Positions 1 through 64,000 of a DNA stretch of 64,000 nt are shown here, one piece after another (the first letter of the stretch is position 1; every line of letters begins with the position of its first letter). The stretch covers positions 3,906,001 through 3,970,000 of the forward strand of contig NZ_CP016793.1 of NCBI RefSeq assembly GCF_001701025.1, in the 5' to 3' direction. The notes under the pieces were generated by a model. The model was not told the origin of the DNA. It did no database searches and worked only from the letters and a program-made list of their open reading frames with translations. Source of the stretch: Lentzea guizhouensis. Its GTDB lineage: Bacteria; Actinomycetota; Actinomycetes; Mycobacteriales; Pseudonocardiaceae. Position numbers and translations under genes: made by a program.

Positions 1-62
1 CACATCGCGGTGGCGGCGACGCCGAGTGCGGCGGCAATTGCCACACGACCTCGTCTTGCCAT
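1..62 (-). CDS. Exported protein, N-terminus only (runs off the window)
   Basis: Only the first 20 codons are in the window. They read from an ATG at 62-60 as MARRGRVAIAAALGVAATAM, a basic n-region followed by a hydrophobic alanine-rich stretch, so this is very likely the start of a signal peptide or N-terminal membrane anchor. An AGGAGG ribosome binding site lies 5-10 bases upstream, which fixes the start. Nothing can be said about the mature protein. It diverges from the HTH gene that starts at 230. Confidence 0.6.
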   Translation of the reverse strand, partial: MARRGRVAIAAALGVAATAM

Positions 63-198
63 CGGTTCCTCCTGGCAGGGAATGATTTGGGGAACGTGAC
101 GAACTTAACCGCACCAACGGGTGAAATGGGAGGTTCGAAAATTCAGTCGGCAATACTGTCAAAACTGTGGCGGGCCTGTTGCGACCTGTGGAGGACCA

Positions 199-226
199 GG
201 GAACCGGGCACGGACGGTAACGTCCG
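199..226 (+). promoter_or_regulatory. Possible ECF-sigma-type promoter for the HTH gene
   Basis: GGGAACC at 199-205 is followed after 16 bases (counted from GGAAC) by CGTCC at 221-225, the general pattern of ECF sigma factor promoters. Transcription would start at about the GTG of the gene at 230, giving a leaderless mRNA. A TAACGT at 218-223 six bases before the GTG could instead be a housekeeping -10. A 7-bp stem (210-216 with 221-227, loop GTAA) overlaps the site. The assignment is inference. Confidence 0.35.
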
Positions 227-229
227 TCC

Positions 230-1114
230 GTGTCGGATTTCGCAGAGGCGTTGACCATGGCCGTCGAGGCGAGCGGGCTCAGTCTCGAACGGATCCGGCG
301 CCACCTCGAACTGCGCGGTCTGCAGGTGAGCCTGTCGACGCTCAGCTACTGGCGCCGGGGCCGCAGCCGCCCCGAACGACCGGAGTCGCTGCAGGCCGTC
401 GCCGCGCTGGAGGAGGTCCTGCGGCTGGCTCCCGGCGAGCTGATGACCAAGCTCGGCGACAGGCGCCCGCGCGGCCGGTGGCTGGAACGGACCGCCGCGC
501 TGGAGGGCATCTGGCAGGACGCGGCGATCGACCTCGGCCGCACCATCTCGCGGGTCGAGCGGCTGCTGCCCGTGCCCGCGAAGTACCTCACCGTCCGGGA
601 CGTGGTGGTGATCGGTCCTGACCGGCGGGAGGTCGAGCTGCGCAGCAGCGCGGTGCTCGAAGCGTTCGAGGACGGTGTCGACCGGATCCTCCTCGCGAAG
701 ACGGCGGACGACACCGACCACTCGCCGGGCGAGATCATCGCCATGAAGTCCTGCCGCGTCGGCCGGGTGCGCACCGACGAGGAGAACAGGCTGCTGGTCG
801 CGGAGATCATCCTCGACCGGGTGCTGCGGGCGGGCCAGACCGCGCTCGTCGACCTGAGCTTCGTCTCCGACCCCGGCGCCGACAGCCACAGCGCCGACCG
901 GCGGTTCGTCCGCCCCCTGCGCCACTACGTGCTGGAGGTCGAGTTCCACCCGGACGCGGTTCCGGTGCGGTGCCACGGGTTCACCTGTTCCGATCCGGCC
1001 GGGCCGGAGGTGGACACGGGGGACCTGTGGGTCGGGACCACCGCCTCCACGCACCTGGTCGTGCACGACGCCCAGCCCGGGATCACCTACGGCATCAGGT
1101 GGGAGTGGGAGTAG
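230..1114 (+). CDS. Helix-turn-helix regulator-like protein, unknown effector
   Basis: A 294-residue protein starting at a GTG. Residues about 5-65 look like a lambda-repressor/XRE-type helix-turn-helix, with serine and threonine before a basic segment (STLSYWRRGRSRPER) and a following leucine-rich helix. The remaining 220 residues contain no family I recognise. They are acidic and beta-rich and end in a Trp-containing tail, which could be a ligand or effector domain. The gene is probably read from a leaderless transcript, because no Shine-Dalgarno sequence is present and promoter-like boxes sit directly before the GTG. The following aldo/keto reductase is about 100 bases away. A DNA-binding role is inferred from the N-terminus only. 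Confidence 0.7.
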   Translation: MSDFAEALTMAVEASGLSLERIRRHLELRGLQVSLSTLSYWRRGRSRPERPESLQAVAALEEVLRLAPGELMTKLGDRRPRGRWLERTAALEGIWQDAAIDLGRTISRVERLLPVPAKYLTVRDVVVIGPDRREVELRSSAVLEAFEDGVDRILLAKTADDTDHSPGEIIAMKSCRVGRVRTDEENRLLVAEIILDRVLRAGQTALVDLSFVSDPGADSHSADRRFVRPLRHYVLEVEFHPDAVPVRCHGFTCSDPAGPEVDTGDLWVGTTASTHLVVHDAQPGITYGIRWEWE

Positions 1115-1212
1115 CGGCCCTCGCCCGCCACGCCGACGGCGGTACGGGCGGACCGGCGACCTGGAGCAGCTCCACGTGGCACGAGGCCGCCGAGCGGGGC
1201 AGGGTTGTGGCC

Positions 1213-2205
1213 ATGGACTACACGAACCTCGGCCGCAGCGGCCTCTCCGTCTCCCGACTGTGCCTCGGCACCATGAACTTCGGCCCTGAGACGACCGAGG
1301 CCGACAGCCACGCGATCATGGACAGGGCCCACGAGCACGGCGTCAACTTCTTCGACACGGCCAACGTCTACGGCTGGAAGATGGGCGAAGGCGTCACCGA
1401 GAACATCATCGGCCGGTGGTTCGCGCAGGGCGGTGGCCGGCGGGAGAAGACCGTCATCGCCACCAAGCTCTACGGCAGCATGGGCGAGTGGCCGAACGAG
1501 ACCAAGCTGTCGGCGTTGAACATCCGCCGCGCCGCTGACGCCTCGTTGAAGCGCCTGCAGACCGACTACATCGACCTGTACCAGATGCACCACGTCGACC
1601 GCGCCACGCCGTGGGACGAGATCTGGGAGGCCTTCTCGGTGCTGCGCCAGCAGGGCAAGGTCATCTACTTCGGCTCGTCGAACTTCGCGGGCTGGCACCT
1701 CGCCCAGGCCCAGGAAGCCGCCCGCACGCGCGGGTTCCTCGGCCTGGTGTCCGAGCAGTCGATCTACAACCTGATGACCCGCTGGATCGAGCTGGAGGTC
1801 CTGCCGGCGGCCCGCCACTACGGCCTCGGCGTCATCCCGTGGTCACCGCTGCACGGCGGCCTGCTCGGCGGCGTGCTCCGCAAGCAGCGCGAGGGCGGCA
1901 CCTCCCGCAGCGCGTCCGGCCGTTCCGCGGACGCGCTGGAGAAGCACCACGACAGCATCGAGGCCTACGAGAAGCTCTGCGCGGACATCGGTGAGGACCC
2001 GGCCAACGTCGGCCTCGCCTGGCTGCTGCACCAGGAGGGCGTGACCGCGCCGATCATCGGCCCGCGCACCGCCGAGCAGCTCGACAACTCGCTGCGCGCG
2101 GCCGAGCTGAAGCTGGACGCCGAGGTGCTCGCCAAGCTCGACGAGCTGTTCCCGGCGCCCGCTCCGAACGGCTCCAAGCCGGCCCCGGAGGCCTACGCCT
2201 GGTAG
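1213..2205 (+). CDS. Aldo/keto reductase
   Basis: A 330-residue NAD(P)H-dependent oxidoreductase of the AKR superfamily (COG0667 type, related to the YghZ/potassium-channel beta-subunit group). The catalytic tetrad can be seen: Asp48 and Tyr53 in FFDTANVY, Lys85 in VIATKLYG, and His126 in LYQMHHVD. The C-terminal NADP-binding features GSSN and SPLHGGLLGG are present. Length is normal for the family. The ATG at 1213 was chosen because homology begins there (DYTNLGRSGLSVSRLCLGTM); the open frame extends further upstream without meaning. The natural substrate, a carbonyl compound or sugar aldehyde, cannot be predicted. It ends just before a perfect inverted repeat shared with the convergent lectin gene. 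Confidence 0.92.
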   Translation: MDYTNLGRSGLSVSRLCLGTMNFGPETTEADSHAIMDRAHEHGVNFFDTANVYGWKMGEGVTENIIGRWFAQGGGRREKTVIATKLYGSMGEWPNETKLSALNIRRAADASLKRLQTDYIDLYQMHHVDRATPWDEIWEAFSVLRQQGKVIYFGSSNFAGWHLAQAQEAARTRGFLGLVSEQSIYNLMTRWIELEVLPAARHYGLGVIPWSPLHGGLLGGVLRKQREGGTSRSASGRSADALEKHHDSIEAYEKLCADIGEDPANVGLAWLLHQEGVTAPIIGPRTAEQLDNSLRAAELKLDAEVLAKLDELFPAPAPNGSKPAPEAYAW

Positions 2206-2214
2206 CGCTTTCCG

Positions 2215-2261
2215 GCGTCTGCAAGTACTACCGACTCGTACTTGGTAGTACTTGCAGACGC
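2215..2261. terminator. Perfect 18-bp inverted repeat, probable bidirectional terminator
   Basis: Arms 2215-2232 and 2244-2261 are exact reverse complements, starting GCGTCTGCAAGTACTACC, with an 11-base loop. It fills the space between the ends of two convergent genes, stopping 10 bases after one and 4 bases before the other. It is less GC-rich than most actinomycete terminators and has no U-tract. Confidence 0.75.
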
Positions 2262-2265
2262 GTGC

Positions 2266-2790
2266 TCAGCCGCGGCGGACGCGCGTCCACTGCTGCGGTG
2301 CGCCGCCGTGGCAGTCCCACTGGTAGATGGCGCCGCCGTTGCGGCTGTCGTCGGGGTTGGCGTCGAGGCAACGGCCGGTGGCCGCGTTCTGCAGCGTCAG
2401 CCCCTGGTTGTTCCACGGCCGCCAGACCTGTGGTGCGCCGCCGTGGCACGGCCAGACGTAGACCTGGCCGCCGTTGCGGTTGTCGTCCGGGTTGGCGTCC
2501 AGGCACATCTTGGTGTTGAGCACCGGCCGGATGGTGCTGTCGCTGAAGAACAGCCACTCCTGCTCGTCGGTGCCGTCGAAGTTCCACTGGCGGATCGCCC
2601 CGCCGGCCTGGTCGACCGTGCTGCGCACCGCTTCGAGGTTGCGGAACGGCGAGAAGCCGATCCTGAGGTTGAACGGACCCGACACGGCCTGGGCGCCGAC
2701 GCCGGGTTCCCGGTCCTGCGCGGCCGCGAGTCCGGCGCCGGACAACGCCGTCGTGACCACCGCTGCCGCGACCATCGTCTTCGTGAACAA
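2266..2790 (-). CDS. Secreted ricin B-type beta-trefoil lectin
   Basis: A 174-residue protein with a signal peptide (FTKTMVAAAVVTTALSGAG, cleavage near residue 25) and one beta-trefoil lectin domain. Two near-identical repeats carry the sugar-binding hallmarks: CLDANPDD and QVW at 96-123, and CLDANPDD and QQW at 141-168. A weaker repeat with QEW is at 67-80, so the three-lobed trefoil is complete. There is no attached catalytic domain, so it is a free-standing carbohydrate-binding protein; galactose or xylan binding would be typical. I chose a TTG start because GAGGGG lies six bases before it and it supplies the lysine of the n-region; an ATG five codons further in is the alternative. Confidence 0.8.
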   Translation of the reverse strand: MFTKTMVAAAVVTTALSGAGLAAAQDREPGVGAQAVSGPFNLRIGFSPFRNLEAVRSTVDQAGGAIRQWNFDGTDEQEWLFFSDSTIRPVLNTKMCLDANPDDNRNGGQVYVWPCHGGAPQVWRPWNNQGLTLQNAATGRCLDANPDDSRNGGAIYQWDCHGGAPQQWTRVRRG

Positions 2791-2897
2791 GAGCTCCCCC
2801 TCTTCCGTTTCGACGCTGACAGGTCCATCGTCGCGCCGGGCAGAGGGGGAGCGGATGAGCATGAGCATGCTCAAAAACGGTGCCAAAAGGCCAAAGG

Positions 2898-3077
2898 TCA
2901 GTCTTCGAAGTCGTCGTCGTCGCGCGCCAGGAACGTGGCGAAGCGCTCGATCGGCGTCTCGAAGTCGGGGTTGGCGTCGACGAACTCCCGCAGCTTGTCG
3001 GCGAGCCACGCGAACGTGACCTCCTCCTCGCCGCGCCGCTTCTCAAGCTCCTCGATGCCGCGATCGGTGTGGTACAT
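2898..3077 (-). CDS. Small acidic DUF6104-like protein
   Basis: A 59-residue protein starting MYHTDRGIEELEKRRG and ending in a run of acidic residues (ARDDDDFED). This matches the short actinobacterial family DUF6104, whose function is unknown. AGGAG lies seven bases before the ATG. The sequence suggests two helices (residues 6-33 and 40-51) with an acidic tail. It is separated from the upstream kgd gene by a strong terminator, so it has its own promoter or relies on read-through. The family assignment is from memory of the conserved TDRGIEELE opening. Confidence 0.8.
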   Translation of the reverse strand: MYHTDRGIEELEKRRGEEEVTFAWLADKLREFVDANPDFETPIERFATFLARDDDDFED

Positions 3078-3103
3078 AGCTGAACTCCTGTGAGGGCTTA
3101 GAA

Positions 3104-3141
3104 AACGAGCCGCCGGATCCAGGTGGATCCGGCGGCTCGTT
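3104..3141 (-). terminator. Rho-independent terminator after kgd
   Basis: A perfect 17-bp stem (3104-3120 with 3125-3141) with a four-base loop is followed on the minus strand by TTTTC. It lies 15 bases beyond the kgd stop codon. Confidence 0.85.
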
Positions 3142-3155
3142 CGGTCACACCTGAC

Positions 3156-6100
3156 TTAGTCGAAGGCGCGGTTGATGATCTCGCGCTGCTCGACCTCGTG
3201 CACCTTGCTCGAACCGGCCGACGGGGCGGCCATCGGGCGGCGCGACACGCGGCGGACACCCGAGAGGTGCGCGGGCAGCAGCTCCGGCAGGGCGAGACCG
3301 TAGAACGGCCACGCGCCCTGGTTCGCCGGCTCCTCCTGGACCCAGCGGATGTCCTTCGCGTTCGGGTAGCGCTCCAGGGTCTCGGTCAGCTTGCGGGCCG
3401 GGACCGGGTAGAGCTGCTCGACGCGCACGATCGCCACGTCGCCCGCGCTGCGCTTCTCCCGCTCCGAGTGGAGCTCGTAGGAGATCTTGCCGCTGCACAG
3501 CAGGACCTTCGTGACCGCGTTCGGGTCCTTGACGGTCGGGTCGTCCATCACCGACTGGAAGCGGTCGTTGATGAACTCGTCCGTGCCGCTGACCGCTGCC
3601 TTGAGGCGCAGCATCGACTTCGGCGTGAACACGATCAGCGGCCGGTCGACGCCGTCGAGGGCGTGGCGGCGCAGCAGGTGGAAGTAGTTCGCCGGGGTCG
3701 ACGGCACCGCGACGGTCATGGAGCCCTCGGCGCACAGCTGCAGCCAGCGCTCGATGCGGCCCGACGTGTGGTCGGGGCCCTGGCCCTCGTGGCCGTGCGG
3801 CAGCAGGATCACGACGTCGGAACGCTGACCCCACTTCGCCTCACCGGACGAGATGAACTCGTCGATGATCGGCTGCGCGCCGTTGACGAAGTCACCGAAC
3901 TGCGCCTCCCACAGCACCAGCGCCTGCGGGTTCGCCACCGAGTAGCCGTACTCGAAGCCGACGGCCGCGAACTCCGACAGCACCGAGTCGTAGACCATGA
4001 ACTTGCCCTGGTCCGGCGACAGGTTCTGCAGCGGCGTGTACTCCTCGCCGGTCTTGCGGTCGATCAGGGTCGCGTGGCGCTGCACGAACGTGCCGCGGCG
4101 CGAGTCCTGGCCGGCCAGGCGGACCTTGCGGCCCTCCAGCGCGAGCGAGCCGAACGCGAGCAGCTCGGCGAACGCCCAGTCGATGCCGCCCTCGCGCGCC
4201 ATCTTGGCGCGGCGGTCGAGCACCGGCTTGACGCGGGCGTGCGGCGTGAAGCCCTCCGGGAGGTTCACGTGCGCGTCGGCGATGTGCTCCAGCACCTCGC
4301 GGCTGATGCCCGTGGGGAGCTTGGCCGGGATCTGCTGCTCGGACTCGACCGACGGGCTGACCGTGACCGGGTGCTTCTCGAGCTCGCGGACCTCGTTGAA
4401 GACGTGCTCCAGCTGGCTGGAGAAGTCCTGCAGCGCCTTCTCGGCCTCCTCCACCGTGATGTCGCCGCGGCCGATCAGGGACTCGGTGTAGGTCTTGCGC
4501 ACCGAGCGCTTCTGGTCGATCACGTCGTACATCGCCGGCTGGGTCATCGAGGGGTCGTCGCCCTCGTTGTGACCGCGGCGGCGGTAGCAGACCATGTCGA
4601 TCACGACGTCCTTGCGGAACCGCTGGCGGTAGTCGACAGCGAGCTTCGCGACCCAGTAGCAGGCCTCGGGGTCGTCACCGTTCACGTGGAAGATCGGCGA
4701 ACCGATCATCTTCGCGACGTCGGTCGAGTACTTCGACGACCGCGAGTGCTCCGGCGCGGTGGTGAAGCCGACCTGGTTGTTCACGACGATGTGGACCGTG
4801 CCGCCGGTGCGGTAACCGCGCACCAGGGCCAGGTTCAGCGTCTCGGCCACGACACCCTGCCCGGCGAACGCCGCGTCACCGTGCATCGCGACCGGCAGCA
4901 CCGGGAAGGTGTCGCCGCCGATGCCGATGATGTCCTGCTTGGCGCGCACGATGCCCTCGAGCACCGGGTCGACCGCCTCGAGGTGCGACGGGTTCGCCGT
5001 CAGCGACACCTTGGTCTCGCCGTCGCCGAACATCCGGAAGTACTTGCCCTCGGCACCGAGGTGGTACTTCACGTCGCCCGAGCCGTGCGCCTGACCGGGG
5101 TCGAGGTTGCCCTCGAACTCGCGGAAGATCTGCGAGATCGGCTTGCCGACGATGTTCGCGAGCACGTTCAGGCGGCCGCGGTGCGGCATCGCGATGACGA
5201 CCTCGTCGAGTTCGTGCTCGGCTGCCTTGTCCAGCACCGCGTCGAGCAGCGGGATGACGGTCTCGCCGCCCTCCAGCGAGAAGCGCTTCTGGCCGACGTA
5301 CTTCGTCTGCAGGAACGTCTCGAACGCCTCGGCCGCGTTGAGCTTGCTGAGGATGTACTTCTGCACGGTGGCCGGGGGCTTCTCGTGCGGGACCTCGACG
5401 CGTTCCTGGATCCAGTGCCGCTCCTCCGGCTCCAGGATGTGCATGTACTCGACGCCGACCGTGCGGCAGTACGAGTTGCGCAGCACACCGAGGATGTCGC
5501 GGAGCTTCATCCGCTCCTTGCCGGCGAACCCGCCGACCGGGAACTCCCGGTCGAGGTCCCACAGCGTCAGGCCGTGGCTCAGGACGTCGAGGTCCTGGTG
5601 GCTGCGCTGGCGGTAGTTCAACGGGTCCGTGTCGGCCATCAGGTGGCCGCGGGTGCGGAACGCGTCGATCAGCTCGATCACGCGGGCGGTCTTGTCGACG
5701 GCGCCCTCGGGGATGTCGGCGACCCAGCGGATGGGCTCGTAGGGCAGCCGCAGCGACGCGAAGATGTCGTCGTAGAAGTTGTCCTCGCCCAGCAGCAGCT
5801 GGTGGACGCGCTTGAGGAACTCGCCCGACTCCGCACCCTGGATGATGCGGTGGTCGTAGGTGCTCGTCAGCGTGATGATCTTGCTGACGCCCATGTCGGT
5901 GAGCGCCTGCTCGCTGGTGCCCTGGAAGTGCGCGGGGTACTCCATCGCGCCGACACCGATGATCGCGCCCTGACCGGCCTGCAGCCGCGGCACCGAGTGG
6001 TTGGTGCCGATCGTGCCGGGGTTGGTCAGCGAGATCGTGGTGCCGGAGAAGTCGTCCGTCGTCAGCGACCCGGCGCGGGCCTTGCGGATCAGGTCCTCGT

Positions 6101-6833
6101 AGGCCTGCCAGAACTGCGTGAACGTCATGTTCTCGCAGCCCTTGACCGACGCGACGACCAGCGTGCGCTGCCCGTCCTTGCCCGGCAGGTCGATCGCGAG
6201 GCCGAAGTTCACGTGCTCCGGCGTGACGACGAACGGCTTGCCGTCGACCTCGGCGTAGTGCCGGTTCATGTTCGGGTACGCCTGCAGCGCCCGCACCACC
6301 GCGTAGCCGATGACGTGCGTGAAGGAGACCTTCCCGCCGCGCGTCCGCTTCAGGTGGTTGTTGATGACGATGCGGTTGTCGGCCAGCAGCTTGGCGGGCA
6401 CGGCGCGCACGCTGGTCGCGGTCGGAACGGTGAGCGAGAGCTCCATGTTCTTCGCGATCGCGGCGGCGGCACCGCGCAGCTGCTTCTGCTCGGGCTGCGC
6501 GCTCGGCGTGACCGGGGCGGCCTTCGCGGCCTGCTGCGGCGCCGGCTTGCTGGCCGGCTTGGCCGCGGGCTTGGCCGGCGGCGCTGCCTTGGCGGCAGGC
6601 GCGGCTTGTGCTTTGCCGGTGTCAGCGGCAGGCGGCGTCACGGTCGTGGTGGTCGTAGCGCCACCCGCACCCGCCGCGGCGGTGTTCCCGTTGCCGCCCG
6701 CACGCTTGTAGTCGGCAAAGAAGTCGTGCCATGCCGGGTCTACGGATGACGGGTCCGCGAGGAACTGCTCGTACATCTCCTCGACGAGCCACTCGTTCGG
6801 CCCGAATTGTGACGCAGGACTGCTGCTGGACAC
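3156..6833 (-). CDS. kgd: Multifunctional 2-oxoglutarate decarboxylase / dehydrogenase E1-E2
   Basis: A 1225-residue fusion protein of the mycobacterial KGD / corynebacterial OdhA type, which oxidatively decarboxylates 2-oxoglutarate in the TCA cycle with ThDP. Residues 1-45 are the short N-terminal E1 helix segment ([16 protein letters not shown]). Residues 46-115 are an Ala/Pro/Lys-rich linker. Residues 118-345 are an E2-type succinyltransferase domain with catalytic His328 in [14 protein letters not shown]. The rest is the E1 domain with the ThDP-binding [13 protein letters not shown] segment and the C-terminal transketolase-like region. No lipoyl domain is present, as expected for this family, which borrows lipoyl groups from the pyruvate dehydrogenase E2. 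The start is a GTG preceded by AGAGGCGAG. A long open frame on the opposite strand is only a codon-bias shadow. Confidence 0.97.
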
Positions 6834-7136
6834 GGCTGGCGCTCGCCTCTATCCATCTCGCTCTTGGTGGTGACTCATGCGGTAGTCAGGCTAGTCCCCC
6901 TGGCGCGGGCCTTCACACGCTGGAGGCACCTGGCAACGAGTGCTCTGTCACAGGATCGATCAGGACGGCCCTCACGTCACCCGCAGTTGAGCATCTCTTG
7001 ATGTGCATCTCACTACGCCGCCTCCCTTTCGGGCAATGTCCGCTGAGCTGTCGGACGGACATGCGCACTGAGAGCAGCGACCAGTTCACGACAGGTACAA
7101 CAACTTCGCCTGGTGGAATGATCCCCGGTTCTCGGT
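6834..7136. other. 303-bp intergenic leader region of kgd
   Basis: No ordinary gene is present between the ATP-grasp-like gene and kgd, which are on the same strand. On the minus strand it contains a stem (TGTCCG at 7037-7042 and CGGACA at 7056-7061 on the plus strand) and the 13-codon ORF listed separately, so it is most likely promoter plus 5' leader of kgd. I see no riboswitch I can name. Confidence 0.4.
6972..7013 (-). CDS. Possible 13-residue leader peptide upstream of kgd
   Basis: A GTG at 7013 preceded at exactly seven bases by GGGAGG (7021-7026) opens a short frame encoding MRCTSRDAQLRVT. The ribosome binding site is better than that of kgd itself, whose start is about 140 bases downstream. 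It contains one cysteine and three arginine codons. A regulatory role is inference from position only. Confidence 0.3.
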   Translation of the reverse strand: MRCTSRDAQLRVT

Positions 7137-7949
7137 TCACCCGGCTGAACTCTTGATCGACCTGGCCATCGCCCGCACGAACCGCTCCCTGGTCTCCTCG
7201 CTCGTGCGGTCCAGCGACAGGTACGGGTTCAGGTCCTCCAGCTCGACCAGCAACAACCCTCCTTCCCGCGTCCGGCACGCGTCAACCCGCTGAATGCCGT
7301 GCGCCAGCCCGTTCCACCGGATGAACTCCTCCGCGAACTCCAAGTCGGCGCTCGTGGCTTCGTAGGCCCGGAGTTCCCACCTGCGGTCGGTTTCAGGCGC
7401 GTACAACGCGTACTGGAACTCGTCGTCCACGTAGTAGAACGACACCTCGTATTCAAAGTCGATCTTCGGCTGGATCAGCGTGTTGTTCTTGTCCGTGATT
7501 TTCTCGCGCGGGACGAATTCCAGCCCGTGCGAGTCTGCGCCGGCTTTGGGCTTGACGACGTAGAGGTCCGCGGCCGGGAGCTTGGCGACGTCTTCTCGGC
7601 GGTCGACTGTGGGGATCACCGGTGAGCCCTGCTCGGTGAGGTCGACCAGGTACTGCTTGCCCGCCATGTCGGCCTTGCCGGTGAGCGGGTTGTAGACGTT
7701 GAGGTCCTTCGCCCGCTCCCGGAACTCCCGGTAGGCCTCGGGGTAGTCGATCACCGGCCCGCTGTTGCGCACGACCGTGACGTCGAACCCGTTGCCGAGC
7801 AGCGCGGCGGCGTCGCGGGGGTTGCAGAGGGCGATGTCGAAGTGCTCGCGGAGGCGGGAGGTCAGGTAGATGTCCTCGTCGCAGTAACGGCGGCCGCGGG
7901 CGGGATAGGCGAGGTCGGTGACGTAGAGGACTTTGGGGCGGGGAGGCAC
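7137..7949 (-). CDS. ATP-grasp-like protein
   Basis: A 270-residue protein that resembles ATP-grasp ligases in layout. It has an N-terminal Rossmann-like half (KVLYVTDLAYPARGRRYCDED), a central LYVVKPKAGADSHGLEFV segment like the ATP-grasp lysine and glycine loop, and a C-terminal VELEDLNPYLSLD that fits the metal-binding Glu/Asn motif of the fold. It is shorter than most ligases. The substrate cannot be told; members elsewhere act in peptide or cofactor assembly. The GTG start has AGGAG at nine bases. The upstream ABC exporter ends 88 bases before it on the same strand, so it could be transcribed with the exporter. Confidence 0.6.
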   Translation of the reverse strand: MPPRPKVLYVTDLAYPARGRRYCDEDIYLTSRLREHFDIALCNPRDAAALLGNGFDVTVVRNSGPVIDYPEAYREFRERAKDLNVYNPLTGKADMAGKQYLVDLTEQGSPVIPTVDRREDVAKLPAADLYVVKPKAGADSHGLEFVPREKITDKNNTLIQPKIDFEYEVSFYYVDDEFQYALYAPETDRRWELRAYEATSADLEFAEEFIRWNGLAHGIQRVDACRTREGGLLLVELEDLNPYLSLDRTSEETRERFVRAMARSIKSSAG

Positions 7950-8037
7950 GGCGGGGACTCCTGGACTGGTGGGGAGGGGAAGGGCGGGGTGAGAAGGCGG
8001 CGGGCCTCCAACGCGCGGGCAGGCGCTCTCCGGACAC

Positions 8038-9792
8038 TCAGCTCACTGTGGTGCCGTGCCTCCACAGACGGGCGTAGGTGCCGTCGGCGGCCAGTAACTC
8101 GTCATGCGTGCCCACCTCGGCCACGCGTCCGTTCGCCAGCACCACGATGCGGTCGGCGCGGGCGGCGGTGGCCAGGCGGTGGGCGACCACGAAGGTGGTG
8201 CGGGAGCCGGCCAGGTGGTCGCTGGCGGCCAGGACCGCGGACTCGGTGGACGGGTCGAGGGCGGCGGTGGCCTCGTCGAGGAGCAGGAGGTCGGGGTGGA
8301 CGAGTTCGGCGCGGGCCAGGGCGATGAGCTGGCGCTGGCCGGCGGAGAGGCGGTTGCCGCGTTCGCCGACCGGTTGGTGGAAGCCGGAGGCCAGGGTGGC
8401 GACCATGGGAAGTGCGCCCACCGAGGCGGTGGCGTCCTCGATCTCGACGCGCGTGGCGGCGGGGCGGCCGTAGGCGACGTTCTCGGCCACGTCGCCGCCG
8501 AAGAGGTGGGCTTCCTGGGGGACCACGCCGAGGCGCTGGCGGTAGGCGGAGAGGTCGTAGGTCCGGATGTCGACGCCGTCGACGAGCACCGTGCCCGAGG
8601 TGGCGTCGTAGAAGCGGGCCACCAGTTTGACCAGGGTGGACTTGCCGGCGCCCGTTTCGCCGACCAGAGCGACGGTCTCGCCGGGGCGGACGTGCAGGGA
8701 CACGTCGGCCAGCGCCGGTTCGGCGGTGCCGGGGTAGGAGAACGAGACGTTGCGGAGCTCCACCTCGCCGCGCAGGTGCGGCGGGACCGGGACCGGGGTC
8801 GCCGGGGGTGCGACGGTGGTCGGGGTGCGGAGCAGGTCGCCGATGCGGCGCAGGCCCACGCGGGCCTGCTGGTAGCCGTCGAAGACGCCGGAGAGCTGCT
8901 GCAGCGGGCTGAAGAACATGCCCAGGTACAGCAAGAACGCCAGCAGCACACCGGGGCTCATGGTGCCGGTGGCGACGCGGTGGGCGCCGGCGGCCAGTGC
9001 GATCGCCTGGGCCACGCCGGAGAGCATCGCGACGAACGGGAAGTACGTGGCGATGTAGCGCTGGGCCCGCAGGCGGGTGCGGCGGTAGGCGTCGCTGCGC
9101 TCGGCGAAGGCGTCCGCGGAGTGGCGTTCGCGGGTGTAGGCCTGGGCCACGCGCAGGCCGGAGACGTTCTCCTGCAGGTCGGCGTTCACGGCGCTGACGC
9201 GTTCGCGGGCCTCGGCGTAGGCGGCGGAGGACAGGCGCTGGAACACCACGGTCGCCACCACCAGCAACGGCAGCACGGCCAGCGCGATCAGGGCGAGCGA
9301 CGGGTCGGTCACCACCAGGGCCACCGTCACGCCGACCAGGGTCAGCAGGCTGATCACCGCGGTGACCAGGCCGGTCTGCAGGAACGTCGAGAGCGCGTCG
9401 ACGTCCGTGGTCATCCTCGTCATGATCCGGCCGGCCATCTCGCGCTCGTAGTAGTCGAGCCCGAGCCGTTGCAGGTGCGCGTAGCTGCGGACGCGCAACA
9501 GGTACAGCAGCCGCTCACCGAGCCGCGCGGCGAACAGGGTGCTGCCCGCCGTCGTCAGCCAGCCGGCCACCACGAGCCCCACGCCCAAGGCGACAGCGAG
9601 CCAGAGCGACGACTCCGCGCCACCCACCACGCCGCCGTCCACGCCGAGCCGGACCAGCGCCGGCAGCCCCATGCCGACCAACGCGTCCAGCACCACCAAC
9701 GCACCCACACCGAGCAACGCCCACCGCACCGGCCGCACCAGGCGCGCCAACCGGAACCCGGGATCGGGCGCCGTCGGGTCCTCCGTCAGCAC
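8038..9792 (-). CDS. ABC exporter half-transporter, consensus ATPase site
   Basis: A 584-residue protein with an N-terminal six-helix exporter domain (residues about 20-310) and a C-terminal ATPase. It has Walker A VGETGAGKST, signature LSAGQRQ, Walker B LLLLDEATAALD with the catalytic Glu, and the switch VAHRLATA. It forms a pair with the gene before it: the GTG start overlaps the upstream stop codon (GTGCTGA), so translation is coupled. Such pairs form heterodimeric exporters of lipids, peptides or drugs; the substrate is unknown. The open frame extends further upstream inside the partner gene, but the membrane domain begins only after this GTG. Confidence 0.88.
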   Translation of the reverse strand: MLTEDPTAPDPGFRLARLVRPVRWALLGVGALVVLDALVGMGLPALVRLGVDGGVVGGAESSLWLAVALGVGLVVAGWLTTAGSTLFAARLGERLLYLLRVRSYAHLQRLGLDYYEREMAGRIMTRMTTDVDALSTFLQTGLVTAVISLLTLVGVTVALVVTDPSLALIALAVLPLLVVATVVFQRLSSAAYAEARERVSAVNADLQENVSGLRVAQAYTRERHSADAFAERSDAYRRTRLRAQRYIATYFPFVAMLSGVAQAIALAAGAHRVATGTMSPGVLLAFLLYLGMFFSPLQQLSGVFDGYQQARVGLRRIGDLLRTPTTVAPPATPVPVPPHLRGEVELRNVSFSYPGTAEPALADVSLHVRPGETVALVGETGAGKSTLVKLVARFYDATSGTVLVDGVDIRTYDLSAYRQRLGVVPQEAHLFGGDVAENVAYGRPAATRVEIEDATASVGALPMVATLASGFHQPVGERGNRLSAGQRQLIALARAELVHPDLLLLDEATAALDPSTESAVLAASDHLAGSRTTFVVAHRLATAARADRIVVLANGRVAEVGTHDELLAADGTYARLWRHGTTVS

Positions 9793-11738
9793 CGGCTCGA
9801 CGGCCGCGGCAACGCACGCACCTGCGCCAGCAGCTCCGGCGTCGGCGGACCACCGGCGAGCGCGGACGCGGCACCTCCGCCGCCACCACGGCGACCGGAC
9901 GTGCCACCCGCACCGGCAGACGCGCCGGAAGCCGGACGGGCGTCGTCGACCAGCCGCTGGTCCAGCTCCTCCTGCGACAGCTCCGGCCACAGGTCACCGG
10001 CCGGGGCCGGCGCCGGCGACTCGATCGCCTCACCAGGACCCGCCAGCAGCTCGCGGTACAGCGCACACCGCGAGCTCAGCTCCTCGTGCGTGCCCACGTC
10101 CACCACCCGGCCCGCGTCCAGCACGGCGATCCGGTCAGCCAGTGACAGCGTGGAACGCCGGTGCGCGACCAGCAACGTCGTCCGCGACGCCGTGACCGAC
10201 GCCAGCGTCGCGTGGATCGCCGCCTCGGTCGCGTTGTCCACCGCCGACGTCGCGTCGTCCAGCACCAGGATCCGCGGATCGGACAGCAACGCCCGCGCCA
10301 GCGCGACCCGCTGCCGCTGACCACCCGACAACGTCAGCCCGCGCTCGCCGACCACCGTGTCGTACCCGTCCGGCAGCGCCTGGATGAAGTCGTGCGCCTC
10401 GGCCGCCTTCGCCGCCCGCTCGACCTCCTCCCGCGAGGCGTCGGGACGGCCGTAGGCGATGTTCGAGAACACGCTGGAGGAGAAGAGGAAAGCCTCCTCG
10501 AACACCACGCCCACCGCACCGCGCAACGACTCCAGCCGCATGGTCCGCACGTCCGCGCCGCCGACCCGCACCGTTCCCTCGTGCACGTCGTAGAAACGGG
10601 GCAGCAGCAGGGAGACCGTCGACTTGCCCGACCCCGCCGTCCCCACCAGGGCCAGCGTCTCGCCGGGCTCGACCGAGATCGAGAAGTCGCGCAGCACCGG
10701 CTCGCTGCGCGTGTACCCGAACGTCACCCCCGAGAACGACACCCCGAGCGGTCCGGACGGCACCTCACCCGGCCCGTCCGTCACGTCCGGCTGCGAGTCG
10801 ACCAGCTCGTACACCCGCTCCACGCCCGCCCGCGCGAGCTGCGCCGACACCATCAGGCTCGACAGCAACCTGGTCGGTCCCACCAGGTTCGCCACGTAGG
10901 TCGTGAACGCCAGGAACGTGCCCAGCGTGACCTGCCCGTGCAACGCCAGCCAGCCGCCCAGCCCGAGCACCCCGACCTGCCCCAGCAACGGCAGCGCCGT
11001 CACCGTCGCCAGCGGCCGCGACGACAGCCGGGCAGCGCGCATCCGTTCCGCGAACAGCGACCGCGCGTGCTTCTCCAGCCGGGCGATCTCGCGCGCCTCC
11101 TGACCGAAGCCCTTCACGACGCGCACGCCGGTGACGGTCTCCTCGACGTGCTGCGCGAGGTCCGCCGCCCGCTGCTGCGCCGACCAGGTGGCCGGGAACA
11201 ACGTCAGCCGCGTCCGCCCGGCCAGCCACGCCACCAGCGGCAGCACCACCAGCGCGACGATCGTCAGCGGGACCGACAGGTAGAGCATCGCCGCCAGCGC
11301 GGCCAGCGCGAACACGATCGTGCCCACCGCCAGCGGCACCATCATCAGCAGCGACTGCACCAGCTGCAGGTCCGTGATCGACCGGGACACGATCTGCCCG
11401 GTCCGCATCTCGTCCTGCTTCGCGCCGTCCAGCCGCTGCACCGCCGAGAACACCGACCGCCGCAGGTCGTGCTGCACGTCCAGCGCCAGCCGCCCGCCGA
11501 CGTACCGCCGCACGAACGCGGAGCCGAACGTCAGCAGCTCCAGCACCACCAGCGCGACGACCAGCATCAGCAACCGGTCGGTGCGCCCCGCCGTCGAGTC
11601 GTCGACCGCGACCTTCAGCAGCAGCGGTCCGGCCGCCTGCAGACCCACGCCGAGGACGGCGGCGACCACCGACAGCACCACCAGCCGGGGGTGCTGCCAG
11701 CAAGCCGCCACCAGTCGGCGAACCCAGCCCTGTTTCAC
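9786..11738 (-). CDS. ABC exporter half-transporter, degenerate ATPase site
   Basis: A 650-residue half-transporter with an exporter membrane domain (residues about 10-300) and an ATPase domain: Walker A VGTAGSGKST, signature LSGGQRQRVA, Walker B ILVLDDATSAVD and switch VAHRRST. The residue after the Walker B aspartate is Asp, where the catalytic Glu is expected. This is the usual asymmetry of heterodimeric exporters. A tail of about 75 residues, rich in Pro, Gly and Ala, follows the ATPase and is not part of the family core. The start is a GTG with no Shine-Dalgarno but a TAGCCT box seven bases before it, so it is probably leaderless. Confidence 0.88.
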   Translation of the reverse strand: MKQGWVRRLVAACWQHPRLVVLSVVAAVLGVGLQAAGPLLLKVAVDDSTAGRTDRLLMLVVALVVLELLTFGSAFVRRYVGGRLALDVQHDLRRSVFSAVQRLDGAKQDEMRTGQIVSRSITDLQLVQSLLMMVPLAVGTIVFALAALAAMLYLSVPLTIVALVVLPLVAWLAGRTRLTLFPATWSAQQRAADLAQHVEETVTGVRVVKGFGQEAREIARLEKHARSLFAERMRAARLSSRPLATVTALPLLGQVGVLGLGGWLALHGQVTLGTFLAFTTYVANLVGPTRLLSSLMVSAQLARAGVERVYELVDSQPDVTDGPGEVPSGPLGVSFSGVTFGYTRSEPVLRDFSISVEPGETLALVGTAGSGKSTVSLLLPRFYDVHEGTVRVGGADVRTMRLESLRGAVGVVFEEAFLFSSSVFSNIAYGRPDASREEVERAAKAAEAHDFIQALPDGYDTVVGERGLTLSGGQRQRVALARALLSDPRILVLDDATSAVDNATEAAIHATLASVTASRTTLLVAHRRSTLSLADRIAVLDAGRVVDVGTHEELSSRCALYRELLAGPGEAIESPAPAPAGDLWPELSQEELDQRLVDDARPASGASAGAGGTSGRRGGGGGAASALAGGPPTPELLAQVRALPRPSSRC

Positions 11739-11784
11739 ATCGATGAGGCTACGGACCGGGTCTGACAAAACTGATGACCGCAGG

Positions 11785-12657
11785 TCAGGTGATGTCCTTG
11801 GACTGCGTCGCCGCCCAGCCGCCCGCGAAGACGACCCCGGCCCACGCCACGAACACCAGCCCCGACCACCACCAGTCGAGCGCACCGCCCGCACCCGCGA
11901 TCGCGCGCAGCACGTCCTCGATCTCCGGCGGCACCACACCGGCCGTCGACAGGAACAGGTCGACCGCGACCGACCCGGTGAGCCCGTTGATCGACCCGTT
12001 CGGCAGGAACCCGATCACCGTCGGCACCTCGAGGTAGGCGAGCACGCCGTGCAGCACGTTCTCGATCACCAGGAAGTACAGGATCAGGATCACGACGGAC
12101 CCGGCGACGTTCGGGACCAGCGCCCCGACGCCCACGCCGAACATCGTCATCAGGATCGACGACAGCACGCAGACCAGCGTCAGCATCGCCCAGCCACCCG
12201 CGTCCGGCAGCTGCCCGGAGTCCGCGGTGATCACCACGCCGATCGCGATGAAAGCCATGATCGCGAGGCCGTAGATCGCGCCCCACAGGATGTAGACCAG
12301 CATCTTCGCCAGCATCGCGTGCATCCGCGACGGCGCGGTCAGGAACGTCGTCGTGATCGTCCGCCGCTGGATCTCACCGGACACCGCGAGCGCGCCGAAG
12401 ATCAACGGGAAGATCGTCGACACGTTGATCGCCCGCGCGATGCCGAAGAGCGAGATCTTCCACTGGTCCGGCGTCACGCCGAGGAAGTCCGACACCTCGT
12501 CCACGTCCGACGACGACGCGAGGTCGACGAAGAACTGCCCGAGCAGACCGGTCGCGAGCCCCCACCCCAGCGCCAGCACGGCGGTCGGGATCAACAGCCC
12601 CCACCAGAGCCCGGTCGTGGTCGTCTTGCGGAGCTCCGCCTGTACGAGGTTGCCCAT
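11785..12657 (-). CDS. ABC-2 type permease subunit
   Basis: A 290-residue integral membrane protein with about six transmembrane helices, a long extracytoplasmic loop after the first helix (FFVDLASSSDVDEVSDFLG), and the cytoplasmic GEIQRRTITTTFLTAPSR segment typical of ABC-2 permeases. It starts with MGNLVQAELRKTTTTGLWW. Its ATG overlaps the stop of the ATPase gene (TGATG), so the two form one transporter. Substrates of this class include antibiotics, lipids and small peptides; nothing here tells which. It ends 46 bases before the exporter gene at 11738, which has its own promoter-like box. Confidence 0.88.
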   Translation of the reverse strand: MGNLVQAELRKTTTTGLWWGLLIPTAVLALGWGLATGLLGQFFVDLASSSDVDEVSDFLGVTPDQWKISLFGIARAINVSTIFPLIFGALAVSGEIQRRTITTTFLTAPSRMHAMLAKMLVYILWGAIYGLAIMAFIAIGVVITADSGQLPDAGGWAMLTLVCVLSSILMTMFGVGVGALVPNVAGSVVILILYFLVIENVLHGVLAYLEVPTVIGFLPNGSINGLTGSVAVDLFLSTAGVVPPEIEDVLRAIAGAGGALDWWWSGLVFVAWAGVVFAGGWAATQSKDIT

Positions 12658-13616
12658 CAGGCCCAACCACCCTGTTGCTGTTGCTGCTGCTGGTACGGCG
12701 CCGGCGCGTACCCGGCGTACTGGCCACTGGTGAGCTGGAAGAACAGGCGTTCCAGGTCGACCTGCTCCTCCTGGATGCCGTAGATCGAGACGCCTGCCTG
12801 CAACGCCGCGTCCGCCACGTACTTCGCGTCCACCCCGGACACCGCGAGCCTGCCGTCCGGCAGCTGCTCGACGTGCACGCTCGCCGCGCGCAGGACGTTC
12901 GCCAGCGTGCCGACGTCCGACGGCTGCACGAGAACGCGCTTGCTCTGCGACTGCCGCAGCTTCTCCAGCGGCCCGTAGAACATCGTCTGCCCGCGCGAGA
13001 TGATCACGACCTGGTCGACGGTCTGCTCGACCTCGGCCAGCAGGTGGCTGGAGATCAGCACCGTGCGGCCCATGCGCGCGTAGGACTGCAGGAACGTCCG
13101 CAGCCACGCGATGCCCTCGGGGTCGAGACCGTTCGCCGGCTCGTCGAGCACGAGCACCTGCGGGTCGCCCAGCAGCGCGGTGGCCAGGGCCAGCCGCTGC
13201 TTCATGCCCAGCGAGAACCCGCCGACGTTGCGGTCGGCCGCCGTCGCGAGGCCGACCAGGCCGAGGACCTGGTCGGCCTGCGCGTCCGGCACGCCGATCG
13301 CCGCCGCGTACACGCGCAGGTGGCTGCGTGCTGTGCGCGACGGGTGGAAACCCTGCGCCTCCAGCACCGCGCCCACCACGCGGCCGGGCTGGCCGAGCTG
13401 GTGGAACGGCCTGCCGTTGATCGTCGCGATGCCACTGGTCGGCTTCACCAGACCCAGCAGCATCCGCAGGGTCGTCGTCTTGCCGGCGCCGTTCGGGCCG
13501 AGGAAGCCCGTCACACTGCCGGGTGACACGGTGAAGCTCAGGTTCTGCACCGCGGTCACCGAACCGAACTGCTTGGTCAGGTTCTGCACCGCGATGAGGC
13601 CGCTGCCGTCATGCAT
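12657..13616 (-). CDS. ABC-2 transporter ATPase (CcmA/DrrA class)
   Basis: A 319-residue ATPase with Walker A FLGPNGAGKTT, signature FSLGMKQRLALA, Walker B VLVLDEPANGLDPEG and the H-loop ISSHLL. The C-terminal region (residues 225-319) is the extra domain seen in DrrA-like exporters and ends in a run of seven glutamines. It partners the permease that follows with an overlapping stop/start. The ATG at 13616 was chosen because the conserved domain starts right after it (GLIAVQNLTKQFG), with GGCAGGA upstream. The two small genes upstream are on the same strand and only 20 bases away, so all four may be one operon. Confidence 0.9.
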   Translation of the reverse strand: MHDGSGLIAVQNLTKQFGSVTAVQNLSFTVSPGSVTGFLGPNGAGKTTTLRMLLGLVKPTSGIATINGRPFHQLGQPGRVVGAVLEAQGFHPSRTARSHLRVYAAAIGVPDAQADQVLGLVGLATAADRNVGGFSLGMKQRLALATALLGDPQVLVLDEPANGLDPEGIAWLRTFLQSYARMGRTVLISSHLLAEVEQTVDQVVIISRGQTMFYGPLEKLRQSQSKRVLVQPSDVGTLANVLRAASVHVEQLPDGRLAVSGVDAKYVADAALQAGVSIYGIQEEQVDLERLFFQLTSGQYAGYAPAPYQQQQQQQGGWA

Positions 13617-13636
13617 GCGGCCATCCTGCCTGAAGG

Positions 13637-14077
13637 TCAGTCCGGCAACGCGTGCTTTGGACGCGACACGACGGGCGCGCGGTGCACGGCCTGCGGCGCG
13701 TCGGTCAAGATCGGCAGCTCGGCCGTCGCCTCGGCGGGAACTTCGGCCGGCACCTCGTCGGTGATACCTGATCGGGTGAACGGGTTGCGCAACGGCCTGC
13801 GGCGCTCCCGGTGCGGCACGCCCTCGCCGATGAGGTGCTGGTGCGCCATGTTCCAGACCTGACAAGGCCATCGCCGGCGCCGCAGCCAGCCGGGACAGGC
13901 CTTGCAGCGGCCGTCCTCGTCGGGCTGGTGGACCGTCAGCAGCAACCGCCAGCCGTCCGCCAGGCGGTGGATCTCCGCGCGGGCCAACGGGACCAGCGCG
14001 TCGGCCTCGCCCTGCTCGGCCACCTCGTCCAGCAGCGCCAACCGTTGCAGCACCGCGTCGCGCAGGGACTCGTCCAT
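13637..14077 (-). CDS. Hypothetical protein with CxxC-type motif
   Basis: A 146-residue protein that I cannot assign. The N-terminal 55 residues are helical and leucine-rich ([32 protein letters not shown] has heptad-like spacing). The middle has a CKACPGW motif and a basic [10 protein letters not shown] segment, which could bind a metal or nucleic acid. The C-terminal 50 residues are low-complexity Pro/Glu/Ala. The ATG overlaps the preceding stop (TGATG), so it is translationally coupled to the 60-residue protein before it; a GTG one codon earlier is possible. Confidence 0.65.
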
Positions 14078-14259
14078 CACATCTTCGCCGAAGCCTGGTC
14101 GAGCAACGAGCCCAGCCGGCGCGTCTGAGTGGCGGACATCACAGCGGTCTGGCCAGGAGGCGCGACCAGCAGCACCCGGTCGTTCTCCAGCAGAACGGTC
14201 ATCGACCTGTCTCGACCGAACGGGTCGTGGCAGTGGATCCAGCCCTGTGGTTCAGCCAT
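14077..14259 (-). CDS. Small hypothetical protein (60 residues)
   Basis: A 60-residue protein starting [20 protein letters not shown], with a clear AGGGAG ribosome binding site six bases before the ATG. It reads like a compact beta-strand protein (residues 20-40 are [20 protein letters not shown]) followed by a helix. I know no function for it. Its stop codon overlaps the start of the next gene, so the two small proteins are made together, possibly as partners. Confidence 0.65.
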
Positions 14260-14510
14260 GGAATCTCCCTTCGAGGGACACCCGACTCCGTCTTCATCGG
14301 CCGTCGCCCCTGCTCGGCGCACCGGCAGCGGGGGAATTCACTCGTTTGCTGGACGGCTTGGAGCAGGGCAATGGTCTGGTTGGGGAAACTTTTAGGTCGC
14401 GTTTCGGTGGGGGTGCTGGGCGCGCCCGTCCAAGAGCCGCTATATTTGGTCACGGCGGCCCCGCTCCCAGTGACCCCCAGGCTGGTTGAGCGCGGCCGCC
14501 CTTTACGTGG

Positions 14511-14556
14511 CGGGCCCTGGTGTTCATCGACCTCCGGTCGATTTCACCAGGGCCCG
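14511..14556. terminator. Nested stem-loop, terminator-like
   Basis: An outer 12-bp stem (14511-14522 with 14545-14556, CGGGCCCTGGTG) encloses an inner 7-bp stem (14526-14532 with 14536-14542, loop TCC). It lies about 130 bases upstream of the efflux gene and is not at the end of any gene on the plus strand. It may insulate the two divergent units or be a leader structure. Confidence 0.5.
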
Positions 14557-14640
14557 CAGTGCTAGTCGGGGGACACTCCCATGCCCCAGGTCTTTTCGTT
14601 TCTTTCCTCCCTCTTCATGAAACTCCTTGCGTGACCGGGC

Positions 14641-14673
14641 CTCGTACGCTGTAAGTTGCTCGTACACCGTAAG
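14641..14673 (+). promoter_or_regulatory. Tandem 15-bp direct repeats, probable TetR operator
   Basis: CTCGTACGCTGTAAG at 14641-14655 and CTCGTACACCGTAAG at 14659-14673 differ at two positions and are spaced 18 bp apart. They run up to the ribosome binding site (GGGGGAGG) of the DHA2 efflux gene. The TetR-type gene downstream at 16311 is the obvious candidate binder. Confidence 0.55.
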
Positions 14674-14685
14674 GGGGAGGTCTTC

Positions 14686-16137
14686 ATGAGTACGACCACG
14701 TCGGAAACCGTCGGCGTGCACCCGCACCCGCAGCGCTGGGCCGTGCTCGGCGTGCTGTGCCTGTCCGTGATGGTCGTGGTGCTGGACAACACCGTCCTGA
14801 ACGTGGCGATCCCGTCGATCTCCACGGGCCTGGGCGCGAGCACCGCCGACATCCAGTGGATGATCAACGCCTACTCGCTGGCGCTGGCCGGTCTGCTGCT
14901 CACGACGGGTTCGCTGAGCGACCGGTTCGGCCGCAAGAAGGCGTTGCTGGGCGGCTTGGCCCTGTTCGGCGTGGGAAGCGCCGCGGCGGCCTACGCGGGC
15001 TCGTCGGAGGCGCTGATCGCGGCGCGCGGGTTCATGGGCGTCGGGGCGGCGCTGTTGATGCCGGGCACGCTCGCCGTGTTGATGCAGCTGTTCGACGACA
15101 AAGAACGCCCGAAGGCCATCGGCATCTGGGCCGCCGTCAGCAGCCTCGGCTTCGCGGCCGGGCCGGTGGTCGGTGGCGCGCTGATCAAGCACTTCTGGTG
15201 GGGCTCGGTGTTCCTGATCAACGTGCCGGTGGCGCTGCTGGCGATCGCGGCGGTGGCGTTCCTGGTGCCGGAGTCGAAGGACCCGACCGTGCGCAGGCCG
15301 GACGTGCTGGGCTCGGTCCTGTCGATCATCGGCATGGTCTCGCTGGTGTACGCGGTGATCTCGGTGCCGGAGAACGGGTTCGGCTCGCTCGAGTTCGGCG
15401 TGCCGCTCGCACTGGGGCTGGTCTCGATGACCGCGTTCGCCTGGTGGGAACGACGCACCGCGGACCCGATGCTGGACCTCGGGTTCTTCGCCGACCGCCG
15501 GTTCACCGGTGCGGTGGCCTCTGGCGTGCTGGCCGCGTTCGGCATGGCGGGCTCGCTCTTCCTGCTGACGCAACACCTCCAGGGCGTGCTCGGCTACAGC
15601 CCGCTGGAGGCCGGGCTGCGCGTCGCCCCGATGGCGATCGCGTTGCTCGTCACCAGCAACACCCTGGGCCAGCTCGTGCTGAAGCTGGGCGCGAGCAAGG
15701 CGATGCTGCTCGGCATGACGATCGTCGCGGGCGGCGTCGTGCTGCTCTCGATCGGCACCACCTACCCGCCCACGCTGGCCGGCCTGGTCCTGATCGGCGT
15801 CGGAGTCGGTGTGGCCCAACCGGTCGCGGTCAACGCGCTGATGGGTGCGATCCCACCGGAACGGGCCGGGATCGCGTCCGGGCTGTCGTCGACGCTGACC
15901 GAGCTGGGGTCGTCGTTCGGCATCGCGATCCTCGGTGCGCTGCTGTCCGCGCGGTTCGTCGCCGCGCTGCCGGACGGGGTGCCGGGGCGGTCGTTGTCGG
16001 AGGCGCTGCACAGCGGCGCGGACATCACGGTGGTGCGCGACGCGTTCTCGTCGGGGATGAGCGTGAGCCTGGTGGTCGGTGCCGTGTCGGTGTTCCTGGG
16101 AGGTGTAGCGGCGAGCGTGCTGCTCCGGCGTGCTTAG
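14686..16137 (+). CDS. MFS drug-efflux transporter, DHA2 (EmrB/QacA) family
   Basis: A 483-residue proton-coupled exporter with about 14 transmembrane helices. Motif A is SDRFGRKKALLGG after helix 2, and motif D1 is at VLDNTVLNVAIPSI in helix 1, as in QacA/EmrB pumps. It would export hydrophobic cations, dyes or antibiotics from the cytoplasm. A strong GGGGGAGG ribosome binding site precedes the ATG, and tandem repeats overlap the promoter region. A TetR regulator lies downstream on the same strand, separated by a large stem-loop. The arrangement is a standard drug-inducible efflux unit; the inducer is unknown. Confidence 0.93.
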   Translation: MSTTTSETVGVHPHPQRWAVLGVLCLSVMVVVLDNTVLNVAIPSISTGLGASTADIQWMINAYSLALAGLLLTTGSLSDRFGRKKALLGGLALFGVGSAAAAYAGSSEALIAARGFMGVGAALLMPGTLAVLMQLFDDKERPKAIGIWAAVSSLGFAAGPVVGGALIKHFWWGSVFLINVPVALLAIAAVAFLVPESKDPTVRRPDVLGSVLSIIGMVSLVYAVISVPENGFGSLEFGVPLALGLVSMTAFAWWERRTADPMLDLGFFADRRFTGAVASGVLAAFGMAGSLFLLTQHLQGVLGYSPLEAGLRVAPMAIALLVTSNTLGQLVLKLGASKAMLLGMTIVAGGVVLLSIGTTYPPTLAGLVLIGVGVGVAQPVAVNALMGAIPPERAGIASGLSSTLTELGSSFGIAILGALLSARFVAALPDGVPGRSLSEALHSGADITVVRDAFSSGMSVSLVVGAVSVFLGGVAASVLLRRA

Positions 16138-16190
16138 TGCGGTGACCACGATCTTCACCGTGTTTCCCGACGCTCAGCAGGGCACCTCGC

Positions 16191-16243
16191 GGGGCCGGCC
16201 CCACGCCCCCATACGCCCAGTATGAGGACGTGGGGCCGGCCCC
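16191..16243 (+). terminator. Large stem-loop after the DHA2 efflux gene
   Basis: A perfect 15-bp stem (16191-16205 with 16229-16243, core GGGGCCGGCCCC) encloses a second 5-bp stem CATAC/GTATG (16210-16214 with 16220-16224). It lies 54 bases after the efflux stop codon and before the TetR gene. Confidence 0.8.
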
Positions 16244-16310
16244 ACGATGCACCCGTCTGACCGCCGGGAAACGCGGCAGAGGTTCGTGGTCACCGCACTA
16301 GGATCGAGCC

Positions 16311-16991
16311 GTGGACAGCGTGTGGTTCAGCAAACCCAGGCCCAGCAGCGGCCAGCCCCTCGGCCTGAGCCGGGAGGGCATCGTCCGCAAGGCGATGGAG
16401 ATGCTGGACGAGCACGGCCTGGCCAAGCTGTCCATGCGCAAGCTCGCCGCCGAGCTCGGCGCGGCACCGATGTCGTTGTACTGGCACGTGCCGACCAAGG
16501 ACGCGCTGATCGAGCTGTGCCTGGACGAGATCTACGGCGAGTTCCCCCGGCCCGCACCGGGCGCCGAGTGGGAACCCGCGCTGCGCGAGATGATGCACAC
16601 GATGCGTCATCTCGCGCTCAAGCACCCCTGGTGGGTGCGCGGCATCGGTGAGTACACCACCATCGGCCCCAACGCCGTCGCGATGGCCGACGCCATGCTC
16701 GAACCCATGCAGGCGGCCGGCCTGTCGATGGTCCAGGCGTCGCAGGCGATGTCGACGGTGTCGAGCTACGTCGTCGGCTACGCGACGGCGGAGGCGAACT
16801 TCCGCAGCCGCGGCGGCCTCGACGAGCCGCCGCCGGACCTCGGGAAGATCGCGGACCTGTACCGGGAGAAGCACCCCCGCTACATCGAGATGCTGGACCA
16901 GCAGGAGCTGTGGACGCTGGAGGGGCAGTTCGAGTTCGGGCTGGACTGCGTGATCGACGGGATCAAGTCGCGGGTGGCCGCGCTGCGATGA
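16311..16991 (+). CDS. TetR family transcriptional regulator (tetracycline-repressor-type C-domain)
   Basis: A 226-residue regulator. Residues 20-70 form the helix-turn-helix domain (GIVRKAMEMLDEHGLAKLSMRKLAAELGAAPMSLYWHVPTKDAL), split here only for description. The C-terminal ligand domain resembles TetR_C. The GTG start has no Shine-Dalgarno but a TAGGAT box six bases before it, so it is probably leaderless. It probably represses the DHA2 pump upstream, whose promoter carries tandem repeats. Its last 29 bases overlap the end of the convergent NB-ARC gene. Confidence 0.9.
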   Translation: MDSVWFSKPRPSSGQPLGLSREGIVRKAMEMLDEHGLAKLSMRKLAAELGAAPMSLYWHVPTKDALIELCLDEIYGEFPRPAPGAEWEPALREMMHTMRHLALKHPWWVRGIGEYTTIGPNAVAMADAMLEPMQAAGLSMVQASQAMSTVSSYVVGYATAEANFRSRGGLDEPPPDLGKIADLYREKHPRYIEMLDQQELWTLEGQFEFGLDCVIDGIKSRVAALR

Positions 16992-19062
16992 CGGCGCGGA
17001 GCTCCTCGGCCTCCGGGGCGTGGATGCCGTCGAAGATCGCGAGTGCCTCGGCCAGGACTCGGGCGGCCCGGCCGTGGTCACCCTTCCGGTCCAGCAGATC
17101 ACCAAGCATCCACAACGTGCGGGCAGTCCCGTAGAAGTCGCGGAAGTTGGAGTAGATCTGCACGGACCGCTGGATGTGCCCAACAGCTTCGTCGAGAGCA
17201 CCGAGATCCGCCGACAGTTGGCTCAACCGGTGGAAAACGGAAGCCTGGTTCCAAAGGCTCCCCATGTCGTGCGAGATCTCCAACGCGCGAACGAGGTACG
17301 AGCCGGCTTCTTCGAACTTCTTCTGCTGTCGGCAGATTTCGCCTAGAAGACCTAGGGCGGCACCCTCGGCACGAGGTATGTGAAGGTCTTGGAAGAGGGC
17401 AAGCGCGGCCCTGAAATGGTCGGCCGCGCGATCGGTGTGTCCCTGTTTGTACAACGTGAGACCGATGGTGTGGTGCGCCCATGCCAGGTCTTTCGGCACC
17501 TGCGATCGGGTCGCGAGATCGAAAGCCTCCTGCACGTGCTGCAGCGCTTCGTCCAGCCTGTTGGCGTTCATCAGTGCTTCACCGCACACGGTGAGCGCAA
17601 GCACGTAAGTGTTCTCGTCGTTGAGCTGGCTGGCGCTCCTCAACGCGATAGCGGCTATTTCCACCTGTGCCGCCCATTGACCGTTGAGTGCGTATGGGAT
17701 CGCCAGACAGGAGGGCAATAAAGCCGCAATGCGGTGGAGTCCGTGGTTTGAGGCGTAAGTGAGGACCGACAACAAGTTGGTGTGCTCGTCGCTGTGCCAG
17801 GCGAGGGCATCGTCCCGATCGTCGAAAAGCAGTGGATCGACGCCTGTGTTGTCGTGTTCGAACGGCGTCAGACCGCTTTGCGGGTAGATCGCGAACCTCG
17901 CCAGGTCAGCGGTGTGCAGATACCAACCCAGCAGGTGTCGTACGCAGTCCGCACGGTCTTCGGCGGAGTCTTGCGCTCTGGCTGTTTCCGCGGCGTACTC
18001 CCGAACCAGGTCGTGGAACTGGAACCGGTCGCGTCCGATCTCCGTGAGCAGGTGTCCACCGGTCAGGGTGTCCAGCACCGGGCGGATCTCGGCGGCCGTC
18101 GTCCTGGTGAGCGCGGCCGCGGCGTGGGTGCTGATGGTCGTGCCGGGGTGCAGGCTCAGTCGCCGGAAGACCTTGGCCGCCTGCAGGGGCAACGCCTCGT
18201 AGGACCAGGTGAACACCGTCCTGACGGCGGTGCCGTTGTCATCGGGTGAAGCCAGGGTGTCCAGGCGACGGGCGACCAGGTCCGCGGTCAGGTCGGAGAT
18301 CGTCCGGTGTGGACGGTCCGCGATCCGCTCGGCCGCGATCCTCAGCGCCAGGGGCAAACCGGCGCACTGGTGAACCAGCGTGTGGGCCGCGTCGTGCTCT
18401 GCGCCGATGCGGGCGACGCCGACGATGTCCTGCAGCAACGCCAGCGCACTTCCGGACGGTAGTTCGCCCAGCGTGATCCGGTGGGCTCCGTCGCGGGCCA
18501 CCAGACCCGGCAGCCGGTTGCGGCTGGTGACCAGCACGAGCGACCGCGCAGAGCCCGGCAGCAGCGGGCGGACCTGCTCCGCGGTGGCCGCGTTGTCGAG
18601 CACCACCAGCACCTGCCGGTCGGCGAGCAGCGACCGGTAGAGCGCCGCCATCGCGTCCAGGTCCTGCGGCACGGACGTGCCGGACACCCCCAGCGCGGTC
18701 AGGAAACCAGTCAGCACCTGCGCCGGTGGCAACGGCGGCTCCGGCGAGAAACCCCGGAGGTTCGCGTAGAGCTGCCCGTCGGGAAACCGGTCGTGCACGC
18801 GGTGGGCCCAGTGCACCGCGAGCGACGTCTTGCCCACGCCGCCGATGCCCGCGATCGCCGAGATGACGACCGGACGCGCGGCGTGTCCGAGCAGCTCGTC
18901 GAGTGCGGTCAGCTCGGCGTCGCGCCCGGTGAAGTGGGTGACGTCCGGCGGCAACTGCCGCGGCGTCGGAACGGTCGGCGGGGCGTGCAGGTGGACCTCG
19001 TGACCCTGGATGACCGTTCCGGCGTCACCGTGCACGACGTTGCGAGTGAAGTCACCCGACAT
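16963..19062 (-). CDS. NB-ARC / TPR signalling ATPase (AfsR-like without DNA-binding domain)
   Basis: A 699-residue protein of the STAND ATPase class. Residues 1-30 form a short beta-rich start (NVVHGDAGTVIQGHEVHLH) common in actinobacterial NB-ARC proteins. Residues 45-330 form the NB-ARC domain, with P-loop AGIGGVGKTSLA at 71-82 and Walker B VLVVLDN. A winged-helix region follows. From about 430 to the end there are tetratricopeptide repeats (for example ALQHVQEAFDLATRSQ and DRAADHFRAALALFQ). There is no SARP-type DNA-binding domain, so it is not a full AfsR; it more likely acts by protein contacts. The ATG at 19062 was chosen as the start of recognisable sequence. Confidence 0.85.
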   Translation of the reverse strand: MSGDFTRNVVHGDAGTVIQGHEVHLHAPPTVPTPRQLPPDVTHFTGRDAELTALDELLGHAARPVVISAIAGIGGVGKTSLAVHWAHRVHDRFPDGQLYANLRGFSPEPPLPPAQVLTGFLTALGVSGTSVPQDLDAMAALYRSLLADRQVLVVLDNAATAEQVRPLLPGSARSLVLVTSRNRLPGLVARDGAHRITLGELPSGSALALLQDIVGVARIGAEHDAAHTLVHQCAGLPLALRIAAERIADRPHRTISDLTADLVARRLDTLASPDDNGTAVRTVFTWSYEALPLQAAKVFRRLSLHPGTTISTHAAAALTRTTAAEIRPVLDTLTGGHLLTEIGRDRFQFHDLVREYAAETARAQDSAEDRADCVRHLLGWYLHTADLARFAIYPQSGLTPFEHDNTGVDPLLFDDRDDALAWHSDEHTNLLSVLTYASNHGLHRIAALLPSCLAIPYALNGQWAAQVEIAAIALRSASQLNDENTYVLALTVCGEALMNANRLDEALQHVQEAFDLATRSQVPKDLAWAHHTIGLTLYKQGHTDRAADHFRAALALFQDLHIPRAEGAALGLLGEICRQQKKFEEAGSYLVRALEISHDMGSLWNQASVFHRLSQLSADLGALDEAVGHIQRSVQIYSNFRDFYGTARTLWMLGDLLDRKGDHGRAARVLAEALAIFDGIHAPEAEELRAVIAARPPAT

Positions 19063-19144
19063 GGTGCGTGATGATGCTCCATCCGTGTCGCGATCAGCGC
19101 GGGAAACTCCGCGGGTCACCTGTTCGGTCCCGCGAAAGGCGAAA

Positions 19145-19174
19145 CCCCCGCAGCATGTTGATCGCGTGCGGGGG
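19145..19174 (-). terminator. Terminator after alanine dehydrogenase
   Basis: An 8-bp stem (CCCCCGCA at 19145-19152 with TGCGGGGG at 19167-19174) is followed on the minus strand by TTTCGCCTTTC. It lies 35 bases beyond the ald stop codon. Confidence 0.7.
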
Positions 19175-19208
19175 CTCCATCATTCGGTTGGCTTGCGTGC
19201 GTCGGCTG

Positions 19209-20321
19209 TCAGACCACGGACTCCAGCGGCGTGTGCGCCAGACCGGTCGCCTCCGCCACCGGGCCGTTGGTCAGCTGGCCGGCGTGGACGTTGAGACCCA
19301 GGGCGAGCGAACGATCGTCCTGCAGCGCCTTCTGCCAGCCCTTGTCGGCCAGCGCGACCGCGTACGGCAGCGTCACGTTGGTCAGCGCGTAGGTCGAGGT
19401 GCGCGGGACGGCGCCGGGCATGTTGGCGACGCAGTAGAAGACCGAGTTGTGGACCTCGTAGGTCGGCTCGGCGTGGGTGGTCGGGCGGGAGTCCTCGAAG
19501 CAGCCGCCCTGGTCGATGGCGATGTCGACGAGCACGGAACCCGGGTTCATCTCGGCGACCAGTGCGTTCGACACCAGCTTCGGGGCGGCGGCACCGGGGA
19601 CGAGCACGGCGCCGATGACCAGGTCGGCCTCGCGGACGGCCTGTTCCACCGAGAACGCGTTCGACGCGAGGGTGCGCAGGCGGCCCTGGAACTGGGCGTC
19701 GACCTGGCGCAGGCGGTCGACGTTCGTGTCGAGGATCTGCACGTCGGCGCCCATGCCGACGGCGATGGTGGCGGCGTTGACGCCCGCCACGCCGCCGCCG
19801 ATCACGACCACGCGGGCCGGGGCGACACCGGGGACGCCGCCGGGCAGCACGCCGCGGCCGCCGGAGGGCTTCATCAGGCTGAACGCGCCGACCTGCGGGG
19901 CGAGCCGGCCCGCGACCTCGGACATCGGCGCGAGCAGCGGCAGCGAGCGGTTGGGCAGCTGCACCGTCTCGTAGGCGATGGCCGTGGTGCCGGAGGCCAG
20001 CAGGGCCTCGGTCAGCGGCTTGTCGGCGGCGAGGTGCAGGTAGGTGAAGAGGGTCTGGCCGGACCGCAGGCGGGGGTACTCCTCCGCGATCGGCTCCTTG
20101 ACCTTGAGGACCAGGTCGCCCTCGGCCCAGACGTCGTCGGCGGTCGCGAGGACCTTGGCACCCGCCGCGAGGTACTCCTCGTCGGTGATGGCGGACCCGA
20201 GACCCGCGCCCTGCTCGACGAACACGTCGTGACCGCGACGGGTCAGCTCGTGGGCACCGGCCGGCGTGAGGGCGACGCGGTACTCGTGGTTCTTGATCTC
20301 GCGAGGAACGGCGATCCGCAC
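19209..20321 (-). CDS. ald: Alanine dehydrogenase
   Basis: A 370-residue NAD-dependent L-alanine dehydrogenase (alanine to pyruvate and ammonia, reversible). The known active-site residues are in place: Arg15 in EYRVALTP, Lys75 in LVLKVKEP and His96 in TYLHLA. The NAD-binding fold shows VVIGGGVAGVNAA. Length matches the family exactly. The GTG start has GGAGGAG seven bases before it. It diverges from the gcvH operon across a 384-base region with candidate operators. In mycobacteria ald is controlled by the Lrp-type AldR; no regulator gene is adjacent here. Confidence 0.97.
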   Translation of the reverse strand: MRIAVPREIKNHEYRVALTPAGAHELTRRGHDVFVEQGAGLGSAITDEEYLAAGAKVLATADDVWAEGDLVLKVKEPIAEEYPRLRSGQTLFTYLHLAADKPLTEALLASGTTAIAYETVQLPNRSLPLLAPMSEVAGRLAPQVGAFSLMKPSGGRGVLPGGVPGVAPARVVVIGGGVAGVNAATIAVGMGADVQILDTNVDRLRQVDAQFQGRLRTLASNAFSVEQAVREADLVIGAVLVPGAAAPKLVSNALVAEMNPGSVLVDIAIDQGGCFEDSRPTTHAEPTYEVHNSVFYCVANMPGAVPRTSTYALTNVTLPYAVALADKGWQKALQDDRSLALGLNVHAGQLTNGPVAEATGLAHTPLESVV

Positions 20322-20456
20322 GGTTTCTCCTCCGTTTCGGCTGGGCTGTCATCTCACAATGTGGAGCAGCCGAAAGGTCATGTCACTGTGCGAGTCGCAC
20401 GATCCAGTAGGTGTTCAGTTGTCCGACCGGAACAAGGCAACCTGAACAACACTTGC

Positions 20457-20468
20457 GTTCACGTGAAC
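20457..20468. promoter_or_regulatory. 12-bp palindrome between ald and gcvH
   Basis: GTTCACGTGAAC is a perfect palindrome 136 bases upstream of the ald start. Further copies of the half-site lie closer to ald: GTTCAGTTG at about 20413 and CCTGAAC at about 20441. The arrangement fits an Lrp/AldR-type multi-site operator, which is inference. Confidence 0.4.
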
Positions 20469-20477
20469 CGGCCCGCG

Positions 20478-20507
20478 TTGACACCCGGCGCCGGGCCCAC
20501 ATAGCGT
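20478..20507 (+). promoter_or_regulatory. Promoter of the gcvH-sdaA operon
   Basis: TTGACA at 20478-20483 and TAGCGT at 20502-20507 are separated by 18 bases. The expected transcription start at about 20514 puts the whole glycine riboswitch into the 5' leader. Confidence 0.65.
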
Positions 20508-20532
20508 TCCCGCTGAACTGAATAACGGCCGC

Positions 20533-20641
20533 GGTGCCCCTGACGGGCACCAGAACCCGAGTGGGAGAGACCTCGACAGCTGGTCGGGGCGCCGAAGGGG
20601 CAAGCTCCCGCACACTCTCAGGCAGCAAGACCACTCGGGGT
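20533..20641 (+). promoter_or_regulatory. Glycine riboswitch (single aptamer with upstream ghost stem)
   Basis: The aptamer spans about 20555-20641. P1 pairs CCCGAGTGG (20556-20564) with CCACTCGGG (20631-20639). Inside are the conserved glycine-aptamer elements GGGAGAGACC, GGCGCCGAAGGGGCAAG and CTCTCAGGCAGCAAGACC. A 7-bp hairpin GGTGCCC/GGGCACC (20533-20539 with 20545-20551) directly upstream fits the ghost aptamer described for singleton glycine riboswitches. It lies 64 bases before gcvH. Such elements usually switch glycine-cleavage genes on when glycine is high. Confidence 0.93.
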
Positions 20642-20705
20642 AGGCAACTCTGCACGGCGGAGGGGGCGCAAGTGTCCTGACCCGTCCTGAGCCAGAGGAG
20701 TCGCC

Positions 20706-21086
20706 GTGGAGTTCCCCGAGAACCTGCTCTACACCGCCGAGCACGAGTGGGTCGACTGGACGCCGGGTACCCAGGACCCGTTGACCTGCGGGATCACCGA
20801 GTACGCCGCGGACGCGCTGGGTGACATCGTCTTCGTCCAGCTGCCCGAGGTGGGCGCGAAGGTCGTCTCGAACGAGGTCTGCGGCGAGCTCGAGTCCACC
20901 AAGTCCGTCAGCGACCTGTTCTCCCCGGTCAGCGGCGAGGTGCTCGAGGTCAACACCGCCGTCGTCGACGACCCGGCGATCATCAACAGCGACCCGTACG
21001 GCGCCGGCTGGCTGTTCAAGGTGCGCGTCGACTCGGCGGAGGGCCTGCTCACCGCGGCCAGGTACGCCGAGCTCACCAAGGACTGA
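20706..21086 (+). CDS. gcvH: Glycine cleavage system H protein
   Basis: A 126-residue lipoyl carrier protein that shuttles the methylamine group between the P, T and L proteins. The lipoylation lysine is Lys66 in [18 protein letters not shown], and the acidic [10 protein letters not shown] segment near the C-terminus is typical. The GTG start has AGAGGAG directly upstream. It is the first gene after a glycine riboswitch and is followed by a serine deaminase 32 bases later. gcvT and gcvP are not in this window, so the other subunits must be encoded elsewhere. Confidence 0.97.
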
Positions 21087-21118
21087 CCTGCATGAACCCC
21101 ACCACGAAGGACTGATCA

Positions 21119-22483
21119 GTGGCGATCAGCGTTTTCGACCTGTTCTCCGTCGGCATCGGACCGTCCAGCTCGCACACCGTGGGCCCGATGCGCGCCGCCG
21201 CCATGTTCGTCGAGAAGCTCGGCCCCCGTGTGTCCGAAGTGGACCGCGTGCACGTCCAGCTGTTCGGCTCGCTCGGCGCGACCGGCCACGGCCACGGCAG
21301 CCCCAAGGCCGTGTTCCTCGGCCTCGAGGGCAACCTGCCGGAAGAGGTCGACCCCACCGTCGCGGCGACGCGGGTCGAGGAGATCATCTCCACCGGACGG
21401 CTCCGGCTCGGCGGCACGCACGAGATCGCCTTCACCCACGACCGCGACCTTGTCATGCACCGCCGCAAGTCACTCCCGTTGCACCCCAACGGGATGAGCT
21501 TCGAGGCCTTCCGCGGCGGCGAGTCGGTCGAGCACGCCGTCTACTACTCGATCGGCGGCGGCTTCGTCGTCGACGAGAACGCGTCGGGCACCGACCGGAT
21601 CAAGCCGGACTCGACACCGTTGCCGCACCCGTTCCTCACCGGCGACGAGCTGCTCGCGCGCTGCCGCGAGACCGGCCTGTCGATCAGCGAGATCATGATG
21701 GCCAACGAGCTGTCGTGGCGCTCGGAAGAAGAGGTGCGGTCGGGGCTCCTGCACATCTGGCACGTGATGCAGGAGTGCGTCGAACGCGGCTGCACCGAAC
21801 AGGGCGTCCTGCCCGGCGGCCTGAAGGTCCGCCGCCGCGCCGCCGAGATGCGCAAACGGCTGGAGGGCGAGCACTTCGTCACCGACCCGCTGCGCGTCAT
21901 GGACTGGGTGACGCTCTTCGCGTTGGCCGTCAACGAGGAGAACGCGGCGGGCGGCCGGGTCGTCACCGCGCCCACCAACGGCGCGGCCGGCATCGTGCCC
22001 GCCGTCCTGCACTACTACACGAGGTTCGTGCCGGGCGCGTCCGACGACGGCGTGGTGCGGTTCCTGCTGACCGCGGGCGCGATCGGCGTGCTGTTCAAGG
22101 AGAACGCCTCGATCTCCGGCGCCGAGGTCGGCTGCCAGGGCGAGGTCGGTTCCGCGTGCTCGATGGCGGCGGGCGGGCTGGCCGAGGTTCTCGGCGGCAC
22201 GCCGGAACAGGTCGAGAACGCGGCCGAGATCGCCATGGAGCACAACCTCGGCCTGACGTGCGACCCGATCGGCGGGCTGGTGCAGATCCCGTGCATCGAA
22301 CGCAACGCGGTGGCGTCGATCAAGGCGATCACGGCCGTGCGGATGGCGCTGCGCGGGGACGGGTCGCACTTCGTGTCGCTGGACAAGGTCATCAAGACCA
22401 TGCGGGACACCGGCAAGGACATGTCGGTGAAGTACAAGGAGACGGCACGCGGCGGGCTCGCCGTGAACGTCATCGAGTGCTGA
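21119..22483 (+). CDS. sdaA: L-serine ammonia-lyase (iron-sulfur type)
   Basis: A 454-residue single-chain L-serine deaminase that converts serine to pyruvate and ammonia with an oxygen-sensitive [4Fe-4S] cluster. The N-terminal beta domain starts at [19 protein letters not shown]. The catalytic alpha domain carries the cluster cysteines in [16 protein letters not shown] and [17 protein letters not shown]. Length is normal. The GTG has GAAGGA upstream. It shares the glycine-riboswitch transcript with gcvH, which makes metabolic sense: excess glycine is turned into serine through the cleavage system and then drained to pyruvate. Confidence 0.96.
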
Positions 22484-22491
22484 GCGGCGGC

Positions 22492-22845
22492 TCAGCGGGC
22501 GTCGTACGCCTGCTGAGCCGCGAGCACGTCCGGCATCCTGGACTCCAGCAGGGAGATCAACGCCATCAGCTTCTCCGCCGTCTCCCGCCCGAGCGGCGTC
22601 AGGCTGTAGTCGACGCGCGGCGGGTTCGTCGGCTGCGCGTCGCGGTGCACCAGGCCGTCGCGTTCCAGCGCGTGCAGCGTCTGGGACAGCATCTTCTCGC
22701 TCACGCCGTCGACACGGCGGCGCAGTTCGTTGAACCGCAACGATCCGTCGACGAGCGCGCCCAGCGTCAGGCTGCCCCAGCGGCCGGTGACGTGCTCCAG
22801 CGTGGGGCGTGAGGGGCACGCCTTCGCGAACACGGTGAACTCCAT
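22492..22845 (-). CDS. HxlR family transcriptional regulator
   Basis: A 117-residue winged-helix regulator with the HxlR pattern: a cysteine near the N-terminus (CPSRPTLEHVTGRWGSL), then RFNELRRRVDGVSEKMLSQTL, then LERDGLVHR and YSLTPLG. The family senses redox or electrophile stress, often through that cysteine. The ATG at 22845 has a TACGCT box seven bases upstream, so it is probably leaderless. An imperfect palindrome ACTTTTCGTAAGT upstream (22869-22881) is a likely self-operator. No clear target gene is adjacent; the serine deaminase ends just before it in the convergent direction. Confidence 0.85.
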   Translation of the reverse strand: MEFTVFAKACPSRPTLEHVTGRWGSLTLGALVDGSLRFNELRRRVDGVSEKMLSQTLHALERDGLVHRDAQPTNPPRVDYSLTPLGRETAEKLMALISLLESRMPDVLAAQQAYDAR

Positions 22846-22895
22846 GCCGCCGAGCGTACCTGATTGCACTTACGAAAAGTTAGCGCTCGCATGTG

Positions 22896-22932
22896 CGGAA
22901 GGCCTGCACACAGTGCGTGTGCAGGCCTTCCG
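22896..22932 (-). terminator. Terminator after the Ro-protein gene
   Basis: A perfect 15-bp stem (22896-22910 with 22918-22932, arm CGGAAGGCCTGCACA) with a 7-base loop lies immediately beyond the stop codon of the Ro/Rsr gene, whose last codon abuts it. No U-tract follows, which is usual in this kind of genome. Confidence 0.8.
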
Positions 22933-22933
22933 T

Positions 22934-24517
22934 TCAGAACGGCCAGTCCGCGTTCTGCCCGGCTTCGATCAACGGGATCGCCTTGAAGGTCGAGTCCGTC
23001 AGGCCGCCGAACTCGTGCCTGTTCGCCGTGCCCGTCGCGAACGCCCCCTTCTGGTACCCGTTCAGGTTGAAGCCGTAGACCGGCACGTGCCGCGGCACGA
23101 CGTCGGTCACGCGCGCGCCGTGCGGACCGCTGATCGTCTGCATGTCCGAGATGATGAACACCCGGTCGTGCCCGCGGTACGAGCTCCGCAGCGAACCGAC
23201 GATGTCGGTGCCGTGCCCGACCTCACCGATCCTCTTCAGGAACCGGTCGACCTCGCTGATGACCGAGGCCCCGCGCCGCAGCTCGTGGCGGAACACGCCG
23301 CTCGCGAAGCCGCGGATGTCGACCTGCTCGCCCTTCGCTCCCAGTGCCACGCCGAACACGGCCGCTGCCTTGGCCGGCGTGACCTTCGACCGCGCCGAGT
23401 ACGCCATGCCCGTCATCGACCCCGAGGTGTCGATGAGGATCAGCGACCGGCCCGGCAGTGCCGGCAGGTTGCTCAGCGACGCCCGCAGCGCCTGGTCGAG
23501 CGCGTGGCCCCAGCGCAGGCTCGGCGCCGTCTCGTACGCCGACAGGAAGCGGAACGGGAACTGCCGCGACCGCGCGACCTGGCCCGGGTCGGCCAGCCGG
23601 GCCGCGACCTGCGCCGCGACCTCGTCCGACATCCCGGCCTCGTCGAAGTTCCTGAGGTTCCGGAGCGCGGCCATGTACCCCATGGTCGGCGCCAGCGCCT
23701 CCCACACCTGCGCGGTCATCGGCCCCTGCAGCCACCCGGCCACGGCCTCCCACGTCATCCCGGCGCGCCGCAGCACGTCCACCGCGTCCGGGCGCCCGAA
23801 CAGCGCACGCCGCTCCTCGACCGGCCACGCCATCAGCTCGCGCCGTGCCCGGAAGGTCGTCAGCGACTCCGGCACGGCCACGTCCGCGTCCCGGCGGCGG
23901 TCCAGCACGTGCTGGAACAACTCGCCCTGCCGGTCGGCGACCGGCGACGGGTGCACGAGGTTCAGCACGTCGGCCACGCGGAAGCCGCGGGCGTCGCTGT
24001 CCCACTTGAGGACCGAGCGCTCGTCGTAGAGCCGCCGCACCGCGTCCGCGATGCCGCGCTTGACCGGCTTCGGCACGTTCCGCCCGTGGGTCGCCGTCCA
24101 GTAGGCCAGCAGCTCACCCGGCTCGTCCGCGCGCTGCAGCACCGACGCGATGACCGCGCGGTTCGTCACGCCCGTGTCGGCCTTGGCCTCCAGGCGTGCC
24201 TTCACGAACTCGGCGGCGCCGACCAGCGACGCCGTGCGCATGTTCGCCTCGGTGCGCAGCCACGCCAGCATCCGGGCGGTCCACTCGGGATCCTGCAGCG
24301 CCGCCGCGTGCACGAGCTCGGCGTACCGCTCGTCGCGCGCGCCGCCTGCCTCGTAGAAGGTCTTCTCGCCGCCCATGTTCGACACGGCCAGCAGGAACAG
24401 CTCGCCCTGCACGGTGCGCTCGTACCCGTCGCCGCCCTCGCGGGTGCGGCCCGCGCGCTGCGAGGTGATCGGGCTCTTCCCGAACGGACGGGCCTTCAGG
24501 ATGTTGAACTTCGACAT
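22934..24517 (-). CDS. rsr: Ro60/Rsr-type Y-RNA-binding protein (TROVE + VWA)
   Basis: A 527-residue bacterial homologue of the Ro60 autoantigen. Residues about 15-340 form the TROVE/HEAT-like ring that holds single-stranded RNA ends in its pore and Y RNA on its outer face. Residues 355-527 form a von Willebrand A-like domain with a complete metal site: Asp363, Ser365 and Ser367 in LIDTSGSM, the threonine in GHGTDIVGS, and the aspartate in ISDMQT. In Deinococcus, Rsr works in rRNA maturation, RNA decay with PNPase, and stress survival. The ATG at 24517 has GAGGGGGAAG upstream. Four Y-RNA-like modules lie directly upstream on the same strand, the nearest ending about 23 bases before the start, so RNA and protein partner are encoded together. 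Confidence 0.95.
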   Translation of the reverse strand: MSKFNILKARPFGKSPITSQRAGRTREGGDGYERTVQGELFLLAVSNMGGEKTFYEAGGARDERYAELVHAAALQDPEWTARMLAWLRTEANMRTASLVGAAEFVKARLEAKADTGVTNRAVIASVLQRADEPGELLAYWTATHGRNVPKPVKRGIADAVRRLYDERSVLKWDSDARGFRVADVLNLVHPSPVADRQGELFQHVLDRRRDADVAVPESLTTFRARRELMAWPVEERRALFGRPDAVDVLRRAGMTWEAVAGWLQGPMTAQVWEALAPTMGYMAALRNLRNFDEAGMSDEVAAQVAARLADPGQVARSRQFPFRFLSAYETAPSLRWGHALDQALRASLSNLPALPGRSLILIDTSGSMTGMAYSARSKVTPAKAAAVFGVALGAKGEQVDIRGFASGVFRHELRRGASVISEVDRFLKRIGEVGHGTDIVGSLRSSYRGHDRVFIISDMQTISGPHGARVTDVVPRHVPVYGFNLNGYQKGAFATGTANRHEFGGLTDSTFKAIPLIEAGQNADWPF

Positions 24518-24539
24518 GGCTCTTCCCCCTCGGGAAAGC

Positions 24540-24724
24540 AAAAGGGGAGCGCACAACCACAGATGTGTCCGAGATCAAGTCGCAGAAGGAATGTTGCTGC
24601 TCTGCCGGTTGAGCTACAGCCGGACGAACGAATCCGGCTGGCGGGACTCGAACCCGCAACCTGCCCATTAGGAGTGGAAGTAACCCTCGGCTTCGCACCG
24701 GACACATGTGAAGTTGTGCGCTCC
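24540..24724 (-). ncRNA. Y-RNA-like module A with permuted tRNA mimic
   Basis: The 5' and 3' ends pair as a long helix: GGAGCGCACAAC (24724-24713) with GTTGTGCGCTCC (24557-24546), extended by ATGTGTCC with GGACACAT, and then TTTT. Inside are a T-arm with the canonical TTCGAGT loop (24640-24661), an acceptor-like 7-bp stem AGCCGGA/TCCGGCT capped by an 8-base loop (24618-24639), and a D-arm GCTC-loop-GAGC (24599-24614). In RNA order the T-arm comes before the D-arm, so the tRNA is circularly permuted, as in YrlA-type bacterial Y RNAs. The conserved module motifs CGGTGCGAAG and TTGATCTCGG flank the mimic. It is the module nearest to rsr. Confidence 0.85.
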
Positions 24725-24789
24725 CGAGATCAAGGTCGCGGACGGCTTTGCGTTTTGCAGACGAAGTATCCGACCGCTTCGCACCGGGT
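24721..24789 (-). ncRNA. Y-RNA-like module B, short, lacking the tRNA mimic
   Basis: This module has the same conserved 5' motif (CGGTGCGAAG...GATACTTC) and 3' motif (TTGATCTCGG) as its three neighbours but only about 20 bases between the two halves of the internal stem. The internal stem GCGGTCGG/CCGTCCGC differs in sequence from the others but keeps pairing at seven of eight positions, which is compensatory change and supports a real RNA structure. CCCG/CGGG closes the ends. A good promoter lies just upstream. Its 3' strand may overlap the first bases of module A, so the exact ends are uncertain. Confidence 0.6.
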
Positions 24790-24792
24790 GCA

Positions 24793-24821
24793 CATATATG
24801 TAACCACGCCCCGCCACTCAA
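24793..24821 (-). promoter_or_regulatory. Promoter in front of Y-RNA module B
   Basis: On the minus strand TTGAGT (24821-24816) and TATATG (24798-24793) are separated by exactly 17 bases. Transcription would begin at about 24786, at the first base pairs of module B. A stem-loop at 24812-24835 overlaps the -35 box and is followed by TTTT on the plus strand. Confidence 0.55.
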
Positions 24822-24833
24822 TTTTATGAGCGG

Positions 24834-24995
24834 CGTTTTCCACACGTGCCCGAGGTCAGGATCGCAGAAGGTCCATTTGTCGGGCGCTCACCGGACTGAG
24901 CCACCGCCGGTCTCCCGGCGGGCGGGACTCGAACCCGCACCTCCCGATCCCCGTGAAGTATCCCTCTACTTCGCACCGGACACGTGTGGAAGACG
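24834..24995 (-). ncRNA. Y-RNA-like module C with permuted tRNA mimic
   Basis: The ends pair over 18 positions, 24978-24995 with 24834-24851 (TTCCACACGTGTCC with GGGCACGTGTGGAA, one G-U pair). The internal stem GTAGAGGG/CCTTCTGC follows. The tRNA-like part has T-arm GCGGGTTCGAGTCCCGC, acceptor-like stem CCGCCGG/CCGGCGG closed by a GAGA tetraloop, and D-arm GCTC-AGTCCGGT-GAGC. The order T-arm, capped acceptor, D-arm is the permuted order. Its 5' end abuts the 3' end of module D. Confidence 0.85.
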
Positions 24996-25120
24996 TGCGG
25001 CCCGAGATCAAGGCGCAGAAGGTGACTGCCCACCGGAGTGGGCGAAGAGCCGGACTGGCCGGCCTTCAGGAGTCGAACCTGAGATACCGAAGTAACCCTC
25101 TGCTGCGCACCGGGCCTGCA
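24996..25120 (-). ncRNA. Y-RNA-like module D with permuted tRNA mimic
   Basis: This is the first module of the array. Ends pair as TGC-A-GGCCCG (from 25120) with CGGGCC-GCA (ending at 24996). The internal stem GCAGAGGG/CCTTCTGC is complete with one G-U pair. The T-arm is TCAGG-TTCGACT-CCTGA, the acceptor-like stem GCCGG/CCGGC has a five-base loop, and the D-arm is GCCC-ACTCCGGT-GGGC. It is shorter than A and C between the stem and the T-arm. A TATGAAT at about 25121-25127 on the minus strand could be its -10 box. Confidence 0.8.
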
Positions 25121-25156
25121 TTCATACAACCACGGCACGCAAGCGCTTTTTGAACC

Positions 25157-25807
25157 TCACGGCGACGTTTTCACCATTCGCCGCAGGAGGTAGAACACCC
25201 CGACGGTCGCGAGGAAGCCCACCGCGCTGATCAACACGATCTGCTCGACCGTGTCCGCCCGCGACCCGGCGAACACGTAGGCAGCGCAGATGGGCGAGGT
25301 CCCCACCAGGGTGAACAGCATGAAGGTCCGGAACGAGACCCGCGACACCCCCGCCGACACCGACACCGTCTCCGCCATCATCGGGATCCCGCGCGCCACC
25401 CCGAAGAACCACGGCCCGAAACGACGGCCCCACCGGCGCATCTCCGCGAGCTCCTCGATCGTCACCACCCGGCGCACCAGCCAGGGGCGGGCGAAGCGGC
25501 CCAGGGCGTACCCCGCGGCCGAGGAGCCCAGGGATCCGATGATGGCGAGCGCCAGTCCGAGTGGCAGGCCCAGTGCCGTTCCCGCGAGCACGATGAGCGG
25601 CGTGGACGGCACCGGCAGGAGCACGTCCACGACGAGCAGCGCGAAGATCGCCGCCGCCGCCCACACCGGGTCGATCCCGCGCACCCAGGTGACGACCCCC
25701 GCGAAGTCGATCAGGTTGAGCGCCTCGAACACGATCCAGCTCAGCAGCACGAAGCCGAGCACGACGAACGGTATCCACTTCCACCGCACGCCCGTCTCAT
25801 AACTCAT
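25157..25807 (-). CDS. DedA/VTT-domain membrane protein
   Basis: A 216-residue membrane protein with five or six hydrophobic helices and the VTT (SNARE-associated/DedA) pattern: VLLPVPSTPLIVLAGTALG, then GSLGSSAAGYALGRF, then FFGVARGIPMMAETVSVSAG. Some DedA-family members act as undecaprenyl-phosphate or phosphatidylethanolamine flippases; which lipid this one moves cannot be told. The ATG at 25807 was chosen because the first helix begins shortly after; there is no good Shine-Dalgarno. It reads towards the Y-RNA array, its end being 36 bases from the first module, so the array could receive read-through. Confidence 0.85.
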   Translation of the reverse strand: MSYETGVRWKWIPFVVLGFVLLSWIVFEALNLIDFAGVVTWVRGIDPVWAAAAIFALLVVDVLLPVPSTPLIVLAGTALGLPLGLALAIIGSLGSSAAGYALGRFARPWLVRRVVTIEELAEMRRWGRRFGPWFFGVARGIPMMAETVSVSAGVSRVSFRTFMLFTLVGTSPICAAYVFAGSRADTVEQIVLISAVGFLATVGVFYLLRRMVKTSP

Positions 25808-25878
25808 CGGGTGATGGTCGCCCACCGCGTTGCGCCGGACAATCCGCCAGCGGCGCAGGATGCGCGATGGAGACACAC

Positions 25879-26158
25879 ATGAGTGACGACTTCGTGCCGT
25901 TCCTTGGACATTGGGTGCTCGATCCGACACGCAGCGCTCACACCGGGGACATTCCGCCGCGCTGTGGTCGCCACGACCTCAGGCTCGACGGCGAGCGCCT
26001 GGTCGTCAGCATCGAGGGCGTGCTGGGTCGGGGTGACCGATCCGCACCGGTACACGTTGGACTTCCACCAGGACACGCCGATGACGATCGTCCAGTCCGC
26101 ACCGGACCCGTTCGGGGTGTGGCGGGACGACGCCTCCGTCTACCGCAGGCAGTTCTAG
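25879..26158 (+). pseudogene. Frameshifted small gene of unknown function
   Basis: Two overlapping frames together give one sensible protein of about 93 residues. The ATG at 25879 (GGAG seven bases upstream) opens MSDDFVPFLGHWVLDPTRS and continues to VVSIEGVLG. Near 26029-26038, around a GGGTCGGGG run, sense continues in the next frame as DPHRYTLDFHQDTPMTIV to the stop at 26158. Removing one base joins them. The FLGHWVLDP start resembles small actinobacterial proteins with a G-x-W-x-LDP opening. Either this is a genuine frameshift or a sequencing error in the G run. Confidence 0.55.
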
Positions 26159-28032
26159 GACCGCGGCCGGAACACCGTCACGACCACGCGCAGGCCCAGC
26201 AGCACCGAGATGATCAGCAGGTTGTAGCCGAGCACCTGGTACAGCCCGATGTCCGGCACCACCCGCGGCCCGCCGGAGGAGCCGAGCAGCAGCACCGCCA
26301 TCACGCCCGCGGTGGCGCCGAGCACGGTGAGCATCACCTGGTGCAGCAGGCCGGTGATGAACGACCGGTCGCGCTCGTCGGCGAACAGGCGCATCGAGAG
26401 GCCCAGCCGGCCCTGTTCCAGCGCGCCGGTGATGCGGTCGACCCGGCGCGGCAGCCTGCGCAGCATCGGCAGCACGGCCTGCAGCTCCTCGGTCAGCGTG
26501 CGCCGGACCGACTCCGGGGTGAGCCGCTCGGAGATCTGCTCGGCGGCGAACGACCGGGACTCCACGACGATGTTGAAGCCCGGTGAGAGCACGCCGAGGG
26601 TGCCCTCCAGCGTCGCCAGTGCGCGGAACACGGCCGCGATCTCGGGCGGGATGCTCAGGCCGAACCGCGACACGATCAGGAACAGGTCGCCGAACATCTC
26701 CACGTCCGGCCGCATGCCCGCGCCCAGGTGGCGGGCCATGAACTGGCCGATCGAGCGTTCCAGGCGCTGCTCGTCGATGTCCTCCGGCCGCGCGACGAGC
26801 TCCAGCAACGCGTCGGTCAGCCCGGCCGGGTCGCCGCGGTCGATGGCGAGCAGCAGCCGTTGCAACGCCGAGCGCAGCGCCGAGTCGATCCGCCCGACCG
26901 AACCGAAGTCCAGCAGGCCCAGGCGGCCGTCGGAGAGCAGCAGGACGTTGCCGGGGTGCGGATCCGCGTGGAAGACGCCGTCGAGCATCACCTGCCGCAG
27001 CACGAACCGCAGCAGCGTCCGCGCGAGTCCCTCGTCCTCGGCCGCGCCGCGCACCGGCACGCCGTCGAGGCGGTCCATCACGAGCACGCGCGCGGTCGAC
27101 AGGTGGACCCGCGGCAGACCGACGGAGGCGTCCGCGACCGCTGACACCGCCGCGATGTTGCGCGCCTCGACCCGGAAGTCCAGCTCCTCCCGCAACGCCG
27201 CCGCGAACCCCGCCGCCAGGTCCCGCACGCCCAGTGCCGAGCCCCAGCGCGTCCGCTGCAGCGTCTCGGCGAGCCGGGACACGATGTCCAGGTCGCCTTC
27301 CGCCACCGACCGCACGCCCGGCCGCTGCACCTTCACGACGACCTCGGCACCCGACCTCAGCACCGCGCGGTGCACCTGCGCGATCGAGGCGGCGGCCAGC
27401 GGTTCGGGGTCCACCGAGGTGAACGCGTCCATCCCGACCTCGGCGTCGAGCACGGCGCGCACCGACTCCCAGGACGCGGCGGGGACCTTGTCCTGCAGCA
27501 GGGAGAGCTCGTCGACGAACTCCGGCGACAGCAGGTCCGAGCGCGTCGACAGCACCTGCCCGAGCTTCACGAACGTCACCCCGGCGTCCTGCAGCGCGAG
27601 CCGCAGCGACCGGGGGAGCCCCTCGCCGGAGCGTTCCCGCCCGCGCAGGTAGGGGCCGAGGCCGTGCCGGAACGCGATCGCGGTGATCCGCGAGTACCGC
27701 CGGGTGCGGGCGATGCGGCGGCGCAGCATGCCCCACCACTCCGTGGGCGGCGGGATGGAGCCGGTCGGCACGATGATCTCGGCGAACGCCAGCACGGCGA
27801 TCACCGCGAGGATGGACAGGCCCAGCTGGAGCGTGACCAGCCCGGCCGTCGGTTCGGCGGTGGTCTCGCCGAACGCGCTCGACGCGACCGACATGGCCAG
27901 CGAGCACGCCAGCGCCGTGCGGACCAGGCCGATGCGCAGGCCCAGGATCCGGCGTGCGGCCAGGGCCATGCCCATGACCAGCAACAGGAACGTGACCGGG
28001 AAGCCGATCGTGTAGACGAGGAAGTCCCCCAT
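26155..28032 (-). CDS. UbiB/ABC1-family atypical kinase, membrane-anchored
   Basis: A 625-residue protein of the ABC1/UbiB (AarF, COQ8-like) family. It has three or four N-terminal hydrophobic segments (residues about 5-115), the kinase-like core with the KxGQ motif in VKLGQVLSTRSDLL, the Ala-rich loop AAASIAQVHRA, catalytic DPHPGNVLL and metal-binding LLDFGSVGR, and two C-terminal transmembrane helices. Members support isoprenoid-quinone or lipid metabolism by an ATPase-like activity. The ATG has a TAGGCT box seven bases before it and no Shine-Dalgarno, so it is probably leaderless. No quinone gene is adjacent. Confidence 0.93.
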   Translation of the reverse strand: MGDFLVYTIGFPVTFLLLVMGMALAARRILGLRIGLVRTALACSLAMSVASSAFGETTAEPTAGLVTLQLGLSILAVIAVLAFAEIIVPTGSIPPPTEWWGMLRRRIARTRRYSRITAIAFRHGLGPYLRGRERSGEGLPRSLRLALQDAGVTFVKLGQVLSTRSDLLSPEFVDELSLLQDKVPAASWESVRAVLDAEVGMDAFTSVDPEPLAAASIAQVHRAVLRSGAEVVVKVQRPGVRSVAEGDLDIVSRLAETLQRTRWGSALGVRDLAAGFAAALREELDFRVEARNIAAVSAVADASVGLPRVHLSTARVLVMDRLDGVPVRGAAEDEGLARTLLRFVLRQVMLDGVFHADPHPGNVLLLSDGRLGLLDFGSVGRIDSALRSALQRLLLAIDRGDPAGLTDALLELVARPEDIDEQRLERSIGQFMARHLGAGMRPDVEMFGDLFLIVSRFGLSIPPEIAAVFRALATLEGTLGVLSPGFNIVVESRSFAAEQISERLTPESVRRTLTEELQAVLPMLRRLPRRVDRITGALEQGRLGLSMRLFADERDRSFITGLLHQVMLTVLGATAGVMAVLLLGSSGGPRVVPDIGLYQVLGYNLLIISVLLGLRVVVTVFRPRS

Positions 28033-28084
28033 GATCCGCAGCCTAGGCACGGGATGGGGCTCAGGCAGGCCGGTTGGGGAAGAA

Positions 28085-28133
28085 CGCCATCGTTGTTCCA
28101 GCACGACGGCGGTGCGCTGGAACAACGATGGCG
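28085..28133 (-). terminator. Perfect 18-bp inverted repeat after the inhibitor gene
   Basis: Arms 28085-28102 and 28116-28133 (CGCCATCGTTGTTCCAGC and its complement) with a 13-base loop. It sits 16 bases beyond the stop of the minus-strand inhibitor gene and is followed on that strand by TTCTTCC. Confidence 0.8.
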
Positions 28134-28149
28134 CAGTTTGAGGGGGATC

Positions 28150-28530
28150 TCAGAAGTCGAAGACCTTGCCGGTGGACGCGCGGACCACGCACGGGTTCGA
28201 GTACACCTGCTGGAAGTCGATCCTCTTGTTGCGCCACTTGCCGCGCAGCGTCGCCTTGGTCGGGTTCAGCTCCATCGTGCACAGCGCGCCGGAGTCCGGC
28301 AGCCTGCGGAAGTCGCCTTCGACCGGCGTGAGCTGGTCGCACGCCTCCTGGGCGTTCTTGTGCAGTCCGCCTGCGGGTTCGCAGTTCAGCTGCGTGGTGC
28401 TGAGGGCGCCCATCTCCGGTTGCACCGACAGCACCAGGCCGGATGCGTGGAGAGGCGCTGCCTGTGCCGTCGCGGGGACGAGCGGTGCGGCGAGCGCGAG
28501 GCAGGCGAACAGAAGTCGGGTCCTTGCCAT
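28150..28530 (-). CDS. Secreted subtilisin inhibitor-like (SSI family) protein
   Basis: A 126-residue protein with a signal peptide (MARTRLLFACLALAAPLVPATAQA). The mature part has the SSI pattern: SGLVLSV near the start, a first disulfide pair (Cys in TTQLNCEP and Cys in EACDQL), a second (Cys in SGALCTMELNP and Cys in VYSNPCVV), and the closing VFDF. SSI proteins block subtilisin-like proteases outside the cell; the reactive bond should lie just after LCTM. The protein is close to the family length of about 110 mature residues. No protease gene is adjacent. The ATG was chosen to fit the signal peptide. Confidence 0.85.
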   Translation of the reverse strand: MARTRLLFACLALAAPLVPATAQAAPLHASGLVLSVQPEMGALSTTQLNCEPAGGLHKNAQEACDQLTPVEGDFRRLPDSGALCTMELNPTKATLRGKWRNKRIDFQQVYSNPCVVRASTGKVFDF

Positions 28531-28617
28531 GCCACCACTCTGGCGCGGCAAGGACCCGGAACTCCAATCAACTCAGCGGTAACACCGGATCGTGTGGTCC
28601 CTGAGAACTCAGTGCAA

Positions 28618-29499
28618 CTAGACGCCCGCGAGCTCCGTCGTGGCGGACCCGGCACCCAGCGCCGCGGCGACCTGCTCACCGACCGCAGCCATGCCCCTGG
28701 CGTTCGGGTGAACCGGGAACGCGATGCTGGTCGGGATGATGCCCTCGACCCACTTGTCCCACGGTGCCGCACACGTGTCGCGACCGAGGCTGATGTCGTA
28801 CGGGTTCACGAAAGTGGCGCCGGCGGCCTGCGCCTGGGCGCCGAGCATTCCGTTGAGGAGCTTCTGCACGCCGTCGAGGTACGGCACGTCGCCGCGGGAG
28901 ATCGGCACGACCGGCCAGCAGCCACCGGACGGCGGCAGGATGCGCAGGTAGCCGACGACGACGATCTTGGCGTTGGGCGAGCGCTGCTTGATGCCCGCGA
29001 GCACGGCGGCCACCTTCGGGGCGGTGGCGTCGACGCGCTGGGCGAGCTCGTCGCCGTAGCTCGCCTTGCAGGGCGCGCCCAGCGGGTCGAGCACGCTCTT
29101 GGCGGCACAGCTGAGGATGATGTCGGAGAAGCCGATGTCGTTGCCGCCGATGGACACCGTGACGAGGTCGGTGGTGGCCTTGAGCGCGGAGAACTGCGGC
29201 ACGGACTGACCGGGGATGCCGGACTGGACGCCCGCCATGTCCTTGGTCTGCGCGCCACCGCAGGAGATGTCGGTGAAGTTGGCGATCTTCAGCTCGCGGG
29301 CGAGCACCGACGGGTAGTTCTGCGTGGACTTGAAGCAGGACAGCGGGTCGAGTCTCTGCAGCGGGATGAAGGGCCCGGACACGAACGAGTCGCCGAGCGA
29401 GACGTAGTTGCGGTACTGGGGAGCGGCGGAGGCGGTCGGGGCCAGGAGCGCGGCGACCAGGGCGGTGAGCAGGGCGACAACAGTCACTCGGCGCGTCAT
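28618..29499 (-). CDS. Secreted SGNH/GDSL hydrolase (lipase/esterase)
   Basis: A 293-residue exported hydrolase. After a signal peptide (residues 1-25) come the SGNH blocks: nucleophile serine in SLGDSFVSG, Gly in SCGGAQT, Asn in SIGGNDIGF and the catalytic His in FPVHPNARG. It resembles Streptomyces lipases such as the S. coelicolor SCO1725 type, with six cysteines likely paired. It would act outside the cell on lipid or acyl esters. GAGGT five bases before the ATG sets the start. A second, different SGNH hydrolase is encoded at 48204. Confidence 0.92.
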   Translation of the reverse strand: MTRRVTVVALLTALVAALLAPTASAAPQYRNYVSLGDSFVSGPFIPLQRLDPLSCFKSTQNYPSVLARELKIANFTDISCGGAQTKDMAGVQSGIPGQSVPQFSALKATTDLVTVSIGGNDIGFSDIILSCAAKSVLDPLGAPCKASYGDELAQRVDATAPKVAAVLAGIKQRSPNAKIVVVGYLRILPPSGGCWPVVPISRGDVPYLDGVQKLLNGMLGAQAQAAGATFVNPYDISLGRDTCAAPWDKWVEGIIPTSIAFPVHPNARGMAAVGEQVAAALGAGSATTELAGV

Positions 29500-29586
29500 T
29501 GCTACCTCGTTACTGAAGAGTAGGAACGTAGGACGAAGGGTGACCGGGCCATTGCGCAGTGTCAATCCCTCGACCAGGCTGGAACG

Positions 29587-30864
29587 ATGACGGGGGTACG
29601 CAAAGCAGCGTTCGCATCGGCCGTGGGCAACACCGTCGAGCTGTACGACTTCCTCCTGTACGGCACGGCATCCGCGCTCGTGTTCGACAAGATCTTCTTC
29701 CCGCAGTTCGACTCGCGCGTCGGCGTGCTGCTGGCGTTCGCGACTTTCGGCGCCGGCTTCCTCGCCCGGCCGCTGGGCGGTGCGGTGATCGGGCATCTCG
29801 GTGACCGCATCGGGCGACGCTCGATGCTGGTGGTCACCCTTTCGGTGACAGGTCTGTCCACGGCGATGATCGGGTTGTTGCCGACCTATGCACAGGTGGG
29901 CATCCTCGCGCCGTTGTTGCTCGTGCTGCTGCGGCTCGTGCAGGGCTTCTTCATGGGTGGTGAACAGGGCGGCGCGTCGCTGATGGCCGTCGAACACGCG
30001 CCACCCGGCCGGTGGGGCTGGTACGGCAGCTGGGTGTTCATCGGCTCGCCGGCGGGTGTGCTGCTGGCGAACCTCGCGATGTACGCGTCGTCGCGGGCGT
30101 CCGGGACGGCGTTCCTGGAGTGGGGCTGGCGGTTGCCGTTCCTGTTCTCGATCGTGCTGGTCGGGATCGGCCTCTACATCCGGCTGCGGGTGTCGGAGAG
30201 CCCGCGGTTCGAGCGGGCGGAGAAGTCGCGGTTGCCGATCGCGGAGGTGCTGCGCACCCGGTGGCGCGTGGTGCTGCTGGGCGCCGGCGTGAACCTCGGC
30301 TTCACGATCTTCATCTACGTGCTGAGCGTGTTCATGATCGGTTACGGCCGGGCGGAGCTGAAGTTCACCGCGGACGACCTGCTGGTCGCGACGGTCGTCG
30401 GGTCGCTGGCGCAGGTGGTGGCGGTGCCGGTGTTCGGTCTGCTGTCGGACCGGATCGGGCGGATGCCGGTGATGTTCGGCGGCGCGATCTTCCAGGCCGC
30501 GTTCGCGTTCCCGTTGTTCTGGCTCGTGGACGCGGGCTGGTTCACCTTCGCGATGGTGCTCGGGTTCATCGGCTCCGCCGCGCTGTTCGGGCCGTCCGCC
30601 GCCTACTTCGCCGAGCTCTTCCGCACCCGCGTGCGCTACAGCGGTGTGGCGTTGAGCTTCCAGCTCGGTGCCGTGCTGGGTGGCGGACTGGCGCCGCTGG
30701 TCGCGCAGTCGTTGCTGCGCACCGGGACCTGGGCGATCTCGGTCTACCTCATCGCCGGAGCCGTGCTGTCCGGCGTGTGCCTGCTGGTGATCGGCTCAGC
30801 GCACGAGGCGGAGCCGGCGGGCGGCGAGTCCGACGCTCAGCCGCTGACCCCAGCCGAGGCGTAG
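29587..30864 (+). CDS. MFS transporter, metabolite:H+ symporter (MHS) family
   Basis: A 425-residue, 12-helix transporter of the MHS group, which imports substrates such as proline/betaine, citrate, shikimate or alpha-ketoglutarate. Family marks are [14 protein letters not shown] at the start, the motif-A loop [10 protein letters not shown], the [12 protein letters not shown] segment in helix 4-5, and the repeat [12 protein letters not shown] in the second half. The substrate cannot be deduced. The ATG is probably leaderless (CAGGCT six bases before, with TTGCGC 17 bases further up). Its last 69 bases overlap the end of the convergent NAD-kinase-like gene. Confidence 0.92.
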
Positions 30865-31647
30865 CGCGTCCGACTCGATGCCGTCGCCGAACGCCACCAG
30901 CCCGTCGGACTCCACGTCGACGTGCAGCGGACCGTCGGTGATCTCGCCCTCGGTGTGCTCGACGCCGGTGCTCGGCGACGGCCAGGCCTCCCGGACGAAC
31001 CAGACGAGCCTGCGCTCGGTCGGTGCGGGGAGGGTCAGCGTGCTCTTGCGTTCGCGGTGGGCGGAGGAACACCAGCCGGTCGCGCCCGTGCCGCTGCCGA
31101 CGAGGATGCCGGACGAGGCCTGGCGTTCGCCGTGCACGCGGTACCGGCTGGTCTGGTGGCTCGGGTGGCCGATGTAGATCTCGTTGAGCGCGTGCAGGAC
31201 CTGTCCGTCGTCCGACCGCGCCTCGACCATCGTGCGGTCCTCGGTGTTCTTCGTGCTGTGCAGGAGTTCCCGGGCGTCTTTCGGGGCGTGCGTGGCGAGC
31301 ACGCCCCGGTCCGGGTTGATGCCGATCACGGGCTGGCCGTCGAGGTACTTCGCGACGTTCGCGACCAGCCCGTCCTGCCCGACGATGACGACTACGTCCT
31401 CGGGCGCGAACAGGAACCGCGACAGGTCTTCCCTCTCGACGACGCCGCGGCGCCAGTCCAGCGGGATTGCGGCGCCGACCTCTCCCAACGCTTGTCGGGT
31501 CTGCTGGTCACGGTCCACCACCTCATCGAGAGTTCTGTCGCGGGACTTCAGGAAGAACTCGACCTGGCCACGCGTGCCGTGTCGTGCCAGCAACTCTGTC
31601 AGCTCGATGCGCCGGTGCACCAGCACAATTCGCGGTGCGAGGCTCAT
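30796..31647 (-). CDS. NAD-kinase-like protein
   Basis: A 283-residue protein resembling the ATP-NAD kinase / diacylglycerol kinase-like fold. [19 protein letters not shown] occupies the place of the NAD-kinase GGDGT motif (with GQDG), followed by [18 protein letters not shown] and GSGTGATGW, which sit where the family has NE/D and TPTGSTAY blocks. The substitutions make ordinary NAD kinase activity uncertain. The start ATG overlaps the stop of the SPFH gene (ATGA), so the two are translated together. A divergent NrtR-type regulator of NAD metabolism next door supports a role linked to pyridine nucleotides. Confidence 0.75.
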
Positions 31648-32591
31648 CGCGCGAGCCGCTGCAGGATCGGCTGGACGAGGTCGGGGGTGAGCGTGATGCT
31701 GCCGATCTCCGGCAGGTTGCCGGCGAGCTCCTTGACGGCCAGCGCCAGCAACGTGCTCTGCGGGACGTCCCGGTAGGCCTCCACACGTGCCTTCTCACCG
31801 GCGGCCTCGGCCTCGGCGAGCTTGCGGATGCCGTCGGCCTTGGCGTCGTCGGCGATCCGGCTGGCGCGGGCGTGGTCCTCGGCCTTCTTGAGGGCGTTGG
31901 CGCCGCGCTGCACGACCAGGAGCTCTTCCCTCTTCGCGAGCTCGATCTGGTTCTGCAGCTCGTTCTCACTGATCGCGCGCTCGCGTTCGACGGCCACGGC
32001 GCGGCGCTCGTAGGTGGCCTTGTCGGCGTCCTGCTGCACCTTCTCGCGGATGGTGGTCTGCAGCGCCTTCTCCATGTCGGCGTCCGGGCGGATCGCGACG
32101 ACGCGGACGTCGATGACCTCCAGTCCGATGTGGGCTGCGGTGAGGTTCGCCGTGATGGCCTGCTTGACCTGTTCGACGCCGGTGCGGATGGCGGTCCGCA
32201 GGTCGAGGGTGGCGAGGATCTTGAGGGCGTGCTGCTGGGTGCTCTCGGTGAGGGTGGTGGCGATCTGGCTGAGCGGGTCCTGGCGCCACGTCCCGGTGTC
32301 GGGGTCGATCGAGAAGTCGATGCGGGCGGTGGCGGTCTCGGGGTCGGTGCAGCGGTAGGTGATCGTGAGCTGGACGGTGACGTCCTGGTAGTCCTGGGTG
32401 CGGGCGTGGAAGAGCATGGGGAGCTCGCGATCGTCGACCGGGACCTCGCTGAGGACCGCGGTCCGGGGGCGGAACCAGAAGCTGAGGCCGGTGCCGTCGT
32501 GGACCAGCTCGCCGTTGCGGATGTGTCTGATGTGGACCGTGGGGGTGCCGCGGAGGTGGCGGAGTCCGGGGTAGGTGCTGATGTCGGCCAT
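31644..32591 (-). CDS. SPFH/band-7 domain protein
   Basis: A 315-residue protein of the stomatin/prohibitin/flotillin family but without an N-terminal membrane helix. The SPFH domain spans about residues 25-200 (including [23 protein letters not shown] and the [18 protein letters not shown] helix). A long charged helical region (about 195-275, rich in Ala, Glu, Arg, Lys) would form coiled-coil oligomers. The start has AAGGAG eight bases upstream. It is the first gene of a two-gene unit with the NAD-kinase-like protein and shares its promoter region with the divergent NrtR-like gene. SPFH proteins scaffold membrane microdomains or proteases. Confidence 0.85.
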
Positions 32592-32603
32592 GGGTTCGTC
32601 TCC

Positions 32604-32624
32604 TTGTCGTCAATCTGACGATAA
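32604..32624. promoter_or_regulatory. Candidate NrtR operator between SPFH and NUDIX genes
   Basis: TTGTCGTCA-ATC-TGACGATAA is a 21-bp palindrome with one mismatched pair. It lies between the two divergent starts and touches the ribosome binding site of the SPFH gene (32600-32606 region). A TATACT -10 box for the NUDIX gene follows at 32628-32633, seven bases before its GTG. The position suits control of both genes by the NrtR-like protein. Confidence 0.6.
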
Positions 32625-32640
32625 CCCTATACTGGCCGAT

Positions 32641-33318
32641 GTGTACTCGCCAAGTGATTTCCCTCCCTTTGCTGTGACGGTCGACCTGGTGGTGTTGACC
32701 GTGCGGGCCGATGCGTTGTGTGCGTTGTTGGTGAGGAGGGGGGAGGCGCCGTTTCGGGGGCGGTGGGCGTTGCCTGGGGGGTTCGTGCGGGTGGACGAGT
32801 CCGTGGATGACGCCGCTGCGCGGGAGCTTCGTGAGGAGACTGGGGTGGGTGGGCTGCACCTGGAGCAGCTCGGGACGTACGGAGAGCCTCGGCGGGATCC
32901 GCGGATGAGGGTGGTGTCGGTGGCTTACTTGGCGTTGGCGCCTGATTTGCCGGTGCCGGTTGCCGGGACGGATGCGGCGGAGGCGGCTTGGGTGCCGGTT
33001 GATCGGGTGGGGGCACTTGCGTTCGACCACGGGCGGATCTTGGGGGATGGGGTGGAGAGGGCGCGGGCGAAGTTGGAGTACACGCCGTTGGGGGCGGAGT
33101 TCTGTGGGGCGGAGTTCACGGTGGCTGAGTTGCGGAGGGTGTACGAGATCGTGTGGGGGGTGGAGTTGGATCCGCGGAACTTTCACCGGAAGGTGACTGG
33201 GGTGGAGGGGATGTTGGAGGCCACGGGGGAGAGCACCACGAGGGACGGCGGGAGGCCGGCCGCGTTGTTCCGCAGAGGGCCGGCTTCGGTGCTGCACCCG
33301 CCGTTGGTGCGCGGGTGA
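32641..33318 (+). CDS. NrtR-type regulator (NUDIX domain + winged helix)
   Basis: A 225-residue protein with an N-terminal NUDIX domain (residues 10-140). The NUDIX box reads GGFVRVDESVDDAAARELREETGV and lacks little of the catalytic consensus. A C-terminal winged helix follows (residues 145-215, with FTVAELRRVYEIVWGVELDPRNFHRKV). This is the layout of NrtR, which binds ADP-ribose and represses NAD-biosynthesis genes. The GTG start is leaderless. A palindrome lies between it and the divergent SPFH/NAD-kinase-like pair, its probable target. The codon choice in this gene is more relaxed (many TTG and GGG codons) than in the neighbours. Confidence 0.85.
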   Translation: MYSPSDFPPFAVTVDLVVLTVRADALCALLVRRGEAPFRGRWALPGGFVRVDESVDDAAARELREETGVGGLHLEQLGTYGEPRRDPRMRVVSVAYLALAPDLPVPVAGTDAAEAAWVPVDRVGALAFDHGRILGDGVERARAKLEYTPLGAEFCGAEFTVAELRRVYEIVWGVELDPRNFHRKVTGVEGMLEATGESTTRDGGRPAALFRRGPASVLHPPLVRG

Positions 33319-33367
33319 GGGCACGCCTGGCGGCGTGCGGTTCAAGCGCAACGCCTGCGGCGTTTCG

Positions 33368-33384
33368 GGGGGACTCCGTCCCCC
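33368..33384 (+). terminator. Short GC-rich hairpin after the NrtR-like gene
   Basis: GGGGGAC (33368-33374) pairs with GTCCCCC (33378-33384) around TCC and is followed by TTCGGG. More small hairpins (for example GGGCCTGCGGCCC) follow up to 33450, where the convergent oxidoreductase ends. Confidence 0.55.
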
Positions 33385-33449
33385 TTCGGGAGGGACGGCT
33401 CGGGCCTGCGGCCCTCGATACCAGGTACAGCCGGACCTTCGGCCCTCTG

Positions 33450-34457
33450 TTAGAGGCTGACTGCGTCGCCGGTTGCTGCAGATTGACGGGCTGCCTCGAT
33501 GACTTCCAGGCCCGTCACGGCGTCCTGCGGGGTCACCGGGGCCGTTCCTGCCGCCACTGCGGCGTAGAAGTCCTGGTATGCGCCGGGTTCTGTGCGGTGG
33601 GGCTTGCCGCCGAGCGTGCCCCAGGCCGACTCCGGTTCCTCGCCCCAGCCGGGGGCTCCAGGGGTTTCGCCTGCCTTGAGGCGTTCCTCCTGGGGGTCCA
33701 TGCCGTATTTGACGTAGGCGGCGTCGTGGCCCAGGACGCGGAAGCGGGGGCCGAGGTCGGCTGCCAGGGCGCTCATCCAGAGGTGGGAGCGGACGCCGCC
33801 CTCGTGGGTCAGGGAGAGGAAGACGTCGTCGTCGGCGCGGGCGGTGGGGCGGACGGTGGCGATTTCGGCGAAGACGGAGGTAGGGCGGCCGAAGAGGGCC
33901 ACTGACTGGTCGATGAGGTGGGTGCCGAGGTCGAAGAGGATTGAGCCGAGGTCGGCGGGGTCGCCGGATTCCTTCCAAGAAGACTTGATCTCTGGGCGGT
34001 AGCGCTCGAAGCGGGACTCGAAGCGGTGGACCTTGCCCAGGGCGTTGGAGGTGAGGAGCTTGTGGACGGTGCGGAAGTCGCCGTCCCAGCGGCGGTTGTG
34101 GAAGGGGATCAGGAGGAGGTTGCGGGAGGAGGCGATGGAGGCGAGGGCGCGGGCCTCGGCGGCGGAGGCGGCGAAGGGTTTGTCGACGATGACGTTGAGG
34201 CCGTGTTCCAGGACCTGGCGGGCGTGGGTGGCGTGGAAGCGGTTCGGGGTGGTGATGACGACCAGGTCGAAGTCGCCCGACCAGACCTCGTCGAGGGAGG
34301 AGAGGAGGCGGGCGGTGGGGTAGCGCTCGGCGACCTCGGACTGGCGTTTCGGGTTCGAGGTGACGACGGCCGCGAGGTCGAGGCCGGGGGTCGTGGAGAT
34401 GAACGGGGCGTGGAAGGCGGCCCCACCTAGTCCGTAGCCGACGAGAGCTGTGCGCAT
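33450..34457 (-). CDS. Gfo/Idh/MocA family oxidoreductase
   Basis: A 335-residue NAD(P)-dependent oxidoreductase. The N-terminal Rossmann fold starts at TALVGYGLGGAAFHAPFI; the EKP-type motif appears as VDKPFA; the C-terminal half is the beta-sheet domain (FESRFERYRPEIK). It is closest in outline to YvaA/scyllo-inositol dehydrogenase-like enzymes, so a cyclitol or sugar substrate is likely but not certain. The ATG at 34457 has TAGGCT seven bases upstream and no Shine-Dalgarno, so it is leaderless. It diverges from the met leader region. Confidence 0.92.
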   Translation of the reverse strand: MRTALVGYGLGGAAFHAPFISTTPGLDLAAVVTSNPKRQSEVAERYPTARLLSSLDEVWSGDFDLVVITTPNRFHATHARQVLEHGLNVIVDKPFAASAAEARALASIASSRNLLLIPFHNRRWDGDFRTVHKLLTSNALGKVHRFESRFERYRPEIKSSWKESGDPADLGSILFDLGTHLIDQSVALFGRPTSVFAEIATVRPTARADDDVFLSLTHEGGVRSHLWMSALAADLGPRFRVLGHDAAYVKYGMDPQEERLKAGETPGAPGWGEEPESAWGTLGGKPHRTEPGAYQDFYAAVAAGTAPVTPQDAVTGLEVIEAARQSAATGDAVSL

Positions 34458-34518
34458 GGGAATCAGCCTAAGCGTTCTCACCTGGTGGACGGGGTGTCGG
34501 AGCGGCTGTTCGGACCCC

Positions 34519-34524
34519 TACGGT
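34519..34524 (+). promoter_or_regulatory. -10 box for the leaderless met leader
   Basis: TACGGT ends eight bases before the ATG of the leader peptide at 34533. This places the transcription start at or next to the A of the ATG. No clear -35 box is visible. Confidence 0.55.
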
Positions 34525-34532
34525 TTGCAACC

Positions 34533-34610
34533 ATGACCGTGCTGCTCGTGAGCCGACGCCACGTGGACTACGTGCGCGTCACCAGCATGGCGTGTCGCAG
34601 CTCCCGTTGA
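34533..34610 (+). CDS. Cys-containing leader peptide upstream of metY
   Basis: A 25-codon ORF whose product contains LLVSRRHVDYVRV in its first half and MACRSSR at the end. The SRRHVD core followed by a single cysteine-arginine near the stop is the pattern of the actinobacterial leader peptides found in front of sulfur-assimilation and methionine/cysteine genes. It has no ribosome binding site and is read from a leaderless transcript. Its stop is 38 bases before metY. Ribosome stalling at the Cys/Arg codons when cysteine or its tRNA is short would plausibly control metY-metX; the mechanism is inferred. Confidence 0.8.
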   Translation: MTVLLVSRRHVDYVRVTSMACRSSR

Positions 34611-34648
34611 TCCTGACCTCTTCTGGCAACGAGCTTTGGAGCACAACC

Positions 34649-35935
34649 ATGTCCTGGTCCTTTGAGACGACGCAGATCCACGCGGGCGCCGCGCCCGACC
34701 CCGCGACCGGTGCGCGGGCCACGCCGATCTACCAGACCACCTCGTACGTGTTCAGGGACACGCAGCACGGGGCGGACCTGTTCGCGCTGGCTGAGCCCGG
34801 CCACATCTACACGCGCATCAACAACCCCACGCAGGACGTGCTGGAGCAGCGGGTAGCGGCGCTCGAAGGTGGCATCGCGGCGGTCGCCTTCGCCTCCGGG
34901 CAGGCGGCGGAGACGGCGGCCATCCTCAACCTGGCCAAGGTCGGGGACCACCTCGTGTCGAGTGCGTCGCTCTACGGCGGCACGTACAACCTGTTCCACT
35001 ACACGTTGCCCAAGCTGGGCATCGAGGTGTCCTTCGTGGACGATCCGGACGACCTCGACGAGTGGCGGGCGAAGATCAGGCCGAACACCAAGTTGTTGTT
35101 CGGTGAGTCGTTGGCGAACCCGCGCAGCCACGTGCTGGACATCGAGGGCATCGCGGCTGTCGCGCACGAGAACGACATCCCGCTGGTCGTCGACAACACG
35201 GTGCCGACGCCGTACCTGCTCAAGCCGTTGGAGCACGGGGCGGACATCGTCATCCACTCGGCGACCAAGTACCTGGGCGGGCACGGGACGGCCATCGCCG
35301 GTGTCGTGGTGGACGGCGGGAAGTTCGAGTACGGGGCCGAGAAGTTCCCCGACTTCCACGAGCCCGACCCGAGCTACCACGGGCTGCAGTACTGGCCGGT
35401 GCTCGGGCACGGGGCGTTCGCGGCGAAGCTGCGGGTGCAGGGGTTGCGGGACACCGGTGCGGCGATCGCCCCGTTGACCAGCTTTCTGGTGATCCAGGGG
35501 ATCGAGACGTTGTCGCTGCGGATCGAGCGGCACGTGCAGAACGCGCAAGCGCTTGCGGAGTGGTTGGAGCAGCGGGACGAGGTCGAGAAGGTCCACTACG
35601 CCGGGCTGCCGAGCTCTCCCTTCCACGCAGGCGCGCAGAAGTACCTGCCGAAGGGTGCCGGCGCGGTGGTGAGCTTCGAGCTGCGCGGCGGGGCGGACGC
35701 CGGGCGGGCGTTCGTGGACGGGACGTCGTTGTTCAGCCAGCTGGTCAACATCGGGGACGTGCGGTCGTTGATCGTGCACCCCGCCTCGACCACGCACAGC
35801 CAGCTCACGCCGGAGGAGCAGCTCGTCACGGGCGTCACGCCGGGGCTGGTGCGGCTCAGCGTCGGGCTGGAGGGGCTGGAGGACCTCAAGGCGGACCTGG
35901 AGGCGGGCTTCACCGCGGCGAAGTCCGAGTTGTAG
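34649..35935 (+). CDS. metY: O-acetylhomoserine (thiol)-lyase
   Basis: A 428-residue PLP enzyme of the Cys/Met metabolism family that makes homocysteine directly from O-acetylhomoserine and sulfide. The PLP lysine is in HSATKYLGGHGTAI, and the YGGTYNLF and RINNPTQDVLEQRVA segments mark the MetY/Met17 subgroup (longer than cystathionine gamma-synthase). GGAG seven bases before the ATG sets the start. Upstream is a Cys-containing leader peptide; downstream metX overlaps its stop codon, so enzyme and substrate supply are made together. Confidence 0.96.
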   Translation: MSWSFETTQIHAGAAPDPATGARATPIYQTTSYVFRDTQHGADLFALAEPGHIYTRINNPTQDVLEQRVAALEGGIAAVAFASGQAAETAAILNLAKVGDHLVSSASLYGGTYNLFHYTLPKLGIEVSFVDDPDDLDEWRAKIRPNTKLLFGESLANPRSHVLDIEGIAAVAHENDIPLVVDNTVPTPYLLKPLEHGADIVIHSATKYLGGHGTAIAGVVVDGGKFEYGAEKFPDFHEPDPSYHGLQYWPVLGHGAFAAKLRVQGLRDTGAAIAPLTSFLVIQGIETLSLRIERHVQNAQALAEWLEQRDEVEKVHYAGLPSSPFHAGAQKYLPKGAGAVVSFELRGGADAGRAFVDGTSLFSQLVNIGDVRSLIVHPASTTHSQLTPEEQLVTGVTPGLVRLSVGLEGLEDLKADLEAGFTAAKSEL

Positions 35936-36945
35936 TGACCGGCTGGCGCTTCGGCGACCCGAACGGGCGGCGGAAGTGGTTCAGCCACACCGAGCCGTTC
36001 GCCGGGTTGCCGGGTTTCCAGCTCGCGTACGAGACGTGGGGGACCTTGAACGCGGAGGCCTCCAACGCGGTGCTCGTGCTCCACGCCCTCACCGGGGACA
36101 GCCATGTCGCCGGGGGCGTGGAGCCGGGTCACCCCACGCCGGGCTGGTGGGACGCGCTCGTGGAGCCGGGACCGCTGGACGGGTGTTTCGTGGTGGCGCC
36201 CAACGTGCTCGGCGGGTGTCAGGGCAGCACCGGGCCGTGGCAGTACCCGGCGTTCCCCGCGCTCACCATCAGGGATCAGGTTGCGGCGGAAGCACTTCTG
36301 GCCGACTACCTGGGCATCGGGCGGTGGGCGGCGGTGCTCGGCGGGTCGATGGGCGGCATGCGCGCGGTCGAGTGGGCGGTGAGCGAGCCCGAGCGGGTGG
36401 AGTCGTTGCTCCTGCTGGCCACGACGGCGGCGGCGTCGGCGGAGCAGATCGGGCTGGCGTCGGCGCAGCTGCACGCGATCCGGGCCGATCCACGCGAAGG
36501 TCTCGGTGTGGCGCGGAGGATCGCGCACATCAGCTACCGCAGCGAGCAGGAGCTGCAGGCGCGGTTCGGGCGTCAGGTGCAGGAGGACGGCAGGTTCGAG
36601 GTCGAGTCCTATTTGGACCACCACGCGGCCAAGCTCAGCCGGCGGTTCGACGCCGCCAGCTACGTCACGCTCACCGAGGCGATGAACTCGCACGACGTGG
36701 GGCGCGGGCGGGGTGGGGTCACGGCGGCGCTGGGCAGGGTGACGGCGCGGACGCTGGTGGCCGGGGTGGACTCGGACCGGCTGTACCCGTTGGCGCAGCA
36801 GCGGGAGCTGGCCGCGGGCATTCCCGGTGCCGACGACCTGCGGGTGATCACCTCGCCGTACGGGCACGACGCGTTCCTGATCGAGACCGCGCAGGTCGGG
36901 GCGCTCGTCAGCGAGCTGGTGCCCGCGCACTCAGGTAGTCGTTGA
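35935..36945 (+). CDS. metX: Homoserine O-acetyltransferase
   Basis: A 336-residue alpha/beta-hydrolase-fold enzyme that acetylates homoserine from acetyl-CoA, feeding MetY. The catalytic serine is in VLGGSMGGM, the aspartate in VDSDRLYP and the histidine in SPYGHDAFLIE. The N-terminal WGTLNAEASNAVLVLHALTGDSHV is typical. The GTG start shares its first base with the last base of the metY TAG stop, so translation is coupled. The last 38 bases overlap the end of the convergent MerR-type gene. Confidence 0.96.
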   Translation: MTGWRFGDPNGRRKWFSHTEPFAGLPGFQLAYETWGTLNAEASNAVLVLHALTGDSHVAGGVEPGHPTPGWWDALVEPGPLDGCFVVAPNVLGGCQGSTGPWQYPAFPALTIRDQVAAEALLADYLGIGRWAAVLGGSMGGMRAVEWAVSEPERVESLLLLATTAAASAEQIGLASAQLHAIRADPREGLGVARRIAHISYRSEQELQARFGRQVQEDGRFEVESYLDHHAAKLSRRFDAASYVTLTEAMNSHDVGRGRGGVTAALGRVTARTLVAGVDSDRLYPLAQQRELAAGIPGADDLRVITSPYGHDAFLIETAQVGALVSELVPAHSGSR

Positions 36946-37594
36946 GCCGCGCGGAGGCGGCGAGCATCGCCAGCCCCCGCGCGGTCAGCCTGCGCCGCCA
37001 GTCGGTCAGCGCGGCGGCCAACGTCTCGGTGCCGCCGGCCGTGCGGATCTGCTGCACCACCACCGCGATGCGTGCCAGCGGGTAGCCGCCGCGGCGCAGC
37101 AGGTGGGCCAGCTCGGCGTCGCGGACGTCGGCGGCCGAGAACACCCGGTAGCCGGTCCGCTCGCGTTCCGGGACGAGGATCCCGGCCTCCTCCCACGCCC
37201 GCAGCGTTGCCGGGGTGACGCCGAGCCGCCGCGCGAGCTCGCCGATCGACCGCGGCCCGACGACGGGTTCCACATCGGTCAGGTCGGCGACCCCGCGGCT
37301 GACCGAGTCGAGCGTCTCGCGGTCGCGCAGCAGCTGGTGGTGGCCGCGGTCGATGGTGAGCAGCACGTCGTCCAGCACGTCGTCGTGAACCGCGTTCATG
37401 ATCTGGCCGGCGACCGCGTGCCCGTAGGCGGGGACCAGCGCGATGAACGTCCGCAGCGCCGCCGCGTGCACCTCGGTGTAGACGCGGTAGCCGGAGTCGG
37501 TCCGGTCGGCGGGCGGGAGGAACCCGTCGCGCTCGTAGTTGCGCACCGCCTGGGTCGAGATGCCGTGTTCGCGCGCTAGGTCAGTTGGACGCAC
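36908..37594 (-). CDS. TioE-type regulator with two MerR HTH domains
   Basis: A 228-residue regulator with two MerR-type winged helices in one chain: the first at residues 1-65 (REHGISTQAVRNYERDGFLPPADRT) and the second at about 112-180 (RSIGELARRLGVTPATLRAWEEAGILVPERE). Two MerR domains in one chain is the TioE arrangement. The GTG start has a TAAAGT box seven bases upstream and is leaderless. It diverges from an erythromycin-esterase-like gene, with repeated GTTTCAA elements between them, and probably controls that gene. Inducer unknown. Confidence 0.85.
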   Translation of the reverse strand: MRPTDLAREHGISTQAVRNYERDGFLPPADRTDSGYRVYTEVHAAALRTFIALVPAYGHAVAGQIMNAVHDDVLDDVLLTIDRGHHQLLRDRETLDSVSRGVADLTDVEPVVGPRSIGELARRLGVTPATLRAWEEAGILVPERERTGYRVFSAADVRDAELAHLLRRGGYPLARIAVVVQQIRTAGGTETLAAALTDWRRRLTARGLAMLAASARLNDYLSARAPAR

Positions 37595-37634
37595 GGTTGA
37601 GACTTTAGCCGCTCGCTACAGCTCGATCTGTGAG

Positions 37635-37665
37635 AAAGTTTCAACGAAGGTTTCAAAGATATGGT
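37635..37665 (+). promoter_or_regulatory. Promoter and GTTTCAA repeats of the esterase-like gene
   Basis: GTTTCAA occurs at 37638-37644 and 37650-37656, 12 bases apart. TATGGT at 37660-37665 ends eight bases before the ATG at 37674, so the transcript is probably leaderless. The repeats lie where a MerR-type activator would bind. Confidence 0.45.
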
Positions 37666-37673
37666 TGAGCCAC

Positions 37674-38780
37674 ATGAGCCAGGACATCCGCGAGTTCCTC
37701 CACCCCTTCACCGAGCTGCTGGGCTTCGGCGAGCCCACCCACCTCGAGCACGCCCACACCTGGATCCGCAACGAGCTGCTCGAGCAGCTCGCCGCCGCGG
37801 GCTTCCGCTCGATCGCGCTGGAGAGCTGCCGGGTCAGGGGCCTGCTGGTCGACGACTACGTCAAGGGCGGCCCCGGTGACCTCGACACCGTCATGAAGGA
37901 GGGCTTCAGCCACCGCTTCGGTGAATGGCCCGCCAACCGCGAGCTGGTCGCGTGGATGCGCGAGTACAACCAGGACCGGCCGGCCGCCGAGCAGCTCACG
38001 TTCCACGGCGCCGACTTCCAGGGCGAGACCGCCAACGCGCCCAGCCCGCGCCCGTACCTCGAACACGCCCGCGACTACCTCGGCCTCCACATCGACCTCA
38101 GCACCGACGACGAGAGGTGGAGCCGCGACGAGGCCGTCCTGGACCTCACGAAGTCACCTGGACAGTCCGAAGAGGCCGTCCAGTTCCGCGCGATCGGCCA
38201 GGAGATGCTCGCGCGGTTGCACGCCCGGCCGCACGACGAGGGCTGGGAGCGGGCGGAGACCCACCTGAGCGCCGCGCTGAGCCTGCTGCGCTACCACCGG
38301 GAGTGCGCGGAGCCGAACCCGCTCGGCGTGCGCCTGAACCGCCTCTGCCAGCTGCGCGACGGCATGATGGCCCGCAACCTGCTGGAGATCCGCCGGATCG
38401 AGGCGAGCCGCGGGCCGACGTTCGTGTTCATGCACAACGCCCACCTGCAGCGCACCAGCAGCTCGATGGAGATGGCGGGCGAGCGGGTGGAGTGGTTGTC
38501 CGCGGGCGCGCTCGTCGCCCCGATCCTCGGCGACCAGTACACGGTCATCGCGGGCACCCTCGGCCGCAACGACAGCTTCGGGCTCGGTGACCCGGGCGAG
38601 GGCACCTTCGAGGGCTCGCTGCAGGACCGTTTCACCACCTGGGGGCTCGCCGAGAAGCCGACCGGGACCGTGCGCACCGACACCAAGCTGGAGATGGGCT
38701 ACTTCCCCGTCGACGAGCACCTGCTCGCCGGCGTGGACGCCGTGCTGCACGTCAGGGTTGGTCGTCCAGTGACGCGGTGA
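37674..38780 (+). CDS. Erythromycin esterase-like hydrolase
   Basis: A 368-residue protein of the EreA/EreB-like family. Family marks are LGFGEPTHLEHAHTWIRNELL at residues 15-35 (the GExxH block with conserved Glu and His), a central FHGADFQG block, and FVFMHNAHLQR holding the catalytic-site histidine near residue 250. Members hydrolyse macrolide lactones, succinoglycan or other esters, and many are not resistance enzymes; EreA activity cannot be claimed here. It has no signal peptide. A TioE-type regulator diverges from it. Its last 29 bases overlap the convergent hypothetical gene. Confidence 0.85.
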   Translation: MSQDIREFLHPFTELLGFGEPTHLEHAHTWIRNELLEQLAAAGFRSIALESCRVRGLLVDDYVKGGPGDLDTVMKEGFSHRFGEWPANRELVAWMREYNQDRPAAEQLTFHGADFQGETANAPSPRPYLEHARDYLGLHIDLSTDDERWSRDEAVLDLTKSPGQSEEAVQFRAIGQEMLARLHARPHDEGWERAETHLSAALSLLRYHRECAEPNPLGVRLNRLCQLRDGMMARNLLEIRRIEASRGPTFVFMHNAHLQRTSSSMEMAGERVEWLSAGALVAPILGDQYTVIAGTLGRNDSFGLGDPGEGTFEGSLQDRFTTWGLAEKPTGTVRTDTKLEMGYFPVDEHLLAGVDAVLHVRVGRPVTR

Positions 38781-39258
38781 TCCACGACGCGACGGGCAGG
38801 TCGCGCGTCTCGCACTCGATCGCCAGCTTCAACGTCCACCGCAGGGCTTGCAGCACCACCGTTGCGAGCTCCTGCGGCTGGCCGTTGGCCAGGGCGATCT
38901 CGATCTGCTCCGAGGCCGCGTCCTGGTCGCCGTGCACCTCGGCCAGCAACGCGCGGATCGCCGTGCGGACCGGCGGGTCGGCGTCGTCGATCTGGACCTC
39001 ACGGCCCTCCTCGTCGAAGACCTGCATCTTCACCGGTGTCGCGCCGCCGGAGCCGAGCGAGCCGACCATCGAGCTGCACTCGGCGAACAGCAGCAGCACG
39101 AGCTCGCGGATCTCCTCGTTGCCCTCGGGCGACCCGCTGAGATAGCCGGTCACGAGGTCCACCGCCACAGCGTCCTCACCGGCCCTGGCAGCGGCCAGCG
39201 CCTCGCCGGCCACGGCGGTCAGCCGCGCCTGGCGATCGGGGTCCTGTGGTGGTGTCAC
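38752..39258 (-). CDS. Hypothetical helical protein
   Basis: A 168-residue acidic, mostly helical protein that I do not recognise. It has an Ala-rich N-terminal helix (TAVAGEALAAARAGEDAVAVDLV), a central short beta-like segment (VKMQVFDEEGREVQIDD) and a C-terminal helical region with the only late cysteine. There is no signal peptide or membrane segment. A GTG start is preceded by TAGGCA six bases upstream, so the transcript may be leaderless. It lies convergent to the esterase-like gene and divergent from the histidine kinase. Confidence 0.65.
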   Translation of the reverse strand: MTPPQDPDRQARLTAVAGEALAAARAGEDAVAVDLVTGYLSGSPEGNEEIRELVLLLFAECSSMVGSLGSGGATPVKMQVFDEEGREVQIDDADPPVRTAIRALLAEVHGDQDAASEQIEIALANGQPQELATVVLQALRWTLKLAIECETRDLPVASWITASLDDQP

Positions 39259-39378
39259 TGGTACTGCCTACCGCGCGGCTGCGCACAATCGCAATGCCCC
39301 ATCTTGATCAGAGTGCTACCGGGGTATGTCACTCCGCAGGTCAATGTGGGGATGAACTCGTGCACCTAGTCTCGGGTG

Positions 39379-40497
39379 GTGTTCCGCACGCTCTACTGGA
39401 CGCTCCTCGGCATCGACCGCACCCAAGTGCTCGTGAAGGCACTGGGGCGGTTTCGCAAGCCCTTCCACGGGGCATTGCTGGTCTACGCGCTGGTGTTCGC
39501 GATCGTCGGCTCCGCCCGGCTCGTCGACCTGCAGGACCCCGACGGCTGGTGGCCGGCGCTGTTCGCGTCCGTGTTCCTGCCGTATGTCCTGCTGATCTGG
39601 TCACCGCTGTACGCCTGGCGCCTGGCCGCCATCACGCTCTACCCGGTGGCCACGCTGATCGGCTGGACCGGCGTCGCGGACTTCCAGTACTGGACGCTGC
39701 TCCCGCTGGTGGCGGGCGTCGCCGCGTTCTACTCCGGCGGGGTCACCCTGACCGCCACCGTGCTCACCATGGCGGCGGTCGGCTTCTCCGAGTCGCAGCA
39801 CCACGACGCGATCATGGCCGTGCCGGTCATCACCGGCGTGATCTACCTCTTCGGCGCGCGTGGCCGGGTCGAACGCGAGCTGGAGGAACAACGCGGCGAG
39901 AAGGCGGCACTGGAGGAACGTGCGCGCATCGCGAGAGAGATGCACGATGTGGTCGCACACCACATGTCGATGGTGGTGGTGCGGTGCGAGACCGCGCCCT
40001 ACCGCCTGCCGGGGCTCAACGAGGCCGCGCAGAAGGAGTTCGAGGAGGTCGGCCAGGCCGCGCGCGAGGCGATCACCGACATGCAACGGCTGCTGGGGGT
40101 GCTCAGGACGGACGGGCAGGCCCCGGAGAAGGGACCGCAGCCGGGCATCAGCCGCATCCCCGAGCTCGCGAGGCCCGGTGACGAGGCCGAGGTCGACGTG
40201 GACGACGTGCCGGAGGCGGTCGGGCTGACCGCGTACCGGATCGTGCAGGAGGCGCTGACGAACGCGACCAGGCACGCGCCCGGTTCGAAGGCGTCCGTGC
40301 ACGTGCAGAAGAGAGATGGCCAGCTGGACGTGCTGGTGCGCAACACCGCCGGGGGACCGTCGAGGGGCGGCGGCAGCGGGCAGGGCTTGATCGGCATGCG
40401 TGAGCGTGTGAAGGTGCACGGCGGCACCCTGACCGTGAAGTCGACCGAGGACGGCGGGTTCCTGGTGCGAGCGCGGATTCCGTTGGGGGGCAAGTGA
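39379..40497 (+). CDS. Sensor histidine kinase (NarL-type two-component system)
   Basis: A 372-residue membrane kinase with about five transmembrane helices in residues 30-165, a HisKA_3 dimerisation box with phospho-acceptor His in EMHDVVAHHMSMVVV, and a C-terminal ATPase domain (N-box EALTNATRHA; G-box GQGLIGMRERV). It lacks a large external sensor domain, so the signal is probably sensed in the membrane. A GTG at 39376 or 39379 starts it; the second was chosen because TAGTCT lies six bases before it. The response regulator gene overlaps its stop (GTGA). Confidence 0.9.
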   Translation: MFRTLYWTLLGIDRTQVLVKALGRFRKPFHGALLVYALVFAIVGSARLVDLQDPDGWWPALFASVFLPYVLLIWSPLYAWRLAAITLYPVATLIGWTGVADFQYWTLLPLVAGVAAFYSGGVTLTATVLTMAAVGFSESQHHDAIMAVPVITGVIYLFGARGRVERELEEQRGEKAALEERARIAREMHDVVAHHMSMVVVRCETAPYRLPGLNEAAQKEFEEVGQAAREAITDMQRLLGVLRTDGQAPEKGPQPGISRIPELARPGDEAEVDVDDVPEAVGLTAYRIVQEALTNATRHAPGSKASVHVQKRDGQLDVLVRNTAGGPSRGGGSGQGLIGMRERVKVHGGTLTVKSTEDGGFLVRARIPLGGK

Positions 40498-41147
40498 TCA
40501 GGGTGGTCGTGGTGGACGACCAGGAGATGGTGCGCGAGGGGTTCTCCGCGCTGCTCGACGCACAGGAGGACATCGAGGTCATCGGCTCGGCGGGCAACGG
40601 CGTCGAGGGCGTCGCGCTGGCCCGCCGCACGGACCCGGACGTCGTGCTGATGGACATCCGCATGCCCGAGATGGACGGTCTGCACGCCACCCGGCTCCTG
40701 CTCGACGGCGGCAGTGAGTCCAAAGTGCTCGTGCTGACCACGTTCGACCTCGACGACTACGTCTACGAGGCGTTGCAGGCCGGTGCGAGCGGGTTCCTGC
40801 TCAAGCACGCACCCGCCCGTGAGCTGCTGAACGCCGTGCGCGTCGTGGCCGCGGGTGAGGCGTTGCTGGCGCCGTCGATCACGAAACGCCTGATCGAGGA
40901 CTTCGTGAAGGCCCGCCGCAGCGAACGCGTGCGGCCGGCGCAGCTCGCGGCGCTGACCGAGCGCGAGACCGAGATCCTGGTGCTGGTCGCGCAGGGCCTG
41001 TCGAACGCCGAGATCGCCGCGCACCTCGTGCTGGCCGAGCAGACGGTCAAGACGCACGTGAGCCGGGTGCTCACGAAGCTGGGGCTGCGCGACCGGGCGC
41101 AGGCGGTCATCGCGGCGTACGAGAGCGGGCTCGTAGTACCGGGGTAG
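40494..41147 (+). CDS. LuxR/NarL-type response regulator
   Basis: A 217-residue response regulator. The receiver domain (1-120) has the acidic pair VVVDDQE, phospho-acceptor Asp in DVVLMDIRMP and the conserved Lys in FLLKHAP. The LuxR-type HTH (150-210) has LTERETEILVLVAQGLSNAEIA and KTHVSRVLTKLGLRDR. It is the cognate partner of the kinase upstream, with overlapping stop/start. The downstream hydrolase gene has its own promoter box, so it may be a target rather than an operon member. Confidence 0.93.
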   Translation: MIRVVVVDDQEMVREGFSALLDAQEDIEVIGSAGNGVEGVALARRTDPDVVLMDIRMPEMDGLHATRLLLDGGSESKVLVLTTFDLDDYVYEALQAGASGFLLKHAPARELLNAVRVVAAGEALLAPSITKRLIEDFVKARRSERVRPAQLAALTERETEILVLVAQGLSNAEIAAHLVLAEQTVKTHVSRVLTKLGLRDRAQAVIAAYESGLVVPG

Positions 41148-41209
41148 CACCGGAGAACGGCACGTCAGCGTGACGATCAAGGGTGGGTCGCCTCCCTAGC
41201 TTCGCTGCC

Positions 41210-41914
41210 ATGCGCCGAAGCCTGCTGCTCCTCATGCTGATCGTGATGCCGTCCGTCGCGCCGTCGATGGGCGAGTGGAGGTCCGATGCCGCCCGCCGGG
41301 TCGCGGTCGTGGGCGACCTGAGCACCGCCCGGGACGTGGTGATCATCGTGCCGGGGTCCGACGTGGACGTGGACCGGTTCGACCGGACCGTCGGCAAGAA
41401 CGCCACCGACCTGTACGAGGCGGTGGGCCGCGACGACCTCGCGGTGATCGCGTGGCTCGGCTACGCGACGCCGCAGGGGCTCGGGGTGGACGCGGTGACC
41501 GGCCGGTTGGCGCGAGCGGGGGCCGCCGCGCTCGTCGACTTCGTGCGCGCGTTGCAGACCAACGCGCGCATCCACGTCTTCGGGCACAGCTACGGCTCGG
41601 TCGTGGTGGGTCTCGCGGCACCCGAGCTCGACGTCGCCGACATCGTGTTCAACGGCAGCCCCGGCGTGCGCGCGAGCACGGTCGCCGCCCTGCGGACGAA
41701 CGCCAAGGTGTGGGCGTTGCGCAACGCCGGTGACTGGGCCCGGTTCATCCCCGGCCTGCGGCTGTTCGACCTCGGGCACGGCACCGACCCGGTGTCGGCC
41801 CGCTTCGGTGCCACCGTGCTGCGGTTCCCCGGTGGCACCCACGCCAGCTACTACGAACCGGGCACCGACACGCTGGCCGCGCTGGCCCGCATCGCCGTGG
41901 GGGAGCAGCCGTGA
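41210..41914 (+). CDS. Exported alpha/beta hydrolase (DUF1023-like)
   Basis: A 234-residue protein with a short hydrophobic N-terminus (MRRSLLLLMLIVMPSVAPSM), probably a signal peptide or anchor, and a compact alpha/beta-hydrolase domain like DUF1023. The nucleophile elbow is FGHSYGSVV; the family opening VVIIVPGSDVDVDRFD and AWLGYATPQG are visible; the histidine is likely in GGTHASYY. Substrate unknown. The ATG is leaderless (TAGCTT seven bases before). The next gene's GTG overlaps its stop codon. Confidence 0.85.
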   Translation: MRRSLLLLMLIVMPSVAPSMGEWRSDAARRVAVVGDLSTARDVVIIVPGSDVDVDRFDRTVGKNATDLYEAVGRDDLAVIAWLGYATPQGLGVDAVTGRLARAGAAALVDFVRALQTNARIHVFGHSYGSVVVGLAAPELDVADIVFNGSPGVRASTVAALRTNAKVWALRNAGDWARFIPGLRLFDLGHGTDPVSARFGATVLRFPGGTHASYYEPGTDTLAALARIAVGEQP

Positions 41915-42558
41915 ACCGTGTGGTCGCACTCGCGCTGTCCGGTGTCGTGGCCGGGCATTGGTTCACAACCACGCTCGTCGACACGCCCACCGGGCTGGTG
42001 ATGGGGCCGGTGCGGCCCTTCTGGCTCGATCTCGTGCTGAACGCGTTGGTGCTGCTCGTCGTCGTCGGCGCAGCGGTGCCGGCCCGGCGGTTGGTGGGGC
42101 AGGCGGTGCTGCTGCTCGGGTGCTGGGCGGCTGTCCTCTTCGGACTCGTGCTGCGCGGCGTCGACCAGGGCACCGCCTACAACGTCAGCGTTCTGGTGGT
42201 CGAGCCGTTGTGGTTCATCGGCGCGTACCTGGTGGTGGTGGCGGCGAAACCGTTGGTGCGCATGCCGGTTCTGCGTCGCACCTGGTTGACCGACAACGCA
42301 CTGGGCATCCTGCTGGTGCACCAGAGCGCATTTCTCACGGTGACGCTGGTGTTCAGCGCGTGGGGGCCGTTGCCGGGGCTGCAGCAGGAACCAGGTCCGG
42401 GCTGGATGTGGGAACGACTGCTGTGGCTGCCGGTGTGCGCGGTCGTGACCTGGGGATGGCTGCGAGCACTGCGAGCCCGATCGTCACGGCGTGCAGCACC
42501 ACGACCTGCGGTGCCGGTTGCAGCGCCAGCAGCGGTGGCACACACGCCAGTGCCGTGA
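41911..42558 (+). CDS. Small membrane protein, acyltransferase-3-like fragment
   Basis: A 215-residue membrane protein with about five or six hydrophobic helices. The segment EPLWFIGAYLVVVAAKPLV matches in pattern the PLWFLGVYLLAVAATP segment of the acyltransferase-3-like protein encoded convergently, so it may be half of such a domain. The GTG start overlaps the hydrolase stop. The C-terminal 40 residues (Arg/Ala/Pro-rich) lie within a 206-bp overlap with the end of the convergent gene, so the true C-terminus is doubtful. Confidence 0.6.
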   Translation: MNRVVALALSGVVAGHWFTTTLVDTPTGLVMGPVRPFWLDLVLNALVLLVVVGAAVPARRLVGQAVLLLGCWAAVLFGLVLRGVDQGTAYNVSVLVVEPLWFIGAYLVVVAAKPLVRMPVLRRTWLTDNALGILLVHQSAFLTVTLVFSAWGPLPGLQQEPGPGWMWERLLWLPVCAVVTWGWLRALRARSSRRAAPRPAVPVAAPAAVAHTPVP

Positions 42559-44359
42559 GCAGCCACGGCATCCGGGTGTCGCAGCTGCCGGTGCGGGCGG
42601 TGTGGATCAGGTACCAGCCGAGCAGCAGGTGGATCATGTTCTGCAGCGGGTCGACCGGCAGCAGCACCAGCACGCCCTCGCCGAGGAACCCGGCCACGAC
42701 GAACCCGAGCACGCCCAGCGTCCCGAAGCTCACGCCCAGCGCCGTCGCGAGCCGGGTCCGGTGCGACTCGTGCGCCAGCCGCGGGAACTTGACCCGCCTG
42801 CACTCGAACCGGTGGAACAGCAGTGTGAGCGGCAGCAGCAGGAACACCAGCCAGCTCGGCGCGTGCGTGAGACCGAGCAGCCCGACGAGCGCGCCGAGCC
42901 CGATCAGGTAGGCCAGGTACACGGTCATCGGTGCCCGGCGGGCGAAGTTCACGACGCGCCAGGCGCGGCCTTCGAGCCACGCCGACACGTGCCCGCGGGC
43001 GAGCAGCGCGAGGCAGACCTGCGCGACCCCGAGCACCATCATCGAGCGCGGGTAGTCGCTGAAGAACACCAGCGCGGGCAACGTGATCGCGCCCAGCGCC
43101 GCCGGCACCTTGCGCCCGATCCGCTGCAACGTGCCGTCGGCGTAGAAGAACCCGACCTGCTGCATCAGCAACGCGCCGACCACCAGGTTCACGTACCCGC
43201 CGGTCTTCCACTCCGTCGACGTGCGCGCCACCTCGACCGCCACCGTGACCAGCGCGAGGACGAACGGCGTGGCACGGCGGTGGCGGCGGTGCAGCCAGGC
43301 CGCGGCCGGGGTCGCCGCCACCGCGAGCAGGTAGACCCCGAGGAACCACAACGGGTGCGTGATCAGCCTGCTGTACGCGTCGACCCGCACGTCCAGCAGG
43401 TTCAGCGCGGTGAACAGCACCACCCACAGCAGCACGAACCCGAGCACCGGCCGCAGCAGCCACGACGTCCGGCTCGACACCCAGCACCCGAAGCCGCCCT
43501 GGTGTGCCCGCCAGCTCTGGAGGTTCGCGTGGCCGCCCGCGAAGAAGAACAACGGCACCGCCTGCAACGCCCACAGCCACGACGTGCCGAAGCCGTGCAG
43601 ATGTGCCAGCGTGGCAACGGTTTCGCCCAGCACCAACAACGTCAGGCTGAACAACCGCAGGAAGGTCGCGAACCGGTCCTGCTCGACCCGGGTGGCGACG
43701 GGAACGTCTTCGCGCCGTGGCCGGTGCAGCCTGGCCAGCAACAGGAACACGACCACCGCGCTGCCGAACGCCCACGCCACCACGGGTTCGTGGCCAGGCG
43801 GACCCCAGCGCTGCCGCCACGAGTTGAACTGCAGGCCCAGCGCGTAGGTCTGCGCGACCACGTGACAGCTCTGCCGCGCACCCCGCGGGTTGAGCTCGCA
43901 CTGCAGGTGCAGGTCCGCCGTGAGCCGGTCGTCCAACGCCTTGCGCGCCTGCGGTCCCAGCGGCTGGCCCTTGTGCTCCGCGTACCGCAACAGGTCGTAG
44001 CCCATGTCGTGCGCACGGCAGGCGACGCTGAAGTCCCACTCGGTGTCACCGGCCGGTCCGGAACACCCACCGGCGAGGTCGACGACCCGCAACGTCCCGT
44101 CCGGCGCCCGCACGGTCTTCGGGTCGCGCACGATCACCGCGGCGAAGTCCACCGGCATGTCGAGCTGCGGGTCGTGCGTCGCGGACGGCTCGGCGAACGT
44201 CTTCACGGCCTTGGCCGCCGCCAGCACGTCACCGCTGGGTGTGCCGTTGTCGCCGGTCGCGGGACGCGAGGCGATCACCCCCACGACGAACACGGCGAGA
44301 GTGATCACCGTGAACCGGAACCAGGCCGGGAGTCGGAGGAGGAGTTCGCGGGCACCCAT
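42353..44359 (-). CDS. Phospholipase A2 domain fused to acyltransferase-3-like and DUF4383-like membrane domains
   Basis: A 668-residue protein. One N-terminal helix (residues 12-30) is followed by an outside prokaryotic phospholipase A2 domain (about 85-180): GGCSGPAG, then DFSVACRAHDMGYDLLRY with the catalytic His-Asp pair, then DRLTADLHLQCE. From about 195 to 540 come eight to ten transmembrane helices with acyltransferase-3-like segments (FFFAGGHANLQSW, PLWFLGVYLLAVAATP, RAPMTVYLAYL). The last helices (LPVDPLQNMIHLLLGWYLI) resemble DUF4383. The fusion suggests deacylation and acyl transfer at the membrane face. A TAACCT lies nine bases before the ATG. The 3' end overlaps the convergent gene by 206 bp. 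Confidence 0.8.
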   Translation of the reverse strand: MGARELLLRLPAWFRFTVITLAVFVVGVIASRPATGDNGTPSGDVLAAAKAVKTFAEPSATHDPQLDMPVDFAAVIVRDPKTVRAPDGTLRVVDLAGGCSGPAGDTEWDFSVACRAHDMGYDLLRYAEHKGQPLGPQARKALDDRLTADLHLQCELNPRGARQSCHVVAQTYALGLQFNSWRQRWGPPGHEPVVAWAFGSAVVVFLLLARLHRPRREDVPVATRVEQDRFATFLRLFSLTLLVLGETVATLAHLHGFGTSWLWALQAVPLFFFAGGHANLQSWRAHQGGFGCWVSSRTSWLLRPVLGFVLLWVVLFTALNLLDVRVDAYSRLITHPLWFLGVYLLAVAATPAAAWLHRRHRRATPFVLALVTVAVEVARTSTEWKTGGYVNLVVGALLMQQVGFFYADGTLQRIGRKVPAALGAITLPALVFFSDYPRSMMVLGVAQVCLALLARGHVSAWLEGRAWRVVNFARRAPMTVYLAYLIGLGALVGLLGLTHAPSWLVFLLLPLTLLFHRFECRRVKFPRLAHESHRTRLATALGVSFGTLGVLGFVVAGFLGEGVLVLLPVDPLQNMIHLLLGWYLIHTARTGSCDTRMPWLLTALACVPPLLALQPAPQVVVLHAVTIGLAVLAAIPRSRPRTPAATAVVPTSSPDLVPAAAPATAPTR

Positions 44360-44520
44360 GGTCGCGCCAGGTTACGGAACGGTCTCGGCTGATCGCCAGT
44401 TCGCCAGGTCAGCCAGGGCACCATCCACTGATCGGTGGATCCGTGGCCAGCCCCGGTTGATCACGGCGTGGGTGGGCCGGTTGATGGTTGCGGCAGGACC
44501 TGACCGACACGCTCGAAAGC

Positions 44521-45594
44521 ATGAAACGCCTGCTCACACCGGATCTGGCCCGCGGCAGCATGCTCGCGTTGATCGCGCTCGCGAACTCGGCCATCTACCT
44601 CTACGGCCGCCCTTATGGCGTGCGGCAGCACATCGTCGAGACGGACCTCGTCGACCGAATGGTCAGCGTGTTCGTGGTGACGTTCGTCGACGCACGTGCC
44701 TATCCGATGTTCGCCCTGCTCTTCGCGTACGGCGTGGCGAAGATGTCACCGGAGCGGGCCAAGTCGCGCAACCGCTGGCTGCTCGTCTTCGGGTTCGTGC
44801 ACGCCATGCTGCTGTACCCCGGTGACGTGCTCGGCGTGTACGGCCTGCTCGGGTTCGGGGTCATCGCGATGACACGGCTGCGGGGGCGCACGCTGCTGCT
44901 GGTCGCGGCGGGGTGGCTGGCGTTGACCGCCTTGCTGCAGAGCGGGGCCTACGGCAGTCCGCCGCAGGGGCGGCGGACGTTCTTCTGGTCGTTCGAGATC
45001 GCTGACCCGCTGAAGGCGCTCGCGCTGCACCCGCTGGAGTGGCTGATGACGCCGCTGGGGCTCACCGGAGTCGTCGCCGCGGCGGTGGCGGGGGTGTGGG
45101 CGGCACGTCACGACGTGCTCGCCGAGCCGGAGCGGCACCTGGCGTTGCTGCGCCGGGTCGCGCCGTGGGGGATCGCCGTCGCGACGCTCGGCGGGGTGCC
45201 GAGCGGGCTCGCGGTCGGCGGGTTCTGGCAGCCGGAGGAACCGGGGCTGCTGGCGGCCGTGCACGGGGTCACCGGTGTCGCGGGCGGCCTCGGCTACGCC
45301 GCGCTGGTCGCGCTGGTCGCCGTGCGGATCAAGCGGCCGAACGTGGTCGTGCGGGCCGTCGCCGCGTGCGGAGAACGGTCGCTGAGCTGCTACCTGTTCC
45401 AGTCCGTCGTCTTCGTGGTGCTGCTCAAGCCGTACACGTTCGGGCTGGGCGCGACGCTCGGCTCGGCGGAGGTCGCGGTGCTGGCGCTCGCGACGTGGCT
45501 GGTGTCGGTGCTGCTCGCCGACCTGCTGGGGCGCCGGAACAGGCCGGGACCGGCGGAGACGCTGCTGCGGAAGCTGCGAAGCTCACGGGTGTGA
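44521..45594 (+). CDS. DUF418-type membrane protein
   Basis: A 357-residue integral membrane protein with eight to ten helices. The opening LLTPDLARGSMLALIALANSA, the central FALLFAYGVAKM and the closing CGERSLSCYLFQSVVF segment fit the DUF418/YeiB-like family, which is related in topology to acyltransferase-3 proteins. The function is unknown; a transport or envelope-acylation role is guessed in the literature for relatives. The ATG at 44521 was chosen because the family homology begins there; the open frame extends 11 codons further. The histidine kinase start overlaps its stop codon (GTGA). Confidence 0.8.
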   Translation: MKRLLTPDLARGSMLALIALANSAIYLYGRPYGVRQHIVETDLVDRMVSVFVVTFVDARAYPMFALLFAYGVAKMSPERAKSRNRWLLVFGFVHAMLLYPGDVLGVYGLLGFGVIAMTRLRGRTLLLVAAGWLALTALLQSGAYGSPPQGRRTFFWSFEIADPLKALALHPLEWLMTPLGLTGVVAAAVAGVWAARHDVLAEPERHLALLRRVAPWGIAVATLGGVPSGLAVGGFWQPEEPGLLAAVHGVTGVAGGLGYAALVALVAVRIKRPNVVVRAVAACGERSLSCYLFQSVVFVVLLKPYTFGLGATLGSAEVAVLALATWLVSVLLADLLGRRNRPGPAETLLRKLRSSRV

Positions 45595-46718
45595 GGTCGA
45601 TGCTGGAGCAGGAGCACCGGTGGAACCTGGTGTGGGCGCTGGTCCCCTACGGCCTGCTGGCCGTGGCGACGGGCGTCTACCTGGTGTTCCGGCCGGTCGC
45701 CGTCGTGCCGTTGGTGGCTGTTGCGGTGCTGGCGGCGTGGCACTGGTGGTTCGTCATCGCCCATCCGCAGTGGTGGGAACGACGTCTCGGGCCGATGGTG
45801 CTGTACTTCGCCGGTCTGCTGGCGTGCACCGCCGTGCTGCTGGTCCACGACGAGGTGTTCGGCATCTTCGTGCCGTCCTGCTACGGGCTCGCGTTCCTGG
45901 CGCTGCCCGGCCGGCTCGCCTACGCCGGGGTCGTGGCGGTGGGCGGGTTGTGGTTCCTGCCGCCGGACACCGACCTGGCCTCCACCCTGGTGATCAACGC
46001 CGGCCTGACCACCCCGATGGTCGTGCTGATCGGCTGGATCATGCGCGCGATGGAGCGGGAGGCGATCCGGCGGCGGGAGATCAACGAGCGGCTGACCGAG
46101 CTGTCCGCCGAGAACGCCCGGCTGCAGGTGCTCGCCGAACGCGCACGGGTCGCCCGCGAGATGCACGACACCGTGGCGCAGGGTCTCACCGGCATCGTCA
46201 CGCAGCTGGAGGTCGCCGAGGAGCTCACCGGTCCTGACGACCCGGTGCGCGGCCGGATCGCGACCGCGCGCAGGCTCGCCCGCGACAGCCTGGTCGAGGT
46301 GCGCCGGTCGATCGAGGCGCTGCACCCCGGCCCGTTGCGCGACGCCCGGCTCGGCGAGGCGGTCGAGCGGACCGTGGCGGGCTGGCGGGAGGCGCACGAC
46401 GTGCTCGCCACCTGCACGGTGACCGGCGAGCCGCGCCCGTTGCCCGCGGATGTCGAGGTGGCGGTGCTGCGGGCGGCGCAGGAGGCGCTGGCGAACGCGG
46501 GCAAGCACGCGGCGGCCGGGCGCGTCGACGTCACACTGTCCTACATGGAGGACCTGGTGGTGCTGGACGTGGTCGACGACGGCGTCGGGTTCGACCGGTC
46601 GGTGCGCGGGTTCGGGCTGACGGCGATGGAGGAACGGGTGGGGCTGCTCGGCGGGACGGTGGCGGTCGAGTCGGCGCCCGGTGGCGGCACCGCCGTGACC
46701 GTGACGGTGCCGCTGTGA
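45591..46718 (+). CDS. Sensor histidine kinase (NarL-type)
   Basis: A 375-residue kinase with five or six transmembrane helices (residues 12-150), a short coiled coil (REINERLTELSAENARLQVL), a HisKA_3 box with phospho-acceptor His in REMHDTVAQGLTGIV, and an ATPase domain (AAQEALANAGKHA; VVDDGVGFD; GFGLTAMEERVGLLGG). This is the DesK-like class. The GTG overlaps the upstream DUF418 stop; an ATG three codons later is an alternative. Coupling to the DUF418 gene suggests the membrane protein may feed the signal. The response regulator follows with overlapping stop/start. Confidence 0.9.
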   Translation: MRSMLEQEHRWNLVWALVPYGLLAVATGVYLVFRPVAVVPLVAVAVLAAWHWWFVIAHPQWWERRLGPMVLYFAGLLACTAVLLVHDEVFGIFVPSCYGLAFLALPGRLAYAGVVAVGGLWFLPPDTDLASTLVINAGLTTPMVVLIGWIMRAMEREAIRRREINERLTELSAENARLQVLAERARVAREMHDTVAQGLTGIVTQLEVAEELTGPDDPVRGRIATARRLARDSLVEVRRSIEALHPGPLRDARLGEAVERTVAGWREAHDVLATCTVTGEPRPLPADVEVAVLRAAQEALANAGKHAAAGRVDVTLSYMEDLVVLDVVDDGVGFDRSVRGFGLTAMEERVGLLGGTVAVESAPGGGTAVTVTVPL

Positions 46719-47335
46719 TCCGGGTCGTGGTGGTCGACGACCACCCCGTGGTGCGCGACGGGCTGCGCGGCATGCTCGGCACGCAGGACGACTTCGAGGT
46801 CGTCGGCGAGGCGGCGAGCGGCACCGAGGCGCTGACCGTGATCGCGGCGGTGCGCCCGGACGTGGCCGTGACGGACCTGCGCCTGCCCGCACCCAGCGGT
46901 GCCGAGCTGGTGCGCTTGATCAGGGACCGCGCGCCGGACACGCGGGTGCTGGTGCTGACCACGCACGACACCGACGCCGACGTGCTGCCGACGATCGAGG
47001 CGGGCGCGACCGGGTACCTGCTCAAGGACGCGCCGCGCGAGGAGCTGTTCCGCGCGGTGCGGGCGGCGGCACGCGACGAGACGGTGCTGTCCCCTTCGGT
47101 CGCCGCCCGGCTGGTGCAACGGGTCCGCACGCCGGTGGTGCCCGCACCGTTGAGCGCTCGCGAACGCGAGGTGCTCCTGCTCGTCTCGCAAGGCAAAACG
47201 AACCGCGAGGTCGCCGCCGCACTGCACCTCAGCGAAGCCACGGTGAAAACCCACCTGTTGCACGTCTACGCCAAGCTCGACGTCCCAGACCGCGCCTCCG
47301 CCGTTGCCGCGGCCTACCAACGAGGCCTGCTGTAG
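46715..47335 (+). CDS. LuxR/NarL-type response regulator
   Basis: A 206-residue response regulator. The receiver domain has VVVDDHP, phospho-acceptor Asp in DVAVTDLRLP, and Lys in YLLKDAP. The LuxR HTH is at residues 140-200 (LSAREREVLLLVSQGKTNREVA, KTHLLHVYAKLDVPDR). It is the partner of the kinase upstream, whose stop overlaps its GTG. It is followed by a large stem-loop that separates it from a convergent TetR gene. Targets unknown. Confidence 0.93.
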   Translation: MIRVVVVDDHPVVRDGLRGMLGTQDDFEVVGEAASGTEALTVIAAVRPDVAVTDLRLPAPSGAELVRLIRDRAPDTRVLVLTTHDTDADVLPTIEAGATGYLLKDAPREELFRAVRAAARDETVLSPSVAARLVQRVRTPVVPAPLSAREREVLLLVSQGKTNREVAAALHLSEATVKTHLLHVYAKLDVPDRASAVAAAYQRGLL

Positions 47336-47377
47336 CCGCCGCCTTTCACTCACACGTGCCCCACCCGCCTCACTTTG

Positions 47378-47432
47378 GCGCACGCGGGGAGCTTTCGTAC
47401 CGCAGGAGAGGACGAAAGGGCCCCGCGTGCGC
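47378..47432. terminator. Two-tier cruciform between convergent genes
   Basis: An outer 12-bp stem (GCGCACGCGGGG at 47378-47389 with 47421-47432) encloses an inner 7-bp stem CTTTCGT/ACGAAAG (47392-47398 with 47412-47418). It lies between the ends of the response regulator and the TetR gene and can serve both. Confidence 0.8.
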
Positions 47433-47467
47433 AGAAGACCGGAGGGGTTGTGACTGTCGGTGAGGAG

Positions 47468-48040
47468 TCAGGAGGGGACGGCGGCCGGGGTGAGGGAGGC
47501 GAGTGCCATGCGGGACAGCAGGGCCGCCATCTGGTCCCGGTCGAGGTGCGCGCTGTGCGGGGTCGAGTTGATGAGGCCGAACACGGCGTGTGCCGCGGCC
47601 CGTGCGGTCGGCTCGTCGAACTCCGGCACGGTGCGCCGGATCGTCTCGACCCACACCTCGACGTAGCGGCGTTGTAAAGCGCGCACCCGCCGGCGGTCCG
47701 GGTCGGTGAGGTTGGCGAGGTTGCGCATCTGCACGGTGATCAGCGCCGGGTCGTCCAGCGCGAAGTCGACGTGCCAGCCCACCAGTTCCCGCAACGCCTC
47801 GTCGGCGTTGGCTGCGGCGTCCACCCGCGACTGGCCGCCGTCGAGCAGGCGTTCCGAGATCGACGTCAGCATCTCGCCGAGCATCGCGTCCTTGCTGCGG
47901 AAGTGCCGGTACAGCGCGGGCCCGGAGATGCCGACGGCCGCGCCGATGTCGTCGATGCCCACGCCGTGGAAGCCGTGCCGCGCGAACAGTTCCGCGGCGG
48001 CGGTGAGGATCTGGTCCCGACGTGAGGGTTTCTCGGCCAC
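47468..48040 (-). CDS. TetR family regulator
   Basis: A 190-residue regulator. The HTH at residues 8-55 reads RDQILTAAAELFARHGFHGVG, then AAVGISGPALYRHFRSKDAML. The C-terminal domain has the AMQ-like pattern of actinobacterial TetR proteins linked to acyl-CoA catabolism (LVGWHVDFALDDPALITVQ). The GTG start is leaderless (TAACCT six bases upstream). Given the location, it may be the repressor that binds the palindrome in front of the carboxylase operon at 49077; this is inference. Confidence 0.9.
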   Translation of the reverse strand: MAEKPSRRDQILTAAAELFARHGFHGVGIDDIGAAVGISGPALYRHFRSKDAMLGEMLTSISERLLDGGQSRVDAAANADEALRELVGWHVDFALDDPALITVQMRNLANLTDPDRRRVRALQRRYVEVWVETIRRTVPEFDEPTARAAAHAVFGLINSTPHSAHLDRDQMAALLSRMALASLTPAAVPS

Positions 48041-48203
48041 GCGGGAAGGTTAGCAGTCGTTCACTTTTACGTCTGATGGGTGAAATTTTCGCAACTGCAA
48101 GGTCCAATCGTTGACTATTGACCAATGCTTCACACGGGTCTTACTCGTGGGTAACGATTGCCGCGCAAGGCATCAACCCCTGCGGCCCCTTCGGGAGTCT
48201 TCG

Positions 48204-48989
48204 ATGCGTCCTGCTCACCTCATCGCCTCGGTGGTCACCGCCGCCGCGGCAGTCATCGCACTCGCCAACCCCGCCGGCGCAGCCGCCGTCAACTACGTGG
48301 CCCTCGGCGACTCGTACGCCTCCGGCCTCGGCACCGGCACCTACGACGGCACGAGTGGCAGCTGCAAGCGCGGCCCGCTCGCCTACCCCGCCCTGTGGGC
48401 GGCCGCGACAGCGCCGGCGACGTTCCGCTCGGTGGCCTGCTCCGGCGCGCGCACAGGTGACGTCATCGCCCAGGCGGCGGCGGTCACCTCGGCCACCAAC
48501 CTGGTCACCGTCCAGGTCGGCGGCAACGACGCCGGCTTCACCGACGTCATCACGACCTGCACGTTCGGCACGGACAACGACTGCGTCAACCGGGTGAACC
48601 AGGCGAAGACCTACGCCGCGAACACGCTTCCCGGCCTGCTCACCAACGTCTACGGCACCATCCGCTCGAAGTCTCCCTCCGCGCGCGTCGTCGTGCTCGG
48701 CTACCCGCGCATGTACAAGGTGCCCGGCTCGTGCAACGTCGGCCTGAGCGACACCAAGCGGTCCGCGATCAACTCGGGTTCCGACGCGCTGCACGCCACG
48801 ATCAGCGCACGTGCGGCGGCGGCCGGGTTCTCCTACATCGACGTGCGCGGGGCGTTCACCGGGCATGAGATCTGCTCGTCGAGCTGGTGGCTGAACAGCT
48901 TGAGCTGGCCGGTCGAGGAGTCGTACCACCCGAACCGGGCGGGTCACCAGAGCGGCTACCTGCCCGCTCTGCGGTCAGTCATCGGCTAG
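48204..48989 (+). CDS. Secreted SGNH/GDSL hydrolase
   Basis: A 261-residue exported lipase/esterase. The signal peptide is residues 1-26. The SGNH blocks are ALGDSYASG (nucleophile Ser), ACSGARTGD, VQVGGNDAGF (Asn) and the C-terminal ESYHPNRAGH (His). Cysteines appear in three likely pairs. It is about 30 residues shorter than the SGNH hydrolase at 28618 and clearly diverged from it. GGGAG seven bases before the ATG sets the start. Upstream is a palindrome TTACTCGTGGGTAA (48151-48164 region) that may be an operator. Confidence 0.92.
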   Translation: MRPAHLIASVVTAAAAVIALANPAGAAAVNYVALGDSYASGLGTGTYDGTSGSCKRGPLAYPALWAAATAPATFRSVACSGARTGDVIAQAAAVTSATNLVTVQVGGNDAGFTDVITTCTFGTDNDCVNRVNQAKTYAANTLPGLLTNVYGTIRSKSPSARVVVLGYPRMYKVPGSCNVGLSDTKRSAINSGSDALHATISARAAAAGFSYIDVRGAFTGHEICSSSWWLNSLSWPVEESYHPNRAGHQSGYLPALRSVIG

Positions 48990-49076
48990 TTCCATTCCGG
49001 TGCGTGGGAGTGCCGTAAGTCGGCCTTGACCTGCGGTCTGGAGCCTCTCGACCGGCACTGGTGGACCGCCAGGTGA

Positions 49077-49108
49077 GCGGGCGTTAACATGGCCTTGTTA
49101 ACGCCCGC
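49077..49108 (+). promoter_or_regulatory. Perfect palindromic operator of the acyl-CoA carboxylase operon
   Basis: GCGGGCGTTAAC (49077-49088) and its exact complement (49097-49108) flank eight bases. It sits directly upstream of TAACCT (49110-49115), a likely -10, and 20 bases before the first gene of the operon. A TetR-type repressor is the likely ligand. Confidence 0.7.
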
Positions 49109-49128
49109 TAACCTGAGGTCTGGGGAGC

Positions 49129-50721
49129 ATGGACGCACCTGTCCTGCGCAGCGCCGCCGAGCCGTCGGACCGCTACGCCAAGGAGCACACCGCGCTCGTC
49201 GACGAGCTGCGGAGCAAGCTCGCCACCGCCGCGCGAGGCGGTCCCGAGAAGGCACGTCAGCGCCACGTCGACCGCGGCAAGCTGCTGCCGCGCGAGCGGG
49301 TGGACACGCTGGTCGACCCCGGGTCGCCGTTCCTGGAGCTGTCGCCGCTGGCCGCGAACGGCATGTACGGCGACGAGGCACCGGCCGCGGGGATCATCAC
49401 CGGTGTCGGCAGGGTGTCCGGCCGGGAGTGCGTGATCGTCGCGAACGACGCCACCGTCAAGGGCGGCACCTACTACCCGATCACGGTCAAGAAGCACCTG
49501 CGCGCGCAGGAAGTCGCGCTGCAGAACAACCTGCCGTGCGTCTACCTGGTCGACTCCGGCGGCGCGTTCCTGCCGAAGCAGGACGACGTGTTCCCCGACC
49601 GCGAGCACTTCGGCCGGATCTTCTACAACCAGGCCACGATGTCCGCTCGCGGGATCCCGCAGATCGCCGCGGTCCTGGGCTCGTGCACCGCCGGTGGCGC
49701 GTACGTGCCGGCCATGTCCGACGAGGCGATCATCGTCCGCAACCAGGGCACGATCTTCCTCGGTGGCCCGCCGCTGGTGAAGGCGGCGACCGGTGAGGTC
49801 GTCAGCGCGGAGGACCTCGGCGGCGGCGACCTGCACTCGCGCACGTCCGGCGTCACCGACCACCTGGCCGAGAACGACGCGCACGCGCTGCGGATGGTCC
49901 GCTCGATCATCTCCACGCTCGGGCCGCGCGCGCAGCGTCCGTGGGACGTCACGAAAACCGAAGCACCGGCGGTCAACCCCGACGACCTCTACGGGGTGGT
50001 GCCGACCGACTCCCGGACGCCCTACGACGTGCGCGAGGTGATCGCGCGGATCGTGGACGGGTCGAAGTTCCAGGAGTTCAAGAAGGAGTACGGCGCCACC
50101 CTGGTCACCGGGTTCGCGCGGATCCACGGCCACCCGGTCGGCATCGTCGCGAACAACGGCATCCTGTTCGGCGAGTCCGCCGTCAAGGGCGCGCACTTCA
50201 TCCAGCTGTGCGACAAGCGGTCCATCCCGCTGGTGTTCCTGCAGAACATCACCGGGTTCATGGTCGGCCGCGAGTACGAGGCCGGTGGCATCGCCAAGCA
50301 CGGCGCCAAGATGGTGACCGCGGTGGCGTGTGCGCGGGTCCCGAAGTTCACCGTGATCATCGGCGGCTCGTTCGGTGCCGGCAACTACTCGATGTGCGGC
50401 CGGGCGTACTCGCCGCGGTTCCTGTGGATGTGGCCGAACGCGCGGATCTCCGTGATGGGCGGCGAGCAGGCGGCCTCGGTGCTGGCGACGGTCCGGCGCG
50501 ACCAGCTCGGTGACGAGTGGCCGGCGGAGGACGAGGAGGCGTTCAAGGCGCCGATCCGCCAGCAGTACGAGGACCAGGGCAACCCGTACTACTCGACCGC
50601 GCGGCTGTGGGACGACGGTGTCATCGACCCGCGGGACACCCGCACGGTGCTCGGGCTGGCGTTGTCCAGCGCGGCGAACGCCCCCATCGACGATGTTTCC
50701 TACGGCGTCTTCCGGATGTGA
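49129..50721 (+). CDS. Acyl-CoA carboxylase beta subunit (methylcrotonyl-CoA carboxylase type)
   Basis: A 530-residue carboxyltransferase subunit that moves the carboxyl group from biotin to an acyl-CoA. It has the two crotonase-fold halves with oxyanion-hole glycines in VDSGGAFLP and [16 protein letters not shown]. The length and the [16 protein letters not shown] opening place it with methylcrotonyl-CoA carboxylase beta subunits (AccD1 type in mycobacteria) rather than propionyl-CoA carboxylase. Next come the alpha subunit and an acyl-CoA dehydrogenase, which is the leucine/isovalerate catabolic order. GGGGAG precedes the ATG. A perfect palindrome lies in the promoter. Confidence 0.93.
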
Positions 50722-50723
50722 TC

Positions 50724-52637
50724 ATGTTCGACAGCGTTCTGGTGGCGAACCGCGGGGAGATCGCGGTCAGGGTGATCCGCGCGCTCAAGGCGCTCGGGAT
50801 CCGTTCCGTCGCCGTGTACTCCGACGCGGACGCCGACGCGTTGCACGTCCGGCTGGCCGACGAGGCCGTGCGGATCGGGCCCGCGGCGGCCCGTGAGAGC
50901 TACCTGTCCATCGAGAAGATCGTCCAAGCCGCCGTGTCCACCGGCGCGCAGGCGATCCACCCCGGCTACGGCTTCCTCGCCGAGAACACGGCGTTCGCGG
51001 CGGCCTGCGAGGCTGCCGGTGTCGTTTTCGTCGGCCCGCCCGCCTCCGCGATCGACGCGATGGGTGACAAGATCCGCGCGAAGCTCACGGTGTCGGCGGC
51101 GGGTGTTCCCGTGGTGCCGGGGCGCACTCGCGAGAACATGTCCGACGACGAGATCGTCGACGCGGCGTTGGAGATCGGCTTTCCGGTGCTGCTCAAGCCT
51201 TCCGCCGGTGGTGGCGGCAAGGGCATGCGGCTCGTGCACGAGGAGTCCGCGCTGCGCGAGGCGATCGAGTCGGCCCGGCGGGAGGCGCGCGGGTCGTTCG
51301 GTGACGACACGCTGCTGATCGAGCGGTTCGTCACGAACCCGCGGCACATCGAGATCCAGGTGCTCGCGGACACCCACGGCAACGTGATCCACCTCGGTGA
51401 GCGCGAGTGCAGCCTGCAGCGGCGGCACCAGAAGATCATCGAGGAGGCGCCGTCACCGTTCCTCACGCCCGAGATGCGCGAGGCAATGGGCTCTGCGGCG
51501 GTCGACGCGGCGAAGTCGTGCGGTTACGTCGGCGCGGGCACCGTCGAGTTCATCGTGGACGGTGCGACCGGCGACTACTTCTTCATGGAGATGAACACCC
51601 GGCTGCAGGTCGAGCACCCGGTGACCGAGGAGGTCACGGGCGTCGACCTGGTCGAGTGGCAGCTCCGGGTGGCCTCCGGCGAGGTGCTGGACGTCGACGT
51701 CACGCTGACCGGTCATTCGGTCGAGGCGCGCGTCTACGCGGAGGACCCGGCACGCGGCTTCCTGCCGACCGGTGGCCGGGTGCTGGCGCTGAGCGAACCC
51801 ACGTCGGTGCGGGTTGATTCCGGGCTGTACGAGGGACTTGTCGTCGGTTCGGACTACGACCCGATGCTCGCCAAGGTGATCGCGCACGGCCGCACGCGCG
51901 AAGAAGCGCTGCGGCGCCTGGACCACGCGCTCGGGCAGATGGTGCTGCTCGGCGTCACGACGAACATCCCGTTCCTGCGGGCGTTGTTGCGTGACGGGGA
52001 CGTGCGGTCCGGCGCGCTGGACACCGGTCTGGTCGAACGCAAGCTGGACGCGTTGACGTCGGCGGAGATCCCGGACGACGTCTACGTGGCGGCCGGCCTG
52101 GAGCGGTCGCTGGAACCGCGTGGCGACGACCCGTGGGACCAGCTGTCCGGGTGGCGGGTCGGCGAGCACGCGTGGACGACGTGGCGGATCAACGACGTCG
52201 ACGTGCGCGTGCGCGGTGACGAAGTCGTTGTGGGTGCGGGAGAACCGGTCCGTGCGCGGGCTCGCCGGGAGGGCGGTGACCTGCTCGTCGGGTCGCGCCG
52301 GTACGCGATCGCCCGCGACGGCGACGTGCTGTGGCTGGGCCACGACGGCGCGTCCTGGGCGTTGACCGAGGCCGAGTTCCTGGTCGGCGCGTCCGGCGGC
52401 GCGGCGGCCTCCGGCGGCCCGGTCAAGTCGCCGATGCCGGGCACCGTGCTGGTGGTCCGCGCGCGGCAGGGCGAGGACGTGACCGCCGGTCAAGCGTTGT
52501 TCGTGGTCGAGGCCATGAAGATGGAGCACACCGTGACCGCACCGGTCGACGGCGTGCTCGCTGAGGTGAACGTGCAAGCAGGTCAGCAGGTCGCACTCGA
52601 CCAGGTGCTGGCCACCGTCGTCTCTCACGAGGAGTGA
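50724..52637 (+). CDS. Acyl-CoA carboxylase alpha subunit (biotin carboxylase + BCCP)
   Basis: A 637-residue biotin-dependent subunit. The biotin carboxylase domain covers about 1-445 ([19 protein letters not shown]-grasp glycine loop [39 protein letters not shown]). A linker domain follows, then a C-terminal biotin carrier domain with the biotinyl lysine in [11 protein letters not shown]. The upstream stop overlaps a possible GTG start two codons earlier; the ATG at 50724 fits the family start. It pairs with the preceding beta subunit, most likely as methylcrotonyl-CoA carboxylase. Confidence 0.94.
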
Positions 52638-52642
52638 CACCC

Positions 52643-53794
52643 ATGTTGGACTTCAGGCTCCCGAGCGAGTACGAGGACCTGCGCAAGACCGTCGAGGAGT
52701 TCGCGCGCGACGAGGTGGCCCCGGTCATCGGCGAGTACTACGAGCGCGGCGAGTTCCCGTACCCGATCGTGGCGAAGATGGGGCAGATGGGCCTGCTCGG
52801 TCTGCCGTTCCCGGAGGAGCACGGCGGCATGGGCGGCGACTACTTCGCCCTGTGCCTCACGCTGGAGGAGCTCGCGCGGGTCGACTCGTCCGTCGCGATC
52901 ACGGTCGAGGCGGCCACGTCGCTGGGCGCCATGCCGATCTACCGCTTCGGCACCGACGAGCAGAAGGCGGAGTGGCTGCCGTCGCTCACCTCGGGCGAGA
53001 AGCTCGGCGCGTTCGGTCTCACCGAGCCCGGCTCCGGCTCGGACGCGGGTGCCCTCGCGACCACCGCGCGCCTCGACGGCGACGAGTGGGTCATCAACGG
53101 CACCAAGGCGTTCATCACGAACTCCGGCACGGACATCACCGGCCTGGTGACGGTCGCCGCGGTCACGGGCACGCTGCCCGACGGCCGCAAGGAGATCTCG
53201 TCGATCATCGTCCCGTCCGGCACGCCGGGCTTCACGGTGTCGAAGAAGTACTCGAAGGTCGGCTGGTGCGCCTCGGACACCCGCGAGCTGTCGTTCGCCG
53301 ACTGCCGGGTGCCCGCCGCGAACCTGCTCGGCACCCGCGGCCGCGGCTTCGCCCAGTTCCTGCAGACGCTGGACGAGGGCCGTGTCGCCATCGCCGCGCT
53401 GTCGGTGGGGCTGGCGCAAGGCTGTGTCGACGAGTCTGTGCGCTACGCCCACGAGCGCGAGACCTTCGGCGCGAAGATCGGGACGTACCAGGCGATCCAG
53501 TTCAAGATCGCAGAGATGGAAGCGCGCGTGCACACCGCCCGCCTCGCCTACTACGAGGCGGCGTCGCGGATGCTGCGCGGTGAGCCGTTCAAGAAGCAGG
53601 CGGCCATCGCGAAGCTCGTGTCGTCGGAGGCGGCGATGGACAACGCCCGCGACGCCACGCAGATCTTCGGCGGGTACGGGTTCATGAACGAGTACCCGGT
53701 GGGCCGGTTCTACCGCGACGCCAAGATCCTGGAGATCGGCGAGGGCACCTCCGAGGTGCAGAAGATGCTGATCGCCCGCGAGCTGGGGCTCTAG
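52643..53794 (+). CDS. Acyl-CoA dehydrogenase (branched/short chain)
   Basis: A 383-residue FAD enzyme that oxidises acyl-CoA to enoyl-CoA. Signature 1 is FGLTEPGSGSDAGAL, signature 2 is in TQIFGGYGFMNEYPVGRFYRDAKI, and the catalytic Glu position is in EIGEGTSEVQ. In this operon, isovaleryl-CoA or 2-methyl-branched acyl-CoA is the probable substrate, making the compound used by the carboxylase upstream. GAGGAG eight bases before the ATG (within the end of the alpha-subunit gene) sets the start. Its stop overlaps by 4 bp the convergent acyl-CoA dehydrogenase. Confidence 0.94.
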   Translation: MLDFRLPSEYEDLRKTVEEFARDEVAPVIGEYYERGEFPYPIVAKMGQMGLLGLPFPEEHGGMGGDYFALCLTLEELARVDSSVAITVEAATSLGAMPIYRFGTDEQKAEWLPSLTSGEKLGAFGLTEPGSGSDAGALATTARLDGDEWVINGTKAFITNSGTDITGLVTVAAVTGTLPDGRKEISSIIVPSGTPGFTVSKKYSKVGWCASDTRELSFADCRVPAANLLGTRGRGFAQFLQTLDEGRVAIAALSVGLAQGCVDESVRYAHERETFGAKIGTYQAIQFKIAEMEARVHTARLAYYEAASRMLRGEPFKKQAAIAKLVSSEAAMDNARDATQIFGGYGFMNEYPVGRFYRDAKILEIGEGTSEVQKMLIARELGL

Positions 53795-55326
53795 AGCTTC
53801 GGCACCGCCCGCTCGACGATCGAGGCGAAGTCGGTGTTCCTGGGCAGCGTGCCAAAAGCGACGCCCCAGTCACCGCCGAGCCGGGAGCTGATGAACGCGT
53901 CCGCGACTGCAGGGTGTCCGTGCTCGACCAGCAGGGCACCCTGCAGGACCAGCGCCATCCGCTCGACGATCCGCCGTGCCTGCGACTGGTCCACATCGGA
54001 CAGCACGCCGCCCAGTTCGTTCAGCACCTTGTCGATGCGCGGGTCGGCCCCGCTCACGACGCTCAGGAACTCCTGCACCGACTCTGGTTCCTTCGCCATC
54101 GCGCGCAGCACGTCGAGCGCGGCGACGTTGCCGGAGCCCTCCCAGATCGACATCAGCGGCGACTCGCGGAACAGCCGCGGCATCCCGCTGTCCTCGATGT
54201 AACCGTTGCCGCCCAGGCACTCCAGCGCCTCGGCGGCGTGCACCGGCCCGCGCTTGCACACCCAGTACTTGGTCACCGCGAGCCCGAGCCGCGGCCGGTG
54301 CTCCGCGAGCCACATCGCCGCCGTGGTCGCCGCTTCCGACTCGACCGCCAGGTCCGCCAGCACGTTGCGCATCGCCGGCTGGTCGATCAGGTACTGCCCG
54401 AACGCCTTGCGGTGTGCCGCGTGGTGCGCCGCCTGCCGCAGTCCCGCCCGCATGCCCGCGGCTGATCCGAGCACGCAGTCGAGGCGGGTCATGTTGACCA
54501 TCTCGATGATCGTCCGCACGCCCCGGCCCTCGTCACCGACCCGCACCGCGAACGCCTCGTCGTACTCGACCTCGGCGGACGCGTTGGACTTGTTGCCCAG
54601 CTTGTCCTTGAGCCGCTGCAGGAAGAACCGGTTGCGCGTGCCGTCCGGCAGCACCCGCGGCACCAGGAAGCACGTCAGCCCGCCCGGCGCCTGCGCGAGC
54701 GTCAGGAACACGTCCGACATCGGCGCCGACGTGAACCACTTGTGCCCGGTGAGCACGTACCCGTCGTCGACCGGCTTGGCGACCGTGGTGTTGGCGCGCA
54801 CGTCCGACCCGCCCTGCTTCTCGGTCATCGACATGCCGGCGATCAGGCCGCGCTTGGTGAGCGGTGCCTTGAGCCCGAAGTCGTACTCGCGGGCGGTGAG
54901 CAGCGGTTCGTAGCTCGCGGCCAGCTCGGGTGTCGTGCGCAGGGCGGGCACGGCCGCGTACGTCATCGAGACCGGGCAGCCGTGGCCGGCCTCGACCTGC
55001 GACCACACGTAGAAGCGGGCCGCGCGTTCGAGGTGGTTGCCGTCCACGTACGCGTGCAGGCCGTGGGTGACGGCGACGCCCATCAGCTCGTGCCAGGCGG
55101 GGTGGAACTCGACCTCGTCGACCCGGTGGCCGTACCGGTCGTGGGTGTGCAGCACGGGCGGGTGGGCGTTCGCGAGGCGACCGCGCTCCTGCCACCCGGC
55201 GCTTCCCGCGAGCCGGCCGAGCTCGTGCAGCTCGGCGTCGTCGACCCAGCTCAGCAGGGCGGGATCGTCGGCCACGTCGTGACCGGCAAGTGGCGGAACC
55301 TGGTTGGTCACCTCGTGCGTAGCCAT
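53791..55326 (-). CDS. AidB-like acyl-CoA dehydrogenase family protein
   Basis: A 511-residue flavoprotein of the larger AidB-like branch of the acyl-CoA dehydrogenase family. Marks are GMSMTEKQGGSDVRANTT (in place of the usual FAD signature), GHKWFTSAPMSDVFL, LGNKSNASAEVEYD and LGGNGYIEDSGMPRLFRESP. E. coli AidB is linked to alkylation stress and binds DNA; whether this one does is unknown. An Arg-rich DNA-binding C-terminus is not obvious here. The ATG follows the stop of the upstream small gene by 13 bases, so the two are probably one operon. Confidence 0.9.
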   Translation of the reverse strand: MATHEVTNQVPPLAGHDVADDPALLSWVDDAELHELGRLAGSAGWQERGRLANAHPPVLHTHDRYGHRVDEVEFHPAWHELMGVAVTHGLHAYVDGNHLERAARFYVWSQVEAGHGCPVSMTYAAVPALRTTPELAASYEPLLTAREYDFGLKAPLTKRGLIAGMSMTEKQGGSDVRANTTVAKPVDDGYVLTGHKWFTSAPMSDVFLTLAQAPGGLTCFLVPRVLPDGTRNRFFLQRLKDKLGNKSNASAEVEYDEAFAVRVGDEGRGVRTIIEMVNMTRLDCVLGSAAGMRAGLRQAAHHAAHRKAFGQYLIDQPAMRNVLADLAVESEAATTAAMWLAEHRPRLGLAVTKYWVCKRGPVHAAEALECLGGNGYIEDSGMPRLFRESPLMSIWEGSGNVAALDVLRAMAKEPESVQEFLSVVSGADPRIDKVLNELGGVLSDVDQSQARRIVERMALVLQGALLVEHGHPAVADAFISSRLGGDWGVAFGTLPRNTDFASIVERAVPKL

Positions 55327-55339
55327 GTCCCGCACGTTA

Positions 55340-55804
55340 CTACTCGGCGGTAACTTTGGGCAGCCCCGCGCGCAGCACCGGCTGGAACGCCGCCAGGTCC
55401 GCGCCGACCGCCGCGGCTCCCGAGCGCACGCGGTCGTCCTGGGCTGGGTCGTCCGCGAGGGCACGGCAGGTCGCGAGCGCGGCGTCACGGTCGCGCTCGA
55501 ACACCCCGAGCACGTCCCACAGCGCGGCGTACAGGTGGTCGTGCTGCTCGCCCTCGGCACCGGCGGTGGCGGCGCAGACCACCGCGAGGCCCGTCGCGTC
55601 GCCCCGGCGGAGCAACGCCTTGGCCGTGACGTCCGTGACCGCGGTGTCCTCCGCGTCGAGCACCAGTCCCAGCAGCACCTCCCGCGCCGCCGGCACGTCC
55701 GCGAAGCACGCCAGCCCGTGGCCCGCGTCCGCCCGGTCCCGCCACCGCGGGCTGTGAGCCAGTGCGATCAGGGCGGCCACCGCCGTGTCTCGTGCGTCAG
55801 TCAT
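55340..55804 (-). CDS. HEAT-repeat-like small protein
   Basis: A 154-residue all-helical protein with two or three HEAT-like helical pairs (AVAALIALAHSPRWRDRADA; EVLLGLVLDAEDTAVTDVTAKALLRRGD, split here only for description). Such proteins act as adaptors. No catalytic motif is seen. The ATG has GGGGGAT upstream at longer than usual spacing. Its stop lies 13 bases before the AidB-like gene. A palindrome GTTAC-N9-GTAAC (55336-55354) spans its stop codon and could be an internal operator. Confidence 0.7.
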   Translation of the reverse strand: MTDARDTAVAALIALAHSPRWRDRADAGHGLACFADVPAAREVLLGLVLDAEDTAVTDVTAKALLRRGDATGLAVVCAATAGAEGEQHDHLYAALWDVLGVFERDRDAALATCRALADDPAQDDRVRSGAAAVGADLAAFQPVLRAGLPKVTAE

Positions 55805-55904
55805 GTCCGGATGATCCCCCAACGGCGACTTTTGGCGGAAGCTCGGTGGCCCATTAGGACGTTTGGACGTGCCAACGGCGCTGACGAGGAATAACGTCCC
55901 TCTC

Positions 55905-57212
55905 GTGAGTGACCATGGGCACAGCTCGGCCGTGGCTGCGTTGACCGCGCAGTACGCCGCGATGCGCGAAGGTGCGCCGGTGCGGCTCGCGAAGAAGACG
56001 TCGAACCTCTTCCGGTTCCGCGCGGAGCAGTCCGGCGGGCTGGACGTGGGGAGGTTCGACCGGGTGCTGTCGGTGGACCCGGCCGGACGCACCGCGCAGG
56101 TGCAGGGCATGACCACCTACGAGGACCTCGTCGCGGCGACGCTGCCGCACGGGCTCATGCCGCTGGTGGTGCCGCAGCTCAAGACCATCACGATCGGCGG
56201 GGCGGTGGCGGGGCTCGGGATCGAGTCCACGTCCTTCCGCAACGGGTTGCCGCACGAGTCCGTGCGCGAGCTGGAGATCCTCACCGGTGACGGCGAGGTC
56301 GTGGTCGCGAAACCGGACGACGACCTGTTCCGGGCGTTCCCGAACTCCTACGGCACGCTCGGGTACGCGTTGCGGCTGGAGATCGAGCTCGAACCGGTGC
56401 GGCAGTACGTGCGGTTGCGGCACGTGCCGTTCGGGTCGTTCGAGGAGTGCGCGGCGGTCATCGAGGAGGTCTGCGAGGACGGGTCGGCCGACTTCGTCGA
56501 CGGCACGGTGTTCTCCCGCGGCGAGATGTACCTGACGCTGGGGCACTTCGTCGACATCGCGCCCTACACGTCCGACTACACCGGCGACCAGATCTACTAC
56601 CGCTCCATCCAGAAGCGGCGCACGGACCACCTGACGGTCCACGACTACCTGTGGCGGTGGGACACCGACTGGTTCTGGTGCTCACGGGCGTTCGGCGCGC
56701 AGAACCCGGTGGTGCGGAGGCTGTGGCCGAAGCGGTACCTGCGTTCGGACGTGTACCGCAAGCTGGTGGCCAAGCACCGGCGGCTGAGGCCGCGCACGGA
56801 CGTGGAGCCGGTGATCCAGGACGTCGAGATCCCGGTGTCGACGCTGCCCGCGTTCCTCGACTTCTTCGACCGCGAGATCGGCATCTCGCCGGTGTGGCTG
56901 TGCCCGGTCCGCCTGCGCGACACCACGGGCTGGCCGCTGTACCCGATGGACCCGGACGTGCTGTACGTCAACGTCGGGTTCTGGTCGGAGGTCCCGGTGC
57001 GGCCGGGAGAACGGATGGGTGACCGCAACCGGCTCATCGAGCGCGAGGTGGCGCGGCTGGGCGGCCACAAGTCGCTGTACTCCGACTCCTACTACGAGGA
57101 GGACGAGTTCTGGCGGCACTACAACGGTTCGCACTACCGGTCCGTGAAGGCACGGTACGACCAGACGAACCGCCTGCCTGATCTGTACGCCAAGTGTGTC
57201 AGGGGACGATGA
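55905..57212 (+). CDS. tmsA: FAD-dependent oxidoreductase for 10-methyl fatty acids
   Basis: A 435-residue flavoprotein with a PCMH-type FAD-binding domain (residues about 20-190, with VPQLKTITIGGAVAGLGIES holding the pyrophosphate loop) and a C-terminal domain like sterol delta-24 reductases. With the methyltransferase immediately downstream it forms the TmsA/TmsB (BfaA/BfaB) pair, in which this enzyme reduces the 10-methylene intermediate to a 10-methyl group, as in tuberculostearic acid. The GTG is leaderless (TAACGT seven bases upstream). An open frame upstream (to 55863) is possible but less likely. A tmsC-type gene is not seen. Confidence 0.85.
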   Translation: MSDHGHSSAVAALTAQYAAMREGAPVRLAKKTSNLFRFRAEQSGGLDVGRFDRVLSVDPAGRTAQVQGMTTYEDLVAATLPHGLMPLVVPQLKTITIGGAVAGLGIESTSFRNGLPHESVRELEILTGDGEVVVAKPDDDLFRAFPNSYGTLGYALRLEIELEPVRQYVRLRHVPFGSFEECAAVIEEVCEDGSADFVDGTVFSRGEMYLTLGHFVDIAPYTSDYTGDQIYYRSIQKRRTDHLTVHDYLWRWDTDWFWCSRAFGAQNPVVRRLWPKRYLRSDVYRKLVAKHRRLRPRTDVEPVIQDVEIPVSTLPAFLDFFDREIGISPVWLCPVRLRDTTGWPLYPMDPDVLYVNVGFWSEVPVRPGERMGDRNRLIEREVARLGGHKSLYSDSYYEEDEFWRHYNGSHYRSVKARYDQTNRLPDLYAKCVRGR

Positions 57213-58445
57213 ATGCGGTTGGCCTCTCTCTTTCAGCGCATCACCGGCGGCAACGACGTCCGCTTCCAGGCCTACGACGGCAGCACCGCCGGTCCGGCGT
57301 CCGCCCCGGTGTCCATCGACGTGAAAACCCCGGAAGCCCTGTCGTACCTGGCTTCCGCCCCCGGTGAGCTCGGTCTGGCCCGTGCCTACGTCACCGGTCA
57401 CCTGGAGATCCTCGGCGACGTGCACGCGGGTCTCTCCCAGCTCTCCGAGCTCTCGCTGCGGGAGGTCCCGTGGCTGCAACGCGTCGAGCTGCTGCGCCTG
57501 CTCGGCCGCATCCGGCTGAACCACCGCGTGACCCCGCCGCCGCAGGAGACCCGCCTGCACGGCCTGCGCCACTCCAAGGCACGCGACCAGCAGGCCATCG
57601 CCCACCACTACGACGTCTCGAACCAGTTCTACGAGTGGATCCTCGGCCCGTCGATGGCCTACACCTGCGCCGTCTACCCGGCCACCGAGTCCACTTTGGA
57701 ACAGGCCCAGTTCGCCAAGCACGACCTGGTGGCCCGCAAGCTGGGTCTCAAGCCGGGCATGAGACTGCTCGACGTCGGCTGCGGCTGGGGCGGCATGGTC
57801 ATGCACGCGGCCCGCGAGTACGGCGTGCGCGCGATCGGCGTGACGTTGTCGCGCAACCAGGCCGAGTGGGCGCAGAAGGCGATCGTCGAGGCGGGCCTGT
57901 CCGACCTCGCCGAGGTGCGCCACCTCGACTACCGCGACGTGCGCGAGACCGGGTTCGACGCCGTGTCGTCCATCGGCCTGACCGAGCACATCGGCAAGGC
58001 GAAGCTGCCGGCGTACTTCGCTGCGCTGTACCGCAAGCTCAAGCCCGGCGGCCGGCTGCTCAACCACTGCATCACCCGACCGGACAACAAACAACGCGCG
58101 CTGTCGGGCCCGTTCATCAACCGGTACGTGTTCCCGGACGGCGAGCTGGTCGGCCCCGGCCACCTCGTGTCGCTCATGCACGACACCGGCTTCGAGGTGC
58201 GCCACGAGGAGAACCTGCGCGAGCACTACGCCCTGACGCTCGCCGCCTGGGGCCGCAACCTCGACGAGCACTGGGACGAGGCCGTGGACGAGGTGGGCGA
58301 GGCACGGGCACGGGTGTGGCGGCTGTACCTGGCGGCGTCGCGGCTGGGGTTCGACCGGAACAACATCCAGCTGCACCAGGTGCTCGGGGTGAGGCTGGAC
58401 GGAACGGCGTCGCACATGCCGTTGCGCCCCGACTGGCTGTCCTGA
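57213..58445 (+). CDS. tmsB: Cyclopropane-fatty-acid-synthase-like methyltransferase
   Basis: A 410-residue SAM-dependent lipid methyltransferase of the CFA synthase family. Motif I is LLDVGCGWGGMVMHAARE; the family segment HHYDVSNQFYEWILGPSMAYTCAVY and the TEHIGKAKLPAYF region are present. It would transfer a methyl group to the double bond of oleoyl chains in phospholipids to give the 10-methylene product, which TmsA reduces. AGGGGA lies before the ATG, which follows the tmsA TGA by one base, so they are co-translated. A lone CFA synthase role is the alternative. Confidence 0.88.
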   Translation: MRLASLFQRITGGNDVRFQAYDGSTAGPASAPVSIDVKTPEALSYLASAPGELGLARAYVTGHLEILGDVHAGLSQLSELSLREVPWLQRVELLRLLGRIRLNHRVTPPPQETRLHGLRHSKARDQQAIAHHYDVSNQFYEWILGPSMAYTCAVYPATESTLEQAQFAKHDLVARKLGLKPGMRLLDVGCGWGGMVMHAAREYGVRAIGVTLSRNQAEWAQKAIVEAGLSDLAEVRHLDYRDVRETGFDAVSSIGLTEHIGKAKLPAYFAALYRKLKPGGRLLNHCITRPDNKQRALSGPFINRYVFPDGELVGPGHLVSLMHDTGFEVRHEENLREHYALTLAAWGRNLDEHWDEAVDEVGEARARVWRLYLAASRLGFDRNNIQLHQVLGVRLDGTASHMPLRPDWLS

Positions 58446-58480
58446 TCTTCGGCGGAGTCTCCGCCCTCGGCACGACAGGA

Positions 58481-58505
58481 GGGCCGCGGCACGATGCCGC
58501 GGCCC
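58481..58505. terminator. Terminator between convergent tmsB and protease genes
   Basis: An 11-bp stem GGGCCGCGGCA (58481-58491) with its complement (58495-58505) and a CGA loop. It is followed by a C-rich stretch on the plus strand and lies 19 bases before the end of the minus-strand protease gene. Confidence 0.75.
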
Positions 58506-58524
58506 CACCCCCCCCGACAGGTTA

Positions 58525-59358
<834 letters not shown>

Positions 59359-59374
59359 GGCTCAACGATGAGCC
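59359..59374 (-). promoter_or_regulatory. Hairpin abutting the protease start codon
   Basis: GGCTCA/TGAGCC with a four-base loop ends on the base directly before the ATG. No ribosome binding site is visible outside it. It may mask the start or simply be the end of the 5' UTR. Confidence 0.4.
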
Positions 59375-59424
59375 GCGTTCATGTGAGCAAGCTGTGCGGG
59401 AAGCCGTGCAAACGCTGATAAGAA

Positions 59425-61461
59425 TTACGTGAGAAGCAGGTCGGTGACCTCGGCCGCGGTCAGCACCGAGCCGAAGTGCGGGCCCTGCCCGCCGGTCACG
59501 CCCAGCTCCGCCAGCCGGTCCGCCTCGACCTGCGTGCGCACCCCGTCGGCGTAGAGCGGCACGCGCAGGATCGACGCCCACCGCAGCAACGTCACCGAGG
59601 CGCTCTCCTCCACCCGGTTCGCGCCCTCGGCCAGGCCGTGCACCACGGAACCGGTGAACTTCACCCCGCTCAACGGGAGCAGCCGCAGCCGGTCGACGCC
59701 GACGTTGCCGCCGTTCACCTGGTCGAGCACCAGCCCGGTGCCGCGTTCGGCCAGGATCGTCAGCTCCTCCAGCCGCTCGTCGGTCAGCAACGAGGGCACG
59801 CGCTCGGCCAGCTCGAACCGCAGGTGCGACGCGGGCAGGCCGGTCTGCTCCAGCACCCGCGCCACCACGGCCACGAGCTCCGGTTCCTGGCACAGCCGCA
59901 GCGGCAGGTCGACCGTCAGCACCGGCGCCTTCTCACCCAGCTCCGCGCACCAGCGCGCGGCGTGCCCGCAGGCCTCCTCCAGCGCCCAGTGCACCAGCCG
60001 CACGATCATGCCGTTGCCGGAGCTCTGTTCCACGAACGTGTCGGGGCACAGCACTCCGTGCACCGGGTGGTCCCAGACGATCTTCGCCTCCAGCGCGAGG
60101 ACGCGTCCGTCCACCAGCGACCGCAGCGGCAGGTAGTCGACCCGGAACTGGCCCTCCTCCAGCGCGCCGGGGATCGACGCGGCCAGCGCGTAGCTCTCCT
60201 TGTCGCGCCGGTCGCGTTCCCGGTCGTACAACGCCCACTGCGCCTTGCCGTCACGCTTGGCCCAGCCGACCGTCACGTCCGCCGCCCGCAGCAGGTCCGC
60301 CGCGTCACCACCGCGCGCCGCCCCGGCCACGACACCGGCGCTGCAGGTGACGCCCACGCCGTTCGCGCCGATCCAGGTCGGTTCCTCCAGCCGCCGCGCG
60401 AACTCCTCGACCAGCGCGACCACGCCCGCCACGTCGCGCGGGTCCTTGATCAGCACGCCGAACTCGTCCTCGCCGATCCGCGCGACCTTGCCGACGCCCT
60501 CGAACACCGCCCGCAGGTGCCCGGCGACCTGCATCAGCACCCGGTTGCCGACCTCGTGGCCGAACGCGTCGTTGACACCGCGGAACCCGTCGACGTCGAC
60601 CTGCACGAGCGCGAGCGTCTCCGGGCCCTTGGTGCCGACCGCGCCCTCCAGCCAGCCGAGGAACTGCGCCCGGTTCGGCAGGCCGGTCTGCATGTCGTTG
60701 AGGCTCTGCCGGACGAGCTGCGTCTGCAACGCCCGCATCTCGTTCATGTTCTCGATCATCGTGACGAAGTACGGCGGTGACTCGTCGTCCTCGCGCACCA
60801 GCGAGATCGCCATGTGCGTCTGGATCGTCTCGCCGTCGCTGCGGATCATCCGCTTCTCGACCCGGACGTGGTCGAGCTCGGAGTGGACCAGCCGCTGGCC
60901 GATCTCGCGCAGCGCGGCGCGGTCGTCCGGGTGCGCCAGGTCGCGGGCGGTCATCCCGAGCAGCTCGTCGCGCTGGTAGGAGAGCATGGTCTCGGCGGCC
61001 TCGTTCACGTCCACAACGGACCCGTCGAGGTTCACCACCACGATCGGGAACGCGGAGCTCTGGAAGATGGCCCGGAACTTCGCCTCGCTCGCCCGCACCG
61101 CGTTCTCCGCCCTGCGCGTCGCGTTCATCGCGGCCGTGCGGCTGAGCTCCTGCTGGTCGAGCGTGCGGTTGCGCAGACCGTCCGCATACCCCGAGGCGAG
61201 CGCGCCGAGCTGGGCCGGCGTGATCGGGGTGTGCTCGCCCAGGTGCGCGAGCGTCACCTCCAGCGTGGCCGAGGAGATGAAGTCGTTCGCCACCATGGAC
61301 CGCCCGACCCTGCGGGCGTCGTCGACGTCACCGGTGAGCAACCGCTCGACGTAGCCGCCGAGCAGTTGCTCGAGCTTCTCGCGCGTGAGGTTCGCGAGGA
61401 GGGTGTTGGAGATCGCCGCCGCCCAGCGCACGGCGAACTCCCGGCTGTCGACCATGTTCAT
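59425..61461 (-). CDS. PAS-GGDEF-EAL protein with degenerate catalytic motifs
   Basis: A 678-residue protein: an N-terminal helical region (1-115), a PAS domain (about 120-245, including FPIVVVNLDGSVVDVNEAAE), a GGDEF domain with GEDEF in place of GGDEF (ARIGEDEFGVLI), and an EAL domain whose EAL site reads LEAKIVW and whose second metal site, normally DDFGTG, reads QVNGGN. Both c-di-GMP synthesis and hydrolysis are therefore doubtful; it could be a c-di-GMP or GTP sensor. The start at ATG 61461 fits the N-terminus of relatives (VDSREFAVRWAAAI); a TTG at 61614 would add 51 residues. Confidence 0.85.
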   Translation of the reverse strand: MNMVDSREFAVRWAAAISNTLLANLTREKLEQLLGGYVERLLTGDVDDARRVGRSMVANDFISSATLEVTLAHLGEHTPITPAQLGALASGYADGLRNRTLDQQELSRTAAMNATRRAENAVRASEAKFRAIFQSSAFPIVVVNLDGSVVDVNEAAETMLSYQRDELLGMTARDLAHPDDRAALREIGQRLVHSELDHVRVEKRMIRSDGETIQTHMAISLVREDDESPPYFVTMIENMNEMRALQTQLVRQSLNDMQTGLPNRAQFLGWLEGAVGTKGPETLALVQVDVDGFRGVNDAFGHEVGNRVLMQVAGHLRAVFEGVGKVARIGEDEFGVLIKDPRDVAGVVALVEEFARRLEEPTWIGANGVGVTCSAGVVAGAARGGDAADLLRAADVTVGWAKRDGKAQWALYDRERDRRDKESYALAASIPGALEEGQFRVDYLPLRSLVDGRVLALEAKIVWDHPVHGVLCPDTFVEQSSGNGMIVRLVHWALEEACGHAARWCAELGEKAPVLTVDLPLRLCQEPELVAVVARVLEQTGLPASHLRFELAERVPSLLTDERLEELTILAERGTGLVLDQVNGGNVGVDRLRLLPLSGVKFTGSVVHGLAEGANRVEESASVTLLRWASILRVPLYADGVRTQVEADRLAELGVTGGQGPHFGSVLTAAEVTDLLLT

Positions 61462-61676
61462 TGCGCTCAGGTGGCCATTCGTGGGGACCGGTGTGATCTG
61501 CTGATCGATCGTCGGACGCCAATCGATACGCCTCGCAACCCACTTCCGCCAGATTCGGTCGAACGGGTGACTGCTCCGCTCGGTACCACCACCGGGTGTG
61601 GGTCCAACGCTCAAGCTTACTGATCACTTGGAGCCTGTCCAACCGAACCGGGAGTTTCGGTCCGAGTCCCCCGAAT

Positions 61677-62168
61677 TCACTCGATCGAACTAGTGGAATC
61701 AGCAGAGAGCTGCTTTTCGAACGCCAGGTGCGTCACTGTCGAGGGGTCTGCGGCAACGTCGAACAACGGTGTGTAACCGGTGGCCAGGTAGAGCCCCTTC
61801 GCCTCCGGCTGGCGCGGCCCGGTCGTGAGGTAGATCCGGCGGTACCCGAACGCCAGCGCCTCCTCCTCGAGCTCCACGAGCACCCGGCGCGCGAGCCCGC
61901 GCCTGCGGTGCAGATCGTGCGTCCAGATCCGCTTGAGCTCGGCGGTCTCGTCGTCATGGCGCATGAACGCGCCGCCCGCGACCGCCTCACCGGCCTCGAA
62001 CAGCAGGAGGAACTGCCCGTGTGGCGGCTCGAACACCTCCGCGGGCCGTTTCATCTCCTGCGCGCCAGACGCTCCGTACCGGGTCGTGTACTCGTGCGTG
62101 AGGCCGGCGACCAACGGCGCCGCGTCCGGGTCCCACTGCCGGACGCGGCGCACTTCGAGGGTGGTCAT
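61677..62168 (-). CDS. GNAT family N-acetyltransferase
   Basis: A 163-residue acetyltransferase with the GNAT acetyl-CoA site in HDLHRRRGLARRVLVELEEEA and the preceding strand AELKRIWT. The C-terminal YRRIYLTTGPRQPEAKGLYLATGYTP is typical. Substrate unknown. Its ATG overlaps the stop of the SsuD-like monooxygenase (ATGA), so it is co-translated and may act in the same pathway, for example on an amine freed from a sulfur source. That link is inference. Confidence 0.9.
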   Translation of the reverse strand: MTTLEVRRVRQWDPDAAPLVAGLTHEYTTRYGASGAQEMKRPAEVFEPPHGQFLLLFEAGEAVAGGAFMRHDDETAELKRIWTHDLHRRRGLARRVLVELEEEALAFGYRRIYLTTGPRQPEAKGLYLATGYTPLFDVAADPSTVTHLAFEKQLSADSTSSIE

Positions 62169-63262
62169 GCGGCCTTGGCCCGATCCCGCTTCGCGACCTC
62201 CTCGCGCACCAGCGGGATGACGTACCGGCCGAAGTCGATCGCGTCGCCGAGCAGGTCGTACCCGCGCGCCGACAGGATGTCCACGCCCAGGTCGTAGTAG
62301 TCGAGCAACGCCTGCGCCACCGTCTCCGGCGTGCCCACCAGCGCGTTCGAGTTGCCGGCGCCACCGGTGGCCTTCGCGGTGGGCGTCCACAGTGCACGGT
62401 CGAACCGCTCACCGCGCTCCGCCACCGCCAGCAGCCGCTGCGACCCGGTGTTCTCCGGGTTCGTCAGCGAATGCCTGCGGCTGAGCGGCCCGCCGGCCTT
62501 GCGGGCCTCGATCCGCTCGACCGTGCGGTGCGCCTTCTCCCACGCCAGCTCCTCGGTCGGCGCGATGATCGGCCGGAACGCGACCTGGATCCTCGGCACG
62601 TCGGTGCGCCCGGCGTCCTTCGCGGCCTGCTTGACCGACTCGATCTGCTGCGCGGTCTCGGCCAGCGGCTCGCCCCACAGGCAGAAGATGTCCGCTTCGG
62701 CCCCGCCGGCGGCGTACGCGGCGGGGGAGGAGCCGCCGAACGACACGTCCGGGCGCGGCTGCTGCACCGGGAACACATCGCTCACGAAGTCGGCGAACCG
62801 GTAGTGCTCACCCTCGTGGTCGAACGCCTCGCGGCTGGTCCAGGCCTTCTTGACGATCTGGATGTACTCGCGGGTGCGGCCGTAGCGCTCGTCCTTGGTG
62901 AGGTAGTCGCCCTCGCGCTGCTGCTCGTGGTCGGTGCCGCCGGTGATGAAGTGCACGGTGATCCGGCCGTCGCTGATCTGGTCGAGCGTGGCGAACGTCT
63001 TGGCGGCGAACGTCGGGTACGACACGTTCGGCCGGTGGGCCAGCAGGATCTGCAGCTTGTCGAGCTTGCTCGCGAGGTAGGCCGCCGCCGACGCCGGTTC
63101 CGGTGCTCCCGAGCCGTATGCGAACAGCACCCGGTCCCAGCCGTGGTCCTCGTGCGCCCTGGCGAGCCTGATCGTGTAGTCCTTGTCGAACGCGAGGCCG
63201 TCGCGCGGTGTCGTCTCCGACCCGTTGTTCGTGGCGGCGATCCCGAGAAACTCAACTGGCAT
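62165..63262 (-). CDS. SsuD-like flavin-dependent monooxygenase
   Basis: A 365-residue luciferase-like (LLM) monooxygenase close to alkanesulfonate monooxygenases. Marks are VEFLGIAATNNGSET at the start, RPNVSYPTFAAKTFATLDQIS, HFITGGTDHEQQREGDYLTKDERY, and SFGGSSPAAYAAG, all typical for SsuD. It uses reduced FMN and oxygen to release sulfite from organosulfonates, so it belongs to sulfur scavenging. GGGGA lies eight bases before the ATG. No transporter or flavin reductase is adjacent. A short Cys-containing ORF overlaps its start. Confidence 0.9.
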   Translation of the reverse strand: MPVEFLGIAATNNGSETTPRDGLAFDKDYTIRLARAHEDHGWDRVLFAYGSGAPEPASAAAYLASKLDKLQILLAHRPNVSYPTFAAKTFATLDQISDGRITVHFITGGTDHEQQREGDYLTKDERYGRTREYIQIVKKAWTSREAFDHEGEHYRFADFVSDVFPVQQPRPDVSFGGSSPAAYAAGGAEADIFCLWGEPLAETAQQIESVKQAAKDAGRTDVPRIQVAFRPIIAPTEELAWEKAHRTVERIEARKAGGPLSRRHSLTNPENTGSQRLLAVAERGERFDRALWTPTAKATGGAGNSNALVGTPETVAQALLDYYDLGVDILSARGYDLLGDAIDFGRYVIPLVREEVAKRDRAKAA

Positions 63263-63332
63263 GGCCGATTCCCCAGAGCTGGTAGTGGTTTTCCGAGCAC
63301 GCGTTGAGGGAGACGCCCTTCGAGTGCAGCAC
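63252..63332 (-). CDS. Possible leader peptide overlapping the SsuD-like start
   Basis: A 26-codon frame from a GTG at 63332 encodes a peptide with HSKGVSLNACSENHYQLWG and one cysteine. It stops ten bases inside the SsuD-like gene in another frame (its TGA is at 63254-63252), so ribosomes reading it pass over the start of that gene. No good ribosome binding site or -10 box is visible. A Cys-sensing role, parallel to the metY leader, is a guess. Confidence 0.3.
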   Translation of the reverse strand: MLHSKGVSLNACSENHYQLWGIGHAS

Positions 63333-63457
63333 CGTGCGGCGGTGGTCGGCAACGGTGTCCACAGAGCGGGATTTGCTTGCACACGCGGGGTACCGTGGAG
63401 GTGTTCGCGTTGAGGGGCGCGGCTCGTTTCTCGTTGCCCTCCAACGGAAAGACGCGC

Positions 63458-64000
63458 ATGCGCTCACTCGTCGTCATCGGCGGCGGCCCTCGTGCCGCCG
63501 GCCTGCTCGAACGCATCGCCGCCCAGCAACCGGCGCTGGACCTCGTCGTGCACGTCGTCGACCCGTTCCCCGCCGGAGCGGGCCGGGTCTGGCGGCACGC
63601 GCAGTCACCGTTGCTGCGCATGAACTCCATGGCCGAGGACGTCACGGTGTTCACCGACGACAGCTTCACCGGTCTCGGTCCGGTGCGGCCCGGCCCGTCG
63701 CTCGCGCAGTGGTGCGACGTCGACCCGGCCTCGTTCCCGTCGCGGCAGGTGCAGAGCCGCTACCTGGAGTGGTTCTTCTCCCACGTCGTGGCTTCGCTGC
63801 CGCCGAACATCACCGTGCGGGAGCACCGGGCGCGGGCGGTGAGGGCGGTCGGCAACTGGGTGCACCTGGACGACGGCACCTCCCTGGTCGCCGACGTGCT
63901 GGTGCTGGCACTGGGCCACCTGGACGCCGAGCCGGAACCGGAGCACCGCAAGCTCGCCGACCACGCCGCGGCGCACGGCCTGGTCTACGTGCCGCCGCTG
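63458..64000 (+). CDS. FAD/NAD(P)-binding flavoprotein, N-terminal part (runs off the window)
   Basis: The first 181 codons of a protein with a dinucleotide-binding fold at the very start (SLVVIGGGPRAAGLLERI) and the FAD-family middle VVDPFPAGAGRVWR, LLRMNSMAEDVTVF and ADVLVLALGH. It fits the FAD-NAD(P)-binding family (NAD_binding_9 type) of uncharacterised actinobacterial flavoproteins. GGAAAG upstream supports the ATG; an in-frame GTG at 63395 would add 21 residues. It diverges from the SsuD-like gene. The function and C-terminus cannot be judged. Confidence 0.85.
   Translation, partial: MRSLVVIGGGPRAAGLLERIAAQQPALDLVVHVVDPFPAGAGRVWRHAQSPLLRMNSMAEDVTVFTDDSFTGLGPVRPGPSLAQWCDVDPASFPSRQVQSRYLEWFFSHVVASLPPNITVREHRARAVRAVGNWVHLDDGTSLVADVLVLALGHLDAEPEPEHRKLADHAAAHGLVYVPPL

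Follow-up and report, generated by a model that had tools for sequence, protein, structure and literature searches.

A candidate Y RNA beside a Ro gene of Lentzea guizhouensis with a permuted tRNA-like anatomy and a changing anticodon-like triplet

The Ro gene and the modules upstream of it

The DNA analyzed here (the window) is a 64,000-nucleotide stretch of the 10-Mb, one-contig genome of Lentzea guizhouensis. On its minus strand lies a gene for a Ro/TROVE-VWA protein of 527 amino acids (22934..24517), which most likely starts at the ATG at 24517, preceded by GGGGGAAGAG, and stops at 22934; the list of open reading frames places the start at a TTG at 24556 instead. The protein scored 61.2 bits against the Pfam TROVE model (cut-off 23), gave profile matches to D. 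radiodurans Rsr, Xenopus Ro, and human Ro60, and carries a DTSGSM motif in the Ro alignment. Its structure was predicted with a pLDDT of 72, and all 13 Foldseek matches of this model at E ≤ 0.001 were Ro or TROVE structures. The gene product is a true Ro with a TROVE domain, the Ro fold, and a VWA domain, in keeping with an earlier note on this DNA that had described Y-RNA-like genes beside a Ro gene, and it is predicted to bind Y RNA. The TROVE domain and the Ro fold are common to this protein and the Ro60/Rsr proteins, including the Ro60 of Thermus phage phiLo; sequence identity to the solved Ro structures among the Foldseek matches is 14-25%.

Within the genus, 22 of 24 genomes gave some Ro match, 20 of them complete or almost so (two contain an in-frame insert and one is in two frames) and two with fragments; the other two genomes gave no match. 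In L023 (genome G001), the insert spans about 390 codons (contig C40, about 99865-101027) and lies within the conserved GYMALLRNLRNFDE stretch of Ro, and an insert is likewise found in L024/L028 (G012). The G001 insert matched LAGLIDADG_3 (45.8 bits) and, below the cut-off, Intein_splicing, and is probably an intein. A second Ro gene of the window genome (G000:C1:665130-666776) has its own short Y RNA and tRNA-like Y RNA upstream, around 664,900 (L002, L004, L166; loop CUGCAAA, Cys-GCA), and two tRNA genes lie just behind it on the minus strand (666834-666906 and 667003-667074). A third, more distant TROVE-like frame (G000:C1:2095281-2096330; 45% identity over residues 24-224) resembles frames in five other genomes of the genus. 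A placement of RtcB next to Ro was rejected, RtcB being located elsewhere (G000:C1:332606-333697).

Upstream of the co-directional and intact Ro gene of the window, four Y-like modules (M1-M4) occupy about 600 bases of the minus strand; the earlier note had likewise read four same-strand modules before a TROVE gene, which it called D, C, B, and A in this order. The distal module, M1 (24999-25116), has a T arm and two further hairpins, and M2 (24845-24983) is YrlA-like, with T and D arms and an extended helix at about 24835-24996; neither has an anticodon arm. M3 (24723-24788) is a short Y RNA-like module without a tRNA-like part, and M4 (24567-24703, with an outer helix reaching to 24546-24724) is a tRNA-like Y RNA adjoining Ro. 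Every module carries GGTGCG(A/C)AG...GG(T/A)TACTTC and, on the 3' side, CTTGATCTCGG or a close variant; M3, which had already been singled out as divergent at these shared boundary motifs, departs from the consensus in the CCTTCTGCG part. The conserved stem motif near the ends of the modules appears to resemble those of Deinococcus and vertebrate Y RNAs. Vertebrate Y RNAs are not known to have a tRNA-like domain.

Two further details of the earlier description stood in part. Compensatory stem changes, which it had claimed among the modules generally, were seen by eye mainly in M3, whereas M2 and M4 have a G-U pair or a mismatch there. The exact abutment claimed for the two distal modules (24995/24996) corresponds to the extended outer helix of M2, which begins at the M1 end; the modules do not otherwise abut. 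Possible promoter parts lie on the minus strand before M1 (TGGTTGTAT, 25124..25132) and before M3 (GTGGTTACAT, 24798..24807), each with GTGGTT in 20 of 20 aligned loci by eye, and neither sigma-70 promoters nor simple terminators were found at the locus.

Single-sequence folding of the modules was weak evidence when taken alone, given z-scores against shuffles of −3.0 (M1), −1.3 (M2), 0.1 (M3; 0.13), and −1.4 (M4). The 183-nt stretch around M4 (24542-24724) gave a z-score of −6.2. A permuted T arm, sealed acceptor, and D arm were found in M4, in M2 by alignment, only partly in M1, and not in M3. The tRNA-like modules that had been expected in these Y-like genes are present, and conserved with covariation as described below, with the exception of M3. 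The Rfam YrlA model (RF02553), suggested beforehand as a check, matched M4 (37.1 bits) and M2 (33.4 bits), both scores being below the gathering score of 69, and no match was listed for M1 or M3. ARAGORN found no tRNA in the window.

M1, M3, and M4 stand at similar distances before Ro in all 20 loci aligned from the genus. The only one of these with an intact M2 is that of the window genome; the other 19 loci have three modules, and in the nearest relative (L006) M2 is reduced to its 3' part, so that a comparison of copy number recovers the array in relatives but not four members as the norm. Twenty-five named loci were scanned for the motifs upstream of Ro, with some undercounting (e.g., in L052 and L050). 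The scan gave three modules in 12 of 14 Lentzea-type loci and three modules plus far matches in the remaining two, one or two modules in Saccharothrix, Amycolatopsis, and Streptomyces, six in Nocardia araoensis, and none in the truncated L057. Outside the genus, the shared core consists of a short M3-like Y, about 23 bases, an M4-like Y, and then Ro. Given that three modules are usual in Lentzea and that other relatives have arrays too, the array is not surprising in itself, contrary to the expectation that a multi-member array would be unusual. Several Ro particles with different RNA adaptors, as had been suggested, are possible.

Further T-arm Y modules were observed about 150-450 bases after the tRNA-mimic Y in one genus of family f15 (L091-L100), where arrays of three or more look common. 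At L165 (G006:C2:1174000-1176500), a Y array is kept and unrelated sequence follows the first Ro codons, in a genome without a Ro match. Decay of the Y genes after Ro loss in this genome was considered and rejected, with 5 of 229 otherwise invariant sites changed compared to 0-6 in 18 others and 38 in L006.

Anatomy and loop of M4

Two features of M4 were absent from the earlier note, namely an anticodon-like arm and the turnover of its triplet. The arm (24664..24678, minus strand) consists of UCCA (24678-24675), the loop CUCCUAA (24674-24668), and UGGG (24667-24664), with CCU as the loop triplet (24672-24670; Arg-CCU). Alignment and structure place, within 24599..24657 on the same strand, a T arm (24657-24641), an acceptor hairpin closed by a loop (24640-24617), U8-A9 (24616-24615), and a D arm (24614-24599). 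Between the Y stem and the T arm, where the Rfam YrlA model has no hairpin, M4 reads CCA-CUCCUAA-UGG and then GC-AGGUU, with tRNA spacing from the anticodon arm onward. The order of parts is anticodon arm, variable loop, T arm, acceptor, and D arm, and to judge from sequence comparison M4 very probably carries a complete circularly permuted tRNA anatomy on a Y stem.

For the structural alignment (A2), 15 of 97 modules without a clear 3' motif were excluded and 47 of the 57 remaining host modules were used; the listed host modules among L090-L100 and all 25 phage modules were left out. When a fixed 32-pair structure was laid on these 47 M4-type relatives, 98.5% of cells were paired. Doubly changed pairs numbered 16 (shuffled mean 10.4) and doubly changed cells 192 (shuffled mean 60.4), which supplies the covariation in relatives that the earlier note had asked for. 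The Y-stem helices 1 and 2 were paired in 100% and 97.3%, respectively, and helices 4-6 (T arm, acceptor, and D arm) in 97.5-100%. This degree of pairing and the excess of doubly changed cells, together with the recurrence of M1, M3, and M4 across the genus loci, argue that the modules are not due to chance.

The closing pair of the anticodon helix was AU in 40, GC in 6, and UA in 1 of the 47 relatives, and the other pairs of this helix gave no covariation in the same set. With nine bases left free, 96 matches were obtained, of which 87 had a Watson-Crick closing pair (shuffled mean 45; 0 of 20000 as high), a count that is partly biased because the set includes loci first found by a pattern favoring A31/U39. 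In these 96, U33 was present in 67 of 67 host copies and 23 of 29 IMG/VR copies, and A38 in 65 of the 67 host copies.

After in silico re-ordering, ARAGORN called a tRNA in 47 of 47 relatives, in 0 of 470 shuffles, and in 3 of 47 sequences kept in native order. Of the re-ordered calls, 45 carried the loop's own triplet, one was right but split by an alignment gap, and one was in another register. The control is imperfect in that two of seven arm-less Y RNAs, M2 among them, were also called tRNA. By the criterion of a linear cloverleaf with an open acceptor end, M4 is not a tRNA. In energy folding, the median probability of the anticodon closing pair was 0.015 (above 0.5 in 1 of 47), compared to 0.85 in 61 real tRNAs, and the T arm (0.29) and D arm (0.55) of the M4 type were underrated as well. 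Given that energy folding does not favor the anticodon hairpin, the case for it is comparative, and its formation would require tertiary contacts or Ro.

Origins by direct copying were also considered. M4 as a recent copy of one tRNA was rejected, the best real tRNA being 74% identical to re-ordered M4, and an 82.6% match of the paralogue RNA to tRNA-Cys is probably spurious, stemming from a 23-base entry kept in the tRNA list. Copying of the whole anticodon arm is not favored in Lentzea because the stem stays CCA/UGG while the loop changes.

The arm was collected in 97 distinct copies (63 bacterial and 34 from IMG/VR or phages), obtained from 101 arms by dropping 4 that were out of register and re-registering 2 by hand. 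These copies, which are not independent in the triplet and loop tests, hold 34 loops and 28 triplets, with the form CU-NNN-AA in 86 and U36 in 65. Given that pairing and U33 were both required for collection, neither is evidence within this set. On a tree of the Ro genes of 20 Lentzea, in which 5 of the 17 inner branches have good support, the triplet changed at least 11 times. Position 34 took 9 steps, the most of any RNA-core column and as many as one flank column, and position 35 took 7, the same as one D-loop column; the most variable of 125 columns among the 47 family sequences is a D-loop column. L013 and L017 differ in 2 of 7 loop columns and 2 of 129 other columns, L001 and L006 in 2 of 7 and 21 of 129, and L007 and its sister L009 in 5 of 7 and 10 of 129, with L007 gaining an exact Pro-UGG loop. 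At the level of aligned sequences, these data show a loop that stays tRNA-like while its triplet swaps quickly between species.

Real-tRNA loops for comparison were taken from 66 distinct ARAGORN entries of the window genome, two of them unparsed. Of the 34 distinct Y loops, 19 are identical to one of 53 real loops, where 12.4 were expected with columns drawn independently (P 0.0004); the result was weak for hosts alone (14/24, P 0.024), and the phage set gave 10/18 (P 0.013). Additionally, 25 of 28 triplets are among the 43 anticodons of this genome (P 0.0008), and A34 occurs in 2 of 97 copies. G37 was found in 5 of 9 Y loops with G36 and in 0 of 88 without it, the corresponding counts for real loops being 11/14 and 2/39. 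The G36 loops Arg-CCG, Arg-UCG, Leu-GAG, and Leu-CAG keep A37 against this rule; L237, which is not one of the 97, combines G37 after U36 with an A-C closing pair, and L236 has C37. At position 32, the window loop itself departs from the real Arg-CCU loop. Taken together, M4-type loops mostly follow tRNA rules. In the same genome, ARAGORN listed several divergent extra tRNAs (L108-L164), e.g., a second Asp, Gln, Pro, and Leu, besides the normal set.

Occurrence in other bacteria and in phages

The M4 pattern was present in all 20 genomes of the genus with a full or nearly full Ro and in one of the four others (Fisher P 0.002). With seven loop bases free, M4 relatives were found in 51 of 390 genomes of the family, spread over 6 of 46 genera, and with nine bases free in 18 of 397 order genomes, two of them doubtful (L101, L102). 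A third pattern matched 6 of 246 class genomes, the window genome included. These samples overlap, the order and class sets with the family and order sets; a reversed-pattern control matched 1 of 390 family genomes and none in the order and class samples.

In IMG/VR, the pattern with nine free bases matched 50 contigs, which are unsorted and may include prophages or bacterial pieces. A Y motif lay upstream in 34 of them, and the 16 without it were not counted as Y RNAs. By bare count, the Y arrays of five IMG/VR contigs hold two different anticodons. Ro-like proteins were found in 97 of 50,697 phage records, and Ro stands among tRNA genes in 6 of 10 actinophage loci (GiJojo, pSt2308, BRock, Alone3, Neville, and Atuin). 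Anticodon-like loops were read in the Y RNAs of Quantum (Gln CUG), VanLee (Arg UCU), BRock (Ile GAU), and Neville (Ser GCU); the other actinophage Y RNAs among the 10 loci gave no clear loop of this kind. In phage Kela, an RNA ligase gene precedes Ro, and no Y RNA was seen within the 330 bases examined.

In 4 of the 10 actinophage loci (GiJojo, Alone3, VanLee, and Frankenweenie; L228, L242, L243, L245), the tRNA annotation deposited immediately before Ro overlaps the Y RNA. These annotations are probably false calls of tRNA finders, and annotators should be aware that deposited phage tRNAs before Ro can overlap Y RNAs.

Possible roles and relation to known RNAs

YrlA is a circular permutation of tRNA (PMC11472068) and has D, T, and acceptor arms (PMC8394870). 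PNPase binding and modification by DusA and TruB have been described for Salmonella or RYPER (PMC8394870). Like M4, YrlA (RF02553; Salmonella structure PDB 6CU1) lies beside Ro/Rsr and has a long end stem with a permuted T arm, sealed acceptor, and D arm, and neither a Y RNA beside Ro nor permuted mimicry of tRNA is new. M4 differs in adding an anticodon-like arm, canonical spacing, and a triplet that turns over, and in reaching 37 bits where the gathering score is 69. No description of an anticodon arm or of its turnover in a bacterial Y RNA was found in the literature searched (including PMC9569102 and PMC7824862), and the novelty of the M4 arm is provisional because four central Y RNA papers fall outside that literature. 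Among other stable RNAs with a partial tRNA fold, tmRNA (PMC8394870) keeps its acceptor end and enters translation, whereas the M4 acceptor is closed by a loop. Phage tRNAs, which are proposed (PMC10264068) and for two systems shown (PMC11555353) to counter tRNA-cleaving defenses, anticodon nucleases among them, are likewise tRNA-shaped RNAs, and phage Ro genes often sit in tRNA clusters; these are true tRNAs, whereas M4 is permuted, sealed, and tied to Ro. A whole tRNA fold with a shifting anticodon would make the function of the tRNA-like domain of bacterial Y RNAs testable.

With about even confidence, we read M4 as a Ro-held tRNA impersonator that most likely serves as a decoy or bait for anticodon-cleaving enzymes. 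The locus would be transcribed to yield a set of Y RNAs for the adjoining Ro, and the tRNA-like part of M4 would join the Y stem at the point that corresponds to the step from position 26 to 27 of a tRNA. M4 should not be chargeable because it has no CCA end. Linkage and conserved motifs suggest that Ro holds M4 as a particle, which may present the anticodon loop of a chosen tRNA to enzymes acting there, most likely anticodon nucleases; phage copies would have the same role against host enzymes. Mimicry of tRNA identity, rather than a neutral loop, is probable. A role as nuclease decoy or bait, to which we give slightly less than an even chance, is suggested by the turnover, by the loops' adherence to tRNA rules, by the setting of phage Ro genes in tRNA clusters, and by the proposal that the YrlA domain might competitively inhibit an anticodon nuclease (PMC7790460). 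The same source reports that in Salmonella YrlA itself is not cleaved by the nuclease, which counts against the decoy reading. If M4 is a decoy, Ro RNPs would be tied to bacteria-phage conflict over tRNA cleavage. More tentatively, Ro-bound, sealed, permuted tRNA copies could be a swappable bait in Actinobacteria and their phages, with the anticodon changed quickly to match the attacked tRNA loop. The Ro particle would thereby absorb or sense anticodon nucleases, and a phage array carrying two different anticodons would amount to a small panel of baits.

Rather unlikely, in our estimate, is an ordinary YrlA role in which the tRNA-like domain gates Ro or tethers PNPase, and the arm is a tRNA relic whose flanks are kept for shape while the triplet drifts freely. 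Y RNAs have been described as tethering PNPase and gating Ro (PMC8394870, PMC7790460), D-loop columns and position 35 vary at similar rates, and the arm is mostly absent from Ro-adjoining Streptomyces Y RNAs. However, free drift accords poorly with the rarity of A34, the coupling of G36 and G37, the enrichment of exact real loops, and the five-base switch of L007 to an exact Pro-UGG loop.

The loop could alternatively make M4 a sponge or substrate for other tRNA-handling factors (modification enzymes, or synthetases reading the anticodon loop), tuning their activity, which we consider improbable. Most loops have U36-A37 and five have G36-G37, the bases read by position-37 enzymes. Such a role would also fit the modification of Salmonella YrlA by DusA and TruB (PMC8394870), but it gives no clear reason for the fast swapping of the triplet. 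The location of M4 raises a further improbable alternative, namely that it is mainly part of the Ro mRNA leader, where Ro binding would control Ro synthesis: the extended M4 helix stops at 24546, some 15 bases short of the ribosome site, and the M4-Ro spacing is similar in 20 of 20 loci, but a leader would need neither the tRNA anatomy nor a changing triplet. A leader role is compatible with M4 as a tRNA impersonator, and the two are not exclusive.

Elsewhere in the window, on the plus strand (20552-22483), a glycine riboswitch (65.1 bits) is followed by genes for the glycine cleavage H-protein and serine dehydratase.
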